NCBI RefSeq assembly: GCF_009882935.1
Contig: NZ_WTVA01000003.1
Location: forward strand, 1-64,000
Length of the DNA: 64,000 nucleotides
Direction: 5' to 3'
Origin: Sneathiella chungangensis
GTDB taxonomy: Bacteria > Pseudomonadota > Alphaproteobacteria > Sneathiellales > Sneathiellaceae
The translations under genes were made by a program, and so were the position numbers. Numbering within the stretch: position 1 is the stretch's first letter; each line of letters opens with the position of its first letter. A model generated the notes under the pieces. That model had not been told where the DNA came from and made no database searches. It saw nothing but the letters and a program-made list of their open reading frames with translations. Below, one piece after another: positions 1 to 64,000 of the stretch.

Positions 1-30
1 TTTCATCGTGCCAATCCTCAAACAACTGAA
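1..30 (-). other. possible first codons of a leftward gene leaving the window
   Basis: On the minus strand an ATG lies at positions 6-4 and is preceded by GAGGA about eight bases upstream. This looks like a start codon with a ribosome binding site for a gene that continues beyond the left edge. Only two codons are inside the window, so nothing can be said about the product. The rest of positions 1-88 shows no gene. Confidence 0.25.
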
Positions 31-88
31 AGTTATATCGCGACAATAGGCATTTCGCGCAAATTTATAAAGCCCTCATCGTGGATTT

Positions 89-688
89 TTACGTGATATC
101 CGTGGAGGTATTGAGGAGAATATAGAGGCCGACGGCAATCAGCAGGAAGGGGAGGACCTTCGGCGCGTAGCGTTGCAGGAATGCCTTCATTGACGGATGG
201 CTGACGGCTTTCTGTGCGACGAATGTGAGGGCGCCCGCCGCAATCAGGATGCTTGCCGCCATCCAGCCCGTGAGCCCTGGACGGGTGTCGGAGAGGAGCG
301 GGGCGAGGACGGCGATCGAATCCCAGCTATGGGTGATCATGATCATGGTGATAGTAAGGAAGCTGCCGTCCCTTAGTTTGCCCGTCTCTCCGTCCGGGAT
401 CGCAGCGGATTTGCCGCCCCGCACAAGTTGCCAGAGTTCATACATGCCGATAGTGAGCGGCACCAGCCCGATATAGGGGATGAAATGCAAGGGCAATTGT
501 TGAACCCCGCGCGCGAATAACAGGCAGATACCCAGCATGAGAAGAACGGCCAGAAGATATCCGGTCCGTACCTTCGCGGATCCGTATTTCGGATGCAGCG
601 TCAACGTGATCAGCAGGAACAAATTGTCGATACTGGTCGACAGGAACGCCATGAAACTGACCGAAACGGCAAGGAGGATATCATCCAT
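89..688 (-). CDS. CadD-like (cadmium resistance / LysE superfamily) membrane transporter
   Basis: Predicted 199-residue inner-membrane protein with about six hydrophobic segments. The layout resembles the CadD cadmium-resistance transporter family of the LysE superfamily: an N-terminal STSIDNLFLL segment (residues 17-26), a GLVPLTIGMYELW segment in the middle, a THSWDSIAVLAPL segment holding a second in-membrane aspartate, and a C-terminal LLIAVGLYILL helix. The family exports divalent cations, but its substrates are poorly known, so cadmium specificity is only inference. It lies 36 bases downstream of the deacylase gene on the same strand and is probably cotranscribed with it. The start codon has no clear Shine-Dalgarno sequence, so a coupled or weak start is likely. 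Confidence 0.6.
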   Translation of the reverse strand: MDDILLAVSVSFMAFLSTSIDNLFLLITLTLHPKYGSAKVRTGYLLAVLLMLGICLLFARGVQQLPLHFIPYIGLVPLTIGMYELWQLVRGGKSAAIPDGETGKLRDGSFLTITMIMITHSWDSIAVLAPLLSDTRPGLTGWMAASILIAAGALTFVAQKAVSHPSMKAFLQRYAPKVLPFLLIAVGLYILLNTSTDIT

Positions 689-724
689 GGATGGGTGTCC
701 CGTCCGTCATCATGATTTGGCCTG

Positions 725-1717
725 TCAGGGCGTGACTTCCTTCTGGCCAATATGGAAGAGGCAATCTCCGCGAACCACGCGCGCGCCCTGCCTTTTGGCG
801 AGAATGACGCCGTCCGCCTCGAAAAAGAGTTCGATCGGCGCGCGGCCGGGCGTCTCGACGCGATGGATGAGGGCGGCGGGCTGTCCTTTGGCGACATCTT
901 CACCCGGATCGGCCAGCGGCTCCCAGACACCGGGCTCGGTCGCGAACAGGCTTCCTTCCTCCGCGAAGGCGCGCGGTTTGACGTCGACGGGTTTCGGCGT
1001 CACCGTGACCACGCCAATTTCGTAAAGGGCGCGAAGCAGGCCATTCATCGCAAGTTTCGGCAGCCCTTTCGTGACATTGCCGCCCCCCGCAAGCTCGGTG
1101 AGGATACAGCAAACGCCCTTTCGAACCGCGGCGGCTGAGGAATACCCCCCATATTCATCGCGATCCGTCAGCAAGGTCAGGGGCAGCCCCATCGCCTTGA
1201 CGAGTTTGCGCTTCAACTCCAGATGGGGATCATCGTCATTTAACGAAATGAGCAGGGTCGGCTCATAAAGTAGCGAACTGCCGCCGGAATGAAGATCGAA
1301 CAGAAAATCGACGCGGATCAGCAACGACTCCTCGATATAATGGGCGATCTGCTGCGTCGGCGTTCCGTTGGCGATACCGGGGAAGGCGCGATTGAGATTT
1401 CCCTGATCGAGTGGGGATGTGCGAAGTCCCGCCTCCGCCGCCGGGAAGTTTGCCATGGGCAGGATGATGATCTGCCCGCTTACCTGTTCGAGAGGCAATG
1501 AACGGATAAGATTGGACAGGATCACCTGGCCTTCATATTCATCTCCATGCGTGCCGCCCATCAGCAGAACCCGCGGTCCATCGCCATTTTTGAAGCTGGC
1601 GATCGGGATCGGAATAAATCCGTAGGCCGAGCGGTGCACGGAATGGAGAAGTTCGAGATATCCGGTCTGATAGCCTTCCTGATCGAAATCGACGGTACTT
1701 GAAATAAGCGAGGACAT
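725..1717 (-). CDS. succinylglutamate desuccinylase/aspartoacylase family protein, DoeB-like
   Basis: 330-residue zinc-dependent deacylase of the M14-like AstE/AspA superfamily. The zinc motif GTHGDEYEG (about residues 55-63, with H and E ligands) and the third ligand in FDLHSGG (about residue 140) are both visible. N-terminal residues such as STVDFDQEGYQTGYL resemble DoeB, the N-alpha-acetyl-diaminobutyrate deacetylase of ectoine breakdown. The C-terminal part is the beta-rich domain usual for the family. No other ectoine gene is nearby, so the substrate is not settled: any N-acyl amino acid is possible. It is first in a two-gene unit with the CadD-like gene. Confidence 0.7.
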   Translation of the reverse strand: MSSLISSTVDFDQEGYQTGYLELLHSVHRSAYGFIPIPIASFKNGDGPRVLLMGGTHGDEYEGQVILSNLIRSLPLEQVSGQIIILPMANFPAAEAGLRTSPLDQGNLNRAFPGIANGTPTQQIAHYIEESLLIRVDFLFDLHSGGSSLLYEPTLLISLNDDDPHLELKRKLVKAMGLPLTLLTDRDEYGGYSSAAAVRKGVCCILTELAGGGNVTKGLPKLAMNGLLRALYEIGVVTVTPKPVDVKPRAFAEEGSLFATEPGVWEPLADPGEDVAKGQPAALIHRVETPGRAPIELFFEADGVILAKRQGARVVRGDCLFHIGQKEVTP

Positions 1718-1835
1718 TGGGATTGGAACCTGGTTAGAGATCAGAAACTTTCCATACTATAATCGCCTTTGCCGTCATGTGCCATCATTCGTCCCGGTTT
1801 TTTGATCTTTCTGCAACGCTGCATGGCGCACGAAC

Positions 1836-1863
1836 AAAAAAGCCCGCCGGGAGGCCGGCGGGC
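1836..1863 (-). terminator. rho-independent terminator of the hsp20 gene
   Basis: A 9-bp GC stem (1842-1850 with 1855-1863) with a 4-base loop is followed on the minus strand by six U residues (1836-1841). It starts 25 bases after the hsp20 stop codon. Confidence 0.85.
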
Positions 1864-1887
1864 CATTCTCCTATGAAATGAGGCTAC

Positions 1888-2346
1888 TCAGGCAGCTTTG
1901 TTTTCGATCAGCTTGCCTTTACCCTTGGGCTTGCTGATTTCGATGGTCCGCGGTTTCAATTCCTCCGGAATTTCCCGCACAAGATCGATATGCAGGAGAC
2001 CGTTTTCCATGGTCGCGCCAACTACCTTGATCGTTTCGGCAAGTTCAAAATTCTGCGCGAAGGAGCGGGACGCTAGCCCGCGATGCAGATACTGCACCTC
2101 GTCCTTTTCCTCTTCGGATTTACCCGATACCTTCAATGAATTTTGCGTTGCGACGATCTCGATCTGGTCTTCGTCGAATCCGGCGACCGCCATCGTGATG
2201 CGATAGTTATCGGCGTCTTTTCTTACGATGTTGTAGGGCGGATAGCTGTTTTCGCTGGACGCCCGTTCCAGGGTCCTGAACAGCTGTTCAATACGGTCGA
2301 AACCGACAGTCGTACGCAAAAGCGGTGAAAAATCATAAGCACGCAT
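1888..2346 (-). CDS. Hsp20 family small heat shock protein (IbpA-like)
   Basis: 152-residue alpha-crystallin-domain chaperone that would hold unfolding proteins in the cytoplasm. It starts with the MRAYDFSPLLRTTVGFDRI segment typical of proteobacterial class A small heat shock proteins (IbpA/HspA). The alpha-crystallin domain covers about residues 35-130, with NYRITMAVAGF and the FAQNFELAETIKV strand pair. The ending in EIPEELKPRTIEI carries an IEI-type C-terminal anchor. Length is normal. A strong AGGAGG site precedes the ATG but appears to be folded into an RNA thermometer (2351-2372), and an RpoH-like promoter lies upstream (2438-2467). Single gene with its own terminator. Confidence 0.93.
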   Translation of the reverse strand: MRAYDFSPLLRTTVGFDRIEQLFRTLERASSENSYPPYNIVRKDADNYRITMAVAGFDEDQIEIVATQNSLKVSGKSEEEKDEVQYLHRGLASRSFAQNFELAETIKVVGATMENGLLHIDLVREIPEELKPRTIEISKPKGKGKLIENKAA

Positions 2347-2350
2347 GGTT

Positions 2351-2372
2351 ATATCCTCCTATGAAGCAATAT
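2351..2372 (-). promoter_or_regulatory. ROSE-like RNA thermometer masking the hsp20 ribosome binding site
   Basis: On the minus strand the 22 bases just before the hsp20 start can fold as a hairpin. Outer AUAU pairs with AUAU, and UUGCUU faces AGGAGGA around a CAU loop. A UUGCU segment opposite the Shine-Dalgarno is the hallmark of ROSE elements in alpha- and gammaproteobacterial small heat shock genes, including the imperfect pairing around a G-G mismatch. Folding energy was not computed. Confidence 0.6.
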
Positions 2373-2437
2373 AAATGCGGGTTGCCTAAATCGGCCAAAC
2401 CCTTGATTTCAGACCCTAAATCGGCGCCTGATGCCCC

Positions 2438-2467
2438 ATATATGTGTCATTTTCCCATAGATTCAAG
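2438..2467 (-). promoter_or_regulatory. putative RpoH (sigma-32) promoter of hsp20
   Basis: Minus-strand CTTGAA (2467-2462) and CACATATAT (2446-2438) are 15 bases apart. This resembles the sigma-32 consensus CTTGAA-N(11-16)-CCCCATNT. It leaves a leader of roughly 80 bases, enough for a ROSE element. rpoH itself is in this window (51302-52180). Confidence 0.55.
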
Positions 2468-2556
2468 AGCCGAAAATATGGAAAATTAACTTTTGGCGGC
2501 TAGTTTTTTCGCAAGATTCAAGGCAACATTTATGAGCGGTCAGCGAAGGAAAATTG

Positions 2557-3003
2557 ATGGACGTTGACGATAATGGTGGCACTATGCGTGGTTCGGAAAC
2601 CATCTTTTTCTCCCGGACCTACGACGAAGCGCTGGACCTGGTGAAGGAGGCACGGTCCTATCTTGCCGGTCCCGGGCAGGCGGCGGCGCGCGCCATGCCC
2701 GCGACGGCCAGCTTCGGCTACGCGGCTGAATCACTCCGCCTGACGACGCGGCTCACCGAAAGCATGTCCTGGCTAATGTTTCAGCGCGCCCTGCAGGAGG
2801 GGGAAATCAGCCCCGAAGAGGCGCAGGAGGATGAATGCCATCTGCAGCATGTAAAGGTGTGTCTTGAGGATGAACCGGCCTGCGATCCGGAGTTGTTGCC
2901 CGAGGGCCTGCAATCACTTCTTGAGCGGAGCGAGCGGCTCTACCGTCGGCTGGTCCGCCTGGACGACCAGGGGATGATCAATTACCGGCGCAGCCGCTGC
3001 TGA
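2557..3003 (+). CDS. rcdA: DUF1465 family protein, RcdA (regulator of CtrA degradation)
   Basis: 148-residue small helical protein matching the alphaproteobacterial RcdA/DUF1465 family. In Caulobacter, RcdA is an adaptor that helps deliver CtrA and other substrates to the ClpXP protease during the cell cycle. Visible family features are DLVKEARSYLAGPG (residues about 27-40), the central GYAAESLRLTTRLTESMSWL helix, and QRALQEGEISPEEA. I chose the ATG at 2557, six bases after GAAGGA; a TTG lies directly before it. It is monocistronic, with a terminator 3 bases after the stop. A CtrA-type box elsewhere in the window (48165) fits a CtrA-using organism. Confidence 0.85.
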   Translation: MDVDDNGGTMRGSETIFFSRTYDEALDLVKEARSYLAGPGQAAARAMPATASFGYAAESLRLTTRLTESMSWLMFQRALQEGEISPEEAQEDECHLQHVKVCLEDEPACDPELLPEGLQSLLERSERLYRRLVRLDDQGMINYRRSRC

Positions 3004-3005
3004 CT

Positions 3006-3033
3006 AAAAAAGGCGCCCGGATGGACGCCTTTT
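3006..3033. terminator. bidirectional terminator between rcdA and rpmE
   Basis: AAAAGGCG (3008-3015) pairs with CGCCTTTT (3026-3033), giving U-runs on both strands. It sits between two convergent genes and can serve both. Confidence 0.8.
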
Positions 3034-3063
3034 CACCTCCCGTAACGGGAAATTTCCGATCGC

Positions 3064-3285
3064 TTACTTCAGGCCGAAATTGGCGAAGCGCTTCTTGAAC
3101 TTGGCGACCTGACCGTCGTCACGGAGATGCTGCTGACCGCCGGTCCAGGCCGGATGCGTTTTCACGTCGATGTCCAGCTTCAGAACATCACCTTCCTTGC
3201 CATAGGTCGAGCGGGTTTCGAAGGTCGAACCGTCGGTCATTTCGACGGTAATCGTGTGGTAATCGGGATGTATATCTTTTTTCAT
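3064..3285 (-). CDS. rpmE: 50S ribosomal protein L31
   Basis: 73-residue L31 of the large ribosomal subunit, starting [19 protein letters not shown] and ending in [10 protein letters not shown]. No cysteines are present, so this is the zinc-independent (C-minus) form often seen in alphaproteobacteria. AGGGTGAG precedes the ATG, and a good sigma-70 promoter lies about 50 bases upstream. Confidence 0.96.
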
Positions 3286-3328
3286 GTCGGCTCACCCTTT
3301 TGGGGACGCTATAATTCACTAAGCGGGC

Positions 3329-3357
3329 CTTATATTAAAGCTTTGGCGTGATGGCAA
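3329..3357 (-). promoter_or_regulatory. putative sigma-70 promoter of rpmE
   Basis: Minus-strand TTGCCA (3357-3352) and TATAAG (3334-3329) are separated by exactly 17 bases, with the rpmE start 44 bases downstream. Confidence 0.6.
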
Positions 3358-3456
3358 GCAAAGATATGATTTTTGGCATTTTTTCTTGCATTCCTGGCCA
3401 TGACCTTTACACCCGAAGACTGGATTTACTCACAAAAATAAGGCAAGGTCTGCTGC

Positions 3457-5265
3457 GTGACTGATGTAAACGGAACCGCCCTCGACAATAATGGCAAGGA
3501 AAAATCGAAACGGGTGGTGATGCGCCTGTGGCAGCTATGGCGATTCGTCGGGCCCTACAAGCTGCAGGCGTCTGGCGCCCTGGTGGCGCTGGTGGTCGCG
3601 GCCGGAACAACGCTCTATATAGGGCAGGCGATCCGGGCGCTGCTCGACAAGGGATTCTCGGCCGGTACGGAAAGCCTCGATCAGGTTTTTGTCGCCCTGA
3701 TGGGCGTGGTGGCGCTGCTCGCGGTGGCGACATTCAGCCGCTATTTCCTTGTCTCCTGGATAGGGGAGCGCGTGATCGCGGATATCCGCAAAGCCGTGTT
3801 CAATCATGTCCTGACGCTCAATCCCGCCTTTTTCGAGATTACCCGGACCGGTGAGGTACTTTCCCGGCTGACCACGGATACGACCCTGATCCAGACGGTG
3901 ATCGGCTCGTCAATCTCGGTGGCGCTCCGCAATTTTCTCCTGTTTGTCGGCGGCCTTGTTTTGCTCGTTGTCACCAGCCCCAAGCTGGCGGGGCTTGTCC
4001 TGCTGGTGGTGCCGCTGGTGCTGGTTCCGATTATCGTTTTCGGGCGCATGGTCCGCAAATTGAGCCGATCCAACCAGGACAGTATCGCCGCGGTCAGCGC
4101 CCGCGCCGACGAGACCTTGCGGGCGATACAGACGGCGCAGGCCTATACCCATGAAGAGCATGACCGCCGGCATTTCAGCGCCGATGTCGAGACGAGCTTT
4201 CGTATCGCCATCAAGCGGATCACGGCTCGGGCCTGGCTGACCGCCCTCGTGATCCTGCTTATTTTCGGGGCCATCGATTTTGTTCTCTGGAGCGGGGCGA
4301 CGTCCGTTGTTGATGGCACGATGTCGGCGGGTACGCTTGGCGCCTTCGTGTTCTATGCCGTGGTTGTCGCCGGTTCCATGGGCTCGCTCAGCGAGGTATG
4401 GGGGGAGCTTCAGCGCGCGGCGGGCGCGTCGGAGCGCCTGCTGGAGCTGCTCTCGGAACAGCCGACCGTCAGGATTGCCGAAAACCCGGTTCCTATTGGC
4501 ACCCGGATCGAAAGCGATATCAGCTTCAATAACGTCAACTTCCATTATCCGTCGCGGCCGAACCAGGCGGCGCTTGATGGCCTTTCCTTTAAGATCAGCA
4601 GGGGCGAGACGGTCGCCCTTGTCGGACCAAGCGGGGCCGGCAAGACGACGGTATTCCAGCTTCTCCTTCGTTTCTATGATCCGCAAAGCGGCACCATCAC
4701 CATCGACGGTACCGATATTGCCGAGGTCGATCCGACGCGGCTACGCGCCCTGATGGGCCTAGTGCCGCAGGATGCGGTGATCTTCGCCGATACGGCCACG
4801 GAGAATATCCGCTATGGGCGGCCGGAGGCAAGTGATGCGGAGGTGCGCGCCGCCGCTGAGGCCGCCGTTGCAACCGAATTCATCAACGCCATGCCGAACG
4901 GCTTCGACACGGAGTTCGGCGAACGGGGGATCAAGCTGTCGGGTGGGCAGAAGCAGCGCATCGCCATTGCCCGGGCGATTTTGCGCGACCCTGAAATCCT
5001 GCTGCTGGACGAGGCGACGTCGGCACTTGATGCGGAGAGTGAGCGGCAGGTGCAGATCGCGCTTGAGCATCTCATGCAGAACCGCACCACACTCGTGATC
5101 GCCCATCGTCTTGCGACCGTCCTCACGGCCGACCGGATCATCGTGCTGGAGCAGGGCCGGATTATCAATCAGGGAACCCATGCGGAGCTGATGGCGGAAG
5201 GCGGGCTTTACGCCAAGCTTGCGAAATTGCAATTCGACGCGGGACGGAGCGCTCTATCCGCCTAG
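3457..5265 (+). CDS. ABC transporter, fused permease and ATPase (MsbA/exporter type)
   Basis: 602-residue half-transporter expected to work as a homodimer in the inner membrane. A six-helix exporter domain spans about residues 35-325. The nucleotide-binding domain has Walker A GPSGAGKTT at about 390, signature LSGGQ at about 494, Walker B ending at D518/E519, and the switch histidine near 550. It resembles the lipid/drug exporter group that often follows rpmE in alphaproteobacteria; the substrate cannot be read from the sequence. The first 20 residues are polar and variable. Its last 12 bases overlap the end of the convergent glycosyltransferase gene. Confidence 0.88.
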   Translation: MTDVNGTALDNNGKEKSKRVVMRLWQLWRFVGPYKLQASGALVALVVAAGTTLYIGQAIRALLDKGFSAGTESLDQVFVALMGVVALLAVATFSRYFLVSWIGERVIADIRKAVFNHVLTLNPAFFEITRTGEVLSRLTTDTTLIQTVIGSSISVALRNFLLFVGGLVLLVVTSPKLAGLVLLVVPLVLVPIIVFGRMVRKLSRSNQDSIAAVSARADETLRAIQTAQAYTHEEHDRRHFSADVETSFRIAIKRITARAWLTALVILLIFGAIDFVLWSGATSVVDGTMSAGTLGAFVFYAVVVAGSMGSLSEVWGELQRAAGASERLLELLSEQPTVRIAENPVPIGTRIESDISFNNVNFHYPSRPNQAALDGLSFKISRGETVALVGPSGAGKTTVFQLLLRFYDPQSGTITIDGTDIAEVDPTRLRALMGLVPQDAVIFADTATENIRYGRPEASDAEVRAAAEAAVATEFINAMPNGFDTEFGERGIKLSGGQKQRIAIARAILRDPEILLLDEATSALDAESERQVQIALEHLMQNRTTLVIAHRLATVLTADRIIVLEQGRIINQGTHAELMAEGGLYAKLAKLQFDAGRSALSA

Positions 5266-6312
5266 AAGATCGTCGAGAACGGCCGCCAGTTGGCCGTGAA
5301 TGCTTTCGGTGCTGAAATGATCCTCATAGTAGCGCCGGGCCGCTGCCGCCCGGCCGGGAAGCTCTGCGCGGCGGTCGTGAAGCTCGCGGACCGCGCCCGC
5401 AAGCGCCTTCGGATTTTCCGGCAGAATTTCGATCAACCCGTCGTTTTTAGGTCCCGGATAGGCGCTTGACGCCCGGGTGATAACCGGCCGACCGCAGGCG
5501 AGCGCCTGATAAACCTTGTTCGGGATCACCCGTGCCGCCTTGTCGCTCGCGCCGAAAACGCCGAGAAGGATATCCGCCCGGTGGATCCGTTCGGGAAGTT
5601 TTTCATAGTCCAGATAATCCTCGAACCGGATCATCGGATGCCCCGCCGCGGCCGCTTCGCAAGCGGATTTGAGCGGGCCGTCGCCGAGCAGGGTCCAGCG
5701 GACGGGCGCGTCGCATAGCGTCGCCGCCTCGACAATCACTTCGGGGGCCTGCAAGCCGATAAAACTGCCGTAAAAAAGGAGCTCCAGCGGTTCGTCCGGC
5801 AATTTTTCCTCAAGCGGCGCCGGGGTGAACAGCTGTTCCTCCGCGCCAAGGGCGATGACCCGGACATGTGCGGTCTTCTGGTTCAGGGTTTCGATAAAAA
5901 AGGCGGCATGTCCCGCGGTATCGGCGATAACTCTGTCCGCGTTGGCAAACAGGGCGCTTTCCGATGCCAGCAGTTTCTTCGCTGACCCGCTCTCCGCCGG
6001 GAATTTTCGCCGCTCAAAAACCTGCTTGTCGTAGGCCGAGATCATCGGATCGAAAATGACGGGCACCTGACGCGTCTTCGCCCATCTGGCCGCCACCGCC
6101 ACGTCCCGTTGGCGAAAGGCGGGTATCCAGAGAAGGTCCGGCATCGTGATGCCTTTCAATGCCGCCTCGATATGGCCAAGGGCGCTCATGCGGGGGTGGA
6201 AATCGATAATCCGCCAGCCGAGCGCGGCAAAGGCCTGGCGGAGGATGCGGTTGCGCGAATAATCGGGATCGAAGCGGCCCCACCAGAGAACGCTTTTCGC
6301 CGCCTCGCTCAT
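5254..6312 (-). CDS. glycosyltransferase (GT-B fold, group 1-like)
   Basis: 352-residue cytoplasmic glycosyltransferase. The C-terminal half carries the nucleotide-sugar site typical of GT-B enzymes: LLFYGSFIGLQAPEVIVEA, a LLGDGPLKSACE segment, and NKVYQALACGRPVITR near residue 270, with the usual end of helix DHFSTESIHGQL. The ATG overlaps the stop of the upstream GT9 gene by four bases (ATGA), so the two are translationally coupled. Last gene of the leftward envelope operon beginning near 10.8 kb; a role in LPS or another surface glycan is inferred from that context. Confidence 0.75.
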   Translation of the reverse strand: MSEAAKSVLWWGRFDPDYSRNRILRQAFAALGWRIIDFHPRMSALGHIEAALKGITMPDLLWIPAFRQRDVAVAARWAKTRQVPVIFDPMISAYDKQVFERRKFPAESGSAKKLLASESALFANADRVIADTAGHAAFFIETLNQKTAHVRVIALGAEEQLFTPAPLEEKLPDEPLELLFYGSFIGLQAPEVIVEAATLCDAPVRWTLLGDGPLKSACEAAAAGHPMIRFEDYLDYEKLPERIHRADILLGVFGASDKAARVIPNKVYQALACGRPVITRASSAYPGPKNDGLIEILPENPKALAGAVRELHDRRAELPGRAAAARRYYEDHFSTESIHGQLAAVLDDLLGG

Positions 6313-7244
6313 GGTTCCAGGTCCAGCTCGCCGATTACCCGGTTGATCGGCAGATTGGCGAGATCGTCTTCCCGCAGGACCCGGACATCTTGCCCCCGTG
6401 GGCGCGACATATTCGGATCGGAGGCGCGGGAGAACAGCACGATGGTCTTGCAGCCGACGGCCGAAATGAGATGGAGCGGTCCCGTATCGTTGCCCACCGC
6501 GAGCATCGCGCCCGCACCCAGCGACGCGATGTCGCCGAAATCGGTCTGCGAGGAAAGGTCGATGGCGGCGGGGCAGGAGCTGCGGATTTTTTCGATCGCC
6601 TCGGCCTCCGCCTTGCCGCCGATCAGGACGGGGGTGATACCCTTGTCATCAAGATATTCCGCAAGTTCGGCGAACCGGATAGCGGGCCAGCGCTTTTCCG
6701 GACGATGGGCCGATCCGCCCGGCACTAGCAGGGCGTATTTCGTCGGCAGGTCGAATCTCGAAATATCCGTCATCGCCCAGGAAAAATCGACCGGTGGGAC
6801 ATTGTCGATGCCGGCGACCTTCAACTGATCGATATGCCGCTCGATCGTGTGGATTTTGGTCCTGAGCGGACTGTCGTGCGGATGCGAGCAGCCCTTGGCG
6901 ATCCCGCACCATTCGGGCTTTCGCCATTTCGGGAAGAAGCGGAAATAGGAATTGCTGCGGGTGGAGGTTTGCAGATCATAGACCCGGTCGAAACGCCCGC
7001 CGCGAAGTTTCCGGATCAGCGGGATCAGCTTGGAAAGCTGCCAGAGTTTCGGTCGTTCATCGATCCAGATATCATCGAACAGGCCGGATTTTTCAAGAAA
7101 TGCCGCGAAGGGACGCGTCGTCAGTAGAACGATGCGCGCATCGCCATGATGGGCGCGGATCGCCTGAAACGGACCCTGCGCCAGGATCACGTCACCAAGC
7201 GCGCCATGCTTGATGACCAGAATATTCCGGCCCTTGCCCGCCAA
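6309..7244 (-). CDS. glycosyltransferase family 9 (heptosyltransferase-like)
   Basis: 311-residue GT9 enzyme resembling WaaC/WaaF/WaaQ heptosyltransferases of LPS core synthesis. Visible marks are KHGALGDVILAQGPFQAIR at residues 13-31, VPGGSAHRPEKRWP in the second domain, and the donor-site NDTGPLHLISAVG starting at N252. It starts on the base after the stop of the MotB-like gene and overlaps the next glycosyltransferase by four bases, so it is tightly coupled on both sides. Acceptor and sugar cannot be told from the sequence. Confidence 0.82.
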   Translation of the reverse strand: MAGKGRNILVIKHGALGDVILAQGPFQAIRAHHGDARIVLLTTRPFAAFLEKSGLFDDIWIDERPKLWQLSKLIPLIRKLRGGRFDRVYDLQTSTRSNSYFRFFPKWRKPEWCGIAKGCSHPHDSPLRTKIHTIERHIDQLKVAGIDNVPPVDFSWAMTDISRFDLPTKYALLVPGGSAHRPEKRWPAIRFAELAEYLDDKGITPVLIGGKAEAEAIEKIRSSCPAAIDLSSQTDFGDIASLGAGAMLAVGNDTGPLHLISAVGCKTIVLFSRASDPNMSRPRGQDVRVLREDDLANLPINRVIGELDLEP

Positions 7245-8606
7245 TTAACGCTCCGTCAGCTTCAGCTCGATACGGCGGTTCCTGAGATAGCCGATCTCGT
7301 CATCGCGCGAATCGATGGGCTGGAATTCGCCAAAACCGGTGGCCGCCAGCCGGTTCGGCGGAACGCCCTGGCTGATCAGGAACTTGGTGACGGAGACCGC
7401 TCGCGCCGTCGACAATTCCCAGTTGGAGGGGAAGCGCGCCGTGCTGATGGGCTGCTTGTCCGTATGGCCGTCGACGCGCAGGATCCAGTCAATTCCCTTC
7501 GGAATATCCTTGGCGATCTCCAGCAGCGTCTCGGCGAACTTTGCCATATCCTGTTTGCCCTGTGGGCCGAGTTCGGCGCTGCCCGCATCGAACAGCACTT
7601 CGGACTGGAAGACGAAACGATCGCCGACGATGCTGATGCCGGGACGGTTCTTGAGAACTTCGCGGAGCTTGCCGAAGAATTCGGAGCGGTATTGCTGCAA
7701 TTCCTGGACCTTTGCGGCGAGCGCCTGGTTGAGGCGCTTGCCAAGATCGGCAATCTGCGCCTGCTGCTCAATATCCTTGGCTTCACTCGCATCAAGCGCG
7801 GCGTTCAGCTTCGCCAGTTCCGCGCGAAGGGCGTTGATCTGCGTATTGAGCAACGCGACCTGAGAGCGGGCGGCGGCGGAGAGCTTTTCCTCTTCCGTCA
7901 GCTTGTCCTGCGTCTGCAGATAGAGCGTTTGCAGCTCGGCGAGTCGGATTTCCCGCTCCTCGATATCCTTCTGGGCGAGATTGGTGCGTTCCTGCTCGTC
8001 GGCGATCCGCGCTTCCAACTCCTTGCTGCGATCCCGAAGAGAGCCGATTTCCGTATCTTTGGCTTCAATGGTTGCCGCCAGCTTGCCAACCTCGTCTTCG
8101 AGTTTCTTGCGGGTTTCCTCGAGCGCCGCAATATCGCGTTTCAGGCTTTCAAGCTCGGCGAGGTTCGCTTTCAGGGCCTCTTCGCTCACCGCCGCCTTTT
8201 CTTCCGCTGCCGCCGTTTTCTCCTTTTCTTCCCGCAGGAGGACGGTAAGACGATCCCGATCCTCTTCCGCGGAAAGGGCGCGGCTGGTCAGCGTATCGAG
8301 CTGGATAATGACGCTGTCCCGTTCTTCCTGAAGCTTCGTCATGTCGAGATTGAGCTGGGCGATCTGGTTTTCGAGATTGGCGCTGGTGCGCCGCTCGATC
8401 GCCAGAAGATCGGCGAGTTCGTTGACCTGCTGATTGAGTTTTTCGAGCGCGGCGTCGCGGCCGGACAGGGCCTGGCTCAAGAAAAACTGCGCCAGAACGA
8501 AGACCACCAGAAGGAAGATGATGACCAGCAGAAGGGTTGTCAGCGCGTCGACAAATCCGGGCCAGATCTCGTATGGAGCGCGTTGTCCGCGGCGTCTACG
8601 AGCCAT
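7245..8606 (-). CDS. MotB/OmpA-like peptidoglycan-binding protein with long coiled coil
   Basis: 453-residue inner-membrane protein. A basic N-terminus leads to one membrane helix (about residues 21-44) preceded by PGFVDALTT, whose D20 is placed like the proton-carrying aspartate of MotB/ExbD/TolR. Residues 50-300 form a long Glu/Lys/Ala-rich coiled coil. The C-terminal OmpA domain (about 315-450) has VLFDAGSAEL, DGHTD, NWELSTARA and RNRRIEL, the residues that bind diaminopimelate in peptidoglycan. This suggests a proton-driven unit reaching the cell wall together with the MotA-like protein just upstream. It is not flagellar MotB by context, since no flagellar gene is near. Confidence 0.8.
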   Translation of the reverse strand: MARRRRGQRAPYEIWPGFVDALTTLLLVIIFLLVVFVLAQFFLSQALSGRDAALEKLNQQVNELADLLAIERRTSANLENQIAQLNLDMTKLQEERDSVIIQLDTLTSRALSAEEDRDRLTVLLREEKEKTAAAEEKAAVSEEALKANLAELESLKRDIAALEETRKKLEDEVGKLAATIEAKDTEIGSLRDRSKELEARIADEQERTNLAQKDIEEREIRLAELQTLYLQTQDKLTEEEKLSAAARSQVALLNTQINALRAELAKLNAALDASEAKDIEQQAQIADLGKRLNQALAAKVQELQQYRSEFFGKLREVLKNRPGISIVGDRFVFQSEVLFDAGSAELGPQGKQDMAKFAETLLEIAKDIPKGIDWILRVDGHTDKQPISTARFPSNWELSTARAVSVTKFLISQGVPPNRLAATGFGEFQPIDSRDDEIGYLRNRRIELKLTER

Positions 8607-8638
8607 AATTTACTCCGTCGTCAGCGGCGGGCATCGTC

Positions 8639-9844
8639 TCACCCACGGCGGCTTTCTTCCGCAATGGCGGCGATGGTCCGGGTCAGCAGCTTGATATCGC
8701 TCCGGATTTCCTGAACCACCTGCTCGCGGCCATCTGCGGTCTCCTCCATCATGCGGACCATATGAACATCCAGATTGCGAAGATGATTGCGGCTTGCCTG
8801 ATCGAGACCGGCGCTTTCGGCGGATTTGGCGAGCCGTTCAAGAAGCGGTTTGAGTTCCGTCTGTCCTTCCGCAAGCTTGATCAGCAGGTCTTGCTCGGCG
8901 CGCATCTGGTCCGTCAGTGCTGCCAGCCGTTCGCTGAGATTGATCAGGGAATTCTCCGCCGAGCCGCGCTTGTCCTCATTCCGGGCGAGGGTGCGCTGGA
9001 GATTGTTGAGGCTTTCCGCCGTCTGCTCGAGCAGCGCCTGCACATAGGCGGGAACGCTCTGGTCGCCATCGGCGATGACGGTCGAGCCGGAGCTGGTGAA
9101 ACGGGTGATCGAGGTCAGCCATTCCTCAAGATCGCCGTAGAAGCGGTTCTGCGCCTGTCCTGCCTGCATATCCAGGAAGCCGAGGACCAGGGAGCCCGAG
9201 AGACCGAAGAGGGAGGATGAAAAGGCAACGGCCATGCCGGACAGCGGCTTTTCGAGGCCGAGCTTGAGATCATCGAAAATCTTGGTGAAATCGCCGCCGC
9301 CGCCGACATTGAGGGTCGAGATCGCACCGCCGACGGAATCCACCGTCTCCAGCAATCCCCAGAAGGTGCCGAGGAGGCCGAGAAAGACCAGCACGTTGAT
9401 CAGGTAGCGCGAAATGTCCCGCCCTTCGTCGAGGCGAGAACTGACGCTATCGAGCAGGGTGTTCATCGTGACGGCGCTGAGGCGGACGGGCCCCTTGCTG
9501 TCATTGAAGATTGTCGAGAGCGGAGCCAGCAGGCGCGGCGCACGCACGGTCGGTTGGCTTGAATCCAGTCGGCGCAGGCTTTGCGTCCAGTTAATCTCGC
9601 CCGACAGCATGAACACCTGACGGAAGATAAACAGGATACCAAACAGCAGTACAAGGATTATCAGACCGTTCAACAGCGGGTTGGCGAGAAACGCGGTCTG
9701 GATCTGCGGATAGAGAAAGGCCGAGATTGCGACGGCGATGCCGACAAAGATGACCATCCGGATGAGATGACGGCGCGGTTTCTTGATGTTGGGGGTTCCG
9801 GCCAGGCTATGGGTTTCGACGTTGGAATATGTGGACATGGTCAC
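8639..9844 (-). CDS. MotA/TolQ/ExbB family proton-channel-like protein
   Basis: 401-residue membrane protein. Two membrane helices lie near residues 27-80 and a second pair near 145-215, with the VFLGLLGTFWGLLETV helix characteristic of the MotA/TolQ/ExbB family. The remaining 180 residues are a soluble, helical tail with NLSERLAALTDQMRAEQDL. Large cytoplasmic tails are unusual for TolQ but known in MotA-like and ZorA-like proteins. The GTG at 9844 overlaps the stop of the upstream gene (GTGA); an ATG at 9838 is an equally possible start. It should form the ion channel with the OmpA-like gene 32 bases downstream. Confidence 0.75.
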   Translation of the reverse strand: MTMSTYSNVETHSLAGTPNIKKPRRHLIRMVIFVGIAVAISAFLYPQIQTAFLANPLLNGLIILVLLFGILFIFRQVFMLSGEINWTQSLRRLDSSQPTVRAPRLLAPLSTIFNDSKGPVRLSAVTMNTLLDSVSSRLDEGRDISRYLINVLVFLGLLGTFWGLLETVDSVGGAISTLNVGGGGDFTKIFDDLKLGLEKPLSGMAVAFSSSLFGLSGSLVLGFLDMQAGQAQNRFYGDLEEWLTSITRFTSSGSTVIADGDQSVPAYVQALLEQTAESLNNLQRTLARNEDKRGSAENSLINLSERLAALTDQMRAEQDLLIKLAEGQTELKPLLERLAKSAESAGLDQASRNHLRNLDVHMVRMMEETADGREQVVQEIRSDIKLLTRTIAAIAEESRRG

Positions 9845-10833
9845 CGTGTAATCAGTAATAGGTCAACGCGGTCAGACGGGCCGCCGCCTTCCGGCTCGCC
9901 GAGCGCTCTTACTTCGATCTGCCTGTTGTCAACGCCGAGCTCCATCAGCTTTGACCGAACGGCGAGCGCCCGCCCGAGCGACAGACGGCGCGCCGCACTG
10001 ACGCTGGCGCCGCTGCCATAGGCGAGAAGCTGCACATTCTCGCGCCCGCTTTCCTTCAGTGTCTCGGCAATGGCCTGAAGGCCGGCTTGCGCATCATCGG
10101 GAAGGTCTGCCGCATTCTCGGCGAAAAGGATGCGGGTGAGGTTTTCGGGCGATGCGGAGGGCGCCTTTGCCACCGTCGGGCCCGCGGAGGGCGCAATCGC
10201 GGCGAGCTGGATTTCCTCGTCCTTCGGCTCCGTCGTCACCGCCGGCGCGCTCGCCTCTGCAACGACGTTTTCATCCGGCGTTTTGGCAGGCTCGACAGCA
10301 TCCGTTGTCGGTGTCGGCGTCGGCGACGGCGTCGCTTCGGTAATCTTTTCCGCCGCATCGTTAGCGACTTCGGCTTTCATTCCCTCGGCCTTTTCGGGCG
10401 ACGGGATGGGGGCGGTATCCATCTTCACGACAGGCGTTGCCACCGCGTCGAATTTCGCCGCTTCCGTCGCGTCCGGCAGCTTTGCCGGATTAACGGGCGG
10501 TACTGGCACGGGAGTTACCGCCGCGACGTCGGTCTGCGATAGTGAAAGGGCGGGTTTGACGCGCGGCGTTACTACTTTTTCCGCTGGGGCCGCTGGCTTT
10601 TTCTTCTGCAACGAGGGCGGCGTCAGAACAATCACGGTTTCTCCGTCGATAATCCTGGTCGGCGCATGAACGAGCCGCGGCGCGGATTTAAGGGCATTCA
10701 GGTTGACCTCAACCGCCGGGCGCGCGGCGGTTTCCGCTTGGGCGGCACCGATGATTGGGGCGCACAAGGGAAGGGCGAACAGCAGCGAGACGAGCCAGGG
10801 GGCGGAATAAGCTGCCGAAGGCAATCTGGTCAT
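9841..10833 (-). CDS. secreted OmpA-like protein with Pro/Ala/Thr-rich linker
   Basis: 330-residue exported protein. I chose the ATG at 10833, which follows GGAGGGAG and opens a signal peptide (MTRLPSAAYSAPWLVSLLF, cleavage near AQAE). Residues about 60-220 are low-complexity Pro/Ala/Thr/Val/Glu sequence that could span the periplasm. The last 95 residues fold like an OmpA domain (ILFAENAADLPDD, RRLSLGRALAVRSKL, SDRVDLLLI), but the DGHTD-type peptidoglycan aspartate is replaced by AYGSGASV. First gene of the leftward envelope operon; its stop overlaps the MotA-like start, so the three products probably act together. Confidence 0.65.
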   Translation of the reverse strand: MTRLPSAAYSAPWLVSLLFALPLCAPIIGAAQAETAARPAVEVNLNALKSAPRLVHAPTRIIDGETVIVLTPPSLQKKKPAAPAEKVVTPRVKPALSLSQTDVAAVTPVPVPPVNPAKLPDATEAAKFDAVATPVVKMDTAPIPSPEKAEGMKAEVANDAAEKITEATPSPTPTPTTDAVEPAKTPDENVVAEASAPAVTTEPKDEEIQLAAIAPSAGPTVAKAPSASPENLTRILFAENAADLPDDAQAGLQAIAETLKESGRENVQLLAYGSGASVSAARRLSLGRALAVRSKLMELGVDNRQIEVRALGEPEGGGPSDRVDLLLITR

Positions 10834-11079
10834 TGGCTCCCTCCTTTCCTCCTGAATGTTACGCAACGTCCACCTGCGTACATAGTCCGCAATCAATATC
10901 CAACCTGCCAATGGAAAATGTCAACTTTGCGGCAGGTGGTCCACCGCGTAGCACAATAACTTAGGGAGCGCCGCGTCACAATCGTTTAGTTTTACGAAAG
11001 GTTTTTCCGGTATGACTGATTTTTCAGACTGTGGTGCGACGCAATTTATCAAAGAGTTCCTCAAGAGAAGGCCAAGGCC

Positions 11080-11292
11080 GTGAAACTAGACACAATAGCC
11101 CTTCTACTGGCGATTTTCGGTGGCGCGATTTATTTGCTGTTCCTGCTTTACGCCGGAGCGACCGCGCCATTTCCGTTCGGGTTCGTCTTTGTCATCGTTC
11201 TGGTTCTTGCCGGTTATTTGCTGTTCCGCGTTATTTGGCAGCGGAAAAATAACGCGGAAGACGATTACTACGAGAAAAATGTGGAAAAATGA
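11080..11292 (+). CDS. small two-helix membrane protein, unknown
   Basis: 70-residue protein with two hydrophobic stretches (about residues 5-25 and 31-49) and a charged tail of Lys, Asn, Glu and Asp residues. It starts with GTG eight bases after AGAAGG. Its stop overlaps the YbjQ start as ATGA, so the two are made together. I do not recognise a family. Confidence 0.6.
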   Translation: MKLDTIALLLAIFGGAIYLLFLLYAGATAPFPFGFVFVIVLVLAGYLLFRVIWQRKNNAEDDYYEKNVEK

Positions 11293-11624
11293 AAATGCAG
11301 ATCATGATTACGACAACGGATGAGATCAAGGGGCAGGAAATCGCCGAGGTCATCGGACTCGTGCGCGGCAATGTGATCCGCGCGAAGCATATCGGCACGG
11401 ATATTATCGCGGGCCTTAGAAATCTCGTTGGCGGGGAAGTTTCCGAATATACGAAAATGCTGGCCGAAGCCCGGGAACAGGCAACCGACCGCATGATCTC
11501 CGAGGCTCGCCTGAAAGGCGCGGACGCCATTGTTGGTATGCGGTTCGCAACATCGATGGTCGTTGCGGGGTCGGCGGAAATTCTCGCCTACGGCACCGCT
11601 GTCCGGCTGAAACACAAGGGTTAG
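11289..11624 (+). CDS. YbjQ family (DUF74/UPF0145) protein
   Basis: 111-residue member of the YbjQ/DUF74 family, a small alpha/beta fold that forms pentamers in solved structures and has no settled function. Family marks are TTDEIKGQEIAEVIGLVRGN (residues 9-28), the LVGGEVSEYTKMLAEARE core and GADAIVGMRFATS. The usual length is about 105 residues, so it is complete. Translationally coupled to the small membrane protein upstream; convergent with the MDR gene. Confidence 0.85.
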   Translation: MKMQIMITTTDEIKGQEIAEVIGLVRGNVIRAKHIGTDIIAGLRNLVGGEVSEYTKMLAEAREQATDRMISEARLKGADAIVGMRFATSMVVAGSAEILAYGTAVRLKHKG

Positions 11625-11634
11625 GGTCAGAGCC

Positions 11635-12651
11635 CTAGTAGTCTTCTTCACTCATCTCGACAACGCATTTTCCATCCACCTCGCGGTTGACGACCGCATC
11701 GAGGGCATCCACGAACCGATGCAGCGGGAAGCGGGCACCGATCTCGGGCTTGACGAGACCCTTTGCATACAGATCGAGGACGCCGGCCGCCATCTCGTCG
11801 AGGGCGTCGATATGTTCCCGTCGGGTGCCGCCCGGTGACCAGCCGAAGAAATGGCCGAGGTTGAAGCCCATCGCGGACGCATTTTTCAGCAGCAGCGTAT
11901 TGGCCGCGATATTCGGGATCGTGCCGCAGGCATAGCCGATGGTGAGCAGCCGGCCTTCCCAGGCGAGGGAGCGGATGGACTGGATCGTCACATCGCCGCC
12001 GATGCTGTCATAGACGACATCGACGCCGCGGCCATTGGTGATATCGAGCACGACATCGCGGAAGTTTTCCGTGCGGTGATCGATGACGTGATCGGCGCCG
12101 TGACGACGGGCCGTCTCGCAATGCTTTTCCCCGCCGGCAACGGCAATCACCGTCGCGCCGAGGGCCTTTCCGATCTCGACCGCGGCCATGCCGACCGCTC
12201 CGGCGGCGCCATGAACCAGCAATGTCTCGCCGCTCTGCAACTTGGCCCGGCGCACCAGCGCCCCGTAGGAGGTGTTGTAGGAGGTGATGATTGCCGACCC
12301 GACGGCGAAATCCATATCTTCCGGTATTTTCAGGCAGGCAACATCCTCGATACAGCAGAACCCGGCCGCGCCGCCGTGATCGACGCTGCACATGACATGA
12401 TCGCCGACGGCAACGCGGGTTACATTTTCGCCGACCGCATGGACGATGCCGGCAGCTTCCGTCGAGGGAATGTAGGGAAGGGGCGCCTTGCGCTGGTATT
12501 TTCCGGCGATGTTGAGGGTTGCGGCGAAGCTGACCCCCGCCGCCTTGTTGCGGACGACGACCTCACCGGGGCCGGGTTCGGGAACGGGAAGGGTATCGAG
12601 CTTCGCAACGTCTTTATAGTTGCCGAATTCATGGATGATGATAGCACGCAT
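11635..12651 (-). CDS. quinone oxidoreductase-like MDR family protein
   Basis: 338-residue medium-chain dehydrogenase/reductase of the NADPH:quinone oxidoreductase group. It has the GroES-like N-terminal domain with AAGVSFAATLNIAGKY, the cofactor loop GAAGAVG at residues 148-154, and GRGVDVVYDSIGG. The catalytic and structural zinc cysteines are absent, as expected for the quinone-reductase branch. The exact substrate is open. It lies 88 bases after suhB on the same strand and may be the last gene of that unit or separately expressed. Confidence 0.8.
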   Translation of the reverse strand: MRAIIIHEFGNYKDVAKLDTLPVPEPGPGEVVVRNKAAGVSFAATLNIAGKYQRKAPLPYIPSTEAAGIVHAVGENVTRVAVGDHVMCSVDHGGAAGFCCIEDVACLKIPEDMDFAVGSAIITSYNTSYGALVRRAKLQSGETLLVHGAAGAVGMAAVEIGKALGATVIAVAGGEKHCETARRHGADHVIDHRTENFRDVVLDITNGRGVDVVYDSIGGDVTIQSIRSLAWEGRLLTIGYACGTIPNIAANTLLLKNASAMGFNLGHFFGWSPGGTRREHIDALDEMAAGVLDLYAKGLVKPEIGARFPLHRFVDALDAVVNREVDGKCVVEMSEEDY

Positions 12652-12739
12652 GTCACGTTGGCCCTGACTTGTTATTGTTAATAGCCGGGCTTTAGAATAG
12701 AGAACCGCGCCCTAATTACAAGCCTTTGATTTAAATGAT

Positions 12740-13543
12740 CTATCGACCGAGCCGCAGTTCGCGGAAAATTTCCAGCATTGCACTGTTGACACCGGGATTG
12801 GTCGCCAGAATATCTCCCTTTTCGAGCATTCTCTCCCCGCCGTCGAGCTGGGTCACGAGCGCGCCCGCCTCCCGGGCGATGATGATGCCCGCGGCAATGT
12901 CCCATTCCTGCAGGTTCCGCTCCCAGAATCCGTCATATCGACCGGCAGCCACATAGGCGAGATCGAGGGAGGCGGCGCCGAAGCGGCGGACGCCCGCCGA
13001 TACTTCCATTACCCGCTCCAACTCCTTCAGGAACTTGCTGTGATCGGACTTCCCCTTGAAAGGAATGCCGGTCGCGAAAATGCTTTCGGCCATGCGGGTG
13101 CGGCTGGAGACGCGAAGACGGCGGTCGTTCATATGCGCGCCGCCGCCCTTTTCCGCCCAGAACAGCTCATCCTTCACGGGATCCAGAATGATCCCTGCGG
13201 TGATTTCCTTCCCCGTCTTGATGGCGATCGAAATGGCAAAATGCGGCAGGCCATGCAGGAAATTCGTCGTCCCGTCGAGCGGATCGATCACCCAGTAGTG
13301 AAGGTCATCCTTGGCCTTGACGCCTTCGCCCTCTTCGGTGATGAAACCGAAATCGGGGCGCAGGCGGGAGAGTTCCTCGCGCAGCGTCGCCTCGGCGGTG
13401 AGGTCGGCCTGGGTTACGAAATCCGCCGGGCCCTTTTTCGAAACCTGCAAATGCTCGACTTCGTTAAAGTCGCGAAGAAGCTTGCGCGATGCCTTGCGGG
13501 CCGCCAGTTCCATTGCGTTGATATCTGCGGATTTTCTCGCCAT
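12740..13543 (-). CDS. suhB: inositol monophosphatase family protein (SuhB-like)
   Basis: 267-residue Mg-dependent phosphatase of the inositol monophosphatase superfamily. The metal site is visible as GFITEEGEG (residues 67-73), DPLDGTTN (87-94) and a later EWDIAAG motif. SuhB proteins dephosphorylate inositol-1-phosphate and also bind the ribosomal-RNA antitermination complex in E. coli; which role dominates here is unknown. It sits 47 bases after efp on the same strand, a common alphaproteobacterial order. Confidence 0.88.
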   Translation of the reverse strand: MARKSADINAMELAARKASRKLLRDFNEVEHLQVSKKGPADFVTQADLTAEATLREELSRLRPDFGFITEEGEGVKAKDDLHYWVIDPLDGTTNFLHGLPHFAISIAIKTGKEITAGIILDPVKDELFWAEKGGGAHMNDRRLRVSSRTRMAESIFATGIPFKGKSDHSKFLKELERVMEVSAGVRRFGAASLDLAYVAAGRYDGFWERNLQEWDIAAGIIIAREAGALVTQLDGGERMLEKGDILATNPGVNSAMLEIFRELRLGR

Positions 13544-13590
13544 GGGCTTTTGCTTTGCTCTTTCGTCGGGACGCGGGGATTGCGCGGTTC

Positions 13591-14154
13591 TTAATCCGCC
13601 CGCTTGAGATACTCGGATGTTTCCGTGTTGACAACGATTTTCTCGCCGGTTCCGCAGAAAGGCGGCACCATGACGCGCATTCCGTTCTCCAGAATGGCCG
13701 GCTTGTAGGAGGACGCGGCGGTCTGTCCCTTCACCGTCGGTTCGGTTTCAGTAATCTCGAGCACCACCTGCTCGGGCAGGATCACGGTAAGCGGGCTGTC
13801 CTCGTGGAACTCAATCTCGACATCCATGCCATCCTGAAGGAAACCGGCGCGTTCGCCGACCATGTCCTTGGCGATGGAAACCTGTTCATAGGAACTGGTG
13901 TCCATGAAGGTCAGCATGTCGCCGTCCTCATAGAGGAACTGATGCGGCTTCTGTTCGAGGCGAACCTTTTCCACCGACTCGGAGGAGCGGAAGCGCTCGT
14001 TGAGCTTGCTGCCGTCGCGCAGGTTCTTGAGTTCCACCTGCAAATATGCGCCGCCCTTGCCCGGCTGCGTATGCTGGATTTTTACCGCAACCCAGAGGCC
14101 GCCCTTATGTTCGATCACATTGCCCGGGCGGATGGCATTTCCGTTAATTTTCAT
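13591..14154 (-). CDS. efp: translation elongation factor P
   Basis: 187-residue EF-P, which relieves ribosomes stalled on proline stretches. Domain I carries the tip loop PGKGGA with lysine 33, the form modified by beta-lysylation (EpmA/EpmB type) rather than arginine rhamnosylation. The C-terminal OB fold ends in [14 protein letters not shown]. Full length. TolA in this window is extremely proline-rich, a plausible local client. It lies between thiE and suhB in a leftward run. Confidence 0.96.
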
Positions 14155-14190
14155 GGCTCGTTCACTCTTGTAAAAAAATCTGGCGGGAAA

Positions 14191-14853
14191 TTACCAGCTT
14201 GTCATCACCTTATCAATCACCTGATTAAAGGCGGCGACGGCATCTTTCGGGCCGCTTTCGAAATCCCAGACGCCGCTGGAAACAGCGAGGAAGTCGGCCC
14301 CGCTTTTCAACAGGATTTCAGCATTCTCCACTGTGATGCCGCCGATCGCGACAGAGGGGATCAATGTCGTCTCCGACCACCAGCCGAGAATCTCCGGGTC
14401 CGCCTTGACCGTTTCCGCCTTGGTGGTGGAGGGAAAGAAGGCGCCGAAAGCGACATAATCCGCCCCGGCTTCCCCGGCGGTCATCGCCAGATGTTTCGAG
14501 TTCTTGCAGGTCACCCCGATGATGGCATCGGGACCAAGAAGCGCCCGCGCCTTTTTGTAGGGCATGTCGTCCTGCCCGACATGAACGCCATCCACGGTAA
14601 GCTCGCGGGCGAGTTCGACATCATCATTCAGCAAAAAGGCGACACCGGCCTGTTCGGCGATCGGCATCAGGCGTTTCGTTGCGGCGATGATCTCCGTCGC
14701 CGGACGGTCTTTTAGGCGCAGCTGGAAACAGGCAACATCGCCGCCCGCAAGGGCCTCGCGAAAGGCCGTCTCGAAGGTATCGAGATCGATTTCCGGCGGC
14801 GAGATCAGGTAGAGACGGGGACGCTCCCGCCCTACATTAGGCACTGTCCCCAT
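14191..14853 (-). CDS. thiE: thiamine phosphate synthase
   Basis: 220-residue TIM-barrel enzyme joining hydroxymethylpyrimidine diphosphate and thiazole phosphate to thiamine phosphate. The [11 protein letters not shown] loop, [10 protein letters not shown], and [18 protein letters not shown] are family marks. I use the ATG at 14853; a TTG precedes it directly. It begins six bases after the aldolase stop, so it is embedded in the glycolytic operon rather than a thi operon. thiD is elsewhere (37502). No TPP riboswitch is seen in front of it. Confidence 0.9.
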
Positions 14854-14859
14854 CAAGTA

Positions 14860-15870
14860 CTATTCCATGTCCGGTCTGTATTCGCCGTCGCGCGCCGCGC
14901 TGGTCAGCTTGGCGCGGTGATGGAATGCGGCCTGCGCGGCTTCGACATTTTCCGGCTTGCCCTGCCAGGTCTTGAGGGCGGAGGCTTGCAGCGCCCGACC
15001 GAAGGAATAGCTGATTTCCCAGGGGAACTTGCCCATCTGGTTCATCGCGTTGAGATGCATGGTTGCCTGCTGTTCGCTCTGGCCACCGGAGAGGAACACA
15101 ATGCCGGGCACGGCGGCGGGTACCGTCTGTTCGAAGCAGTAAAGCGTTTTTGACGCGACTTCCTCGACATCCGCCTGTTCGGGGCAGTCCGATCCGGAAA
15201 TCACCATATTGGGTTTGAGCAGCATCTGCTCGAGGACGACGCGCTGCTGGTAAAGCTCGTCGAAAACCGTTTTCAGCGTGGTTTCGGTGACCGCATAGCA
15301 TTCATCGATATTGTGATCGCCGTCCATCAGCACTTCCGGCTCGACGATGGGAACGAGGCCGGCTTCCTGACAGAGGGCGGCGTAGCGGGCCAGCGCATGG
15401 GAATTGACATCGATGCAATATTGGCTCGGGATGCCGTCCTTGATCGCAATCACCGCGCGCCATTTGGCGAACCGCGCGCCAAGTTCGCGATATTCATTGA
15501 GGCGCTCGCGCAGGCCGTCGAGCCCTTCGGTCACCAACTCACCGTCGGAAAAGGCGAGGGGTTTCGTGCCCTTGTCGACCTTGATGCCGGGAATAATTCC
15601 CTGCGCCTTGATCAGTTCCGTCAGCGGACGCCCGTCCGTTGCTTTTTGGCGGATCGTCTCGTCATAGAGGATGACGCCGCTGATAAAATCGCCGGCGCCT
15701 TTCGTCGAGAGCAGGAGTTCGCGGTAATCGCGGCGGGTTTCCTCCGTGCTTGGCGTATTGATGCTGTCGAGGCGCTTCTTGATGGTGCCGGTACTCTCAT
15801 CGGCGGCAAGAATGCCTTTGCTGGGCGCGACAAGCGCCTTCGCCACATCTTCAAGTTCCATGTCATCCAT
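14860..15870 (-). CDS. fda: class I fructose-bisphosphate aldolase
   Basis: 336-residue Schiff-base aldolase of the animal/plant-like class I family, splitting fructose 1,6-bisphosphate. Family marks are SKGILAADESTGTIKKRL near the N-terminus, LLKPNMVISG with the Schiff-base lysine, and FLSGGQSEQQATMHLNAMN for phosphate binding. I placed the start at the ATG at 15870, eight bases after AGGAGG; the GTG nine bases upstream would abut that ribosome site with no spacing. Twenty to thirty bases after pgk, in the tkt-gap-pgk-fda order. Confidence 0.94.
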   Translation of the reverse strand: MDDMELEDVAKALVAPSKGILAADESTGTIKKRLDSINTPSTEETRRDYRELLLSTKGAGDFISGVILYDETIRQKATDGRPLTELIKAQGIIPGIKVDKGTKPLAFSDGELVTEGLDGLRERLNEYRELGARFAKWRAVIAIKDGIPSQYCIDVNSHALARYAALCQEAGLVPIVEPEVLMDGDHNIDECYAVTETTLKTVFDELYQQRVVLEQMLLKPNMVISGSDCPEQADVEEVASKTLYCFEQTVPAAVPGIVFLSGGQSEQQATMHLNAMNQMGKFPWEISYSFGRALQASALKTWQGKPENVEAAQAAFHHRAKLTSAARDGEYRPDME

Positions 15871-15899
15871 TTTCTTCACCTCCTGTTTTTAAGGCGTGA

Positions 15900-17093
15900 T
15901 CAGCGGGCAAGCGCCGCGACGCCCGGAAGGGTCTTGCCTTCCATCCATTCAAGGAAGGCGCCGCCCGCCGTCGAGATATAGCTCAGCCCGTCCGTCACGC
16001 CCGCCTTCGCCAGCGCCGAAACCGTGTCACCGCCGCCGGCAACGGAAACCAGGGTGCTCGCCTTCGTCCGCTTCTCAACTTCCCGGGCAACCGCGATGGT
16101 GCCGTCGCCGAACGGATCGATCTCGAAGGCGCCGAGGGGGCCGTTCCAGATCAGGGTTTTGATTGTCGCGAGACGTTCTTGCAGCAGCGTAACAGATTCC
16201 GGCCCGACATCGAGAATCATTTCATCCCCTTTGACGTCATTCACATTGGCGGCCCGGTTGGCGGCGCCCGCCTTGAATTCCCGGGCGAGGACGACGTGGG
16301 ATGGAAGCAGGATATCGCAGCCGACTTTCTCGGCTTTCGCCAGAATTTCATTTGCGGTTCCGGCGAGGTCATGCTCACAGAGGGAGGCGCCGACATTGAC
16401 GCCCTTCGCGTTCAGGAAGGTATTGGCCATGCCGCCGCCGATCACCAGCACATCGACCTTTTCGATCAAGTTGAAGAGAAGATCAAGCTTGCTGGAGATT
16501 TTCGCGCCGCCGACAATAGCCATGACCGGGCGTACCGGCTTTTCGAGCGCCTTGGTAAGGGCGGTCAGTTCCGCCTCCATATTGCGTCCGGCATAGGCGG
16601 GCAACAGGCGGGCAATCGCCTCGGTCGAGGCATGCGCCCGGTGGGAGCAGGAAAAGGCGTCGTTCACATAGACGTCGCCAGCGGCGGCGAGGGCTTTTGC
16701 GAAGTCCGGATCGTTCGTTTCCTCGCCCGCGTGGAAGCGGACATTCTCGGCCAGCAGGATATCGCCCGCCTTGGCCGAGGCGACCGCCGCGGTAACTGCG
16801 GGACCGATGCAGTCATCGATAAAGGTGACCGGCCGCTTCAGGTGAGCGGCAAGGCCATCGGCGATGGGACGGAGAGACATTTCCGGCACGACCTTGCCTT
16901 TCGGCCGTCCGAAGTGACTGAGCAGCAGGACTTTCGCGCCCTTGTCCGCCAGTTCCTTCAGGGTCGGCAGGATCCGGTCGATGCGGGTGAAGTCGGAAAT
17001 CTTTCCTCCCTCCACCGGCACATTGAGATCGACACGCACAAGAACCGTTTTGCCGCCGGCCTCCAGATCATCGAGGGTCCTGAAATCCACCAT
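15900..17093 (-). CDS. pgk: phosphoglycerate kinase
   Basis: 397-residue glycolytic kinase moving phosphate between 1,3-bisphosphoglycerate and ADP. The N-terminal domain shows [20 protein letters not shown] and [10 protein letters not shown], and the C-terminal nucleotide domain shows GGGDTVSAL near the end. Length is standard. GGAG precedes the ATG by eight bases. It follows gap by 25 bases in the central-carbon operon. Confidence 0.97.
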
Positions 17094-17118
17094 ACTCTCG
17101 CTCCGTCCCGATTGCCCG

Positions 17119-18126
17119 TTAGCCGGCGTTCGCCATGGCGATAGCCGTATCGCTCATCCGGTTGGAGAAGCCCCATTCGTTGTCGTACCAGCTCAGCACG
17201 CGGACGAAGGTGCCGTCGATCACCTGCGTCTGCGTCAGATCGAAGGTGGAGGAGGCGGGCGCGTGATTGAAGTCGATGGAAACGACCGGGTCGTTGCTGA
17301 TGTCGAGAACGCCCTTGAGGCGGCCGTTCGCGGCTTCGGTGATCGCGGCGTTGATTTCCTCTTTCGTCGTGGCCTTGCCGGCAACGAAGGTCAGGTCGAT
17401 CATCGAGACATTCGGCGTCGGCACACGTACCGAGGTGCCGTCCAGCTTGCCGGCAAGTTCCGGCAGCACCAGTCCGACCGCCTTGGCAGCGCCGGTCGAG
17501 GTCGGGATCATCGACATGGCGGCGGCACGGGCACGGCGAAGGTCGCTATGCAGCGTGTCGAGAACCGGCTGGTCCCCTGTATAGGCATGTATGGTCGTCA
17601 TGAAGCCATGAACGAGACCGACCGAGTCATTGAGAACCTGGGCCACCGGCGCGAGGCAGTTGGTTGTGCAGGAGGCGTTGGAGACAACCTTGTGCTCCTT
17701 CGTCAGCTTGTCATGGTTGACGCCATAGACGACGGTCAGGTCGACATCGGTGCCCGGCGCGGAGATCAGGACTTTCTTGGCGCCCGCCTGGAGATGCTTG
17801 GCGGCGGCATCGCGTTTGGTGAAGATGCCGGTGCATTCGAAGGCGATATCGACATTGAGATCGCCCCACGGCAGGTTGGCCGGATCGCGTTCCGCCGAGA
17901 CCTTGATCGGGCCGCGCCCCAGATCGATGCTGTCGCCGGAAACCGTCACGGTGCCCGGATAGCGGCCATGCACGCTGTCATATTTCAGAAGATGGGCATT
18001 GGCCTCGACCGAACCAAGATCGTTGATGCCAACAACTTCCACATCGGTGCGGCCGGATTCATAAATCGCCCGAAGGATATTCCGTCCAATCCGCCCAAAA
18101 CCGTTAATTGCTACACGAACAGTCAT
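17119..18126 (-). CDS. gap: type I glyceraldehyde-3-phosphate dehydrogenase
   Basis: 335-residue GAPDH. The Rossmann start NGFGRIGRN is at residues 8-16, and the active cysteine is C153 in SNASCTTNC. An aspartate after strand beta-2 (INDLG) points to NAD rather than NADP preference. The C-terminal [12 protein letters not shown] is intact. AGGAG lies upstream of the ATG. It lies between tkt and pgk, so triose-phosphate oxidation and ATP formation are made from one transcript. Confidence 0.97.
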
Positions 18127-18183
18127 TTTCTTCTACTCCTGATTACCCAAGTGACGCCGTTTACCGGCGATTTTCATCCAAGT

Positions 18184-20187
18184 TTAAAGCCTGTCTTTTG
18201 CTGCGGCTGCAACCGCCTCGGCTGTGATACCGAAATGCTTGTAAAGATCGCCTGCCGGAGCGGAGGCGCCGAAACTGTTGATACCGATGAAGCCGCCGTT
18301 CGGTCCGGTGAATTTTTCCCAGCCCATGGAGCAACCTGCCTCGACGGCAATGCGCACAGTATCCTCGCGAAGTGTTTCTTTTTTGTAAGCGTCGTCCTGT
18401 TTTTCGAATAATTCCCAGCTGGGCACGGAAACGACACGGGTGCCGACGCCGTCGCTTTCAAGAAGTTTCTGGGCCGCGAGGGCGATGGCGACCTCCGATC
18501 CCGTTGCCAGGATCGTGACTTTCGCCTCCAGATTGGCCGGGGCGAGTTCATAGGCACCCCTGGCACAGAGATTGTCGGCCGTATGCGTCTTGCGCACCAG
18601 CTCCAGATTCTGCCGGCTCAGCGACAGGACCGACGGCGTTTTCTTTGACTGCAGTGCCAGATGCCAGCATTCAGAGGTTTCGACGGCGTCCGCCGGGCGG
18701 AAGACATTGAGGTTCGGCATCGCCCGCAGCGCGGCCAGATGCTCGACCGGCTGATGGGTTGGCCCATCTTCGCCAAGACCGATGGAATCATGGGTCATCA
18801 CATAGACCACCCGCTGTTCCATCAGGGCCGACAGGCGGATCGCCGGGCGGGCGTAATCGGTGAAGACCATGAAGGTGCCGCCATAGGGAATAAAGCCCTT
18901 GTGTAGCGCCATGCCGTTCATGATGGCGGCCATGCCGAATTCGCGCACACCGTAGTATATATAGCGGCCCGAGAAATCCTCCGCCGTCACCGGCTCGGTT
19001 TGCGGCGTTTTCGTGAGGTTGGAGCCGGTGAGATCGGCGGAACCGCCGATGGTTGTCGTCACCTTCTCGTTAATGACCTTGAGGGCCTCCTGGCTCGATT
19101 TGCGGGTCGCCCAGGCAGGGGCGTCGTCGACCAGCTGCCGCTTGAAGTCGAGCATGGCATCGTCAAGGGCGGACGGCAGATTGCCGTTGATATCCGCATT
19201 GAACATCGTCCGCTGTTCTTCTGGCAGGGCCTTGAAGGAGTCTTCCCATGCGGCGGAAAGGCGGGCGCCTTTCGTGCCGACCGCCCGCCATTTATCAAGA
19301 ATTTCTACCGGAATATCGAACGGCGTATGCGGCCAGCCGAGTTCCTTGCGGGCGAGGGCGACTTCCTCCTCGCCGAGCGGGGCGCCATGCACGCCTGAGG
19401 TGCCCTGCTTGTTCGGGGCGCCGAAGCCGATCGTCGTGCGGCAGGCGATAAGCGAGGGCCTGTCCGTTTCCTTCGCGGCGGCAATCGCCTTTTCAATCTC
19501 GGTGGCGTCATGGCCGTCGACGGCCTGCACATCCCAGCCATGGGCCTCGAACCGCTTTGCCTGATCATCGGAAACCGCGAGATCGGTCGAGCCGTCGATG
19601 CTGATGGAATTATCGTCCCAGAGGACAATCAGCTTGTTCAGCTTGAGATGCCCGGCAAAGGAAATCGCCTCATGGCTGATCCCTTCCATCAGGCAGCCGT
19701 CGCCGGCAATCACATAGGTATAATGATCGGTGATCTCTTTATAGCGGGCCGCCTGCAACCGCTCGGCAAGCGCCATGCCGACGGCCATGGCAAGCCCCTG
19801 ACCGAGCGGGCCGGTCGTCGTTTCAATGCCCTTGGCATGGCCATATTCAGGATGTCCCGCTGTTTTCGATCCGAGCTGGCGGAAATTCTTGATCTCCTCC
19901 AGCGTCATGTCCTTGTAGCCGGTAAGATACAGCAGGGAATAAAGCAGCATCGATCCATGCCCGGCCGACAGCACGAAACGGTCGCGATCGGGCCAGTCCG
20001 GTTTCGCCGGATCGAATTTCAGGAACTTGGAAAAGAGGACGGTCGCGACATCGGCCATGCCCATCGGCATGCCGGGGTGGCCTGAATTGGCGGCCTGGAC
20101 GGCATCCATCGACAATGCCCGGATGGCGTTTGCCATGTCATCATGTTTGGCTGAGTTCGGTGACGACTTAAGCCCGATCTTGTTCAT
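18184..20187 (-). CDS. tkt: transketolase
   Basis: 667-residue thiamine-diphosphate enzyme of the pentose-phosphate pathway, transferring two-carbon units. The N-terminal domain has [10 protein letters not shown] and the cofactor motif [13 protein letters not shown]; the pyrimidine domain has [19 protein letters not shown] chose the ATG at 20187, after GGAGAAGAG, because the in-frame upstream 19 residues are not family-like. First gene of the leftward operon tkt-gap-pgk-fda-thiE-efp, with a likely promoter at 20338-20365. Confidence 0.95.
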
Positions 20188-20337
20188 ACTTGGCTCTTCT
20201 CCATCCACCGGCAAACCCGATTTTGTCTCCATCCGCGGCGCCACAGGGGTGTTGGGAAGGATCGGTGCGCGACGCGCATTTTTTCAGGTTGCGGGTGCCC
20301 GTGTTCGGGTCGGTTTCACAATGCATTCATTCGTCCG

Positions 20338-20365
20338 ATTATCCCGATCTTTCGCTGCCTGTCGA
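20338..20365 (-). promoter_or_regulatory. tkt: putative promoter of the tkt-gap-pgk-fda operon
   Basis: Minus-strand TCGACA (20365-20360) and GATAAT (20343-20338) are 16 bases apart, about 150 bases before the tkt start. The match is moderate, and the long leader is unexplained. Confidence 0.4.
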
Positions 20366-20511
20366 GAGGTGGGCAGGGGGCATCGGGACGCGAAGCCAAA
20401 AGGCATGTCTTTCGGAATCGGGGGGAAGATGCCGCCCAAACCTCGGCGCGTCAACCGCTTAGTTCAGGTCAATGGCGTGAATCGGCCTAAAAAGTGGTGC
20501 AACCAATTAGG

Positions 20512-20541
20512 TTGACGAGCCTTAGCCCATGATCGTATTGT
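20512..20541 (+). promoter_or_regulatory. putative promoter of the coiled-coil protein/zapA unit
   Basis: TTGACG (20512-20517) and TATTGT (20536-20541) are 18 bases apart. A CAACC-N5-GGTTG inverted repeat (20500-20514) overlaps the -35 element and could be an operator. Confidence 0.35.
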
Positions 20542-20592
20542 CGAAAATGAGGGATTTCCGGTAACTGACCATAAACAGTGTCGAATAGTCGG

Positions 20593-20865
20593 ATGGGAGA
20601 TATGCAAGACAGCGAATCAAGAATGGAAGCCGTTATCGCCAGACTGGAAAAGGCGGCCGCCGCGGTCGAGCGGGAGAAACAGCAGGGCGGATTCAGTCGG
20701 AATGAAGAGGCCGTTGGCTCCGATCTGGCGGCGGAAAACGCCGCGCTTAAAAGCGAGCTGGAAGTGCTGCGCGGCAAGTATGAGGCGCTGAAAAAGAAAA
20801 CCCAGACGGTTTCCGGCCGCCTTGATCAATCCATCGATCAACTGAGCTTGATATTGGAGCGGTAA
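20593..20865 (+). CDS. DUF4164-like coiled-coil protein upstream of zapA
   Basis: Roughly 90-residue, almost wholly helical protein with a coiled coil of Glu, Lys, Ala and Leu (ESRMEAVIARLEKAAAAVER, then ENAALKSELEVLRGKYEAL). Small coiled-coil genes of the DUF4164 type lie directly upstream of zapA in many alphaproteobacteria, which fits, with a possible role in the FtsZ-ring zone. The start is uncertain: ATG at 20593, ATG at 20602 or GTG at 20578, none with ideal ribosome-site spacing. Two bases separate its stop from zapA. Confidence 0.7.
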   Translation: MGDMQDSESRMEAVIARLEKAAAAVEREKQQGGFSRNEEAVGSDLAAENAALKSELEVLRGKYEALKKKTQTVSGRLDQSIDQLSLILER

Positions 20866-20867
20866 CA

Positions 20868-21179
20868 ATGGGATCACTGACAGTCAAGGTGAACGGACGA
20901 TCCTACCCGATCATCTGCGGCGACGGCGAGGAGTCGCATCTTGAATATCTGGCGGAATTCGTCGACAAGAAAGTGCTTGATCTGACGGAGTCCGTCGGCA
21001 ATGCAAGTGAGGGGCAGCTTCTGTTGATGGCCTGCCTGCTGATTGCCGATGATCTGTCGCAGGCCTACGAGACCATCGAGAAACTTCGCGATGGTGCCGA
21101 CGGTGAGGGCGGCGCCCCGGCGCATGACGCCTGGGCCGAAAAACTGGAAGCTATTGCACAAAAGCTTGAAAGTGCTTAA
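20868..21179 (+). CDS. zapA: cell division protein ZapA
   Basis: 103-residue ZapA, a tetrameric FtsZ-bundling protein of the division ring. The N-terminal globular part shows VKVNGRSYPIICGDGEESHL (residues 6-25), followed by LAEFVDKKVLDLTE and a C-terminal coiled-coil helix. The 6S RNA and fau follow, the classic zapA-ssrS-fau order of proteobacteria. Confidence 0.92.
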   Translation: MGSLTVKVNGRSYPIICGDGEESHLEYLAEFVDKKVLDLTESVGNASEGQLLLMACLLIADDLSQAYETIEKLRDGADGEGGAPAHDAWAEKLEAIAQKLESA

Positions 21180-21220
21180 ATGGACGACACTGCACTCGCT
21201 TGTGCGTTAGACGAATGATA

Positions 21221-21350
21221 TCCTGGGGCCAATAAAGAAATCTAGGGAGCTGATCCCTGACTGGACCGTGGTCCTAACAAATCGGCGCCCACCTGACTTG
21301 TCAGGCCACAGAGATTTCCTACCGTCGACGGCTATGCTGGTGCAGTACTA
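21221..21350 (+). ncRNA. ssrS: 6S RNA
   Basis: The 200-base gap between zapA and fau is where proteobacterial 6S RNA is encoded. The sequence has a 5' segment CCTGGGGCC, AGAAATCT that can pair with AGATTTCC near the 3' side, the motif GGGAGCTGATCCCTGA, the GGACCGTGGTCC hairpin, and CGCCCACCTGACTTGTCAGG. This fits the long, interrupted hairpin mimicking an open promoter that binds sigma-70 RNA polymerase. Ends are estimates; no covariance search was run. Confidence 0.75.
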
Positions 21351-21379
21351 TTATTTTCGGAGCAAGCCTTAAGCCCGCC

Positions 21380-21952
21380 GTGACCCTTTCCCTCGACGAA
21401 CAGAAACAGGAACAGCGGAACGCCGCAACTAGCCGCCGCGCGGAAATCGCGCCGGGCGCTGCCGCCGACAGCGCCGCCGAGCGGTTTCTTGACACTTTCG
21501 CCGACCTTTCCGGGCAGATCGTCTCCCTCTACTGGCCGCTTGGCAGTGAGCTGGATACGCGCCCGCTGCTCCGGAGGCTTCATGTACTTGGGGTCATCTG
21601 CGCGCTGCCGGTGGTCGAGAAGGCGGATCATCCGCTTAGCTTCCGCCGGTGGGATCCGGACACCGTCCTCGAGCCGGGCCGCTTCAAGGTCCTCGTTCCG
21701 GCGAATTCGGCGCCAACCGTCACGCCGGATATCGTTGTGACGCCAATGCTTGCCTTTGACGCTCTGGGCTATAGACTGGGCTATGGCGGCGGTTTTTACG
21801 ACCGTACGCTTGCCGGTCTGCGCGCGCGCGGGAGTTGCCGCGCGGTCGGATACGCCTATGCGGCGCAGGAAGTGGCAAAAGTGATCACCGATCGCTATGA
21901 TCAGCGGCTCGATTACATGGTGACGGAAAAAGAGGTTAGGAAAATAAGTTGA
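21380..21952 (+). CDS. fau: 5-formyltetrahydrofolate cyclo-ligase
   Basis: 190-residue enzyme converting 5-formyl-THF to 5,10-methenyl-THF with ATP. The C-terminal motif DALGYRLGYGGGFYDRTLA is diagnostic, and VSLYWPLGSELDTRPL is in the middle. It starts with GTG. Downstream of 6S RNA, as in E. coli ygfA. Its stop overlaps the phosphoesterase TTG start by four bases. Confidence 0.92.
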   Translation: MTLSLDEQKQEQRNAATSRRAEIAPGAAADSAAERFLDTFADLSGQIVSLYWPLGSELDTRPLLRRLHVLGVICALPVVEKADHPLSFRRWDPDTVLEPGRFKVLVPANSAPTVTPDIVVTPMLAFDALGYRLGYGGGFYDRTLAGLRARGSCRAVGYAYAAQEVAKVITDRYDQRLDYMVTEKEVRKIS

Positions 21953-22767
21953 AGATCCTGTATTTCGGGGACGTGGTCGGTCGTGCGGGCCGTGATATCC
22001 TGACCCGGCAATTACCGGCCATCCGTGATCGCCTGTCCGCCGATTTCGTCGTCGTCAACGGGGAGAATGCGGCGGGGGGGTTCGGGATTACAGACAAGAT
22101 CGCCGAGGAATTCTTCGCCGCCGGGACGGACTGCATCGTCCTTGGCAATCACAGCTTCGATCAGAAGGAGATCATGCCGACCCTGGAAAAGGACGGCCGC
22201 ATCCTGAGACCGCTGAACTATCCGAAAGACACGCCCGGCAAAGGCGTCGGCGCCTTCAAGACACGGCGCGGCAAGACGATCCTCGTCATCCAGGTGATGG
22301 GGCGGCTGTTTATGGATCCGCTCGATGATCCGTTCGCGGCGGTGGAGAAAACGCTCGCCGGCAATCCGCTCGGGCGCAAGTATGACGCCATCCTAGTCGA
22401 TATCCATGCCGAGATCACGTCAGAGAAAATGTCGATGGGACAGTTCTGCGACGGTCGCGTCTCGATGGTGGTCGGCAGCCATACCCATGTGCCGACGGCG
22501 GATGCGCAGATCTTCCCGGGCGGTACCGCCTATCAGACCGATGCGGGCATGTGCGGCGATTATAATTCCGTGATCGGCATGGATAAGGAGGAACCCCTTC
22601 GCCGCTTTACCCGCAAGATCCCGGGCGGGCGCTTTACGCCGGCGCTGGGCGAGGGGACGGCCTGCGGCATTTTCGTTGAAACCGACGATAAAACCGGGCT
22701 TGCCAAATATATATCGCCGCTTCGTGTCGGCGGCCGCCTGATGGAGATCTGGCCCAAGATTTCCTGA
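21949..22767 (+). CDS. TIGR00282/YmdB family metallophosphoesterase
   Basis: 272-residue calcineurin-like phosphoesterase of the YmdB type, whose Bacillus member hydrolyses cyclic AMP and affects RNA metabolism and biofilm choice. Metal-site motifs are LYFGDVVGRAGRD (residues 3-15), NGENAAGGFGI, LGNHSFDQKE and GSHTHVPTAD. The start is a TTG inside the fau stop (TTGA overlap); no ATG fits the conserved N-terminus. The substrate in this organism is unknown. Confidence 0.85.
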   Translation: MKILYFGDVVGRAGRDILTRQLPAIRDRLSADFVVVNGENAAGGFGITDKIAEEFFAAGTDCIVLGNHSFDQKEIMPTLEKDGRILRPLNYPKDTPGKGVGAFKTRRGKTILVIQVMGRLFMDPLDDPFAAVEKTLAGNPLGRKYDAILVDIHAEITSEKMSMGQFCDGRVSMVVGSHTHVPTADAQIFPGGTAYQTDAGMCGDYNSVIGMDKEEPLRRFTRKIPGGRFTPALGEGTACGIFVETDDKTGLAKYISPLRVGGRLMEIWPKIS

Positions 22768-22772
22768 AGCGC

Positions 22773-22803
22773 GGCACCTTCGTAAAAAGGACGTGCCTCT
22801 TTT
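22773..22803 (+). terminator. probable terminator after the YmdB-type gene
   Basis: GGCAC...GTGCC forms a stem that can extend through CTT/AAGG inside, and is followed by TCTTTT. It starts six bases after the stop codon and precedes yebC by about 60 bases. Confidence 0.5.
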
Positions 22804-22865
22804 AAATGGATCGGGTACAAACGGCGAAACAGTAACCAACCAGTAGCGAGACCAAGAGACGGAAA

Positions 22866-23618
22866 ATGGCGGGACATTCACAATTCAAGAACATCATGCA
22901 CCGCAAGGGCGCGCAGGATAAGAAGCGGGCGAAGATTTTTGCCAAGCATATCCGGGAGCTGACAGTCGCCGCGAAGACGGGCCTGCCGGACCCTGCCATG
23001 AACCCCCGCCTTCGCAGCGCCATCGCCGCCGCCCGCAGTGACAATATGCCGAACGACAATATCGACCGCGCGATCAAGCGCGCATCGGGTGAGGCGGGCG
23101 CCGAAAATTATGAGGAAATGCGCTATGAGGGTTATGGCCCCGGCGGCGTCGCCATCATCGTCGAGACCCTGACGGACAATCGTAACCGGACGGCCGCCGA
23201 TGTACGCGCCGCCTTCGCCAAGTCCGGCGGCACGATGGGGGAGACGGGCTCGGTCGCCTTCATGTTCGACCGCATCGGACAGGTCATCTATGCGGCCGAA
23301 GGGATTGACGCCGACGCGGTGTTCGAGGCCGCGCTCGAGGCCGGCGCCGAGAATGTCGAGAGCGATGCGCAGATCCATGAAATCACCTGCGCGATGGAGG
23401 ATTTCAACGAGGTGCGCGAGGCGCTGGAGGAGAAATTCGGCACGCCGCAGGAATCCGGCATCGTCTGGAAGCCGCAGAACACCATCCCGGTGGAGACGGA
23501 AGATCTGGCCAATTCCCTCTTCAAGTTGGTGGATGTGCTCGAGGATCATGACGACGTCCAGAAGGTTTCGGCCAATTTCGATATTCCCGAAGAGATCATG
23601 GAGAAACTGGGCGATTAA
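22866..23618 (+). CDS. yebC: YebC/PmpR family protein
   Basis: 250-residue three-domain protein starting [20 protein letters not shown], the invariant YebC N-terminus. Family members bind DNA as regulators (PmpR), and recent work links the family to relieving ribosome stalling at proline stretches. It has [14 protein letters not shown] and [14 protein letters not shown] blocks. Followed by ruvC at 25 bases, a very common order, so it heads the ruvCAB unit. Confidence 0.95.
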
Positions 23619-23643
23619 CTTTTAAAAGGACAGTAATTTCATC

Positions 23644-24159
23644 ATGCGTTTATTGGGGCTGGATCCGGGACTTCGCCATACCGGCTGGGGGATCATAGAA
23701 GCTGAGGGGAACACCCTCCGGCATCTGGCCAATGGCGCGATTTCCTCCGATGGCGACCTCAGCCTCTCCGAACGCCTTGTCCAGCTATATGACGGTATCA
23801 GCAAGGTAATTCTCGATTGGCAGCCGGCCGAGGCGGCGGTTGAGGAAACCTTCGTCAACAAGAACCCGGTCTCGACCCTGAAGCTTGGTCAGGCGCGCGG
23901 AATTTCCCTTTTGGTGCCGTCGCTCAATGGCCTTCCGGTTGAAGAATACGCGCCCAACAAGATCAAGAAATCCGTCGTCGGTGCCGGCCACGCCGGGAAG
24001 GAGCAGATCCATGCCATGGTCGGCATGCTGCTGCCCGGATGCGTCATCGCCAACGAGCATGCCGCCGATGCCCTCGCTGTCGCCATCTGCCATGCCCATT
24101 ATGCGGGCAGCAACCGCAGCCTCAAAAAGGCCACCATGATGGCGGGACGGGCCCCATGA
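23644..24159 (+). CDS. ruvC: crossover junction endodeoxyribonuclease RuvC
   Basis: 171-residue Holliday-junction resolvase. Catalytic acids are visible as D7 in [15 protein letters not shown]67 in AAVEETF, and aspartate in the [11 protein letters not shown] helix near the C-terminus. AAGGA lies upstream of the ATG. Overlaps ruvA by four bases (ATGA). Confidence 0.97.
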
Positions 24160-24779
24160 TCGCGAAACTGACCGGTAAGCTCGACACGGTAGGGGAGGAC
24201 TGGATTATCCTCGATGTCGGTGGCGTCGGCTATCTCGTTTTCTGTTCCGTCCGCACGCTCCGGAGCCTGCCGGAGAAGGGCGGCATCGTGTCCCTGCATA
24301 TCGAGACAAATGTGCGCGAAGATCATATCCATCTTTATGGTTTTGAAAGCGTCGCGGCGCGGTCCTGGTTCACCCTGTTGCAGACGGTGCAGGGGGTCGG
24401 GGCGAAGGTCGCGCTCGGTATCCTTTCGCTCTATAGTGGCGATGAACTGACGCAGATCGTCGCCGCGCAGGACAAGACGGCGCTTACTCGCGTCTCCGGT
24501 GTCGGGCCGAAGGTCGCGGGGCGGATCACGGCGGAGCTGAAAGACAAGGTTGCGAAAATGGACCTCGGGCCGGTCGCCTTCAATGCGGAAGTGAGCAGCG
24601 CCGCGGGCGCGCCCAAGGCGCAGCAAACGGCGGCCGGGGATGCGGTCTCGGCGCTGGTCAATCTTGGTTATGGCCGGGCGGACGCCTTTGGCGCGGTGGC
24701 CGCGGCCGCTAGAACTCTCGGGCCCGAAGCCTCGGTTGAGGCCCTGATCACCGCCGGGCTCAAGGAGCTGGCCGCATGA
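24156..24779 (+). CDS. ruvA: Holliday junction branch migration protein RuvA
   Basis: 207-residue junction-binding subunit of the RuvAB motor. The true start is the ATG overlapping the ruvC stop; earlier in-frame sequence is out of family. Domain I OB-fold begins [10 protein letters not shown]; two helix-hairpin-helix motifs follow ([17 protein letters not shown] and [15 protein letters not shown]); the C-terminal domain III has [18 protein letters not shown], which contacts RuvB. Confidence 0.96.
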
Positions 24780-25819
24780 GTGACGAACGTTTAGTGGGCG
24801 CCGACAGCCGGCCGGATGATATCGAGACCCAGTTCCGCCCGCAGGTTCTGGAGGATTTCATCGGCCAGAAACAGGTCCGCGAAAATTTATCCGTCTTCAT
24901 CCAGGCCGCGAAATCCCGTGGTGAAGCCCTAGATCATGTGATGTTTTTTGGCCCGCCCGGTCTCGGCAAGACGACCCTCTCGCAGATTGTCGCGCGAGAA
25001 TTAGGCGTGAATTTCCGGGCGACTGCCGGACCGGTGATCACCAAGGCGGGCGATCTTGCGGCGCTGCTCACCAATCTTGAAAAGAACGACGTTCTCTTTA
25101 TCGATGAAATCCATCGCTTGAGCCCGGCTGTCGAGGAAATTCTCTATCCGGCGATGGAGGATTTCCATCTCGATCTCATTATCGGGGAGGGGCCGGCCGC
25201 CCGATCCGTGCGCATCGACCTGCCGCCCTTCACGCTGGTCGGGGCGACGACACGCTCAGGCTTGATCACGACGCCGCTTCGGGAGCGGTTCGGTATTCCG
25301 CTCCGGATGAATTTCTATGAGCCGGACGAACTCAAGCTTATTGTCGCGCGCGGCGCCCGCGTCCTCGGCCTTAACCTCAGTGAAGACGGCGCGATCGAGA
25401 TCGCAAGACGCAGCCGGGGCACCCCGCGTGTTGCCGGGCGGCTGCTGCGCCGGGTGCGCGATTTTGCGGCGGTCGCCGGGGCGGATCTTGTCGATGCGGT
25501 CAAGGCCGACGCGGCGCTCAACCGCCTCGAGGTGGACAAGCGCGGGCTGGATTCCATGGACCGGCGCTATCTCGGGCGCATCGCCCGCGATTTCGGCGGT
25601 GGCCCGGTCGGTGTGGAGACGCTGTCGGCGGCGCTCTCCGAGCCGCGGGACGCGATTGAGGATATTATCGAACCCTACCTGATCCAGCAGGGCTTCCTGC
25701 AGCGCACGCCGCGCGGGCGGATGCTGACCAAGGCGGCGTTCGATCATCTGGGGCTGGCGTTTCCGAAAACCGTCAGCGAACAGCTTTCCCTGATCGAGGA
25801 AGAGAGCAAGGATGACTGA
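24776..25819 (+). CDS. ruvB: Holliday junction branch migration ATPase RuvB
   Basis: 347-residue AAA+ motor. Walker A is [11 protein letters not shown] (about residues 62-72), Walker B is [12 protein letters not shown], sensor 1 is GATTRSG, and the C-terminal winged helix contains [12 protein letters not shown]. Overlaps both ruvA (4 bases) and ybgC (8 bases), joining the ruv genes to the tol operon in one transcript. Confidence 0.97.
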
Positions 25820-26300
25820 GGCGAGAATGCTCGGCCGGTTTGACAAAAGCGCCGAGGGGACACGGCATCTCTTTCCGCTACCCGTTTACTGGGAAGACAC
25901 GGACGCGGGCGGCATTGTCTATTACGCCAACTATCTCAAATTCACCGAACGGGCACGCACGGACATGCTGCGCGGCCTCGGCATCAATCAGCAGATGATG
26001 ATGGAGGAGGAGGGGGCGAATTTCGTTGTCCGTGCCTGCGAGATCGAGTATCTGCGGCCGGCAAAGATGGAGGATGAGCTCGAGATCGTGACGCGCGTGA
26101 CCGATTTACGCGGCGCCTCTTTACGGATGGCGCAGAATATCTATCGCGGCGGCGATCTGCTGGTGGAGACGAGAGTCCGGGTCGCCTGCCTTGATGCCGA
26201 GGGGCGGCCACAGCGTCTTTCTTCTGCCATAAATGACAAGTTTAATGCAATATTGGGCTGTTCGGCTGTGCCCAATGAGACTGTAGTCGGGGAAGAGTAA
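25812..26300 (+). CDS. ybgC: Tol-Pal-associated acyl-CoA thioesterase YbgC
   Basis: 162-residue hotdog-fold thioesterase. The 4HBT motif [24 protein letters not shown] (quoted in parts: catalytic D in WEDTDAGG) is intact. YbgC proteins act on acyl-CoA or acyl carrier protein and travel with tol genes. It overlaps ruvB by eight bases, and tolQ starts on the next base after its stop. Confidence 0.92.
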
Positions 26301-27020
26301 ATGGAAAATGATGCAATTGTCGTCACCCAGATGGGCGGCGGTGCTCACGATTTATCTATGATCGGTCTGTTTGTTCAGGCCGATATTGTTGTGCAGATCG
26401 TCATGATCGTGCTGGTGCTCGCGTCCTTCTGGAGCTGGGCGATCATTATCGACAAGATCCTGCGGTTCCGGCGGATCAGCGCCGATGCCGATGAATTCGA
26501 GAACGAATTCTGGTCCGGCGGCAATCTTGAGGATCTGCAACGGCGCGTTGGATCGAGCCCGGATAATCCGCTGGCCATGCTATTCGCCGCCGCCATGAAG
26601 GAATGGGCGCGCTCGACCGAAAAGGGCCTTGGCAAGCATGCCCATACCGGCCTGCAGGCGCGCATCCATCAGGTGATGCGGGTGACCATCGACCGGGAGG
26701 TGGAGCGACTGGAGAAATATCTCGGCTTTTTGGCGACGGTCGGGTCGACGGCGACGTTCCTCGGCCTGTTCGGCACCGTCTGGGGTATCATGAACAGCTT
26801 CCAGTCGATCGCCGCCACCAAGGACACCAGTCTCGCCGTGGTCGCGCCGGGCATCGCCGAGGCGTTGTTCGCCACCGCGCTCGGCCTCGTTGCCGCGATC
26901 CCGGCGGTTGTCGCCTATAACAAATTCTCCAACGATCTGCAGCGCATGATCACCCGCCTTGAAGGCTTCGCCGGGGAATTCTCCGCCATTCTGTCCCGCC
27001 AGCTTGATTTGAGCGACTGA
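26301..27020 (+). CDS. tolQ: Tol-Pal system proton channel subunit TolQ
   Basis: 239-residue inner-membrane protein with three membrane helices (about residues 20-42, 140-162, 178-200). FLATVGSTATFLGLFGTVWG and the APGIAEALFATALGL helix are the ion-pathway marks. It forms the stator with TolR and powers TolA during outer-membrane constriction. Zero-base gap after ybgC. Confidence 0.96.
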   Translation: MENDAIVVTQMGGGAHDLSMIGLFVQADIVVQIVMIVLVLASFWSWAIIIDKILRFRRISADADEFENEFWSGGNLEDLQRRVGSSPDNPLAMLFAAAMKEWARSTEKGLGKHAHTGLQARIHQVMRVTIDREVERLEKYLGFLATVGSTATFLGLFGTVWGIMNSFQSIAATKDTSLAVVAPGIAEALFATALGLVAAIPAVVAYNKFSNDLQRMITRLEGFAGEFSAILSRQLDLSD

Positions 27021-27022
27021 TC

Positions 27023-27496
27023 ATGGACGTCAATCATTATAAAGCCTTTACAGGCAAGGGACGCCGCCGCCGCCATACCCAGATGTCGGAAATCAACGTG
27101 ACGCCGTTCGTCGATGTGATGCTGGTGCTGCTGATCGTCTTCATGGTGACGGCGCCGCTGCTGACCGTCGGCGTGCCGCTGGATCTGCCGACGACCAAGG
27201 CGACCACCGTCCAGGGCAATGACGAGCCGCTGGTCATCAGCGTCGATGCGGAGGGGCGGATCTATCTTGAAGATGTCGTGATCGAGATCGAGAACCTGGT
27301 GCCCAAGCTCCGCGCGGTGACCGGCGCCAAGCAGGACCAACGCATTTTCGTTCGCGGTGATACCAACGTCAATTACGGCCGTGTCCTTGCCGTGATGGGG
27401 GAAATTCATAACGCCGGCTTCCGCCGCGTGGCTATGGTCTCCGCCGGTCCCGGCAGGGCGGCCACGTCCGGCGATAAAAAAGACAGTAAAGAGTAA
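27023..27496 (+). CDS. tolR: Tol-Pal system protein TolR
   Basis: 157-residue ExbD/TolR protein with a single membrane helix; D31 in NVTPFVDVMLVLLIVFMV is the proton-carrying aspartate. The periplasmic part ends with FVRGDTNVNYGRVLAVM and a charged Lys-rich tail. It starts two bases after tolQ. Confidence 0.95.
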   Translation: MDVNHYKAFTGKGRRRRHTQMSEINVTPFVDVMLVLLIVFMVTAPLLTVGVPLDLPTTKATTVQGNDEPLVISVDAEGRIYLEDVVIEIENLVPKLRAVTGAKQDQRIFVRGDTNVNYGRVLAVMGEIHNAGFRRVAMVSAGPGRAATSGDKKDSKE

Positions 27497-27514
27497 AAAG
27501 GGGTCCTCCGACCG

Positions 27515-28459
27515 ATGAGAGTGCCTGCCCTAGCTTCGGCCGTTCTGCATATGCTGATCCTTGTGATCATGTATACGGGCCTGCCGTTGTTTACGGACCC
27601 GAAGGAGTTCGAGCCGCCGGTCGTCATCAATGTCGAAATCGTCGACGTGGCGGATATTACCAATTTGCCGAAACCGGCGCCGGAGCCGGAGAAGGAAAAG
27701 GAGCCGGAGCCCGTCGCCAAGCCTGAGCCGAAGCCGGAACCCAAGCCAGCGCCAAAACCCGAGCCGAAACCGGAACCCAAGGTCGAACCGGAGCCGACGC
27801 CGGAACCGGCGCCGAAGGCGGAACCCGAGCCGGAGCCCGAACCCGCGCCGAAACCGGAGCCCGAGCCTGAACCCAAGCCGGAGCCAAAACCGGAACCGAA
27901 GCCTGTGCCCAAGCCGCCGGTAAAACCGAAGCCGAAGCCCGAACCGAAGCCCGAGCCGAAACCGGAACCCAAGCCTGAGCCGAAGAAAGAGGAGCCCAAA
28001 AAGCCGGCATTCGACGTGAATCAGCTGAAGGCGCTGCTTGACAAGAAGAAGCGCGAACAGGCCGCGAAAACGCCGGACACCGCCGACATAAAAAAGCCCA
28101 ATTCTGCTGAAAAGGTGCCGAACTCGTCGAGCAAGGCGGCGGATCTGTCGCTGCCATTGACGCTGAGCGAGAAGGATGCGCTAAGACAGCAGGTGCAGAA
28201 GTGCTGGAACCCGCCGACAGGCGCGGCCAACGCGGAAGATCTTGTGGTGACGATACGGATCAGGTTAAATCCGAACGGATCGTTGAATGGCTATCCGGAA
28301 ATTGTTAATGGTGGTGGGGCGTCAGATGGTTTCAGGCAGGCGGCGGCGGAAAGTGCCCGTCGGGCAGTGCTGCAGTGCCAGCCTTATACGTTGCCGGCCG
28401 CGAAATATGAAAGCTGGCGGGACGTCACGATGAATTTCGATCCGAGGGATATGTTCTAG
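27515..28459 (+). CDS. tolA: TolA, energy-transducing protein with Pro-Glu-Pro-Lys linker
   Basis: 314-residue protein linking the TolQR motor to Pal and TolB. An N-terminal membrane anchor (about residues 5-25) is followed by about 105 residues of PEPKPEPK-type repeats (about 54-158), then a Lys-rich helix and a C-terminal TolA III domain (about 220-314) with QVQKCWNPP and VRLNPNG-like IRLNPNGSL. The linker differs from the Ala/Lys helical domain II of E. coli TolA and is closer to TonB. The repeat DNA spans 27675-27990. Confidence 0.92.
27675..27990 (+). repeat. tolA: low-complexity Pro-Glu-Pro-Lys coding repeats in tolA
   Basis: About 315 bases of imperfect CCGGAACCCAAG/CCGGAGCC units encode alternating EPKP and EPEP. 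Units vary at third codon positions, so this is an old repeat under protein-level constraint, not a recent tandem expansion. Confidence 0.9.
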
Positions 28460-28462
28460 GCG

Positions 28463-29821
28463 ATGGGAAGAATGATGATTGGTAGTGTGCAAAAAATCCG
28501 GACGTTGCTGGCTGGCCTGGTGCTGGCGATAGCGCTCGCCTCCGTTGCGAGGGCGGAACTGGTGATCGATATCACCCAGGGCAATATCGAGCCGATGCCG
28601 ATCGCGGTCACCGACTTCTATGCCGACAACGAGGCGACGGCCAAGATCGGCAAGCAGATGGCCGATGTTATTCGCGCCGATCTGGAACGCTCCGGCCTGT
28701 TCGTGCCCATCGATCCGCGCGCCTATCTGCAGCAGCCGAAGGACCTGCAGGTAACGCCCGTATTCGCGAACTGGCGTAAAATTGCCGCCCAGGCGCTCTC
28801 CACCGGTCTTGTCCGGGCGCTGGGCGATGGGCAGATCAATGTCCAGTTCCGTCTCTGGGACGTCTTCGCCGAACAGTATCTGACCGGCATCCAGTTTACG
28901 ACGCCGCCGTCGAACTGGCGCCTGACGGCGCATCTGATCGCGGACGCCATTTACAAGCGCCTGACGGGCGAGGACGGATATTTCTCGACCCGCGTTGTCT
29001 ATGTTTCCGAAAGCGGTCCGGCCGACCGTCGCATCAAGCGTCTTGCGATCATGGACCAGGACGGCGAGAACCATCAGTTCCTGACCAGCGGGAATGAATT
29101 GGTGCTGACGCCGCGCTATTCACCGACGCAGCAGGTCCTGACCTACCTGTCTTATTTCAATAACAAGCCGCGGGTGTATCTCTATAATCTGGATACAGGC
29201 CAACAGGAAATCTTGGGCGAGTTTCCAGGCATGACCTTCGCGCCGCGCTTCTCTCCGTCGGGCAACCAGGTGGTAATGAGCATGGCGCAGGACGGCAACT
29301 CTGAAATATATTTGATGGATTTGCGCACGCGGGAAATGAAGCGGCTGACCAATCATCCGGGCATCGATACGGCGCCCTCCTTCTCCCCGGACGGCACGCA
29401 AATCACCTTTGAATCGGATCGCGGTGGCCGCCAGCAGATCTATATTATGGACGCGGACGGCTCAAATGTCCGCCGGATCAGCTTCGGTAGTGGCAATTAT
29501 GGCACACCGGTCTGGTCTCCGCGCGGCGATCTGATCGCCTTCACGAAGCTCACCGGGGGCAAGTTTTCCATCGGCGTGATGCGCACGGATGGCTCACAAG
29601 AGCGGATTTTGACCGAAGGTTTCCATAATGAAGGGCCGACCTGGGCCCCGAACGGGCGCGTATTGATGTTTTTCCGGCAGATTCCGGGAAAAAATGATGG
29701 GCGCAGCGATAAAGTTAGCTTGTGGTCCATCGATTTAACAGGATATAACGAGCGCGAGGTAATCACGCCAGGTGACGGATCCGATCCTGCGTGGTCGCCA
29801 CCGTATAACTTGAACAGGTGA
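28463..29821 (+). CDS. tolB: Tol-Pal system beta-propeller protein TolB
   Basis: 452-residue periplasmic protein. A signal peptide ([18 protein letters not shown]) is followed by the N-terminal domain with [16 protein letters not shown], then a six-bladed WD40-like beta-propeller with repeats such as [21 protein letters not shown] and [10 protein letters not shown]. It cycles between Pal and TolA. It starts three bases after tolA. Confidence 0.96.
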
Positions 29822-29958
29822 CAGCAAACCTTTATAGTTCGCTTGGTTAATATATTCGGGGGACCATCTTTTTTTGTTTCTCATAGATACAATCCGTATC
29901 CTTGTTTGACGTGAGATACCCAAAGTTCAGAGATTTCCAGAGGATGGGAGTTAAGTAA

Positions 29959-30495
29959 ATGCGGCTCAATCTAGGCCTTAAAACCTTAAGTATTTTCACA
30001 GCGTTGCTGCTGGTTGCAGCTTGTGAAACGGCACCTACGGAAACCGGTGACAGCTCAGGTGGGGGCGCGACTACCCAGACGAGCGGATCGGGATCCACAA
30101 CAACTGTTGTAACTGAAACCAAGACCACCACGGTTCAGCCGGGCAGCCAGGAAGATCTGGTTCTCAACGTCGGCGACCGCGTCTTTTTCGGTTTTGACAA
30201 ATACGACCTGTCGGACGAAGCACAGGCCACCCTGCAGCGGCAGGCCGCTTGGCTGAAGGCCAACCCGACAGTGACGCTTCTGATCGAAGGCAACTGTGAT
30301 GAGCGCGGTACGCGCGAATACAACCTTGCCCTTGGCGAACGCCGGGCGACGGCGGTTAAGAACTACCTGGTTACGCTGGGTGTGTCTGCCGATCGTCTCT
30401 CGACCATTTCCTACGGCAAGGAACGTCCCGTGGCTCTCGGCCATAACGAGGCTGCGTGGGCTCAGAACCGCCGGTCGGTTTCGGTTGTAAATTAA
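29959..30495 (+). CDS. pal: peptidoglycan-associated lipoprotein Pal
   Basis: 178-residue outer-membrane lipoprotein. The lipobox LVAAC puts the lipidated cysteine at C22. A Ser/Thr/Gly-rich linker (23-60) leads to the OmpA domain with FGFDKYDLSDEAQ, GNCDERGTREYNLALGERRA and AQNRRSVSVV, the full peptidoglycan-binding set. A 137-base gap after tolB may hold its own promoter. A strong terminator follows. Confidence 0.97.
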   Translation: MRLNLGLKTLSIFTALLLVAACETAPTETGDSSGGGATTQTSGSGSTTTVVTETKTTTVQPGSQEDLVLNVGDRVFFGFDKYDLSDEAQATLQRQAAWLKANPTVTLLIEGNCDERGTREYNLALGERRATAVKNYLVTLGVSADRLSTISYGKERPVALGHNEAAWAQNRRSVSVVN

Positions 30496-30512
30496 TCACA
30501 ACCAGGACAATC

Positions 30513-30565
30513 AAACGCCCGTTGCCGCGCTAACTCGTTTAGTGTCGACAGCGGGCGTTTTTTTT
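30513..30565 (+). terminator. rho-independent terminator after pal
   Basis: AAACGCCCG (30513-30521) pairs with CGGGCGTTT (30552-30560), followed by a run of T to 30565. The loop is 30 bases, longer than usual. It separates pal from cpoB and may only partly stop readthrough. Confidence 0.75.
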
Positions 30566-30685
30566 GGCGAGCGGGCTCGGTTTTTGCCGGGCCGTCTTGC
30601 GTTGACCATAAAATCGCCAATATTTCGAACAAGTTTGACATAATGTAGCTGAAGACCTGACGGATCGAGGAAAGGGCGTACCGCG

Positions 30686-31789
30686 ATGATTTGGACCGTA
30701 TCAAAAACCGCATATGGGAAGGTTTCCTTGCCGGCTAGGAAGATATTGATCTGCGGAATTATCGTTCTCGCGGTTGCCATGGCAATGGCGCCCGGCATCG
30801 CGGCGGCCCAGAGCAACAGCGAGGTAAAGGCCCTCGTCGACAGGATCAACCGGCTCGAGCAGGACATCACCGACATCCAGCGTCAGGTCTATAGCGGCGG
30901 CACTCCCGCGCCCCGGCCCGCCGCACCGAGCAGCAGCTCCGCCCCGCTGCCGGCGTCCGGCGAAATCAGCAAGGACGGGCTCGCCCTTCTCCTGCAGCGC
31001 ATCAGCGCGCTTGAGGATGAGCAGCGGCGCCTGACCGGCGCGCAGGAGGAAACCTCCTTCAAGCTGAACCAGATATCGACCCGCCTCGACAAGCTCGTGA
31101 AAGACGTCGATTTCCGCCTGACGGATATCGAGCGGCGTCTCGGTACGCCGGGCGCGGCGGCGGGAACCCTTGGCGAGTCGGCCCCGCTCGGCTCAGCGAC
31201 TGAAAATCCGGCGCCGGCCGGAACAACCACCTCCGGAAGCCCGGTCGTCATCGGCGGTGAAAGCCTGCCGCAGGGCAGCAAGGTTCTTGGAACGCTCCCG
31301 GCGACGGGCGATGCGGGCTCTTCTGCGACGGCAACGGCACCCTCGACATCCGGCGGGACGGCCGTCGCCTCCACGGCACCGGCCAGTGGCGGGCTGCCGC
31401 AAGGCTCTGCCGCCGATCAGTATAATTACGCCATCTCCCTCGTGCGGGAGGATCGCTATGACGAGGCCGAGGCGGCCTTCACCGAATTCCTGAGCCTGCA
31501 CAAGGACAGCGAGCTTGCGGGCAATGCGCAATACTGGCTGGGCGAGACATTCTACGTTCGCGGCGATTTTCCGAATGCCGCCTCCGCCTTTTTCGAGGGC
31601 TACCAGAACTACCCCGACAGCTCCAAGGCGGCGGACAATCTTCTTAAACTCGCCATGACGCTCGGCCGCATGGACCAGAAGCAGGAAGCCTGCGCCACAT
31701 TCGCCCAGATGGACAAGCAATTCAGCCAGATACCGACGCGGCTGCGGCAGACCGCGGAACGGGAGAAGCAGAAGTTCGGCTGCAAATGA
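30686..31789 (+). CDS. cpoB: Tol-Pal system coordinator CpoB/YbgF
   Basis: 367-residue periplasmic protein coordinating Tol-Pal with cell-wall synthesis. A signal peptide (to about AIAAAQS) precedes a coiled coil (EVKALVDRINRLEQDITDIQ) that trimerises. A long Ala/Gly/Ser/Thr linker (about 165-245) is followed by TPR repeats (QYNYAISLVREDRYDEAE, NAQYWLGETFYVRGDFPNAA). The linker is longer than in E. coli YbgF. Confidence 0.93.
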   Translation: MIWTVSKTAYGKVSLPARKILICGIIVLAVAMAMAPGIAAAQSNSEVKALVDRINRLEQDITDIQRQVYSGGTPAPRPAAPSSSSAPLPASGEISKDGLALLLQRISALEDEQRRLTGAQEETSFKLNQISTRLDKLVKDVDFRLTDIERRLGTPGAAAGTLGESAPLGSATENPAPAGTTTSGSPVVIGGESLPQGSKVLGTLPATGDAGSSATATAPSTSGGTAVASTAPASGGLPQGSAADQYNYAISLVREDRYDEAEAAFTEFLSLHKDSELAGNAQYWLGETFYVRGDFPNAASAFFEGYQNYPDSSKAADNLLKLAMTLGRMDQKQEACATFAQMDKQFSQIPTRLRQTAEREKQKFGCK

Positions 31790-31792
31790 TGC

Positions 31793-33139
31793 GTGGCTGT
31801 GCCTGATCCTCTGACTGCCTCCCGTCTTCCCCGCCATTTTGCGGGCCTGATGCGGGATCTCCTTGGTCGAAACCCTCCCGAAAAGATGGCCGTCGCGGTC
31901 TCCGGCGGATCGGACAGCATGGCGCTGGCGCTCCTGGCTGCGCCGTGGGCGGAAAAGGCAGGCGTCGAACTCACGGCACTGACTGTGGATCATGGACTTC
32001 GCCCCGCCGCAGCGTCGGAGGCGAAACAGGTCGCCGGCTGGCTCGGGCAGCGCGGCCTCAAGACCCGCATACTCACCTGGACAGGGCCGCACCCCGAAAC
32101 CGGCATTCAGGAAGCGGCACGCGAGGCCCGCTACGATCTGATGGCAAGCTATTGCGACGCCGAGGGCATCGGCGTCCTGCTTCTCGGTCATCAGCTCGAG
32201 GATCAACTGGAAACCCTGTTGATGCGTCTATCGAAGGGCAGCGGGCTGGAAGGGCTCGCCGCCATGCAAACAGAGAGCCGTCGCGGCTCGCTTCGTCTTC
32301 TCCGGCCCTTGCTTGGTCTCCGCCGCGACCTGCTGCGGGAGTATCTGCACCGCGAAAAGCAGGCCTGGATAGACGATCCCAGCAATGAAAATCCGGTTTT
32401 TACGCGCACCCGCGTCGGTGCCGTACTGACCGAGCTGCAACAGCTGCCGGGCAGTGATCTTGAGGCGATTGCGCTCTCGCTAGCACGGCTTCAGCGCGCG
32501 AACGATAGTCTCGACCAACTGGCGAGACAGCAGCTTGAAGAGGCGGCGGAGATCAGTCCATATGGTTTCGTTCGCCTGCCGCGCGCCGTGCTGGAGCAGC
32601 AGCCGGAGGAAATCGCGCTCCGCATGCTGTCGATCCTGTTCGGCGCCACAAACGGCGGGCAGCGGCTGCGGCTTCAGGCGCTTGAGCAGATCCACGCCCG
32701 CCTTATCGCGCGCGGGGAGGGGAAAAGCGCCACTCTCGGCGGGGCGCAGATGATAAAATCCGGGAAAGACTGGCTGTTCTGCCGGGAGCCGGGACGGGCG
32801 GGCCTCCCAGTATTGGATATCGACCGGCAGCGGACGGAATGGCTGTGGGACAACCGGTTCACGGTGACCGATCTTGCACCGGCGGAGCCGCTGCCGACGG
32901 GTCTGATAGTGCGCGCGCTCGGGCCCGAAGGATGGGCGCAGCTTGAAACGGAGGCGCTTGCGGCCGAGGTCCGACGGCTACCTGCGAAAGTGCGCTACAG
33001 TCTTCCGGCCCTCTATTTGCGAGGAGAAATTGTTGCCGCGCCGGGTCTCATGACCGGAAAACAGGCCGAAACGGATCTCAATCGACGTTTTAAATGGCGA
33101 TTTCGGGCATTTTACTGGATGGCCGCCGCAATTTCGTGA
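31793..33139 (+). CDS. tilS: tRNA(Ile)-lysidine synthase
   Basis: 448-residue enzyme adding lysine to C34 of the tRNA(Ile) CAU anticodon so it reads AUA. The PP-loop SGGSDS is at residues 37-42, and DHGLRPAA follows. The C-terminal domains are shortened relative to E. coli. GTG start, three bases after cpoB, so it is coupled to the tol operon. An inverted repeat, TGATAATTATCA, begins in its stop codon. Confidence 0.94.
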   Translation: MAVPDPLTASRLPRHFAGLMRDLLGRNPPEKMAVAVSGGSDSMALALLAAPWAEKAGVELTALTVDHGLRPAAASEAKQVAGWLGQRGLKTRILTWTGPHPETGIQEAAREARYDLMASYCDAEGIGVLLLGHQLEDQLETLLMRLSKGSGLEGLAAMQTESRRGSLRLLRPLLGLRRDLLREYLHREKQAWIDDPSNENPVFTRTRVGAVLTELQQLPGSDLEAIALSLARLQRANDSLDQLARQQLEEAAEISPYGFVRLPRAVLEQQPEEIALRMLSILFGATNGGQRLRLQALEQIHARLIARGEGKSATLGGAQMIKSGKDWLFCREPGRAGLPVLDIDRQRTEWLWDNRFTVTDLAPAEPLPTGLIVRALGPEGWAQLETEALAAEVRRLPAKVRYSLPALYLRGEIVAAPGLMTGKQAETDLNRRFKWRFRAFYWMAAAIS

Positions 33140-33168
33140 TAATTATCAGTGATAAGCAAAATGCCCTA

Positions 33169-33196
33169 TTGGAACTTGATATTAACAGATTATATT
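33169..33196 (+). promoter_or_regulatory. ftsH: putative promoter of ftsH
   Basis: TTGGAA (33169-33174) and TATATT (33191-33196) are 16 bases apart in a locally AT-rich stretch, 77 bases before the ftsH start. Confidence 0.4.
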
Positions 33197-33272
33197 TAGA
33201 CTTAATCCAAATTGCGGGCGCATCATGCGACGGTCGGGTTCAGTTGAGCCCGAAGTGGGAAGGAAATATTTC

Positions 33273-35198
33273 GTGAATCTTTTCGGCAAAAACATTGTTC
33301 TATGGGTAATCATCGCATTGCTCGTGGTGGCACTTTTCAACATTTTCAATGATCCTTCCCCGCGCAATGCCGGGTTGTCGATGCCTTATTCGACCTTCCT
33401 GACGGAAGTTGAGAACGGACGGGTCAAGAACGTCACCATTCAGGGGCCGAATATCAAGGGCATGACCGATGACGGCCGGTCCTTCACCACCTACGCGCCC
33501 GAAGACAGCACGCTGGTCTCCAAGCTAAGCGAGCATGGCGTCGTGATCAATGCCGCCCCGCAGGAAGAGGGCAGCATGCTGATGGCGACCCTGCTTTCCT
33601 GGTTCCCGATGCTGCTTTTGATCGGCGTTTGGATTTTCTTCATGCGCCAGATGCAGGGCGGCGGCGGCAAGGCCATGGGCTTTGGCAAATCGAAAGCGAA
33701 GCTGCTGACCGAGAAGCATGGCCGGGTGACGTTTGAGGACGTCGCCGGCATCGAGGAAGCGAAGGAAGAACTTGAAGAGGTCGTCGACTTCCTGAAAAAC
33801 CCCCAGAAATATCAGCGCCTCGGCGGCAAGATTCCGAAGGGTGTGCTGCTGATCGGCCCTCCCGGTACGGGTAAGACCCTGCTGGCCCGGTCGGTCGCCG
33901 GGGAGGCGAATGTGCCTTTCTTCACGATTTCCGGTTCCGATTTTGTCGAAATGTTCGTCGGTGTTGGCGCAAGCCGTGTCCGAGACATGTTTGAGCAAGG
34001 CAAGAAGAACGCTCCCTGCATCATTTTCATCGATGAAATCGACGCGGTTGGCCGCCATCGCGGCGCCGGTCTTGGCGGCGGCAATGACGAACGCGAGCAG
34101 ACCCTCAACCAGATGCTGGTGGAGATGGACGGCTTCGAGACGAACGAAGGCGTGATCTTGCTGGCGGCGACGAACCGTCCCGATGTTCTTGACCCCGCGC
34201 TGTTGCGGCCCGGCCGTTTTGACCGTCAGGTCGTTGTGCCGAACCCGGATATCATCGGCCGCGAGAAGATTTTGAAGGTCCATATGCGGAAAGTGCCGCT
34301 GGCGCAGGACGTGAATGCGCGCACCATCGCGCGGGGCACCCCTGGCTTCTCCGGCGCCGACCTTGCCAACCTCGTGAATGAGGCGGCGCTTCTGGCGGCG
34401 CGTAAATCGCGGCGTCTGGTCACCCAGCAGGAGTTCGAGGAAGCGAAAGACAAGGTCATGATGGGCACCGAAAGGCGCTCCATGGTGATGTCGGAAGAAG
34501 AGAAAAAGCTGACCGCCTATCATGAGGGCGGCCATGCGCTGGTCGGCATGCATATGAAGGCATCGGACCCGATCCACAAGGCCACCATTATCCCGCGCGG
34601 CCGGGCGCTTGGCATGGTCATGCGGCTTCCGGAAAAGGACAGCTATTCGCTGCGCCGCGATCAGTGCCTTGCGCATCTGGCCGTGGCCATGGGCGGCCGC
34701 GTGGCGGAAGAGATGATCTTCGGCCATGACGCGGTGACGACCGGCGCCTCCGGCGATATCAAGATGGCGACCGATATGGCGCGCCGGATGGTCACGGAAT
34801 GGGGCCTGTCCGACAAGCTGGGGCCGCTTCTGTATGGCGCCAACCAGGAAGAGGTTTTTCTCGGCCATTCCGTTTCGCAGCAGAAGAACGTGTCCGATTC
34901 CACGGCTGAACTGATCGATCAGGAAGTCCGCCGCTTTGTCGAGGAAGGCGAGGCGACGGCGCGCAAGATCCTCAATGAGCATGTGGATCAGCTCCATCGG
35001 ATTGCCAAGGGTCTGCTGGAATATGAGACGCTGAGCGGCGACGAGATTAAGACGCTGATGGACGGCGGTGACATTTCTCGCCCCGAAGATATCGAAACGC
35101 CGGTCGACAAGGGACCGAGTTCAGCCGTGCCCGAAGCCGACGGCCACAAGAAGCCCGGCGGACCGGGGCTGGAACCGGAACCGCAGCCCGGCTCCTAA
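33273..35198 (+). CDS. ftsH: ATP-dependent zinc metalloprotease FtsH
   Basis: 641-residue membrane AAA+ protease that degrades misfolded membrane proteins and, in proteobacteria, RpoH. I chose the GTG at 33273, eight bases after GGAAGGA, giving the usual N-terminus [20 protein letters not shown]; an upstream in-frame ATG (33225) adds unlike residues. Two membrane helices flank the periplasmic part; Walker [15 protein letters not shown] region [10 protein letters not shown], zinc site HEGGH, and an acidic/Pro-rich tail follow. rpoH in the same window is a likely client. Confidence 0.96.
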
Positions 35199-35211
35199 AA
35201 GGCCCGGTTTC

Positions 35212-36069
35212 ATGACTGAGCTTGAAAAAGGCTCCGCTTTGCCGCGGGGCCTTTCTTCTATCGAGGGGACATCCCCGAAAATCATGGGCATCGTTAATGT
35301 GACGCCCGACAGTTTTTCTGACGGCGGCCGTCATGCGACGACCGATGCCGCCATCGCCCATGCCCGTCGGCTGGTCGCGGAGGGGGCGGATATCCTCGAT
35401 ATCGGCGGCGAGAGCACGCGCCCGGGCGCGGACGCCATCAGCATCGACGAGGAATGCGCGCGCGTCATCCCGGTGATTGAAGGTTGCCGCGATCTCGGCG
35501 TCACGATCTCCATCGATACCCGGAAGAAGGCCGTGATGGCGGCGGCGGCCGCCGCGGGCGCGACGATGATCAATGACGTGAGCGCGCTTGAATATGATCC
35601 GGAAAGCCTCGAATTCGTCGGGAAATCTGGTTTTCCCGTCTGCCTGATGCATAGCCTGGCCGACCCGAAGGTCATGCAGGACAATCCGGTCTATGACGAT
35701 GTGGTGGCCGAGGTGATGGCCTATCTTCGCCGCCGGATCGACATTTGCGTCGCCGCCGGGATTGACCGCCGGAAAATAATCATCGATCCGGGAATTGGTT
35801 TCGGCAAGACGGTGGATCACAATCTCTCGCTCATCAAGGCACTCCCTGAATTTCAATCGCTCGGATGCGACGTTCTTCTCGGCGCCTCGCGAAAACGCTT
35901 TATCGGCCAGATCACCGGCGAGGCGATTGCCGAAAAACGCGTCGTCGGGTCGGTCGCGGTGGCGCTTCATGGCGCCACTTCGGGGGTGCAGATCCTCCGC
36001 GTTCATGACGTTAAGGAGACCCGCCAAGCCCTTGAAATATGGCAGGCAATTGACGCCGCCTCTTTTTAG
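35212..36069 (+). CDS. folP: dihydropteroate synthase
   Basis: 285-residue TIM-barrel enzyme joining para-aminobenzoate to the pterin in folate synthesis, the sulfonamide target. Motifs IMGIVNVTPDSFSDGG, DIGGESTRPGA and IDPGIGFGKT are intact. The ATG at 35212 follows AAAAGG closely; the longer in-frame extension into the ftsH tail is not family-like. It starts 14 bases after ftsH, and ftsH-folP-glmM is a standard proteobacterial order. Confidence 0.95.
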   Translation: MTELEKGSALPRGLSSIEGTSPKIMGIVNVTPDSFSDGGRHATTDAAIAHARRLVAEGADILDIGGESTRPGADAISIDEECARVIPVIEGCRDLGVTISIDTRKKAVMAAAAAAGATMINDVSALEYDPESLEFVGKSGFPVCLMHSLADPKVMQDNPVYDDVVAEVMAYLRRRIDICVAAGIDRRKIIIDPGIGFGKTVDHNLSLIKALPEFQSLGCDVLLGASRKRFIGQITGEAIAEKRVVGSVAVALHGATSGVQILRVHDVKETRQALEIWQAIDAASF

Positions 36070-36124
36070 ACATGTTTTAAGGGTTTTCTGTTAGGGTATT
36101 TCGAATTTTTCGTATGCGAGTTGA

Positions 36125-37477
36125 ATGATGACACGGAAATATTTTGGAACCGACGGTATCCGCGGTACCGCTAACAAGGAACCGATGACGGCGGAAATCG
36201 CCCTGAAAGTCGGGAAATCCGCCGGTAAGAAGTTCGCCGGACGTGGCGATTTTCGCCACCGCGTCGTGATCGGCAAGGATACGCGCCTGTCCGGCTATAT
36301 GGTTGAGCCTGCGCTCACCGCCGGATTTACCTCTGTCGGGATGGATGTGATTCTTGTCGGGCCTCTGCCGACCCCGGCGATCGCCATGCTGACCCGCTCG
36401 CTTCGTGCCGATCTTGGTGTCATGATTTCCGCCTCCCATAATTCGTTTGAGGATAACGGGATCAAGCTGTTCGGACCGGATGGCTACAAACTCTCCGACG
36501 AGGTCGAGAAAAGCATCGAGGCCGATCTTATCGACGACAGCAATATCGTTCTCGCCGAACCCGCCATGCTCGGCCGGGCGCAGCGCCTCGAGGACGCTCG
36601 TGGCCGCTATATCGAATTTGCGAAAAGCAGTTTTCCGCGCAACCAGCTCCTGAAGGGGCTCAAGATTGTCGTCGACTGTGCGAACGGTGCGGCCTACAAG
36701 GTGGCGCCGACGGTGCTCTGGGAGTTGGAGGCGGACGTCATTTCCATGGGCGTGGCGCCGAACGGCTTCAATATAAATGACGGCTGCGGCTCCACCTCGA
36801 CGGAGGCCATGTGCAAACGCGTGGTGGAGGAGGGCGCCGATCTCGGCATCGCGCTTGACGGCGACGCGGACCGGCTCTTGATCTGCGATGAAAACGGCCG
36901 ACTGGTCGACGGCGACCAGCTGATGGCGCTGATCGCCCGCACCTGGCAGAGCCGCGAGAAGCTGCGCGGCGGCGGTATCGTCTCGACCGTCATGTCGAAT
37001 ATGGGGCTTGAAAAATTCCTGCAAGGGCACGGGCTGACGCTCGCCCGGACCAATGTCGGCGATCGCTATGTGGTCGAGCATATGCGCCAGCATGGCTTCA
37101 ACGTCGGCGGCGAACAATCGGGTCATATCGTCCTTTCCGACTACAGCACCACGGGCGACGGCCTGATCGCCGCGTTGCAGATACTCTCGGTGATCGTCGA
37201 AAAGGGTGGCAAGGTGAGCGAGGTCTGCCATAACTTCGATCCCTGGCCGCAGATTTTGAAGAATGTGCGCTATGGCGCGGGAGATCCGCTCGCGGGTTCT
37301 GCCGTGCAGAAGGCAATCCGTGACGGCGAGATCCGCCTTGGCAGCGAAGGCCGGCTGCTGATCCGCAAATCCGGAACCGAACCGCTCATCCGCGTGATGG
37401 GAGAGGGAACGAACGACAGCCTGGTCAATGAAATAGTGGATAATATCGTCAACGAGGTGGCTGCCTCGGCGGGCTGA
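36125..37477 (+). CDS. glmM: phosphoglucosamine mutase
   Basis: 450-residue enzyme converting glucosamine-6-phosphate to glucosamine-1-phosphate for peptidoglycan and LPS. It begins with [14 protein letters not shown]; the phosphoserine loop is [12 protein letters not shown] with the active serine at S104; the metal loop is [12 protein letters not shown]; the C-terminal phosphate loop is [12 protein letters not shown]. Two adjacent ATGs (36125, 36128) are possible starts. Confidence 0.97.
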
Positions 37478-37501
37478 AATAAGAAAATTTGAGGGGTAAA
37501 T

Positions 37502-38305
37502 ATGCAGGGGCGTGTATTGATCATTGCCGGATCGGATTCCGGCGGTGGCGCGGGAATTCAGGCGGATATCAAGACGGTGACGGCCCTCGGCGGCTATGCG
37601 GCCACGGCGATCACCGCGCTCACCGCGCAGAATACCCTCGGCGTTGAGGCGATTGAGGAAGTCTCCGCGCCCTTCGTCGCCCGGCAAATCGACGTCGTGC
37701 TCAAGGATATCGGGGCGGATGCCATCAAGATCGGCATGCTGCACCGCCGGCAAGTGGTTGAGGCCATTGCCGATGTCTTCGATCGGGCCGAGAAGCTGCC
37801 GCCCGTCGTGCTGGATCCGGTCATGATCGCCAAGGGCGGCGCGAGCCTGATCGCGACGGAGGCCAGCGAGGCGATCATGAGCCGCCTGATCGGCCCGCAT
37901 ACCCATGTTCTCACCCCGAATATTCCCGAGGCCGAACATCTGACCAGGACGAAGATCGACAGCCTCGCCGATATGGAGAAGGCGGGGCGGCTGCTCCTGA
38001 GCGAAGGGCCAGCGGCGATCCTGATGAAAGGCGGACATCGCGACGGCATGGAAATCGTCGACATTCTCTTGACAAAAGACGGGATCGAGACCTTTTCCCA
38101 CCGCCGTATCGAGAGCCGCAGCACCCATGGCACGGGCTGCACGCTTTCCTCAGCCATCGCGACGGGCCTCGCGCAGGGGCTCTCAATTTCGAAGGCCGTC
38201 GCCCGCGCGATCCGCTATGTCGAAAACGCTATCTTCGAAGCCCCCGGCATCGGCGCCGGTCACGGCCCGCTCAATCACGGACATACGGTCGGCCGGTTTG
38301 ACTAG
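37502..38305 (+). CDS. thiD: hydroxymethylpyrimidine/phosphomethylpyrimidine kinase
   Basis: 267-residue ribokinase-fold enzyme phosphorylating HMP and HMP-phosphate for thiamine synthesis. IAGSDSGGGAGIQADIKT at residues 7-24 and the anion-hole motif STHGTGCTLSSAIA are intact. It follows glmM by 24 bases; no TPP riboswitch fits in that gap. It ends four bases from a convergent PLP enzyme. Confidence 0.94.
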   Translation: MQGRVLIIAGSDSGGGAGIQADIKTVTALGGYAATAITALTAQNTLGVEAIEEVSAPFVARQIDVVLKDIGADAIKIGMLHRRQVVEAIADVFDRAEKLPPVVLDPVMIAKGGASLIATEASEAIMSRLIGPHTHVLTPNIPEAEHLTRTKIDSLADMEKAGRLLLSEGPAAILMKGGHRDGMEIVDILLTKDGIETFSHRRIESRSTHGTGCTLSSAIATGLAQGLSISKAVARAIRYVENAIFEAPGIGAGHGPLNHGHTVGRFD

Positions 38306-38309
38306 GCGA

Positions 38310-39482
38310 TTAAAGCTCGCGTAACACCTCGATAAGCCGATCGATTTCTTCTTCCGTATTATAGTAATGAAATGAAGCTCTTATCATTTCATCTATACCT
38401 CGTTTCTCAAGATCGAAACGGGTGCTGGAGAGGCTGGTGATGGAGACATTGATATTCTTCCCGGCGAGAGCGGCCTTGACGGCGTCGGCTGGCATATCCT
38501 CATGTTCAAAGGTGACAATCCCGCCCTTCTTCTCGCCGATATCCTGAACGGTAATTTTCGGCAGCGCCGATAATTTCTCCCGCGCCGTTGCCGCAAGCGC
38601 GCAAAGCCGGGCCGAGGTCTCCTCAATGCCGAGGGCCAGCAGATAATCGACGGCAGCGCCAAGGCCGATGACGGCGGCGACATTGAACTCCCAGTTTTCG
38701 AACCGGCGGGCATCGGCTCGCATCTCATAGCCGTCCACCGACGTCCATTCCGCGCCATGCATATCGAGGAAGGGCGGCTCCAACTTATCCATGAAGCCTT
38801 TGCGGACATAGAGGAAACCTGTGCCGCGCGGGCCGCGGAGATATTTCCGCCCCGTGACCGAGAGCATATCGCAGCCGATAGTCTCGACATCGACCGGGAT
38901 CTGCCCGACCGCCTGGCAGGCATCCAGCAGATAGGGGATGCCATGTCGTCTCGCGACGGCGCCGATTTCCGCCGCCGGATTGATGAGCCCGCCGTTGGTC
39001 GGGATATGGGTGGCGGAGATGAGCTTGACCCGATCGTCGATCATTTTTTCAAGCGCGTTTACATCCATCTGGCCGCTGTTATCGCTCGGTACGAAATCGA
39101 TCTTGACCCCGGTCCGTTTCGCGATCTGCAGGTAATCAATCACATTGGTCGCATATTCGGCCTCGGCCGTCAGGATGCGGTCGCCGGGCTTGAAGGACAG
39201 GCCGTAGAAGGCCATCTGCCAGCCGACGGTGGCGTTCTCAACCAGCGCAATTTCGCTGCGATCGCAGTTGATCAGCTCGGCGATGGCGTCATAGGTTCGT
39301 TCGAACGCGGCCTCTGCGCGGGCCTGCGACTCGTAGCCACCGATAGCGAGTTCCAGATCGAGATGGTCTTTAACCGCGTCATAGACGGGGAGCGGTATCA
39401 GCGCCGCGCCCGCGTTATTGAAATGAATACGGTTTTCTACGCCCGGCGTCTCCCGCCGGAGTTTGTCGATATCTAGGGTCAT
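38310..39482 (-). CDS. aminotransferase class V-fold PLP-dependent enzyme (A)
   Basis: 390-residue fold-type I PLP enzyme of the class V group (cysteine desulfurase / isopenicillin-N epimerase / EgtE-like). LLDACQAVGQIPVDV holds the cofactor aspartate, and VTGRKYLRGPRGTGFLYV holds the Schiff-base lysine. No catalytic-cysteine loop like that of NifS/IscS is evident; the substrate is unknown. First-starting gene at 39482 lies 12 bases after the aldo/keto reductase, in a leftward three-gene run. Confidence 0.78.
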   Translation of the reverse strand: MTLDIDKLRRETPGVENRIHFNNAGAALIPLPVYDAVKDHLDLELAIGGYESQARAEAAFERTYDAIAELINCDRSEIALVENATVGWQMAFYGLSFKPGDRILTAEAEYATNVIDYLQIAKRTGVKIDFVPSDNSGQMDVNALEKMIDDRVKLISATHIPTNGGLINPAAEIGAVARRHGIPYLLDACQAVGQIPVDVETIGCDMLSVTGRKYLRGPRGTGFLYVRKGFMDKLEPPFLDMHGAEWTSVDGYEMRADARRFENWEFNVAAVIGLGAAVDYLLALGIEETSARLCALAATAREKLSALPKITVQDIGEKKGGIVTFEHEDMPADAVKAALAGKNINVSITSLSSTRFDLEKRGIDEMIRASFHYYNTEEEIDRLIEVLREL

Positions 39483-39494
39483 GGAAATTCCTAA

Positions 39495-40478
39495 TTAAAT
39501 ATGGCCAGCGACGGCGTGCGGAACATAGGCTTCGTCAAGACGGGCCAGTTCGTCCAGCTCAAGCGAGATATCGAGGGCGGCAACGGCCTCCTCCAGCTGG
39601 TACATCTTGCTCGCGCCGACAATCGGCGCAGTGACGGTGGGGCTGTGATGGACCCAGGCAAGCGCGATCTGCGCCGGGGTGACCCCGCGCGCCTTTGCGA
39701 TATCCTGCACAATGGCAAGAATCTCATAATCCGCGTCCTGACCGATCCGCAAGGCCTTGATCACCGTATCGGTGCGGGAGCGGGTGGTTTCCCCATCCGC
39801 GCCCTTCTTCTTGTTCCCGGCAAGAAAGCCGCGGGCGAGGGGGGACCAGGGGATAACACCGATGCCCTGATCTTCGCAAAGGGGCAGCATCTCGCGCTCC
39901 TCCTCCCGATAGACGAGGTTATAGACATTCTGCATCGAGACGAAGCGGGCCCAGCCGTTTTTCTCCGATATGGAGAGCGCCTTCATGAATTGCCAGGCGA
40001 ACATGGAGGAGGCGCCGATATAGCGGGCCTTGCCGGCACGCACGACGTCATTCAGGGCCTCCAACGTTTCCTCGATCGGGGTGTCGTAGTCCCAGCGATG
40101 GATCTGGTAAAGATCGACATAGTCCGTGCCGAGACGGCGAAGCGAGTCGTCAATGCCATGCATGATATGCTTGCGCGAGAGCCCGCCCGAGAGCGGGTTG
40201 TCGCTCATCCGGTTAAAGACCTTGGTGGCGATGACGATCTCGTCGCGCTTGGCGAAATCTTTCAGCGCGCGACCGACGATTTCTTCTGATACACCAAGGG
40301 AATACATATCGGCGGTATCGAAGAAATTGATGCCAAGCTCCAGCGCGCGCTTGATGAAGGGGCGGCTTTCGTCTTCGGGCAGCACCCAGTCCCGCCAGTT
40401 CGGATCACCATAGGTCATGGTGCCGAGACAGAGTTCGCTCACTTTCAGGCCGGTGGTGCCGAGGCGTTTCAGTTTCAT
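39495..40478 (-). CDS. aldo/keto reductase
   Basis: 327-residue NADPH-dependent oxidoreductase of the AKR superfamily, YghZ/Tas-like branch. The catalytic tetrad region is visible: FDTADMYSLGVSEEIVG with D and Y, a lysine in VIATKVF, and histidine in YQIHRWD. GWARFVSMQNVYNL and IPWSPLARGFLAG are the typical later blocks. It lies nine bases after class V enzyme B and 12 bases before enzyme A, suggesting one metabolic unit. Confidence 0.86.
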   Translation of the reverse strand: MKLKRLGTTGLKVSELCLGTMTYGDPNWRDWVLPEDESRPFIKRALELGINFFDTADMYSLGVSEEIVGRALKDFAKRDEIVIATKVFNRMSDNPLSGGLSRKHIMHGIDDSLRRLGTDYVDLYQIHRWDYDTPIEETLEALNDVVRAGKARYIGASSMFAWQFMKALSISEKNGWARFVSMQNVYNLVYREEEREMLPLCEDQGIGVIPWSPLARGFLAGNKKKGADGETTRSRTDTVIKALRIGQDADYEILAIVQDIAKARGVTPAQIALAWVHHSPTVTAPIVGASKMYQLEEAVAALDISLELDELARLDEAYVPHAVAGHI

Positions 40479-40487
40479 TATTCCCCC

Positions 40488-41621
40488 CTACAGGATTTTT
40501 TCCAGCGCCGTCAGCAGTCTATCGCTATCCGCCTCGTTGTTAAAGAGGTGAGGCGTAATCCGCATGCTGGACCCGCGAACTGAAACATAAATATTCTCCT
40601 TCAGCAGGGTTTCAAGAATATTTTTGGGCAAGCCGCCCGCCCGCCGGAGCCCGAGAAAATGTCCGGCGCGCAAATGTTCGGGAAGGGAGGTTAGCCCGAG
40701 CCTCTCGCATCGCGCGGTAATATCGCGTGTTTTATGGGTCAATGTTTCCTGGATATTGGCGATGCCCCACTCAAGAAGCTGTTCCAGCGCGGCGACGGCG
40801 ACCGGCATCAGGGCAAAATTCGCCCGCTCCCCCATATCGTAGCGGCGCGCGCCCGCCTGGTAGTCCGAGCGGTAATCGACAAGGCCCGCGAAATTCTCCG
40901 ATCCGCCCCGGTTGAGCCAGTTATACTCCAGTGGTTCGCCTTCATGGAATTCCGGCGCCACATACATAAAGCCGAGACTATAGGGCCCGAGCAGCCATTT
41001 ATAGCAAGCCGTCACCAGAAAGTCCGGTTTGACCCGTTCAAGATCAAGCGGCATTGCGCCGATTGACTGGGTGACATCAAGAACAAGCTTCGCCCCGTTC
41101 GCGCGCAATTTCTCGCCAATCGCCACAAGATCGAGGATTGCGCCATCCGTCCAGTGATTATGGGGCAGGGCGGCGATGGCGACGTTCGCATCAATGGCGG
41201 CAAGGACGGCGCTCGTCCAGTCGAAATCGGTCGGCGTCGGGACGGTGGTGATTTCGGCGCCCGTTTCCTGCGCGCGTTCCTGCCAGCAATAAACGTTGGA
41301 GGGGAACTGCTCGTCAAGCAGGAGGATCTTGTCGCCGGCCTTGAGCGGGAGGTTCCGGGCGGCAATGGCGGTCCCGTAGGAGGCACTTGGCGTTATCGCG
41401 ATATTGTCCGCGTCCGTGCCGATCAGCCTCGCGAAAAGCGAACGGGCCTTTTCCGATTCGATGAAGAAATCCACCGGCGCAACCGTCCAGGGCAGGGACT
41501 TGCGATCGATGCCCATATGCCCGGCGGCGCGCGCGGCCGTGGTCAGCGGGCCCATATAACCGCAGTTGAAATAGGCGATTGTCTCCGGAATATCGAAAAG
41601 GTGGCGTTGGCTGGGGATCAT
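40488..41621 (-). CDS. aminotransferase class V-fold PLP-dependent enzyme (B)
   Basis: 377-residue class V PLP enzyme, only distantly like enzyme A. The start at 41621 follows GAGGG and gives IPSQRHLFDIPETIAYFNCG; the longer in-frame reading upstream is Cys-rich and unlike the family. The cofactor aspartate is in LVLDVTQSIGAMPLDL and the lysine in TACYKWLLGPYSLGFMYV, as in selenocysteine lyase/isopenicillin-epimerase-like proteins. Function not known. First gene of the B-AKR-A run. Confidence 0.75.
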   Translation of the reverse strand: MIPSQRHLFDIPETIAYFNCGYMGPLTTAARAAGHMGIDRKSLPWTVAPVDFFIESEKARSLFARLIGTDADNIAITPSASYGTAIAARNLPLKAGDKILLLDEQFPSNVYCWQERAQETGAEITTVPTPTDFDWTSAVLAAIDANVAIAALPHNHWTDGAILDLVAIGEKLRANGAKLVLDVTQSIGAMPLDLERVKPDFLVTACYKWLLGPYSLGFMYVAPEFHEGEPLEYNWLNRGGSENFAGLVDYRSDYQAGARRYDMGERANFALMPVAVAALEQLLEWGIANIQETLTHKTRDITARCERLGLTSLPEHLRAGHFLGLRRAGGLPKNILETLLKENIYVSVRGSSMRITPHLFNNEADSDRLLTALEKIL

Positions 41622-41791
41622 GAACAGGCCCTCGGGATTTAGAATGCACCCCGCATTTTCCCAATCCCCACCCCCTTTGACCAGCCCTTTATTGTCACAG
41701 CGACAATTCCGCTGGATTGCGGCTTTTCTCCCGGCCATGACGATAAGGGTATGTCTTGCGTTACTATCATGAATTGAGGATAGTTGTATGC

Positions 41792-42427
41792 ATGGAAGAT
41801 GAGGAATACAGCAAGGCAGTTTTTTATACGCGGCTTTTTGCATTTATAGCGTTGATGATCCTTTTCGGATTTATTTGCCGTCAGCTTTTAAAAGATATCT
41901 ATCTTTGGGTAATAGCTTTAAAGGAAGGACCCGCGACTTTTATTGTGGGAGTTATAGGTTTTGGGGGGCTAATAGGAACAACATTCTATAACGGTTTTGT
42001 TCAACGCAAACTCCAAGAAAATGAAAAAATTATTCAAGCAAGAAACAACGCAGTCATATTGGATTCCGAATCAATTTAAAGGTTAGCAGGAACAAAATCA
42101 TTTTTAGAGGATATTAAAAAAATCGAGCTAAACAAGTTAGCTACTAATGGACCTGGTTCCATTCGACTTCACAGTGATATCTTTGTGAAATTTTCTTGCG
42201 TAACCGATCCGAAATATTTGGCAGGTCTCTCTCTAGATACTGTGAGACAGACTTATTTAGTAACTAAATCAATTTCCACTCTGGAGACAGTTTCTGGGGT
42301 ACTCGTTGGTGAAAACTGCACGGATCGCAATGAAGTTCGGAAGCTTTTTATTGAACAGGCTGAACGCGTCATTTCTCGATTTGAAGAACTTTTGAGTATG
42401 TTACATAAAGATTTTGATTTGTATTAA
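41792..42427 (+). pseudogene. AT-rich membrane-protein gene split by an in-frame stop
   Basis: One reading frame is open from the ATG at 41792 to 42427 except for a TAA at 42077-42079. The first part (96 residues) has two membrane helices (FAFIALMILFGFICRQLL and IVGVIGFGGLIGTTFY) and the start of a soluble helix (QRKLQENEKIIQARN). The frame continues without another stop through the next 35 codons and the rest of the second part, ending in ISRFEELLSMLHKDFDLY. Base use is far more AT-rich than any neighbour, suggesting acquired DNA. I do not recognise the family. A sequencing error at the TAA cannot be excluded. Confidence 0.6.
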
Positions 42428-42542
42428 AACCATCGATTCTGTCTCTTCTGGAAAACTGGCGGTCGGTTTGGGAATATTTTCGCGACCTACAGACCTGCCC
42501 GCCGCGATAATCCGGCAAATTGTCGCAGTGCAAAAATTCCCG

Positions 42543-42571
42543 TTGACATCGTCCTCGATTTTTTGTCTATG
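42543..42571 (+). promoter_or_regulatory. serC: sigma-70 promoter of serC-serA
   Basis: TTGACA (42543-42548) and TCTATG (42566-42571) are exactly 17 bases apart; transcription should start near 42578, at the front of the leader hairpin. Confidence 0.6.
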
Positions 42572-42574
42572 AAC

Positions 42575-42627
42575 GGCGGGCCACATCCCCCCACCGGGAT
42601 GCTCTAGACTGGAAGGTTTAGTTTATT
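42575..42627 (+). ncRNA. serC leader RNA motif
   Basis: The short leader before serC holds CATCCC-CCCACC-GGGATG, a perfect six-pair hairpin, followed by CTCTAGACTGGAAGG next to the start codon. A conserved serC RNA motif of this kind is known upstream of alphaproteobacterial serC-serA operons, thought to act in cis; its ligand, if any, is unknown. Assignment rests on position and hairpin only. Confidence 0.6.
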
Positions 42628-43797
42628 ATGACAGTACAAATGCGTCCGGAGAGACGCCCTAACTCTCCCTTGTTTTCATCCGGCCCTTGCGCGAAGCGCC
42701 CCGGATGGTCCCTTAAAAATCTTGAAAATGCGTTTCTCGGCCGGTCCCATCGTGCCGGCGAGGGCAAGGCCAGATTGAAGGCCGTGATCGATCAGCATCG
42801 TGCTCTGCTTGGCATTCCCGATGGCTACAAGATCGGCATCGTGCCCGGCTCCGACACCGGCGCCGTGGAAATGGCGCTCTGGTCGATGCTGGGCGCGCGT
42901 CCCGTCACCATGCTCGCCTGGGAAAGCTTCGGCTCCGGCTGGGCGACTGACGTGGTCAAGCAACTCAAGCTGAAAGATGCCGAGGTGATCACCGCCGGAT
43001 ATGGCGAGATCCCGAACCTCGCCGCCACCGACTGGAGCCGCGACGTCGTCTTCACCTGGAACGGCACTACCTCCGGCGTCCGCGTTCCCAATGGCGACTG
43101 GATTTCCGAGACCCGCGAAGGCCTCGCGATCTGCGATGCGACCTCCGCCGTGTTCGCCATGGAACTCCCATGGGAGAAACTCGATGTGGTCACCTGGTCC
43201 TGGCAGAAAGTGCTGGGCGGGGAGGCGGCCCACGGTATGCTGGTTTTAAGCCCGCGCGCGGTCGAACGGCTGGAAAATTACACACCGGCCTGGCCGCTCC
43301 CGAAAGTTTTCCGCATGACCAAGGGCGGCAAGCTGATTGACGGCATCTTCAAGGGGGAGACCATCAACACCCCCTCCATGCTCGCGGTTGAGGATGCGCT
43401 GGACGCGCTCCAATGGGTCGAGAGCATCGGCGGCGTCAAAGCGACGATCGCCCGCACGGATGCCAATGCGAAGGTGATTTCCGACTGGGTCGCGAAAACC
43501 GGCTGGGTCGATTATCTAGCAAGCGATCCGGCGATCCGTTCCACCACCTCGGTCTGTCTCAAGATCACCGACGACTGGTTTACCGCACTTTCCGAAGAGG
43601 ATCAGCCGAAAGCGGCGAAACAGCTTGTTGCGATCCTTGAGAAAGAGGGCGCGGCGCTCGATATCGGGCATTACCGGGACGCACCGGCAGGTCTTCGGAT
43701 CTGGGCGGGCGCAACGGTGGAAACCGCCGATCTTGAAGCCCTGATGCCCTGGCTCGACTGGGGTTACGCGACGCTTAAAAACACATTCCAGAAATAA
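42628..43797 (+). CDS. serC: phosphoserine transaminase
   Basis: 389-residue class V aminotransferase turning 3-phosphohydroxypyruvate into phosphoserine. The Schiff-base lysine is in [15 protein letters not shown]. Other family blocks are [12 protein letters not shown] and [16 protein letters not shown] near the N-terminus, of the alphaproteobacterial/archaeal SerC type rather than the E. coli type. Followed by serA after 22 bases; the two make up steps one and two of serine synthesis. Confidence 0.94.
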
Positions 43798-43819
43798 TCC
43801 TGAACAAAGGATCGATACA

Positions 43820-45397
43820 ATGGTCAAAGTCCTTATCTCTGACAAGATGAGCCCTCGCGCCGTGGAAATTTTCCGCGAACGGGGCGTAGAAGTAGACGAA
43901 AAACCCGGCATGACGCCGGAAGAGCTGAAAGCCTGCATCGGCGACTATGATGGTCTCGCCATCCGGTCCGCCACCAAGGCGACCGCCGAGATAATCAAAG
44001 CGGCCAAAAACCTCAAAGTCATCGGCCGTGCCGGGATTGGCGTGGATAACGTCGATATTCCCTCGGCGACGGCCGCGGGTATCTGCGTGATGAACACGCC
44101 GTTCGGCAATGCCATCACCACCGCCGAGCATGCCATCGCCATGATGTTCGCACTCTCGCGGCATATCCCGGCGGCCAATGCCTCCACCCAGGCCGGCAAA
44201 TGGGAGAAGTCCAAATTCATGGGCGTTGAGCTCTATGGCAAGACGCTTGGCGTGATCGGCTGCGGCAATATCGGCTCTATCGTCGCGGATCGCGCCGTCG
44301 GGCTCAAGATGAAGGTCGTTGCCTATGATCCCTTCCTTTCGCCGGAACGGGCGACGGAAATCGGTGTCGAGAAGCTGGAGCTTTACGAGCTCTTCGCCCG
44401 CGCCGACTATGTTTCGCTGCATACGCCGATCACCGACAGCACCCGCAATATCATCAATGCGAAGAATATCGCCAAGATGAAAGAGGGTGTGCGCATCATC
44501 AACTGCGCGCGCGGCGGTCTTGTTGTCGAGGCGGACCTGAAAGCGGCGCTGGAATCGGGCCATGTCGCGGGGGCGGCGCTCGACGTTTATGCGGTTGAAC
44601 CGGCCAAGGAGAATATCCTGTTCGGTATGGATAATGTGGTGACGACGCCGCATCTTGGCGCCTCAACCGACGAGGCCCAGGTCAATGTCGCGATCCAGGT
44701 CGCCGAGCAGATGTCCGACTATCTCCTGCTCGGGTCCGTCACCAACGCCCTCAACATGCCGTCGGTCTCGGCGGAGGAGGCGCCAAAGCTGAAACCCTAT
44801 ATGCAGCTTGCGGCTCAACTCGGCGGCTTTGCCGGACAGGTGACCGAGAGCGGTATCAAGAGCGTGCGTATTGAATATGAAGGCGCGGCGGCGGGCCTGA
44901 ACACCAAGCCGCTCACCTCGATTATCATCCAGGGCCTGCTTGCGCCCCTGATGGACAGCATCAACATGGTCAATGCACCGGTGGTTGCCAAGGAACGCGG
45001 TATTGACGTCACCGAGAGCTATAACGACCGCGAGGAGGACTACCAAACCCTCATCCGCCTCTCGATCACGACGGAGCACCAGACCCGCGCCATCGCCGGC
45101 ACGCTCTTCGGTGATAACCGGCCGCGCATCGTCAATATCAAGGGCATCAACATGGAGGCCGAACTTGGCGAACATATGCTCTATGTCACCAACCAGGACA
45201 AGCCGGGCTTTATCGGTGCGCTGGGCTCGGTGCTGGGCGACGCGGGCGTCAATATCGCGACCTTCCATCTCGGCCGCCACAAGCTGGAAGGTGAGGCCAT
45301 CGCCCTGATCGAGATAGATTCGGAACTGTCGCCGGCGACAGTCGAGGCCGTGCGGCAGCTGCCCCATGTGGCGCAGGTCAAGCCCCTCAAATTCTAG
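43820..45397 (+). CDS. serA: D-3-phosphoglycerate dehydrogenase
   Basis: 525-residue long-form SerA, first enzyme of serine synthesis. The substrate domain has GRAGIGVDNVDIPSATAAGI; the NAD loop is GVIGCGNIGSIVADRA; catalytic histidine lies in TTPHLGASTDEAQ. An intervening allosteric domain (about 320-450) and a C-terminal ACT domain (HMLYVTNQDKPGFIGALGSV) suggest feedback control by serine. A terminator follows. Confidence 0.96.
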   Translation: MVKVLISDKMSPRAVEIFRERGVEVDEKPGMTPEELKACIGDYDGLAIRSATKATAEIIKAAKNLKVIGRAGIGVDNVDIPSATAAGICVMNTPFGNAITTAEHAIAMMFALSRHIPAANASTQAGKWEKSKFMGVELYGKTLGVIGCGNIGSIVADRAVGLKMKVVAYDPFLSPERATEIGVEKLELYELFARADYVSLHTPITDSTRNIINAKNIAKMKEGVRIINCARGGLVVEADLKAALESGHVAGAALDVYAVEPAKENILFGMDNVVTTPHLGASTDEAQVNVAIQVAEQMSDYLLLGSVTNALNMPSVSAEEAPKLKPYMQLAAQLGGFAGQVTESGIKSVRIEYEGAAAGLNTKPLTSIIIQGLLAPLMDSINMVNAPVVAKERGIDVTESYNDREEDYQTLIRLSITTEHQTRAIAGTLFGDNRPRIVNIKGINMEAELGEHMLYVTNQDKPGFIGALGSVLGDAGVNIATFHLGRHKLEGEAIALIEIDSELSPATVEAVRQLPHVAQVKPLKF

Positions 45398-45436
45398 GGT
45401 TCTAACACGGAAATCCGCGCCAATTGGCGCCCTTGG

Positions 45437-45466
45437 AAAAGCGGCCGTGAAAATCGGCCGCTTTTT
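45437..45466 (+). terminator. rho-independent terminator after serA
   Basis: GCGGCCG (45441-45447) pairs with CGGCCGC (45455-45461), flanked by AAAA and TTTTT so the stem can extend. It starts 40 bases after the serA stop. Confidence 0.85.
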
Positions 45467-45516
45467 CGTTGTTCTGGTTGGCGGCGGCAAGGAAATATGC
45501 TTTATAGGCCCCCGTT

Positions 45517-46656
45517 ATGAATGACTATTCTGAAAAAGGCCTATTGCCCGCCGGCCTGGCGGATATGCTTCCGCCTGCTGCGGCGCGCGAAGCAAGGATT
45601 AGCCGTACCCTGATGGAAGTGTTTGCGGGCAATGGCTATCAGCAGGTCAAGCCGCCGCTCATCGAATTTGAGGAGCATCTGCTGGAAGGCTCCGGCGCGG
45701 CGCTCGCCTCCAAGATGTTCCGCGTCATGGACCCGGTCTCGCACCGGATGATGGGTATCCGGACCGATATCACGTTGCAGATCGCCCGCGTTGCGACCAC
45801 CCGCATGAAACAGGATCCGCGCCCCTTGCGGCTGTCCTATTCGGGTCAGGTTCTGCGCGTCCATGGCTCCCAGCTCCGCCCCGAACGGCAGTTTGCCCAG
45901 ACCGGCGTCGAGTTGATCGGGCCGGAGGAAACCACGGCGGATGCGGAGTTGATCCTGCTTGCGCGCGAGGCGCTGAACGCGCTTGAGGTTCGGAATTATT
46001 CCATCGACCTGACCCTGCCGACCCTTGTGCCGACCATTTGCGACGGGCTCGGCATCGATCCCGGCGTCGCCGCCTCGGCGCGCGAGGCGCTGGATCACAA
46101 GGACGCGGCGGCACTCGAAAATTATGACACCCCGCTTGCCGATATCCTTATCGCGCTTCTGAAAACCTCCGGTCCGGCGAAGGGCGCGATTGCCGCCCTT
46201 GAAAAGATCGCGCTTCCCGACGCGGCGGCGGCGCAGGTGGCGGCCCTCAAGCAGGTTGTCGCGCAGCTGGAAAAATCCGCACCCGATTTGATGCTGACCA
46301 TCGATCCGGGTGAATTCCGGGGCTTCGAATACCAGACCGGCCTCAGCTTCACCGTGTTCGCACGGGGCGTCCGCGGGGAACTTGGCCGGGGCGGGCGTTA
46401 TCGGCTGATGGACGGTGAACCGGCCTCCGGATTTACGCTCTTTCTCGACAGCCTGATGCGCGCCGTGCCCCGTCGGCCCGCCGATGACCGGCTGTATCTT
46501 CCCTTCGGTACCGAGCTCGAGACTGGCTTTGCGCTCCGTCAGGAAGGCTGGAAGACGGTGGTGGGCCTGTCGGCGGAGGCGGATATCGCGGCGGAAGCGC
46601 GGCGGTTGCAGTGCGGGCAATATCTCGGGCCGGACGGCATCAAGAAACTCTCCTGA
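45517..46656 (+). CDS. hisZ: ATP phosphoribosyltransferase regulatory subunit HisZ
   Basis: 379-residue HisRS-like protein without a tRNA-binding domain. HisZ partners the short-form HisG for the first step of histidine synthesis. Family features are NGYQQVKPPLIEFEEHLLEG, MFRVMDPVSHRMMGIRTDIT (motif 2 region) and EYQTGLSFTVFARG. It lacks the HisRS C-terminal anticodon domain, as expected. hisG is not in the window. It precedes purA by 27 bases. Confidence 0.9.
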   Translation: MNDYSEKGLLPAGLADMLPPAAAREARISRTLMEVFAGNGYQQVKPPLIEFEEHLLEGSGAALASKMFRVMDPVSHRMMGIRTDITLQIARVATTRMKQDPRPLRLSYSGQVLRVHGSQLRPERQFAQTGVELIGPEETTADAELILLAREALNALEVRNYSIDLTLPTLVPTICDGLGIDPGVAASAREALDHKDAAALENYDTPLADILIALLKTSGPAKGAIAALEKIALPDAAAAQVAALKQVVAQLEKSAPDLMLTIDPGEFRGFEYQTGLSFTVFARGVRGELGRGGRYRLMDGEPASGFTLFLDSLMRAVPRRPADDRLYLPFGTELETGFALRQEGWKTVVGLSAEADIAAEARRLQCGQYLGPDGIKKLS

Positions 46657-46683
46657 ACTAAACAGACTTGAGGACAGAGGATT

Positions 46684-47976
46684 ATGGCGAACGTAGCAGT
46701 GGTGGGTTCCCAATGGGGTGACGAGGGCAAGGGCAAGATCGTCGACTGGCTGTCCGAGCGTGCAGACGTCGTCGTGCGCTTTCAGGGCGGACATAACGCC
46801 GGCCATACCCTTGTCGTCGACGGAAAGGTCTATAAACTCAGCCTGCTGCCGTCGGGTATCGTGCGCGGCGGCAAGATTTCGGTCATCGGCAATGGCGTCG
46901 TCGTCGATCCCTGGGCGCTCGTGAAGGAGATCGAGACCGTGCGCGCGCAGGGCGTCACCGTCGATCACACAACCCTCAAGATCGCCGAGAATGCAACCCT
47001 GATCCTGCCGCTTCATGGCGAGCTCGATGCGTTGCGCGAAGATGCCAGCTCCGCCGTCAAGATTGGCACGACGCGCCGTGGCATCGGTCCGGCCTATGAG
47101 GACAAGGCGGCGCGCCGCGCGATCCGCGTCTGCGACCTGACGGATACGGAGCTGTTGAAACGCAAAATCTCGACCCTGCTTGATCACCATAATGCGCTCC
47201 GCAAAGGGCTCAGCGCGCCGCTCGTGGACGGCGACAAGTTACTCGCGCAACTCCTTGAAATTGCACCGAAAGTGCTTGAGTTTTCCGATATCGTCTGGCG
47301 CCGCCTAGACGAGGCGAAAAAGGCCCGCAAGCGCGTCCTTTTCGAAGGCGCGCAAGGGGCGATGCTGGATAACGATCACGGGACCTATCCCTTCGTCACT
47401 TCTTCCAACACCGTTGCCGGGCAGGCGGCGGTTGGCAGTGGCGTCGGTCCGGGTTCTATTAATTTTGTTCTTGGCATCACCAAGGCCTATACGACGCGGG
47501 TCGGTGAGGGGCCGTTCCCGACGGAGCTGTTTGACGAGGTCGGCGAAGGGCTCGGCGCGCGCGGCCGCGAGTTTGGCGTCGTTACCGGGCGCAAGCGCCG
47601 CTGCGGCTGGTTCGATGCGGTGATGGTCCGCCAGACGGTGAAGACCGGCGGGATTACGGGCATTGCGCTGACCAAGCTCGATGTGCTGGACGGCATGGAT
47701 GAGCTGAAAATCTGCGTCGGCTATGAACTGAACGGCAAGAAGATTGATTATTTCCCGTCGAACATGGCGGATCAGGCGGCGGTTAAGCCGATCTATGAAA
47801 CCATGGCCGGTTGGAGCGAGAGCACCTTCGGCGCGCGCAGCTGGGCGGACCTTCCTGCAGAGGCTGTTAAATATATCCGTCATGTCGAGGAACTGATCGA
47901 GGCGCCGGTGGCGCTCCTCTCCACAAGTCCGGAGCGCGAGGATACCATCCTCGTGCGCGACCCGTTCGAGGACTAG
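46684..47976 (+). CDS. purA: adenylosuccinate synthase
   Basis: 430-residue GTP-dependent enzyme joining IMP and aspartate in AMP synthesis. [16 protein letters not shown] at residues 8-23 and the IMP-binding [11 protein letters not shown] are diagnostic; [18 protein letters not shown] and the GTP site TKLDVLDG are intact. Full length. Probably cotranscribed with hisZ. Confidence 0.97.
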
Positions 47977-48164
47977 AACTGCACCTCTGACGCCGGGCGG
48001 CGTGCTTTGCGGCCCGGCATGGCCCTGCCGGTCTCCTCTCATACCAAAAACGTCCGGAAATAGGGCCGGTCCCGCCGCCGCCGGGCTGGTTCTCGCGACG
48101 ACCGTGATATGGCTGCTTGCAGCGCGGAAACCTGCGGTGCCGACATGCCGAAAATGGTCATAAT

Positions 48165-48180
48165 TTAACCCCATCTTAAC
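48165..48180. promoter_or_regulatory. CtrA-type binding box upstream of the pseudokinase gene
   Basis: TTAA (48165-48168), seven bases, TTAAC (48176-48180): a perfect match to the alphaproteobacterial CtrA consensus TTAA-N7-TTAAC. It lies 57 bases before the start codon, in the expected promoter zone. Confidence 0.6.
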
Positions 48181-48237
48181 GCTGATTTGCGACATTCAGT
48201 CATTGAATTAGACGGGAAAGACTGAAGTCGGGCACAT

Positions 48238-50286
48238 ATGTCACTTGCCGAGAAAATGGATATGCCGCCGGAATCGGTGCCGGCAGGCAGTGGAGGAATG
48301 CTGGAAGGCAGGTTCCGTATTGACCTTTCCCGGCCGGTCGACTTCCTTCAGGGCGGCGTCAATATGGCCGTTCAGGCGGCGGATATGCAGGATCCATCGC
48401 AGGAACGTTTCGCTGTCGTTTCAACCCCTTATAGCTCTTACCGTCGGCAAATCGCGCAACTGATGATGGAAAGCCGCATCCCGGGGATGATTGATCTCCT
48501 GGCGCGCGGAACGGTTCGGTTTTCCGAGACCGACGTCCGCTATGTATCGGTTTTCGATCTGCCGAGGGGAGGCCGGCTTTTCACCGACTCCGAGGGTGCG
48601 ATCGCCGAGAATCTGGTGCTCGACTACGTGCTGCCGCCTGTCAGTGCCGCCCTGTTGACCCTGCATCGCGCCGGATTGACCCATCGTGCCATCCGCGCGG
48701 ATAATCTTTTTTTCGCCGATGCGGAACGCAGTCAGGTGATCGTCGGCGAGGCAATCACGACGGCGCCGGGATCGCTCCAGCCCGACGTCTACGAGCCGCA
48801 GGAAAGCGCGTCGGCGCATCCCTATGGCCGCGGCGACGGCACGCCGGCGGACGATATCTATGCCGTCGGCATCCTGATGCTGCATCTTCTGACCGGCCGG
48901 CTGCCGGGCGCGGATATGAGCGCGGACGAGATTTATCGCGGCAAACTCGGGCAGGGAACATTCGCGCTTCTCGCCGAGGATTTGGACCTGTCCTCGCGCA
49001 TCAGCGATGTTCTGGCAGGCCTGCTTCATGATGACCCAAAACGGCGCTGGAATGTTGAAACGCTCATCAACTGGCGGGATGCCATCAAGGAATCGCCGAG
49101 GCGCGGGCGCGGGGACCGGCGTGCCTTTTCCAAAATCCTGTTTGACGGGGAGGAGTATAACTCGCCGCGCCTGCTTGCCCATGAGATGACGAAACGGCCG
49201 AAGTCGGCGGTGGAACTTCTGCAAAGCGGCCGGCTGGAGAAATGGGTGCGGAACTCGCTCCGCGACGAGGACGCCTCGAAGGAGATATCTCATATCCAGA
49301 GCAGCTCGGCGGGCGCGCCGCGCGGACAGAAACGCAACGGGACGACGGCGGTGACGCAGGCGACGCGCCTTCTCGACCCTGACGGTCCTTTGTGGTACCG
49401 CAATGTTTCTTTCACCCGGGGCGCCATCGGCAACCTGATGCTGCAGGCCTATCAGCTCGACGATACGGAAATGAAGAAGTCGATCGCCGAGCTGTTCGAG
49501 AGCGGGCTGCTGCTGACCATGGCCGTCTCGGAGATACGCGAAAACAAGGAAAAACGCGCGGAATGGATGTCCGAAAGCGCCATTTCCAACTGTTTTGACT
49601 ATATGAAACGGAGCCGCGACCTCGGCTACGGGCTGGAACGGTGCCTTTATGAGTTGAACCCGGTCACGCCCTGCCTAAGCCCTCTGGTGCTTGGCTCCCA
49701 TGTGAAGAACGTCCCCGATTTCCTTACGATCGCCGAGAAGAAGCTTGTTTCCGCCAACGGGCAGGGCAATCCCTTCGACCGTCACGCGGCTGCCTTCATC
49801 GCCAGCAAGTCGAAGGGGCTCGACAAATATCTGAAAACATTATCCTATCATGCGCCGGGCAGCGTGCCGCATACACTTGTGCAGCTCAAACTCTTTGCCA
49901 AACTCCAGGCTGTCGCTCATCCGGCCCCGCTTCCGGGTTTCGCCGCCTGGGCCGAGGAAATGCTGAAGCCGGTATTCGCCAAGATCCGCTCCCGCCTGCG
50001 CCGGGAAGTGATCAGCCAGCGCTTCAAGGAAGCGAAGAAAAGCGGCAATCTTGAAACGATCCTCACGGCGACGGATATCGAACGGCAGATCGCCGCGGAT
50101 TCGCGCGAATATGAGAATGCGCTCGCGACCGCCACGCAAGCGGACCAGATGGCCGCCTTTCTCGCCAACGGAACCGAACATCGCCGCGCCGCCGCCAATC
50201 ACTACGGGGCCTGGATCACCTCGGTTCTTTCGGTGACGTCGCTGATTACCAGCATGGTGCTGTCCGCGCTTTACTTCATGGGATAG
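48238..50286 (+). CDS. tail-anchored protein-kinase-like pseudokinase
   Basis: 682-residue protein whose N-terminal 280 residues follow the eukaryotic-type kinase order without its catalytic residues. The catalytic loop is HRAIRADN (149-156) in place of HRDIKPEN, the metal-binding DFG position reads VGEA (169-172), and no glycine loop or VAIK lysine is seen. Subdomain IX survives as ADDIYAVGILMLHLLTG (204-220). A charged, helical middle region follows, and a single membrane helix sits at the very C-terminus (about 656-680, ITSVLSVTSLITSMVLSALYF), so the bulk should be cytoplasmic. Coupled to a small membrane protein four bases downstream. Function unknown; a scaffold or regulator is inferred. 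Confidence 0.7.
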   Translation: MSLAEKMDMPPESVPAGSGGMLEGRFRIDLSRPVDFLQGGVNMAVQAADMQDPSQERFAVVSTPYSSYRRQIAQLMMESRIPGMIDLLARGTVRFSETDVRYVSVFDLPRGGRLFTDSEGAIAENLVLDYVLPPVSAALLTLHRAGLTHRAIRADNLFFADAERSQVIVGEAITTAPGSLQPDVYEPQESASAHPYGRGDGTPADDIYAVGILMLHLLTGRLPGADMSADEIYRGKLGQGTFALLAEDLDLSSRISDVLAGLLHDDPKRRWNVETLINWRDAIKESPRRGRGDRRAFSKILFDGEEYNSPRLLAHEMTKRPKSAVELLQSGRLEKWVRNSLRDEDASKEISHIQSSSAGAPRGQKRNGTTAVTQATRLLDPDGPLWYRNVSFTRGAIGNLMLQAYQLDDTEMKKSIAELFESGLLLTMAVSEIRENKEKRAEWMSESAISNCFDYMKRSRDLGYGLERCLYELNPVTPCLSPLVLGSHVKNVPDFLTIAEKKLVSANGQGNPFDRHAAAFIASKSKGLDKYLKTLSYHAPGSVPHTLVQLKLFAKLQAVAHPAPLPGFAAWAEEMLKPVFAKIRSRLRREVISQRFKEAKKSGNLETILTATDIERQIAADSREYENALATATQADQMAAFLANGTEHRRAAANHYGAWITSVLSVTSLITSMVLSALYFMG

Positions 50287-50290
50287 GAAT

Positions 50291-50788
50291 ATGGCAAAGG
50301 ATACGAAAAAAGCGGCAGCAAAGACGGAAAGCAAGGTCGGCCAGAATATCGCGATCTTCTGGCTGTTGATACTTTCCGGGCTTGGGATCGTTTTCATTCC
50401 GCCGACCATGATCGTTATCTTTGCCGGAATGATCCCGAGCCTTGTGGCGATTTTGCTGAATACCGAACGGACAGGCGGGATCGCGACGATGATCTCCTTC
50501 AATCTTGCGGGTGTGATCCCGGTTGTCGGCATCCTGTGGGAGCGGGGGCAGACCTTTAGCGAGGCCCTGAAGATTCTCTCCGACGTCTATATGTGGCTTG
50601 CCATGTTCGGCGGGGCGGGGCTGGCGGTTTTCCTCACCTGGGCCGTGCCGGTCGTCGTTTTCTCCGCCTATGAGCTGCAGGCCAAGGCGAATATCGCGAA
50701 ATTGCAGAAGCGGCGTGCCAAGCTGATCGAGGAATGGGGCGGGCAGTTCGTCGCCGACATGAGAGACATCCCGAAAGCGCCGCAATAA
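50291..50788 (+). CDS. small membrane protein paired with the pseudokinase
   Basis: 165-residue protein with a Lys-rich start, about four hydrophobic stretches (near residues 22-40, 43-58, 67-82 and 100-127) and a charged C-terminal helix (QAKANIAKLQKRRAKLIEEW). No family recognised. It begins four bases after the pseudokinase stop, so the two are one unit and may form a complex in the inner membrane. Confidence 0.65.
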   Translation: MAKDTKKAAAKTESKVGQNIAIFWLLILSGLGIVFIPPTMIVIFAGMIPSLVAILLNTERTGGIATMISFNLAGVIPVVGILWERGQTFSEALKILSDVYMWLAMFGGAGLAVFLTWAVPVVVFSAYELQAKANIAKLQKRRAKLIEEWGGQFVADMRDIPKAPQ

Positions 50789-50881
50789 TCTCATTCCCGG
50801 CGTCATGTTGAAGGACTGGAAATAATGCGCTCCTTTGGGCATAGTTCCGCGATACAAAAACCGCAACAAGGAAAGCTAAAA

Positions 50882-51241
50882 ATGACGGGACATGTTTACT
50901 GGATCTTCGATTTGGAGATCAGGGACGGGGCGTATGACAAATTCGAAGCGCTGATGGGGGAGATGATCGCCGCGACGAAGGCGGACGAGCCGGGCGCGCT
51001 CAACTATGAATGGTCGGTGAGCGAGGACAAGAAAACCTGCCATATTCTGGAGCGGTTCGAAAATTCCGACGCGGCGCTGATCCATATGGGTAATTTCGGC
51101 AGCAAATTTGCGGCTCGCTTTATGGACGTGCTAACGCCCAGAAAAATGACTGTCTATGGGGACCCGTCGGAAAAGGTGATGAAAGGACTGTCACGGATGG
51201 GTGCGGTTCAAATGCCGTCGGTCGGCGGCTTCTCCCGTTAG
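50882..51241 (+). CDS. antibiotic biosynthesis monooxygenase (ABM) domain protein
   Basis: 119-residue ferredoxin-like alpha/beta protein of the ABM family, starting at the ATG at 50882, nine bases after AAGGAAA. YWIFDLEIRDGAYDKFEALM (residues 6-25), PGALNYEWSVSEDKKTCHILERF in two parts and an H/N-containing helix are typical. Members range from quinol monooxygenases to heme-degrading or unknown proteins, so no reaction is assigned. It is 93 bases after the membrane protein; whether it belongs to that operon is open. A terminator follows. Confidence 0.7.
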   Translation: MTGHVYWIFDLEIRDGAYDKFEALMGEMIAATKADEPGALNYEWSVSEDKKTCHILERFENSDAALIHMGNFGSKFAARFMDVLTPRKMTVYGDPSEKVMKGLSRMGAVQMPSVGGFSR

Positions 51242-51245
51242 AGAC

Positions 51246-51279
51246 AAAAAAGGCGCCGCGGATAGTCCCGGCGCCTTTT
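51246..51279. terminator. bidirectional terminator between the ABM gene and rpoH
   Basis: AAAAGGCGCCG (51248-51258) pairs with CGGCGCCTTTT (51269-51279) as an 11-bp stem with T-runs on both strands, between convergent genes. Confidence 0.85.
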
Positions 51280-51301
51280 CGGTTGTTTGGCGGAGGCGGC
51301 G

Positions 51302-52180
51302 TCAGTTCAGCCGTTCTTCCATTACCTTGGATTTCATCGCCCGCTGCAGCTTCTCGAAGGCCCGCACCTCGATCTGCCGGACGCGTTCGCGGCTGATGTT
51401 GTAATGCTGGCTGAGTTCCTCAAGCGTCAGGGGCTCGTCGCGCAGGCGACGCTCCGTGAGGATATGCCGCTCCCGCTCATTGAGCACGTCCATTGCCTTC
51501 TCCAGCATGGCGCGGCGGCTTTTCAGCTCCTCATTTTCGGCATAGACGGTCTCCTGGTTCGGGGTTTCATCCTCGAGCCAGTCCATCCATTCGCCTTCGC
51601 TTTCGGCGCGCATCGGGGCGTTCAAGCTGTGATCCGGCGCCGTCAGGCGGCGGTTCATGCTGATCACCTCATCCTCGGTCACGCCGAGCTTCTTCGAGAT
51701 GGTTTTCACCTGCTCCGACGTCATATCGCCTTCGTCAATGGCCTCGATCTGGCCCTTGATCTTGCGAAGGTTGAAGAACAGCTTCTTCTGCGCGGCGGTC
51801 GTGCCCATCTTTACGAGCGACCAGGTGCGCAGGATATATTCCTGAATGGCCGCGCGGATCCACCACATGGCATAGGTGGAGAGGCGGAAGCCTTTCTCGG
51901 GCTCGAACCTTTTCACGGCCTGCATCATGCCGACGTTGCCTTCCGAGATCAGCTCGGCGATCGGCAGGCCATAGCCGCGATAGCCCATGGCGATTTTTGC
52001 GACCAGCCGGAGATGGCTCGTCACCATTTTATGCGCGGCCTCGGTATCGCCGTGATCCTTCCAGGCTTTCGCCAGCATATATTCCTCATCCGCTGGCAGC
52101 ATGGGGAATTTGCGAATTTCCTGCAGGTAGCGGGACAGGCCGCCTTCCGGCGTCAGGACGGGTAAAGATTGCGTACTCAT
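51302..52180 (-). CDS. rpoH: RNA polymerase heat-shock sigma factor RpoH (sigma-32)
   Basis: 292-residue sigma-70 family factor. The RpoH box QKKLFFNLR (131-139) is diagnostic; region 2 is SHLRLVAKIAMGYRGYGLPI with GFRLSTYAMWWIRAAIQEYI; region 4 ends with LSQHYNISRERVRQIEVRAF. AGAGGG lies nine bases before the ATG. Its likely target promoter of hsp20 and its likely protease FtsH are in this window. The leader holds a long inverted repeat (52228-52298). Confidence 0.96.
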   Translation of the reverse strand: MSTQSLPVLTPEGGLSRYLQEIRKFPMLPADEEYMLAKAWKDHGDTEAAHKMVTSHLRLVAKIAMGYRGYGLPIAELISEGNVGMMQAVKRFEPEKGFRLSTYAMWWIRAAIQEYILRTWSLVKMGTTAAQKKLFFNLRKIKGQIEAIDEGDMTSEQVKTISKKLGVTEDEVISMNRRLTAPDHSLNAPMRAESEGEWMDWLEDETPNQETVYAENEELKSRRAMLEKAMDVLNERERHILTERRLRDEPLTLEELSQHYNISRERVRQIEVRAFEKLQRAMKSKVMEERLN

Positions 52181-52227
52181 GGTCAGGACCCTCTCTATCT
52201 AGTGGCACCCGGTTTTTGTCGTCTTAT

Positions 52228-52298
52228 ACGCCCAAAAAACGGGCCCGGATTATTCCTGTCTACAGGGAAACCGTGGCATTTCTGTGTTTTTTGGGCGT
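52228..52298 (-). repeat. 13-bp perfect inverted repeat in the rluD-rpoH gap
   Basis: ACGCCCAAAAAAC (52228-52240) and its exact reverse complement (52286-52298) flank 45 bases, with the distal arm touching the rluD stop codon. On the minus strand the second arm reads GTTTTTTGGGCGT. It may act as a terminator for rluD or a structured part of the rpoH leader. Confidence 0.55.
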
Positions 52299-53269
52299 TA
52301 TCCCCGGAATGCCTTGATCAGTTCCCTCAAGTCAGATGGTAAATCTACCTCAAATTTCAAGCGTTTGTCTGTGACGGGATGCACAAAACCGAGGGTTTCG
52401 GCATGGAGGGCCTGCCGACTGAAATTCATGATGATTTTCTGCCTGTCTTCGGGCAGCGCGCTGATGCGGCTGCGCCTGGGACGGCTGTAGAGTGGATCGC
52501 CGACAAGTGAGTGGCCGATATGGGTCATATGGACCCGAATCTGATGCGTACGGCCGGTCTCGAGCTCGCAAGAGACAAGCCCTGCGATATCGCTGAAATT
52601 CTCCTCCAGGCGATAGTGGGTGAGGGCGCTTTTCCCGCCTTTTGTCACCATCGCCATGCGCTTGCGGTTATGCGGATCGCGCCCGATATTTCCCTCGATC
52701 TCGCCGCTCGGCGGATAGACGCGGCCCCATACGACGGCCTTGTAGCGGCGGTCGATATCATGGGCAGCGAAAAGATCGGCGAGGCCCTGATGCGCGGCGT
52801 CGTTCTTTGCGACCACCATCAGGCCGCTGGTCTCCTTGTCGATGCGATGAACGATGCCCGGGCGCTTGACGCCGCCGATGCCGGACAGGCTGTCGCCGCA
52901 GTGCGCCAGCAATGCATTGACCAGGGTGCCGGACCAGTTGCCGGCCGCCGGATGCACCACCATGCCCGCTGGCTTGTTGATGACGATCAGATGCTCATCC
53001 TCAAAAACGATATCAAGGGGGATATTTTCAGGCTCCGGTTCGCCCGGAACGGCCTCCGGCACCGTCACCCTGTATATATCGCCCGCCCGCACCTTGCGGG
53101 ACGGATCGGTCACCTGCACCGCATCGAGTTCGACCATCCCCTCCTTGATCAGCGGCTTGATCCGGCTTCGCGAAATGTCGGAAAGGGCGCCGGCCAGCAG
53201 GCGGTCGAGCCGCGTACCCTCATCGGCGGTTGAAACTTCAACTTGATGTTGACCCTCATTGGATGGCAT
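52298..53269 (-). CDS. rluD: RluA family pseudouridine synthase (RluD-like)
   Basis: 323-residue enzyme making pseudouridine in 23S rRNA. An N-terminal S4 RNA-binding domain (residues about 15-75, RLDRLLAGALSDISRSRIK) precedes the catalytic domain with HRIDKETSGLMVVAKN, whose aspartate is the nucleophile, and TGRTHQIRVHM. RluD (helix 69) is the closest match by size. Divergent from the small DUF6476-like gene; rluD-rpoH neighbours are common in alphaproteobacteria. Confidence 0.9.
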   Translation of the reverse strand: MPSNEGQHQVEVSTADEGTRLDRLLAGALSDISRSRIKPLIKEGMVELDAVQVTDPSRKVRAGDIYRVTVPEAVPGEPEPENIPLDIVFEDEHLIVINKPAGMVVHPAAGNWSGTLVNALLAHCGDSLSGIGGVKRPGIVHRIDKETSGLMVVAKNDAAHQGLADLFAAHDIDRRYKAVVWGRVYPPSGEIEGNIGRDPHNRKRMAMVTKGGKSALTHYRLEENFSDIAGLVSCELETGRTHQIRVHMTHIGHSLVGDPLYSRPRRSRISALPEDRQKIIMNFSRQALHAETLGFVHPVTDKRLKFEVDLPSDLRELIKAFRG

Positions 53270-53311
53270 ACAAATGAACCAGATTACCTTGAATACGTGT
53301 AGGGTGCCGTC

Positions 53312-53695
53312 ATGTCAGACCAATCGGATCAGGATCCCGGTCCAAATCTCACCTTGTTGAAATGGGTTGTCGGGATTCTCGGCTTCCTGATCGTCCTGTT
53401 TGCCGGCATCATAGCGGTTACCATATTTGCCCGCCTGACAGCAACGGAAACCGAAACACCGCCGATGGAGGACGAAGCCGCCCTCCCGGCGTCCCGGGGC
53501 GCGCCGCTTGCGGTGTTCGGCGATATCCGCCTGCCGATCCCGGACGATATGGATGTGCTGGCCCTGACCCCGTCGCAGGAGCGGCTGTTCGTCACCCTCG
53601 GGACCGAAGGTGCGGCGCGGCTCATTCTGGTGGTCAGCCTGAATGACGGCCGGGTTCTTGGCAGCTTCAATCTTGAAAAAGATGGCATACAATAA
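53312..53695 (+). CDS. small single-helix membrane protein, DUF6476-like
   Basis: 127-residue protein with one membrane helix (about residues 14-40, LLKWVVGILGFLIVLFAGII) and a periplasmic beta-rich part (GDIRLPIPDDMDVLALTPSQ, LILVVSLNDGRVLGSF). It resembles the DUF6476 proteins found beside rluA-family genes in alphaproteobacteria, but I recall that only by context. AGGGTG precedes the ATG. Function unknown. Confidence 0.6.
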   Translation: MSDQSDQDPGPNLTLLKWVVGILGFLIVLFAGIIAVTIFARLTATETETPPMEDEAALPASRGAPLAVFGDIRLPIPDDMDVLALTPSQERLFVTLGTEGAARLILVVSLNDGRVLGSFNLEKDGIQ

Positions 53696-53747
53696 GAAAT
53701 AGACCGTTCCGCGATGAAACGGACGGTGAAGGGAGGGGGCTGCCGCC

Positions 53748-54791
53748 ATGGTGAAGACCGGAAATCTTGTGAATTTTGCAAGCGATAACGCGGCGCCCGT
53801 GGCGCCGAAAATCCTTTCCGCGATCCAGAAGGCGAATGGTGGCGCGATGCCGAGCTATGGCAACGATCCGCTCACCAAGGGGGTCGAGGACAAGCTGAAG
53901 GACATATTCGAATGCGATCTGCGGGCCTTTCCTGTCGCCACGGGAACGGCGGCGAATGCGCTCAGCCTCAGCGTCATGGTCCCGCCCTTCGGCGCGATCT
54001 ACTGCCATCGTCTGGCGCATATCGAGCAGGATGAATGCGGCGCGCCGGAATTCTATACCAATGGCGCGAAGCTTGTCCCGCTCGACGGTGACGGCGGCAA
54101 GCTCGCGGCGACGGAGCTCGAGCGGGTTATCGCATTGGCGGGGGCGGGCTATGTGCATCATGTGCAGCCTGCGGCGATCTCGATTACGCAGGCGGGCGAA
54201 TGCGGCACAGTCTACCGCCCCGACGAGATTGCCGAAATCGGGCTCGTCGCCCAGAAACACGGCCTCGGCCTGCATATGGACGGCGCGCGTTTCGCCAATG
54301 CGCTCGAATTTCTCGGCTGCGCGCCCGCCGATATCACCTGGCGGGCAGGGGTCGATGTGCTGTCTTTCGGGGCAACGAAAAACGGCGCGATGGGCGCGGA
54401 AGCGGTGGTCTTCTTCAATATGGAGCGGGCGCGGGAATTCGAGTTCCGCCGCAAGCGCGGCGCGCATCTCTTCTCCAAGATGCGCTATCTCTCCGCCCAG
54501 CTCGATGCCTATCTTACCGACAATCTCTGGCGGAGCCTCGCCGCGAATGCCAATCGGCAAGCTGCGCGGCTCGCCGCCGGTATCGCCAATACCCCGGGCG
54601 CGAAACTTCTCTATCCGGTTGAGGCCAATATGATCTTCGCGAGGTTGCCGGAGGTTGCGCTGGAATGCCTCGCGGTGTCCAACATCCTCTATTACCGGAG
54701 CGGGCAGGACAGGGAAGGGAATGTCCGGCTTGTCACCTCCTGGAACACGAGCGAGCATGACATTGATCATCTCTTAAAGGTAATTGCCTGA
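53748..54791 (+). CDS. low-specificity L-threonine aldolase
   Basis: 347-residue fold-type I PLP enzyme splitting threonine/allo-threonine into glycine and acetaldehyde. FASDNAAPVAPKILSAI at the start, THR-like CHRLAHIEQDECGAPEF, LHMDGARFANAL (cofactor aspartate) and SFGATKNGAMGAEAVVFF with the Schiff-base lysine are the family blocks. Length normal. A serine/glycine link with serCA elsewhere in the window is possible. Confidence 0.87.
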   Translation: MVKTGNLVNFASDNAAPVAPKILSAIQKANGGAMPSYGNDPLTKGVEDKLKDIFECDLRAFPVATGTAANALSLSVMVPPFGAIYCHRLAHIEQDECGAPEFYTNGAKLVPLDGDGGKLAATELERVIALAGAGYVHHVQPAAISITQAGECGTVYRPDEIAEIGLVAQKHGLGLHMDGARFANALEFLGCAPADITWRAGVDVLSFGATKNGAMGAEAVVFFNMERAREFEFRRKRGAHLFSKMRYLSAQLDAYLTDNLWRSLAANANRQAARLAAGIANTPGAKLLYPVEANMIFARLPEVALECLAVSNILYYRSGQDREGNVRLVTSWNTSEHDIDHLLKVIA

Positions 54792-54897
54792 AAATAGCGG
54801 TTTTTTCCGAAATTTTTTACCGCAGGTTTGATTTCGCGGCCGCCAGCCGCTATTCAGGGCGGAGGCAATTCAACGGAATCGACGGAGCGGGACCAAA

Positions 54898-56082
54898 GTG
54901 CAGGGTATCCAGGATTTATGGGAGATCGTCAAAGACGTCTGGCAGGAGGGCTATGCGGGAATTGATTTCAGCTCGCTGATCATCGCGCTCGGGATCATCG
55001 CGCTTGCACTGATGGTCCGCGGTATCTTCACCCGCTTTGCCATCAACCGCATCATCGCCTACGCGCAGCGCTCCGACAGCAAGGTCGACGACGAACTGGT
55101 GCTGGCGCTGAAAGGACCGATCCGATTCATTCCCGTGGTGATCGGCGTCTATTTCGCGCTGGAAGTCCCGGAATTCGGCGATGATCCGGAATTTTCCGCG
55201 GCCGCCGGCAAGATCGTCCGCTCCCTCATCGTCTTCAATATTTTCTGGGCTCTCTATTGCTCGGTCAATCCGCTGACCTTCCTTCTGGGCAAGCTGGAGG
55301 AGCTGTTCTCGGCCGAGATGGTCGGCTTCCTCGTCAAGATCATGAAGGGGATCATCGTCGGCCTCGGCGCGGCGACGATCCTGCAGCTCTGGGGCATCCA
55401 GGTCGGGCCGATCATCGCCGGTTTCGGCATCGTCGGCGTCGCCGTGGCGCTGGGTGCGCAGGACCTGTTCAAGAACCTGATCAGCGGCTTCCTGATCCTT
55501 GCCGAGAAACGCTTCAAGGCCGGTGACTGGGTGCTGGTCGACGGGGTTGTCGAGGGGACGGTCGAGAATATCGGCTTTCGCTCCACCACGATCCGCCGAT
55601 TTGACAAGGCGATCACCATCGTGCCGAACGCGACCTTCGCTGACCGGGCGGTGACCAATTTCACCGAGATGACGCATCGGCGCATCTACTGGAAAATCGG
55701 CGTTGAATATTCGACGACGGTGGCACAGCTTCAGCAAATCACGGACAAAATCCGCGCCTATCTGCTCGGCAACAAGGATTTCGCCCAGCCGGACGAGGCG
55801 CTGATGTTCGTCGTTACCGACAGCTTCAACAACAGCAGCATCGATATCATGATCTATTGCTTCACCAAAACGACGAAATGGGGTGAATGGCTCGATATCA
55901 AGCAGGATTTCGCCTATGCCATCAAGGCGATCGTCGAACAGGCGGGCACCGGATTTGCCTTCCCCTCCATGTCGATCTATCGCGGCATCGGCGCGGCGGA
56001 GCCCGATCCATTCATTCCGCCGGAGGGATACAAGGACGGCTATGCCCTCTCCAACGGGGGGGACGGCTACGGCAACGCCTGA
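54898..56082 (+). CDS. mechanosensitive ion channel family protein (MscS-like)
   Basis: 394-residue inner-membrane channel. About four or five membrane helices precede the conserved pore helix and beta domain: VGVAVALGAQDLFKNLISG, then AEKRFKAGDWVLVDGVVEGT and the IRRFDKAITIVPNATFADRAV strand set. The C-terminal alpha/beta part has YWKIGVEYSTT. Start is GTG. Releases solutes on osmotic downshift in the family. Its end overlaps the convergent TusA-like gene by 16 bases. Confidence 0.9.
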   Translation: MQGIQDLWEIVKDVWQEGYAGIDFSSLIIALGIIALALMVRGIFTRFAINRIIAYAQRSDSKVDDELVLALKGPIRFIPVVIGVYFALEVPEFGDDPEFSAAAGKIVRSLIVFNIFWALYCSVNPLTFLLGKLEELFSAEMVGFLVKIMKGIIVGLGAATILQLWGIQVGPIIAGFGIVGVAVALGAQDLFKNLISGFLILAEKRFKAGDWVLVDGVVEGTVENIGFRSTTIRRFDKAITIVPNATFADRAVTNFTEMTHRRIYWKIGVEYSTTVAQLQQITDKIRAYLLGNKDFAQPDEALMFVVTDSFNNSSIDIMIYCFTKTTKWGEWLDIKQDFAYAIKAIVEQAGTGFAFPSMSIYRGIGAAEPDPFIPPEGYKDGYALSNGGDGYGNA

Positions 56083-56336
56083 TTAGGGTCTTGAGTCTGG
56101 GTTTTCGGCGTCTTGAGGATGATATATTCGAAGAGACCGGCGGTTTCGCTGTGTTTTTCAAGGAGATAGCCGCTGACATCGCAGAAATGGCGGAAATCGA
56201 TGATCGAGGCCGGGTCCGTCGCATGAACCTTGAGCCGCTCCCCCTCCTTTAGCGACTTCATCGCTTTTTTCGCCTTCAGGACCGGCAGCGGGCAGCTCAG
56301 GCCCGTGGTATCGAGAAAATGCGGGGTTTCAGCCAT
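56067..56336 (-). CDS. TusA family sulfurtransferase-like protein
   Basis: 89-residue two-layer alpha/beta protein. The signature TTGLSCPLPVLKAKKAM puts the sulfur-carrying cysteine at C15; VHATDPASIIDFRHFC follows, as in TusA/SirA proteins that relay sulfur for tRNA thiolation or other uses. The start at 56336 gives the canonical length; the longer reading is rejected. Convergent 16-base overlap with the mechanosensitive channel gene. Confidence 0.9.
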   Translation of the reverse strand: MAETPHFLDTTGLSCPLPVLKAKKAMKSLKEGERLKVHATDPASIIDFRHFCDVSGYLLEKHSETAGLFEYIILKTPKTQTQDPNQALP

Positions 56337-56490
56337 TTTGCCTTCATTTCTGTGGGTTTGACGGGGTTCCAACGGCAAGATAACCTTCTGCAATGCGCAT
56401 CGCAACTTATGATTTTCCGCGCTGTCGCCGTCATCGAATTAACCTTTTCTACACTCTATTCTGACAAAATTCGCCTCTAGGGTCCGCCCT

Positions 56491-57825
56491 ATGGACTTAC
56501 GGAATTTGATGTGTGCAGTTAAAGACAAGGTGACGATGCGGAACCGGATGGGTCATCCGTCGGAAATCAATCCCGACTACTTTAACCAGGGCAGAGCAAC
56601 GGACGAGAAAAAGCCGTATCCTGCGTCGGGTGAGGTGAAGCATTACGAAATCGGCGAGGCCACGAGTTTCCTAAGACCCTTTGGCAAGACCTACCACGAA
56701 GCCCTTGAAAACCTTATCACCGGCAGTATCCAGATCATCGGTCTGGACGAGGTGAAAGCGCGCTATGCCGAGCAATGGGGCAACATCAAAAGAAATGTCA
56801 TGGAAATCGCCGAGGCCTTCATCAGCCGCAAGCTGGATCGCCATGATATCTTCGTTCCGCTCGATGAGGGGCATTTTGCGCTGCTGTTCGCCGATGCGAC
56901 GCGCAAGCAGGCGCTGGAACGCTCCAAGGCGATCGCGCAGGACCTGGTGAACAAGCTGTTCGGCGAACTTCCGGGCGGCGAGTTGATCTCCGTTGAGGCG
57001 GCGATGCTCAAAATCGAGGATTTCGAAGGCCTCGACAAGATTCGCTCCCTCGAAGGACTGGTCAAATGCTTCCGCGAGGCGATCGTCAAGGCGCAGACGC
57101 GGGAGGAGCGCGACTTCCAGGAACGCGAGATGGAACTCTCCGTTCGCTTTCGTCCGCTGATAAATCGCCGCAAGGGATTTATCGGCATGTATGAGGCGGT
57201 GAGCATCAAGGAAGCCGAAGGCAAGCAGGAAGACGTGGCCTCCGATGACCCGCTTTTCAACGGCTCGCCCCGCCTGCGCGCCGAGATGGATTGCGTGATT
57301 CTGCGGGAGGCCGGGAGTTTCATCGAAAAGCTTGGCGCCCAGGGCAACAAGCCGGTGATTTTCCTCTCCGTTCATTTCGAGACGCTGGCCAACAGTTACT
57401 TCCGGAGCAAATACGCCCGCCTTCTTGCGGCGCTGCCCAAATATACGGAACGCCATGTCCTCCTCAATGTGCAGGATATCGCGCCGGGCGTGCCGAACAG
57501 CCGCTATCGCCAGATTTTCACCTCCCTGCGCCAACTCGTGCTGGGTTTCACCTTCGAGGTCGGGCCCAGCTGGAACGAATTCGGCGCCATTCGCGATTTG
57601 CCCATTCTTGCCGTCACGCTCTCCGGGCATGAGAGCCTGCAGATTTCGGAGATCGAGGGATTGTTCGAGCGGGCGAAGAAGAACGGATTGAAATGCATCT
57701 GGCGCTCCGTCGATAACGATGCGCTGGCGCGTGCCGCCTTCAAGATGCAGGTCGATTATGTCAGCGGACCGATTTTCGGCGCGGTCCAGACCGCCCCCGC
57801 CAAGCCCTTTTCCCTGCCAAAATAA
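56491..57825 (+). CDS. degenerate GGDEF/EAL-like protein
   Basis: 444-residue cytoplasmic protein without a clear sensor or membrane segment. Residues 118-158 resemble the GGDEF strand-turn-helix region (RHDIFVPLDEGHFALLFADA), but GGDEF is replaced by DEGHF. The last part has DNDALARAAFKMQVDYVSGP with a GPIFGA end, like the tail of EAL domains (GVDYVQGY). No EAL or diguanylate-cyclase catalytic residues are evident, so it may be a non-enzymatic nucleotide or protein binder. A TTAACC half-site of the CtrA box lies about 50 bases upstream. Convergent with rlmD. Confidence 0.55.
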   Translation: MDLRNLMCAVKDKVTMRNRMGHPSEINPDYFNQGRATDEKKPYPASGEVKHYEIGEATSFLRPFGKTYHEALENLITGSIQIIGLDEVKARYAEQWGNIKRNVMEIAEAFISRKLDRHDIFVPLDEGHFALLFADATRKQALERSKAIAQDLVNKLFGELPGGELISVEAAMLKIEDFEGLDKIRSLEGLVKCFREAIVKAQTREERDFQEREMELSVRFRPLINRRKGFIGMYEAVSIKEAEGKQEDVASDDPLFNGSPRLRAEMDCVILREAGSFIEKLGAQGNKPVIFLSVHFETLANSYFRSKYARLLAALPKYTERHVLLNVQDIAPGVPNSRYRQIFTSLRQLVLGFTFEVGPSWNEFGAIRDLPILAVTLSGHESLQISEIEGLFERAKKNGLKCIWRSVDNDALARAAFKMQVDYVSGPIFGAVQTAPAKPFSLPK

Positions 57826-57841
57826 GCCTTGGGCCAGACCC

Positions 57842-59113
57842 CTAGGTCCGCGTCAGCAACGCCGCCATCTCGACATGCGGTGAAAAGAGGAACTGGTCGA
57901 CCGGCTGCACCGGGCCGAGGCTGTATCCGCCATCGATCAGCGTTTTGACATCCCGCGCGAATGTGATCGGATTGCAGGAAATCGCCATGACTTTGGGGAT
58001 GTCGCTCTTTGCGATTTCCTCGGCCTGCACCTTGGCGCCGGCGCGCGGCGGATCGAACAGCAACCCGTCATAGGCATTGAGCTCATCGGCGATCAGCGGC
58101 CGCTGGAACAGATCACGGGTCTCCGAGGTGACGGGAAGGATGGCCCGGTTGGCGGCGGCCTGTAGGGAGGCCGTCAGTTCCGCATCCCCCTCCACCGCAT
58201 GGACGCGGGCGGCCCCGGCGAGGGGGAGGGAGAAGGTGCCCGCCCCGGCAAAGAGATCGGCAATCTGGCGCGCGCCGTCAAGGCCCGCCATCGCCGCCGC
58301 AATCAATACCTGTTCCCCGGCTTCCGTCGCCTGCAGAAAGCCGCCGGGGGAAAGCGCCACGGTAATGTCGCCAAGATGAATGTCGGGGCTGCGGATCGTC
58401 GCGATCACCTCGGGCAGGCTGCGGTCCGTCTGCCGCCAGGCGAGGCGGGCGAGATTATGGGTGCCTGCGAACCCGGCAAGCGCCTCGCGCATCTCCAGAC
58501 CGAGATCGATTTTGGCGGTGATCATCAGATCTATGCCGGTCTCCGTCGCGGTTGCCGTAATCTTCGCCTCGCTGTTGCGGGGCAGCAGGGCGGGCAGCGC
58601 CGCCCTGAGTGGTTTGACGAGCGCTAGCAGTTCCGGCGCGATCAGCGGGCAATCACCGACATCGAATATCTGGTGGCTCTTGCGCAGGTGATAGCCGATC
58701 ATCACCCCTTTCTTGCGTTTCGCGGCGATAAACTCGACGCGGCGGCGGCTCGCCAAGGGGCTGGTCATTGTGGGCCGCACATCGGCGTCCTCGATCCCGG
58801 CGCGTGCAAGGCAATCAATGATCCGCCGGCGTTTCCATTCCGCCGTGAAGGCCGGGGTCAGATGCTGCAACGCGCAGCCGCCGCAGGTGCCGAAATGACG
58901 GCAGAGGGGGGCGGTGCGATCCGCTCCCGCCTCAAGAAGATCGCCGAGCTCCCCAAGCGTGCCGTTGCCGCGCGCCTCCACCGCCGTTGCGGTCACGCGA
59001 TCGCCGGGCGCGGTGAAGGGGACGTACCAGGTCTCGCCGCCCTGAACGGCGACGCCGTCGCCGCTCGCGCCGATATGATCGATGGTGAGGTCAACGGTCA
59101 TGGTGGGCTCCAA
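57842..59113 (-). CDS. rlmD: 23S rRNA (uracil-5-)-methyltransferase, RlmD/RumA-like
   Basis: 423-residue SAM-dependent enzyme with an N-terminal TRAM domain (about 5-60). Iron-sulfur cysteines are visible as CRHFGTCGGC (71, 77, 80) plus DCPLI; the SAM loop is LFAGAGTFSLPLA, and the nucleophile is in ISCNPITFARD. RlmCD-type alphaproteobacterial enzymes may modify one or both rRNA sites. The 5' end overlaps the tlyA 3' end by 23 bases; an ATG at 59101 is an alternative start. Confidence 0.85.
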   Translation of the reverse strand: MEPTMTVDLTIDHIGASGDGVAVQGGETWYVPFTAPGDRVTATAVEARGNGTLGELGDLLEAGADRTAPLCRHFGTCGGCALQHLTPAFTAEWKRRRIIDCLARAGIEDADVRPTMTSPLASRRRVEFIAAKRKKGVMIGYHLRKSHQIFDVGDCPLIAPELLALVKPLRAALPALLPRNSEAKITATATETGIDLMITAKIDLGLEMREALAGFAGTHNLARLAWRQTDRSLPEVIATIRSPDIHLGDITVALSPGGFLQATEAGEQVLIAAAMAGLDGARQIADLFAGAGTFSLPLAGAARVHAVEGDAELTASLQAAANRAILPVTSETRDLFQRPLIADELNAYDGLLFDPPRAGAKVQAEEIAKSDIPKVMAISCNPITFARDVKTLIDGGYSLGPVQPVDQFLFSPHVEMAALLTRT

Positions 59114-59837
59114 TCAGGAATTCAAGATTACCGTCGCTGCCGAGGATCGGGCTCTCGATCGTGCCGAGCGACGTCCAGCCGGGGCAGGCATTGATCCAGC
59201 TTTCCAGATCCACCGGCACGCGGCGGGCAAGCGCCTCATCGCGGACGATGCCGCCCTTGCCGACATTGCCCTTGCCGACTTCGAACTGTGGTTTGACGAG
59301 GGCGATCAGATGCGCGCCAGGGGCCGCGAGGGCGAGCGCCGCGGGCAGCGCCTTTGCAAGCGAGATAAAACTGACATCGGCGACGATGAGATCGAGCGGA
59401 TCGGGGATGTGATCGCGGGTGAGGTCGCGGGCGTTGGTTTTTTCAAGATTGATCACGCGGGCATCCTCTGCGATCAGCGGGTCAAGCTGGCCATGGCCGA
59501 CATCGACCGCATAGACGCGTTTTGCGCCTCTCTCCAGCAGGACCTGAGTGAAGCCACCGGTCGAAGCGCCAATATCGGCCGCGATCTTGCCCTCCGCGCC
59601 GATCCGGAAATGATCGAGGGCGGCGAGGAGTTTCTGAGCCCCGCGCCCGACCCAGTCCGTCTCCGGCTGATCGACGGTGATCTCCATCTCCGCCGTGACC
59701 TTGCGGTTCGCCTTGGTCGTGACGCCGCCATCGACGTAAACCCGACCGTCCGCAATCAGGCTCTGCGCTTTTGCGCGGCTCTTCACAAGATCACGGGCGA
59801 CGAGCGCGAGATCAAGCCGATGCGGGGACTCTGTCAT
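59091..59837 (-). CDS. tlyA: TlyA family rRNA methyltransferase / hemolysin-A-like
   Basis: 248-residue protein. An N-terminal S4 domain (LDLALVARDLVKSRAKAQSL) precedes an FtsJ/SAM methyltransferase domain with ADIGASTGGFTQVLLERGA and VDVGHGQLDP. TlyA 2'-O-methylates 16S and 23S rRNA in mycobacteria (capreomycin sensitivity); the hemolysin name is historical. Ten bases after dxs on the same strand, a common alphaproteobacterial order. Confidence 0.9.
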   Translation of the reverse strand: MTESPHRLDLALVARDLVKSRAKAQSLIADGRVYVDGGVTTKANRKVTAEMEITVDQPETDWVGRGAQKLLAALDHFRIGAEGKIAADIGASTGGFTQVLLERGAKRVYAVDVGHGQLDPLIAEDARVINLEKTNARDLTRDHIPDPLDLIVADVSFISLAKALPAALALAAPGAHLIALVKPQFEVGKGNVGKGGIVRDEALARRVPVDLESWINACPGWTSLGTIESPILGSDGNLEFLIGAHHDR

Positions 59838-59846
59838 GTCAAATGC

Positions 59847-61772
59847 CTAGATGGCGGAGATATTCCGCTGTTTTGCCTTGCCGGAGTGGAGGGCGGTGAG
59901 GGCCGCCTCGACAATCTGTCCGTGATTGACCCCGGCCTCTTCATACATATCCTCAATTTTCTGCTGATCGATAAAGATATCTTTCATGCAGAGCGGCCGA
60001 ACCTTCAGCCCTTCGTCCAGCAGGCCATTCATGGCGAGGAATTGCATCACATGGCTGCCGAAGCCGCCAACGGCGCCTTCCTCGACGGTAATCAGCACCT
60101 CATGGCGGGCCGCGAGATTTCTGATCATCTCTTCATCGAGGGGCTTGCAGAAGCGCGCGTCGGCAACGGTGGTGGAGATCCCCTTGGCCTCCAGTTCCTC
60201 CGCCGCGAGCAGGGCTTCCTTCAGGCGCGTGCCGAAGGACAGGATGGCAACCTTGTCGCCCTCCTTGATCATCCGGCCCTTGCCAATGTCGAGGATTTCG
60301 CCTTTTTCCGGCATCTCGATGCCGACGCCTTCGCCGCGCGGATAGCGAAAGGCGCAGGGCCCGTCGTTATAGGCGGCGGCGGTCGCCACCATATGCTTCA
60401 GCTCCGCCTCGTCCGCCGGGGCCATGACCATCATGTTGGGAAGCGTCGCCATATAGGTGATATCGAAGGAGCCCGCATGGGTCGCGCCGTCGGCACCGAC
60501 AAGCCCGGCCCGGTCCATGGCGAACCGCACTGGCAGATTCTGGATCGCGACGTCATGGACCACCTGGTCATAGGCGCGCTGCAGGAAGGTCGAGTAGATC
60601 GCAACGAACGGCTTCAGCCCTTCCGTCGCCATGCCGGCGGCGAAAGTCACCGCATGCTGCTCGGCGATGCCGACATCGAAGGTGCGGTCCGGAAATTCCT
60701 TTTCGAACAGGTCGAGGCCGGTCCCGTCCGGCATGGCGGCGGTGATGGCGACGATCTTGTCGTCCGCCTTCGCCTGCTCGATCAGGCTTTGCGCGAAAAC
60801 CTTGGTATAGGTCGGGGCGTTCGGCGTCGCCTTCGCCTGGGCGCCGGTGATCACGTCGAACTTCGAAACACCGTGGTATTTGTCCGGCGCGGCCTCGGCG
60901 GGCGGATAGCCCTTGCCCTTTTGCGTGACGCAATGGATCAGGATCGGCCCGTATTTCGATTCCCGTGCGTTTTTGAGGACCGGGATCAGATGTTCCAGAT
61001 TATGCCCATCGATCGGCCCGACATAATAAAACCCCATCTCCTCGAACAGGGTGCCGCCGGTCATCATGCCGCGGGCGAATTCCTCGGCCCGGCGCGCCGT
61101 GCGTTCCAGCGGATCGGGGAGGAGGGAGGCCACCTGTTTCGCCAGCTCGCGCAGGCTCCGGTAGGGCTTGCCCGAGAGCAGGCGGGAGAGATAGGCGCTC
61201 ATCGCGCCGACCGGCGGGGCGATGGACATGTCATTATCATTGAGGATGACGATCTGCCGCGCATCCATGGCGCCGGCATTGTTCATCGCCTCATAGGCCA
61301 TGCCGGCGCTCAGGGCCCCGTCGCCAATCACCGAGATCACATTGTTATGTCGTCCCTGCAAATCACGCCCGACCGCCATGCCGAGCCCAGCGGAAATCGA
61401 GGTTGAGGAATGGGCCGCGCCAAAGGGGTCATAATCGCTTTCGGCCCGCTTGGTAAAACCCGACAGGCCGCCCGGCTGACGCAGGGTGCGGATGCGGTCG
61501 CGCCGCCCGGTCAGGATCTTGTGCGGATAGCATTGATGGCCGACATCCCAGATCAGCCGGTCCGTCGGCGTGTTGAAGACATGATGAAGCGCGACCGTCA
61601 GCTCGACCACGCCAAGGCCCGCGCCGAGATGCCCGCCGGTCACCGAAACCGCGCTGATCATTTCCTGGCGGAGTTCGTCCGCCAGCTGCTTCAACTGCGG
61701 CAGCGTCAAATCCCGCATATCCCGTGGATATTTGACGGTGTCCAGCAACGGGGTTTCCGGTCTCTTGGTCAC
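59847..61772 (-). CDS. dxs: 1-deoxy-D-xylulose-5-phosphate synthase
   Basis: 641-residue thiamine-diphosphate enzyme starting the MEP isoprenoid pathway from pyruvate and glyceraldehyde-3-phosphate. [20 protein letters not shown], the cofactor motif [16 protein letters not shown] with [10 protein letters not shown], and [13 protein letters not shown] are intact. It follows ispA by 15 bases, so precursor and prenyl-chain enzymes are made together. Confidence 0.97.
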
Positions 61773-61787
61773 TTTACTTACCCATCC

Positions 61788-62678
61788 TCAGTTGCGGCGC
61801 TCAATCGCGAAGCGCGCCGCATGTCTTAACAAGTCGGCCTTCGGCCCGAAAATCTCCAGATGCTTGATCGCCTGATCGACCAGCATGGCCGCGTGGATGC
61901 GCGCTTCCTCAAGCCCCATCAGCGATACGAATGTCGCCTTGCCCGCGGCCGCGTCCTTTCCGGTCGCCTTGCCCATTTCCTCAGGGCTGCCTTCGGCATC
62001 CAGTATGTCATCTGCAATCTGAAAGGCCAGCCCTAAATCATGGGCGTAGGCCTTAAGCGCCTGCTGCTGTGGCGGCGATGCATGGCCAAGGATTGCCCCC
62101 GCCTCGCAGGCGAAGGTAATCAGCGCGCCCGTCTTCATTTGCTGCAGGCGGGTGATGGTCACGATGTCGATATCGTCATCGCCCGCATACATGTCCATGG
62201 TCTGGCCGCCGACCATGCCGCGCGCGCCGATCGCTTGGGCGAGACTGCCCGCAAGCTTGATGCGCACTTCGGCGGAAGAATGGGTCTTCGCGTTGGCGAT
62301 TATCTCGAAGGCGAGGGACTGCAGCGCATCCCCGGCAAGCACCGCCGTCGCCTCGTCGAATTTCCGATGCACCGTCGGCAGGCCGCGCCGCAGATCGTCA
62401 TCATCCATGCAGGGCAGGTCATCATGGATGAGAGAATAGCTATGGACCATCTCGATCGCCGAGGCGACCCGCGTCGAATGCAGGCGCGGAACCGAGAAAA
62501 GGTCGGCGGCCTGGATCACGAGAAGCGCCCGCAGGCGCTTGCCGCCCGACAGCACCGAATAGCGCATCGCTTCGTAAAGCTGTCTTTCCAGCCCCTCGTT
62601 GAGTGGCAGAAATTCGCGCAGTTCCCTGTCCATCAATTCCGCTGTCTGACGGAGGGCCTTACTGAAATCATCTTCCAT
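61788..62678 (-). CDS. ispA: polyprenyl synthetase, farnesyl diphosphate synthase type
   Basis: 296-residue all-helical prenyltransferase. The first aspartate motif is DDLPCMDDDDLRRG and the second is QIADDILDAEG; GGKRLRALLV is the substrate lysine block. Size and the two residues before the first motif fit FPP synthase. Between xseB and dxs, the typical order. Confidence 0.93.
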   Translation of the reverse strand: MEDDFSKALRQTAELMDRELREFLPLNEGLERQLYEAMRYSVLSGGKRLRALLVIQAADLFSVPRLHSTRVASAIEMVHSYSLIHDDLPCMDDDDLRRGLPTVHRKFDEATAVLAGDALQSLAFEIIANAKTHSSAEVRIKLAGSLAQAIGARGMVGGQTMDMYAGDDDIDIVTITRLQQMKTGALITFACEAGAILGHASPPQQQALKAYAHDLGLAFQIADDILDAEGSPEEMGKATGKDAAAGKATFVSLMGLEEARIHAAMLVDQAIKHLEIFGPKADLLRHAARFAIERRN

Positions 62679-62708
62679 GTAAATGTCTCAAATCCGCACT
62701 GCGCATGA

Positions 62709-62966
62709 TTATTCGATGTCGGCCGGCTCGGTGGACAGGGCGCCATTCCGGCCGACAATCTTGTCGACCCGCTCCTGCGCGTTCCTCAGCTTGGCGTCGC
62801 AATGCTGTTTGAGATGCGATCCGCGGGTATAGATTTCGATCGACTGGTCGAGGTCGACCTGGCCGGAATCAAGCTTTTCGACAATCTGTTCCAATTCTTT
62901 CAGAGCCTCTTCGAAGCTCATCTTGGCGATATCGTCCGGGATTTTTTGGCTATTCGGATCAGACAT
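62709..62966 (-). CDS. xseB: exodeoxyribonuclease VII small subunit
   Basis: 85-residue helical subunit of ExoVII. SFEEALKELEQIVEKLDSG (residues 17-35) and DLDQSIEIYTRGSHLKQHC are family blocks. The catalytic XseA is not in the window. It precedes ispA by 30 bases, as in many proteobacteria. Confidence 0.95.
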   Translation of the reverse strand: MSDPNSQKIPDDIAKMSFEEALKELEQIVEKLDSGQVDLDQSIEIYTRGSHLKQHCDAKLRNAQERVDKIVGRNGALSTEPADIE

Positions 62967-62997
62967 GTTTACTCCTTTGCCATCTTATACCCTTCTC

Positions 62998-63924
62998 CTA
63001 GGCGCGGAGCAATGCTTTCACATGGGCATCGACGCCGTCTGCAAGGCCTTCAAGATCGTAGCCTCCCTCCAGCGCCGAGACGATGCGGCCTTTCGCATGG
63101 GTATCGGCGATTTGCACAAGTTTTCGCGTGATCCAGGCATAATCGCTGCCGGTCAGGCTGAGATTGGCCAGCGGGTCCTTGGCATGCGCGTCGAAGCCCG
63201 CCGATATCAGAAGAAGCTCCGGGCGGAAGGCCGAAAGCGCCGGCAGGATCACCTCGTCATAGGCTTCGCGGAATTCCTTCGGCCCGGCGCCGGCGGCAAG
63301 CGGGACATTGACGATATTGCCAACGCCTGTTTCCGTTACCTCCCCGGTGCCCGGATAGAAGGGCGCCTGATGGCTGGAGGCATAGAACATGCCGGGATCG
63401 GTCCAGAAAATCGCCTGGGTCCCGTTGCCGTGATGCACGTCAAAATCGACGACGGCGATCCGCTCAAGGCCATATTGTTTGCGCGCGTGATAGGCCCCGA
63501 TGGCGATATTGTTATACAGGCAAAAGCCCATGGCGCGGTCGGCCTCCGCATGATGGCCGGGCGGGCGGATGGCGCAGAAGGCATTCGCGGCGGGCTCCGT
63601 CATGACGACATCAACGGCGGCGACCACGGCGCCAACGGCGCGCAGCGCCGCCATCTGCGATCCCGGCGACATGGTGGTGTCCGGATCGAGATTGATGATC
63701 CCGGCCGCGGGCGCACGGGCGGCGACGCCGTTGATATGGGCCTCCGTATGGGCAAGCGCCAGATGCTCGCGCGTGCCGAGCGGGGCCTCTTTACGGACCA
63801 GGTCGGGGAAATTATCCGCATCCAGCTGATGCAGAACCGCGCGGACCCGGTCGGCCCGTTCCGGATGCCCCGCACCCGTATCGTGAAAAAGGCAATCGCG
63901 ATGACTGAAAAGATAGGTTGTCAT
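62998..63924 (-). CDS. histone deacetylase family protein
   Basis: 308-residue zinc amidohydrolase of the arginase/deacetylase fold. The catalytic histidine pair and zinc ligands are visible in RPPGHHAEADRAMGFCLYNN and VVDFDVHHGNGTQAIF; SAGFDAHAKDPLANL supplies the third ligand. Bacterial members act on acetylpolyamines, acetoin-related or unknown substrates. First gene of the leftward HDAC-xseB-ispA-dxs-tlyA-rlmD run; the 76 bases before it to the window end show only AT-rich promoter-like sequence. Confidence 0.9.
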   Translation of the reverse strand: MTTYLFSHRDCLFHDTGAGHPERADRVRAVLHQLDADNFPDLVRKEAPLGTREHLALAHTEAHINGVAARAPAAGIINLDPDTTMSPGSQMAALRAVGAVVAAVDVVMTEPAANAFCAIRPPGHHAEADRAMGFCLYNNIAIGAYHARKQYGLERIAVVDFDVHHGNGTQAIFWTDPGMFYASSHQAPFYPGTGEVTETGVGNIVNVPLAAGAGPKEFREAYDEVILPALSAFRPELLLISAGFDAHAKDPLANLSLTGSDYAWITRKLVQIADTHAKGRIVSALEGGYDLEGLADGVDAHVKALLRA

Positions 63925-64000
63925 AGGCTGACGATCCCGGTTTTATCGTTTAATCAATTTTTAGTATGTGCAGACTTTTTTGTTGCTTTTCAAGCAATTC

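Follow-up and report, generated by a model that had tools for sequence, protein, structure and literature searches.

According to a review (PMC12599244), bacterial pseudokinases are largely unexplored experimentally. The families covered there are ActPs1-3, GLW, CP1, DYD, and DLHK; EssB, SidJ, and SelO are also treated. As described there, EssB/YukC is the pseudokinase of the type VIIb secretion system of the Firmicutes, a non-catalytic scaffold in a membrane machine; its three catalytic motifs and activation loop are degraded, and it carries a membrane span. The GLW pseudokinases are proteobacterial and have lost all three motifs, with GLW in place of HRD and Leu or Trp in place of the beta-3 Lys. 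The DLHK pseudokinases, linked to helicases and devoid of membrane spans, have an Arg and an Asn in the catalytic loop and retain the HRD Asp. The word alphaproteobacteria is absent from the review, and a literature search over titles and abstract openings recognised no description of the family analysed here.

The pseudokinase gene (PK) and its partner gene, encoding a small membrane protein (MEM), are located in a window of 64,000 nucleotides from Sneathiella chungangensis (the whole stretch of DNA that was analysed). A sequence-only reading had described a protein of 682 residues, its gene four bases from that of a multi-helix membrane protein. Both ORFs were confirmed, and the bases 50287-50290 separate them on the same strand. 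The features are listed in Table 1.

Table 1. Features of the PK-MEM locus, in window positions.
Feature	Position	Strand	Basis
Pseudokinase gene (PK), 682 aa	48238..50286	+	ORF; Pfam Pkinase 34.0 bits
Predicted kinase-fold domain, PK residues 17-283	48286..49086	+	AlphaFold2 model md2c119b293db; VIA-align
Beta-3 Lys site, here Val61	48418..48420	+	Lys in 2/160 relatives
HRAIRADN (149-156), replacing HRDxKxxN	48682..48705	+	HRD Asp in 1/160; Asn156 in 154/160
VGEA (169-172), replacing xDFG	48742..48753	+	DFG Asp in 1/160; Gly there in 156/160
Predicted C-terminal helical domain, residues 293-612, ~320 residues	49114..50073	+	Secondary structure of model
Family motif G463-x-G-x-E-R-x-x-Y...C479-x-S481	49624..49680	+	Each position 152-159/160
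Family motif D514-x-H516	49777..49785	+	Asp 156/160, His 155/160
Predicted C-terminal helix 614-681: stalk and single membrane span ~660-681	50077..50280	+	Model; hydropathy
Small membrane protein gene (MEM), 165 aa, PK partner	50291..50788	+	ORF; hydropathy; co-occurrence

The AlphaFold2 model of PK (mean pLDDT 90.9, pTM 0.85) was built on an alignment of 68 sequences. The best structural match is WNK1 (6cn9_A), with a Z score of 24.0 and an rmsd of 2.6 over 249 residues (VIA-align). All 999 aligned chains have Z scores of at least 8, and the best 50 are kinases, which cover the kinase part of PK only. No one kinase is singled out, because the Z score is 24.0 at best and still 22.3 at the 50th row. 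At the sequence level, Pfam Pkinase matches residues 97-277 just over its cut-off (34.0 against 31.7 bits), and it was found in 61 of the 68 PK members at E values up to 0.05. Kinase chains of the PDB match the PK sequence weakly (best E 6e-7), and EssB is absent among the best 60 of its 201 PDB sequence matches. The NCBIfam models that match PK, including class IV lanthionine synthetase and MAD6, do so in the kinase part and far under their cut-offs. On its modelled fold, PK belongs to the protein kinase superfamily. The kinase layout proposed in the sequence-only reading is thus seen in both the predicted fold at residues 17-283 (Z 24.0) and the Pfam match (34.0 bits), and a non-kinase predicted structure, named beforehand as a reason to abandon the proposal, did not arise.

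The beta-3 Lys, the HRD Asp, and the DFG Asp (K/D/D) had been reported as missing, and the window protein indeed has Val61, HRAIRADN, and VGEA at these sites. The beta-3 VAIK position reads FAVV, and the glycine-rich loop is also lost, as judged by eye. Residue counts were made on sequences aligned to the family profile, first on 97 non-redundant ones (2 short matches and 17 near-duplicates were left out), then on 160, after 63 sequences of at least 500 aa each had been added, near-duplicates excluded. Canonical residues occur singly in four different sequences, with the HRD-site Asp in L114, the DFG-site Asp in L187, and the beta-3 Lys in L033 and L191. Two together were found in none of the 160 relatives. 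Homologues keeping K/D/D, which would have spoken against the proposal, are therefore not seen among these alphaproteobacterial sequences (2, 1, and 1 of 160). The beta-3 position is Val or Ile in 137/160; at the HRD site, the first residue is His in 149/160, the second Arg or Gly in 154/160, and the third Ala, Gly, Ser, or Asn in 149/160.

The structural residues of the kinase fold are kept, namely Asn156, Glu186 of the APE motif (155/160), Asp206 of alpha-F (160/160), and Arg270 (159/160). Other well-kept positions in the kinase part are Arg153 (138/160), His149, Arg69 (154/160), and position 171, which is Glu or Asp in 145/160. The DFG Asp and APE Glu sites are 16 residues apart in every one of the 160 relatives, which makes the activation segment short and invariant in length. 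The loss of the catalytic residues and the retention of the structural residues across 160 relatives suggest that the family is fixed as a pseudokinase, with its fold still under constraint. With K/D/D gone, PK falls outside the catalytically competent Hanks-type kinases as far as its residues indicate; Pkinase homology together with degraded catalytic motifs places it, from its sequence, among the bacterial serine-threonine pseudokinases. The sole other Pkinase match of the source genome (L200, 1387-3602) has the Lys and both Asp present and is directly followed by a phosphatase-like gene. Since it keeps K/D/D, an active kinase is probably available in the source genome.

PK resembles the GLW pseudokinases of PMC12599244 in being proteobacterial and in the loss of all three motifs. 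However, its HRD site is mostly H-[RG]-[AGSN], and its beta-3 position mostly Val or Ile. By this motif, PK is not a GLW pseudokinase, the HRD site being HRA in the window. PK also shares the catalytic-loop Arg and Asn of DLHK, but it has lost the Asp which DLHK keeps, and has a predicted span at 660-681. With the HRD Asp in 1/160 relatives and a span present, PK is judged not to be a DLHK pseudokinase. Two helicase-linked kinases (L123 and L124) match the PK profile in the kinase domain and the region that follows, with E values of 8e-18 and 6e-17. The PK family is set apart from GLW and DLHK by these descriptions, and it may have a name in the larger bacterial kinase atlas that underlies the review (Sci. 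Signal. 2025, adt8686).

The likeness to EssB/YukC includes the degraded three motifs and activation loop and the membrane span. In contrast to the secretion system of the Firmicutes in which EssB/YukC works, no such context was recognised around PK, and the 320-residue helical domain of PK is unmentioned for EssB in the available part of PMC12599244. Likened by description, PK might be closest in manner to EssB/YukC, as a dead membrane-tethered scaffold with another domain plan and another partner.

Relatives beyond the Alphaproteobacteria were searched in 398 genomes of the phylum. Among 25 matches to PK at E <= 1e-10, 16 are alphaproteobacterial, and the nine from other classes are partial only. 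The three best of these nine (L120-L122; Pkinase 125-137 bits) read as intact kinases. Their HRDIKPGNLFF is closely like the HRAIRADNLFF of PK, and the similarity extends over the kinase domain and the part directly behind it. K/D/D are intact in these three by eye, and a search found no MEM match in their loci, whereas PK has lost K/D/D and has MEM. Counted by eye, the DFG-to-APE spacing of L120 and L122 is 30, compared with 16 in the PK family. The absence of K/D/D-keeping homologues therefore holds within the Alphaproteobacteria; outside them intact relatives exist, sharing no more than the kinase domain and the adjoining stretch that follows. A tree built from 31 kinase domains groups the 23 alphaproteobacterial pseudokinases on one side of a branch (support 98/96). 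The intact L120-L122 are outside this group, and three outgroup rows have very long branches. Among the best 80 of 292 named relatives, record titles are alphaproteobacterial or unspecific, except for L084. This record, Stygiobacter sp. by title, has the pair in the alphaproteobacterial order with purA, hisZ, and serA, and its organism label is probably wrong.

In the model, the region between the kinase fold and the stalk (~310 to 612) consists mostly of helices. No consistent Pfam match to the C-terminal domain was found across the 68 PK members, and a PDB sequence search with residues 293-612 gave no match up to E = 1; by these searches, the domain appears to be of no known family. Profile comparisons for internal repeats gave probabilities of 0.9% at most. 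A scan of 369 genomes of the phylum detected the whole domain in 14, all alphaproteobacterial, and always inside a PK gene. Its first part (~297-345) is common to kinases outside the Alphaproteobacteria (L120, E 2e-8; L121, E 6e-7). Hydropathy analysis of PK showed one hydrophobic segment, residues 660-681, which agrees with the C-terminal membrane anchor proposed earlier.

MEM has three hydrophobic segments (25-43, 64-82, and ~101-124), and its structure prediction contains long helices (pLDDT 91.3, pTM 0.68), in keeping with its earlier description as a multi-helix membrane protein. Its topology is uncertain, because the net charge is positive at both ends. No Pfam family matches more than 2 of 48 MEM members, and the window MEM is without a Pfam match. 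The best E value is 0.44 against PDB sequences and 2.8 in a Foldseek search of the structure.

The gene pairing was surveyed in 385 alphaproteobacterial genomes, with thresholds of E < 1e-20 for PK and E < 1e-10 for MEM. PK was found in 131 genomes and MEM in 132. Both are present in 130, PK alone in one (G355), MEM alone in two (G056 and G069), and neither in 252. The two genomes with MEM alone are incomplete (84% and 75% completeness). Such a survey had been suggested in the sequence-only reading, and the pairing holds in it (Fisher p 3e-100, shared ancestry not corrected for). The PK count leaves out 17 genomes with weaker matches (E 7e-9 to 5.5e-4), taken as ordinary kinases; HRD is present in the two that were inspected, L034 (G028) and L035 (G031). 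One weak match (G028, E 7e-4) was left out of the MEM count. PK is more than a chance ORF, because relatives occur in 131 of 385 genomes and all but four of 160 relatives lack all three catalytic residues, the four keeping one each.

MEM lies directly downstream in 132 of 150 PK matches, some of the 150 being fragments. A more sensitive search of the retrieved loci found a weak MEM alongside two of the other 18, in G355 (L125, E 4.7e-10) and on contig 35 of G151 (L170). Among the best 80 of 292 named PK loci, MEM adjoins PK in 72, a contig end follows in two, and MEM is absent beside PK in six; in all six of these, MEM is found elsewhere in the genome. In L054, where the PK frame is broken, 950 bases separate MEM from PK. 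In one Sneathiella genome (L037, G013, 7114-9781; L054), two overlapping frames make up the PK gene, through a frameshift or an assembly error. PK and MEM genes are apart, with both present, in G055, G193, G241, and G325; in G174, they are on different contigs with MEM at a contig end, so that the separation there may be only apparent. In L203 and L206, MEM adjoins genes reading as rpoH and rluD, and the PK genes of the same genomes (L106 and L104) adjoin purA. This layout suggests that a rearrangement split the pair and that both halves were kept, which is the strongest evidence that PK and MEM work together.

Two or three PK-MEM pairs are present in G067, G151, G156, G200, G295, G298, G371, and G375. 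Gene numbers are unequal in G038 and G170, with one PK and four MEM, and in G119, G158, G258, and G339, with two PK and one MEM. The extra MEM copies away from PK (L129, L130, and L131 in G038; L195-L197 in G170) belong to two genomes of one genus. Coupling between the stalk or span and MEM was calculated on 124 pairs; the best score was beaten by 2 of 12 shuffled pairings, and the top-ten mean was above all 12. The PK and MEM distances of the 124 pairs correlate with r 0.85, a value to be expected from common descent by itself as well. MEM accompanies PK almost constantly in Alphaproteobacteria, and both the PK family and the PK-MEM pairing are well supported.

Of the best 80 of 292 named loci, 66 have purA upstream of PK and in the same orientation; some of the other 14 are short contigs. 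Often hisZ and serA precede purA, and rpoH and rluD converge from the other side. The purA-PK-MEM order looks like the product of old vertical inheritance and does not hint at a function. None of the neighbour genes of the PK loci points to a process. Clustering of neighbours for a third partner returned mainly the old gene order and scattered genes, and the gene caller took wrong-strand frames in GC-rich genomes, so that a third partner may have been missed. Downstream of the pair, the window carries an ABM-domain (antibiotic biosynthesis monooxygenase) gene at 50825-51241, which was seen there only in same-genus loci and in L048 (titled Sneathiellales). Positions 53312-53695 encode a small protein whose N-terminal part has one hydrophobic segment (by eye) and which matches DUF6476 below threshold. 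G158 has a second PK copy, without MEM, close to type VI secretion-like genes (TssA- and TssM-like, by eye; L138, 6576-14440). In G156, two tandem PK-MEM pairs lie directly upstream of flhA- and motA-like genes (by eye; L132, 2585-10901), and a third pair adjoins purA (L194).

With a probability of about 0.6, we infer that PK is a catalytically dead, membrane-tethered scaffold or sensor, which forms one inner-membrane complex with MEM. PK would be on the cytoplasmic face, tethered via its stalk and span to MEM as its membrane subunit. It would work without phosphotransfer, and the kinase fold and the C-terminal domain might bind a partner or ligand. The conservation of PK and MEM across many Alphaproteobacteria points to an old two-protein membrane unit. 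Mere inheritance of gene order, with no joint work of the two proteins, is very unlikely. The purA-PK-MEM order with converging rpoH is old and persists in most of the named loci (best 80 of 292), and the four extra PK copies of G119, G158, G258, and G339 have no MEM; however, separated genes are both kept in 6/6 named genomes and in G055, G193, G241, and G325, and some extra PK copies away from purA are also accompanied by MEM (L132, L156, and L167). A flagellar accessory unit, for which the two pairs directly before flhA- and motA-like genes in the one genome of L132 would speak, is even harder to credit. Although 118 of 131 PK genomes have flhA (FHIPEP), against 103 of 254 others, this association is confounded by ancestry. 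The flagellar role was rejected on the 13 of 131 PK genomes without flhA, several of them 95-100% complete, including all three PK-bearing genomes of family f81. A defence role was also rejected: the PADLOC matches (PD-T4-6, MkoA, and mad6) lie on the kinase domain, with that of MkoA extending to residue 353, and none of the neighbours was recognised as a defence gene.

The remaining alternatives concern what the two domains of PK do. The fold might be that of a repurposed enzyme, binding a nucleotide or ligand by its remaining polar residues and performing non-kinase chemistry like SelO and SidJ. A repurposed active site would fit the retention of Asn156 (154/160), Arg153 (138/160), the acid at 171 (145/160), His149 (149/160), and Arg69 (154/160). 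In PMC12599244, SelO is described with AMPylation and SidJ with glutamylation, and DLHK, with its catalytic-loop Arg and Asn, is modelled with ATP. However, the three canonical residues of PK are gone together, and the conserved ones could be structural. SelO and SidJ also keep a Lys in the ATP-binding motif (table of PMC12599244), whereas the near-invariant columns of PK before residue 62 contain no Lys in the sequence alignment; we regard this alternative as improbable. The same doubtful standing is given to the idea that the C-terminal domain does the work, perhaps as an enzyme using Glu467, Arg468, Cys479, Ser481, Asp514, and His516, and that the kinase fold is no more than its regulator. 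These residues of the C-terminal domain are conserved in 153-157 of 160 relatives, a level similar to that of the best-conserved sites in the kinase part, and the whole domain is found only inside PK genes in 14/14 matches; yet similarity to any enzyme was not found in Pfam or PDB sequences. In a tentative and bolder version, possible though not probable, the pair would be an undescribed ancestral alphaproteobacterial membrane complex, in which a repurposed pocket (Asn156, Arg153, the acid at 171, and Arg69) for sensing or new chemistry is coupled, through a helical domain not known before, to a membrane subunit dedicated to it.

PK occurs widely in a class that includes cultured species, has a dedicated partner, and offers clear residue predictions. 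If PK is indeed a membrane scaffold, the pair would be a new conserved two-protein membrane unit in Alphaproteobacteria, and its C-terminal part a new helical domain family.
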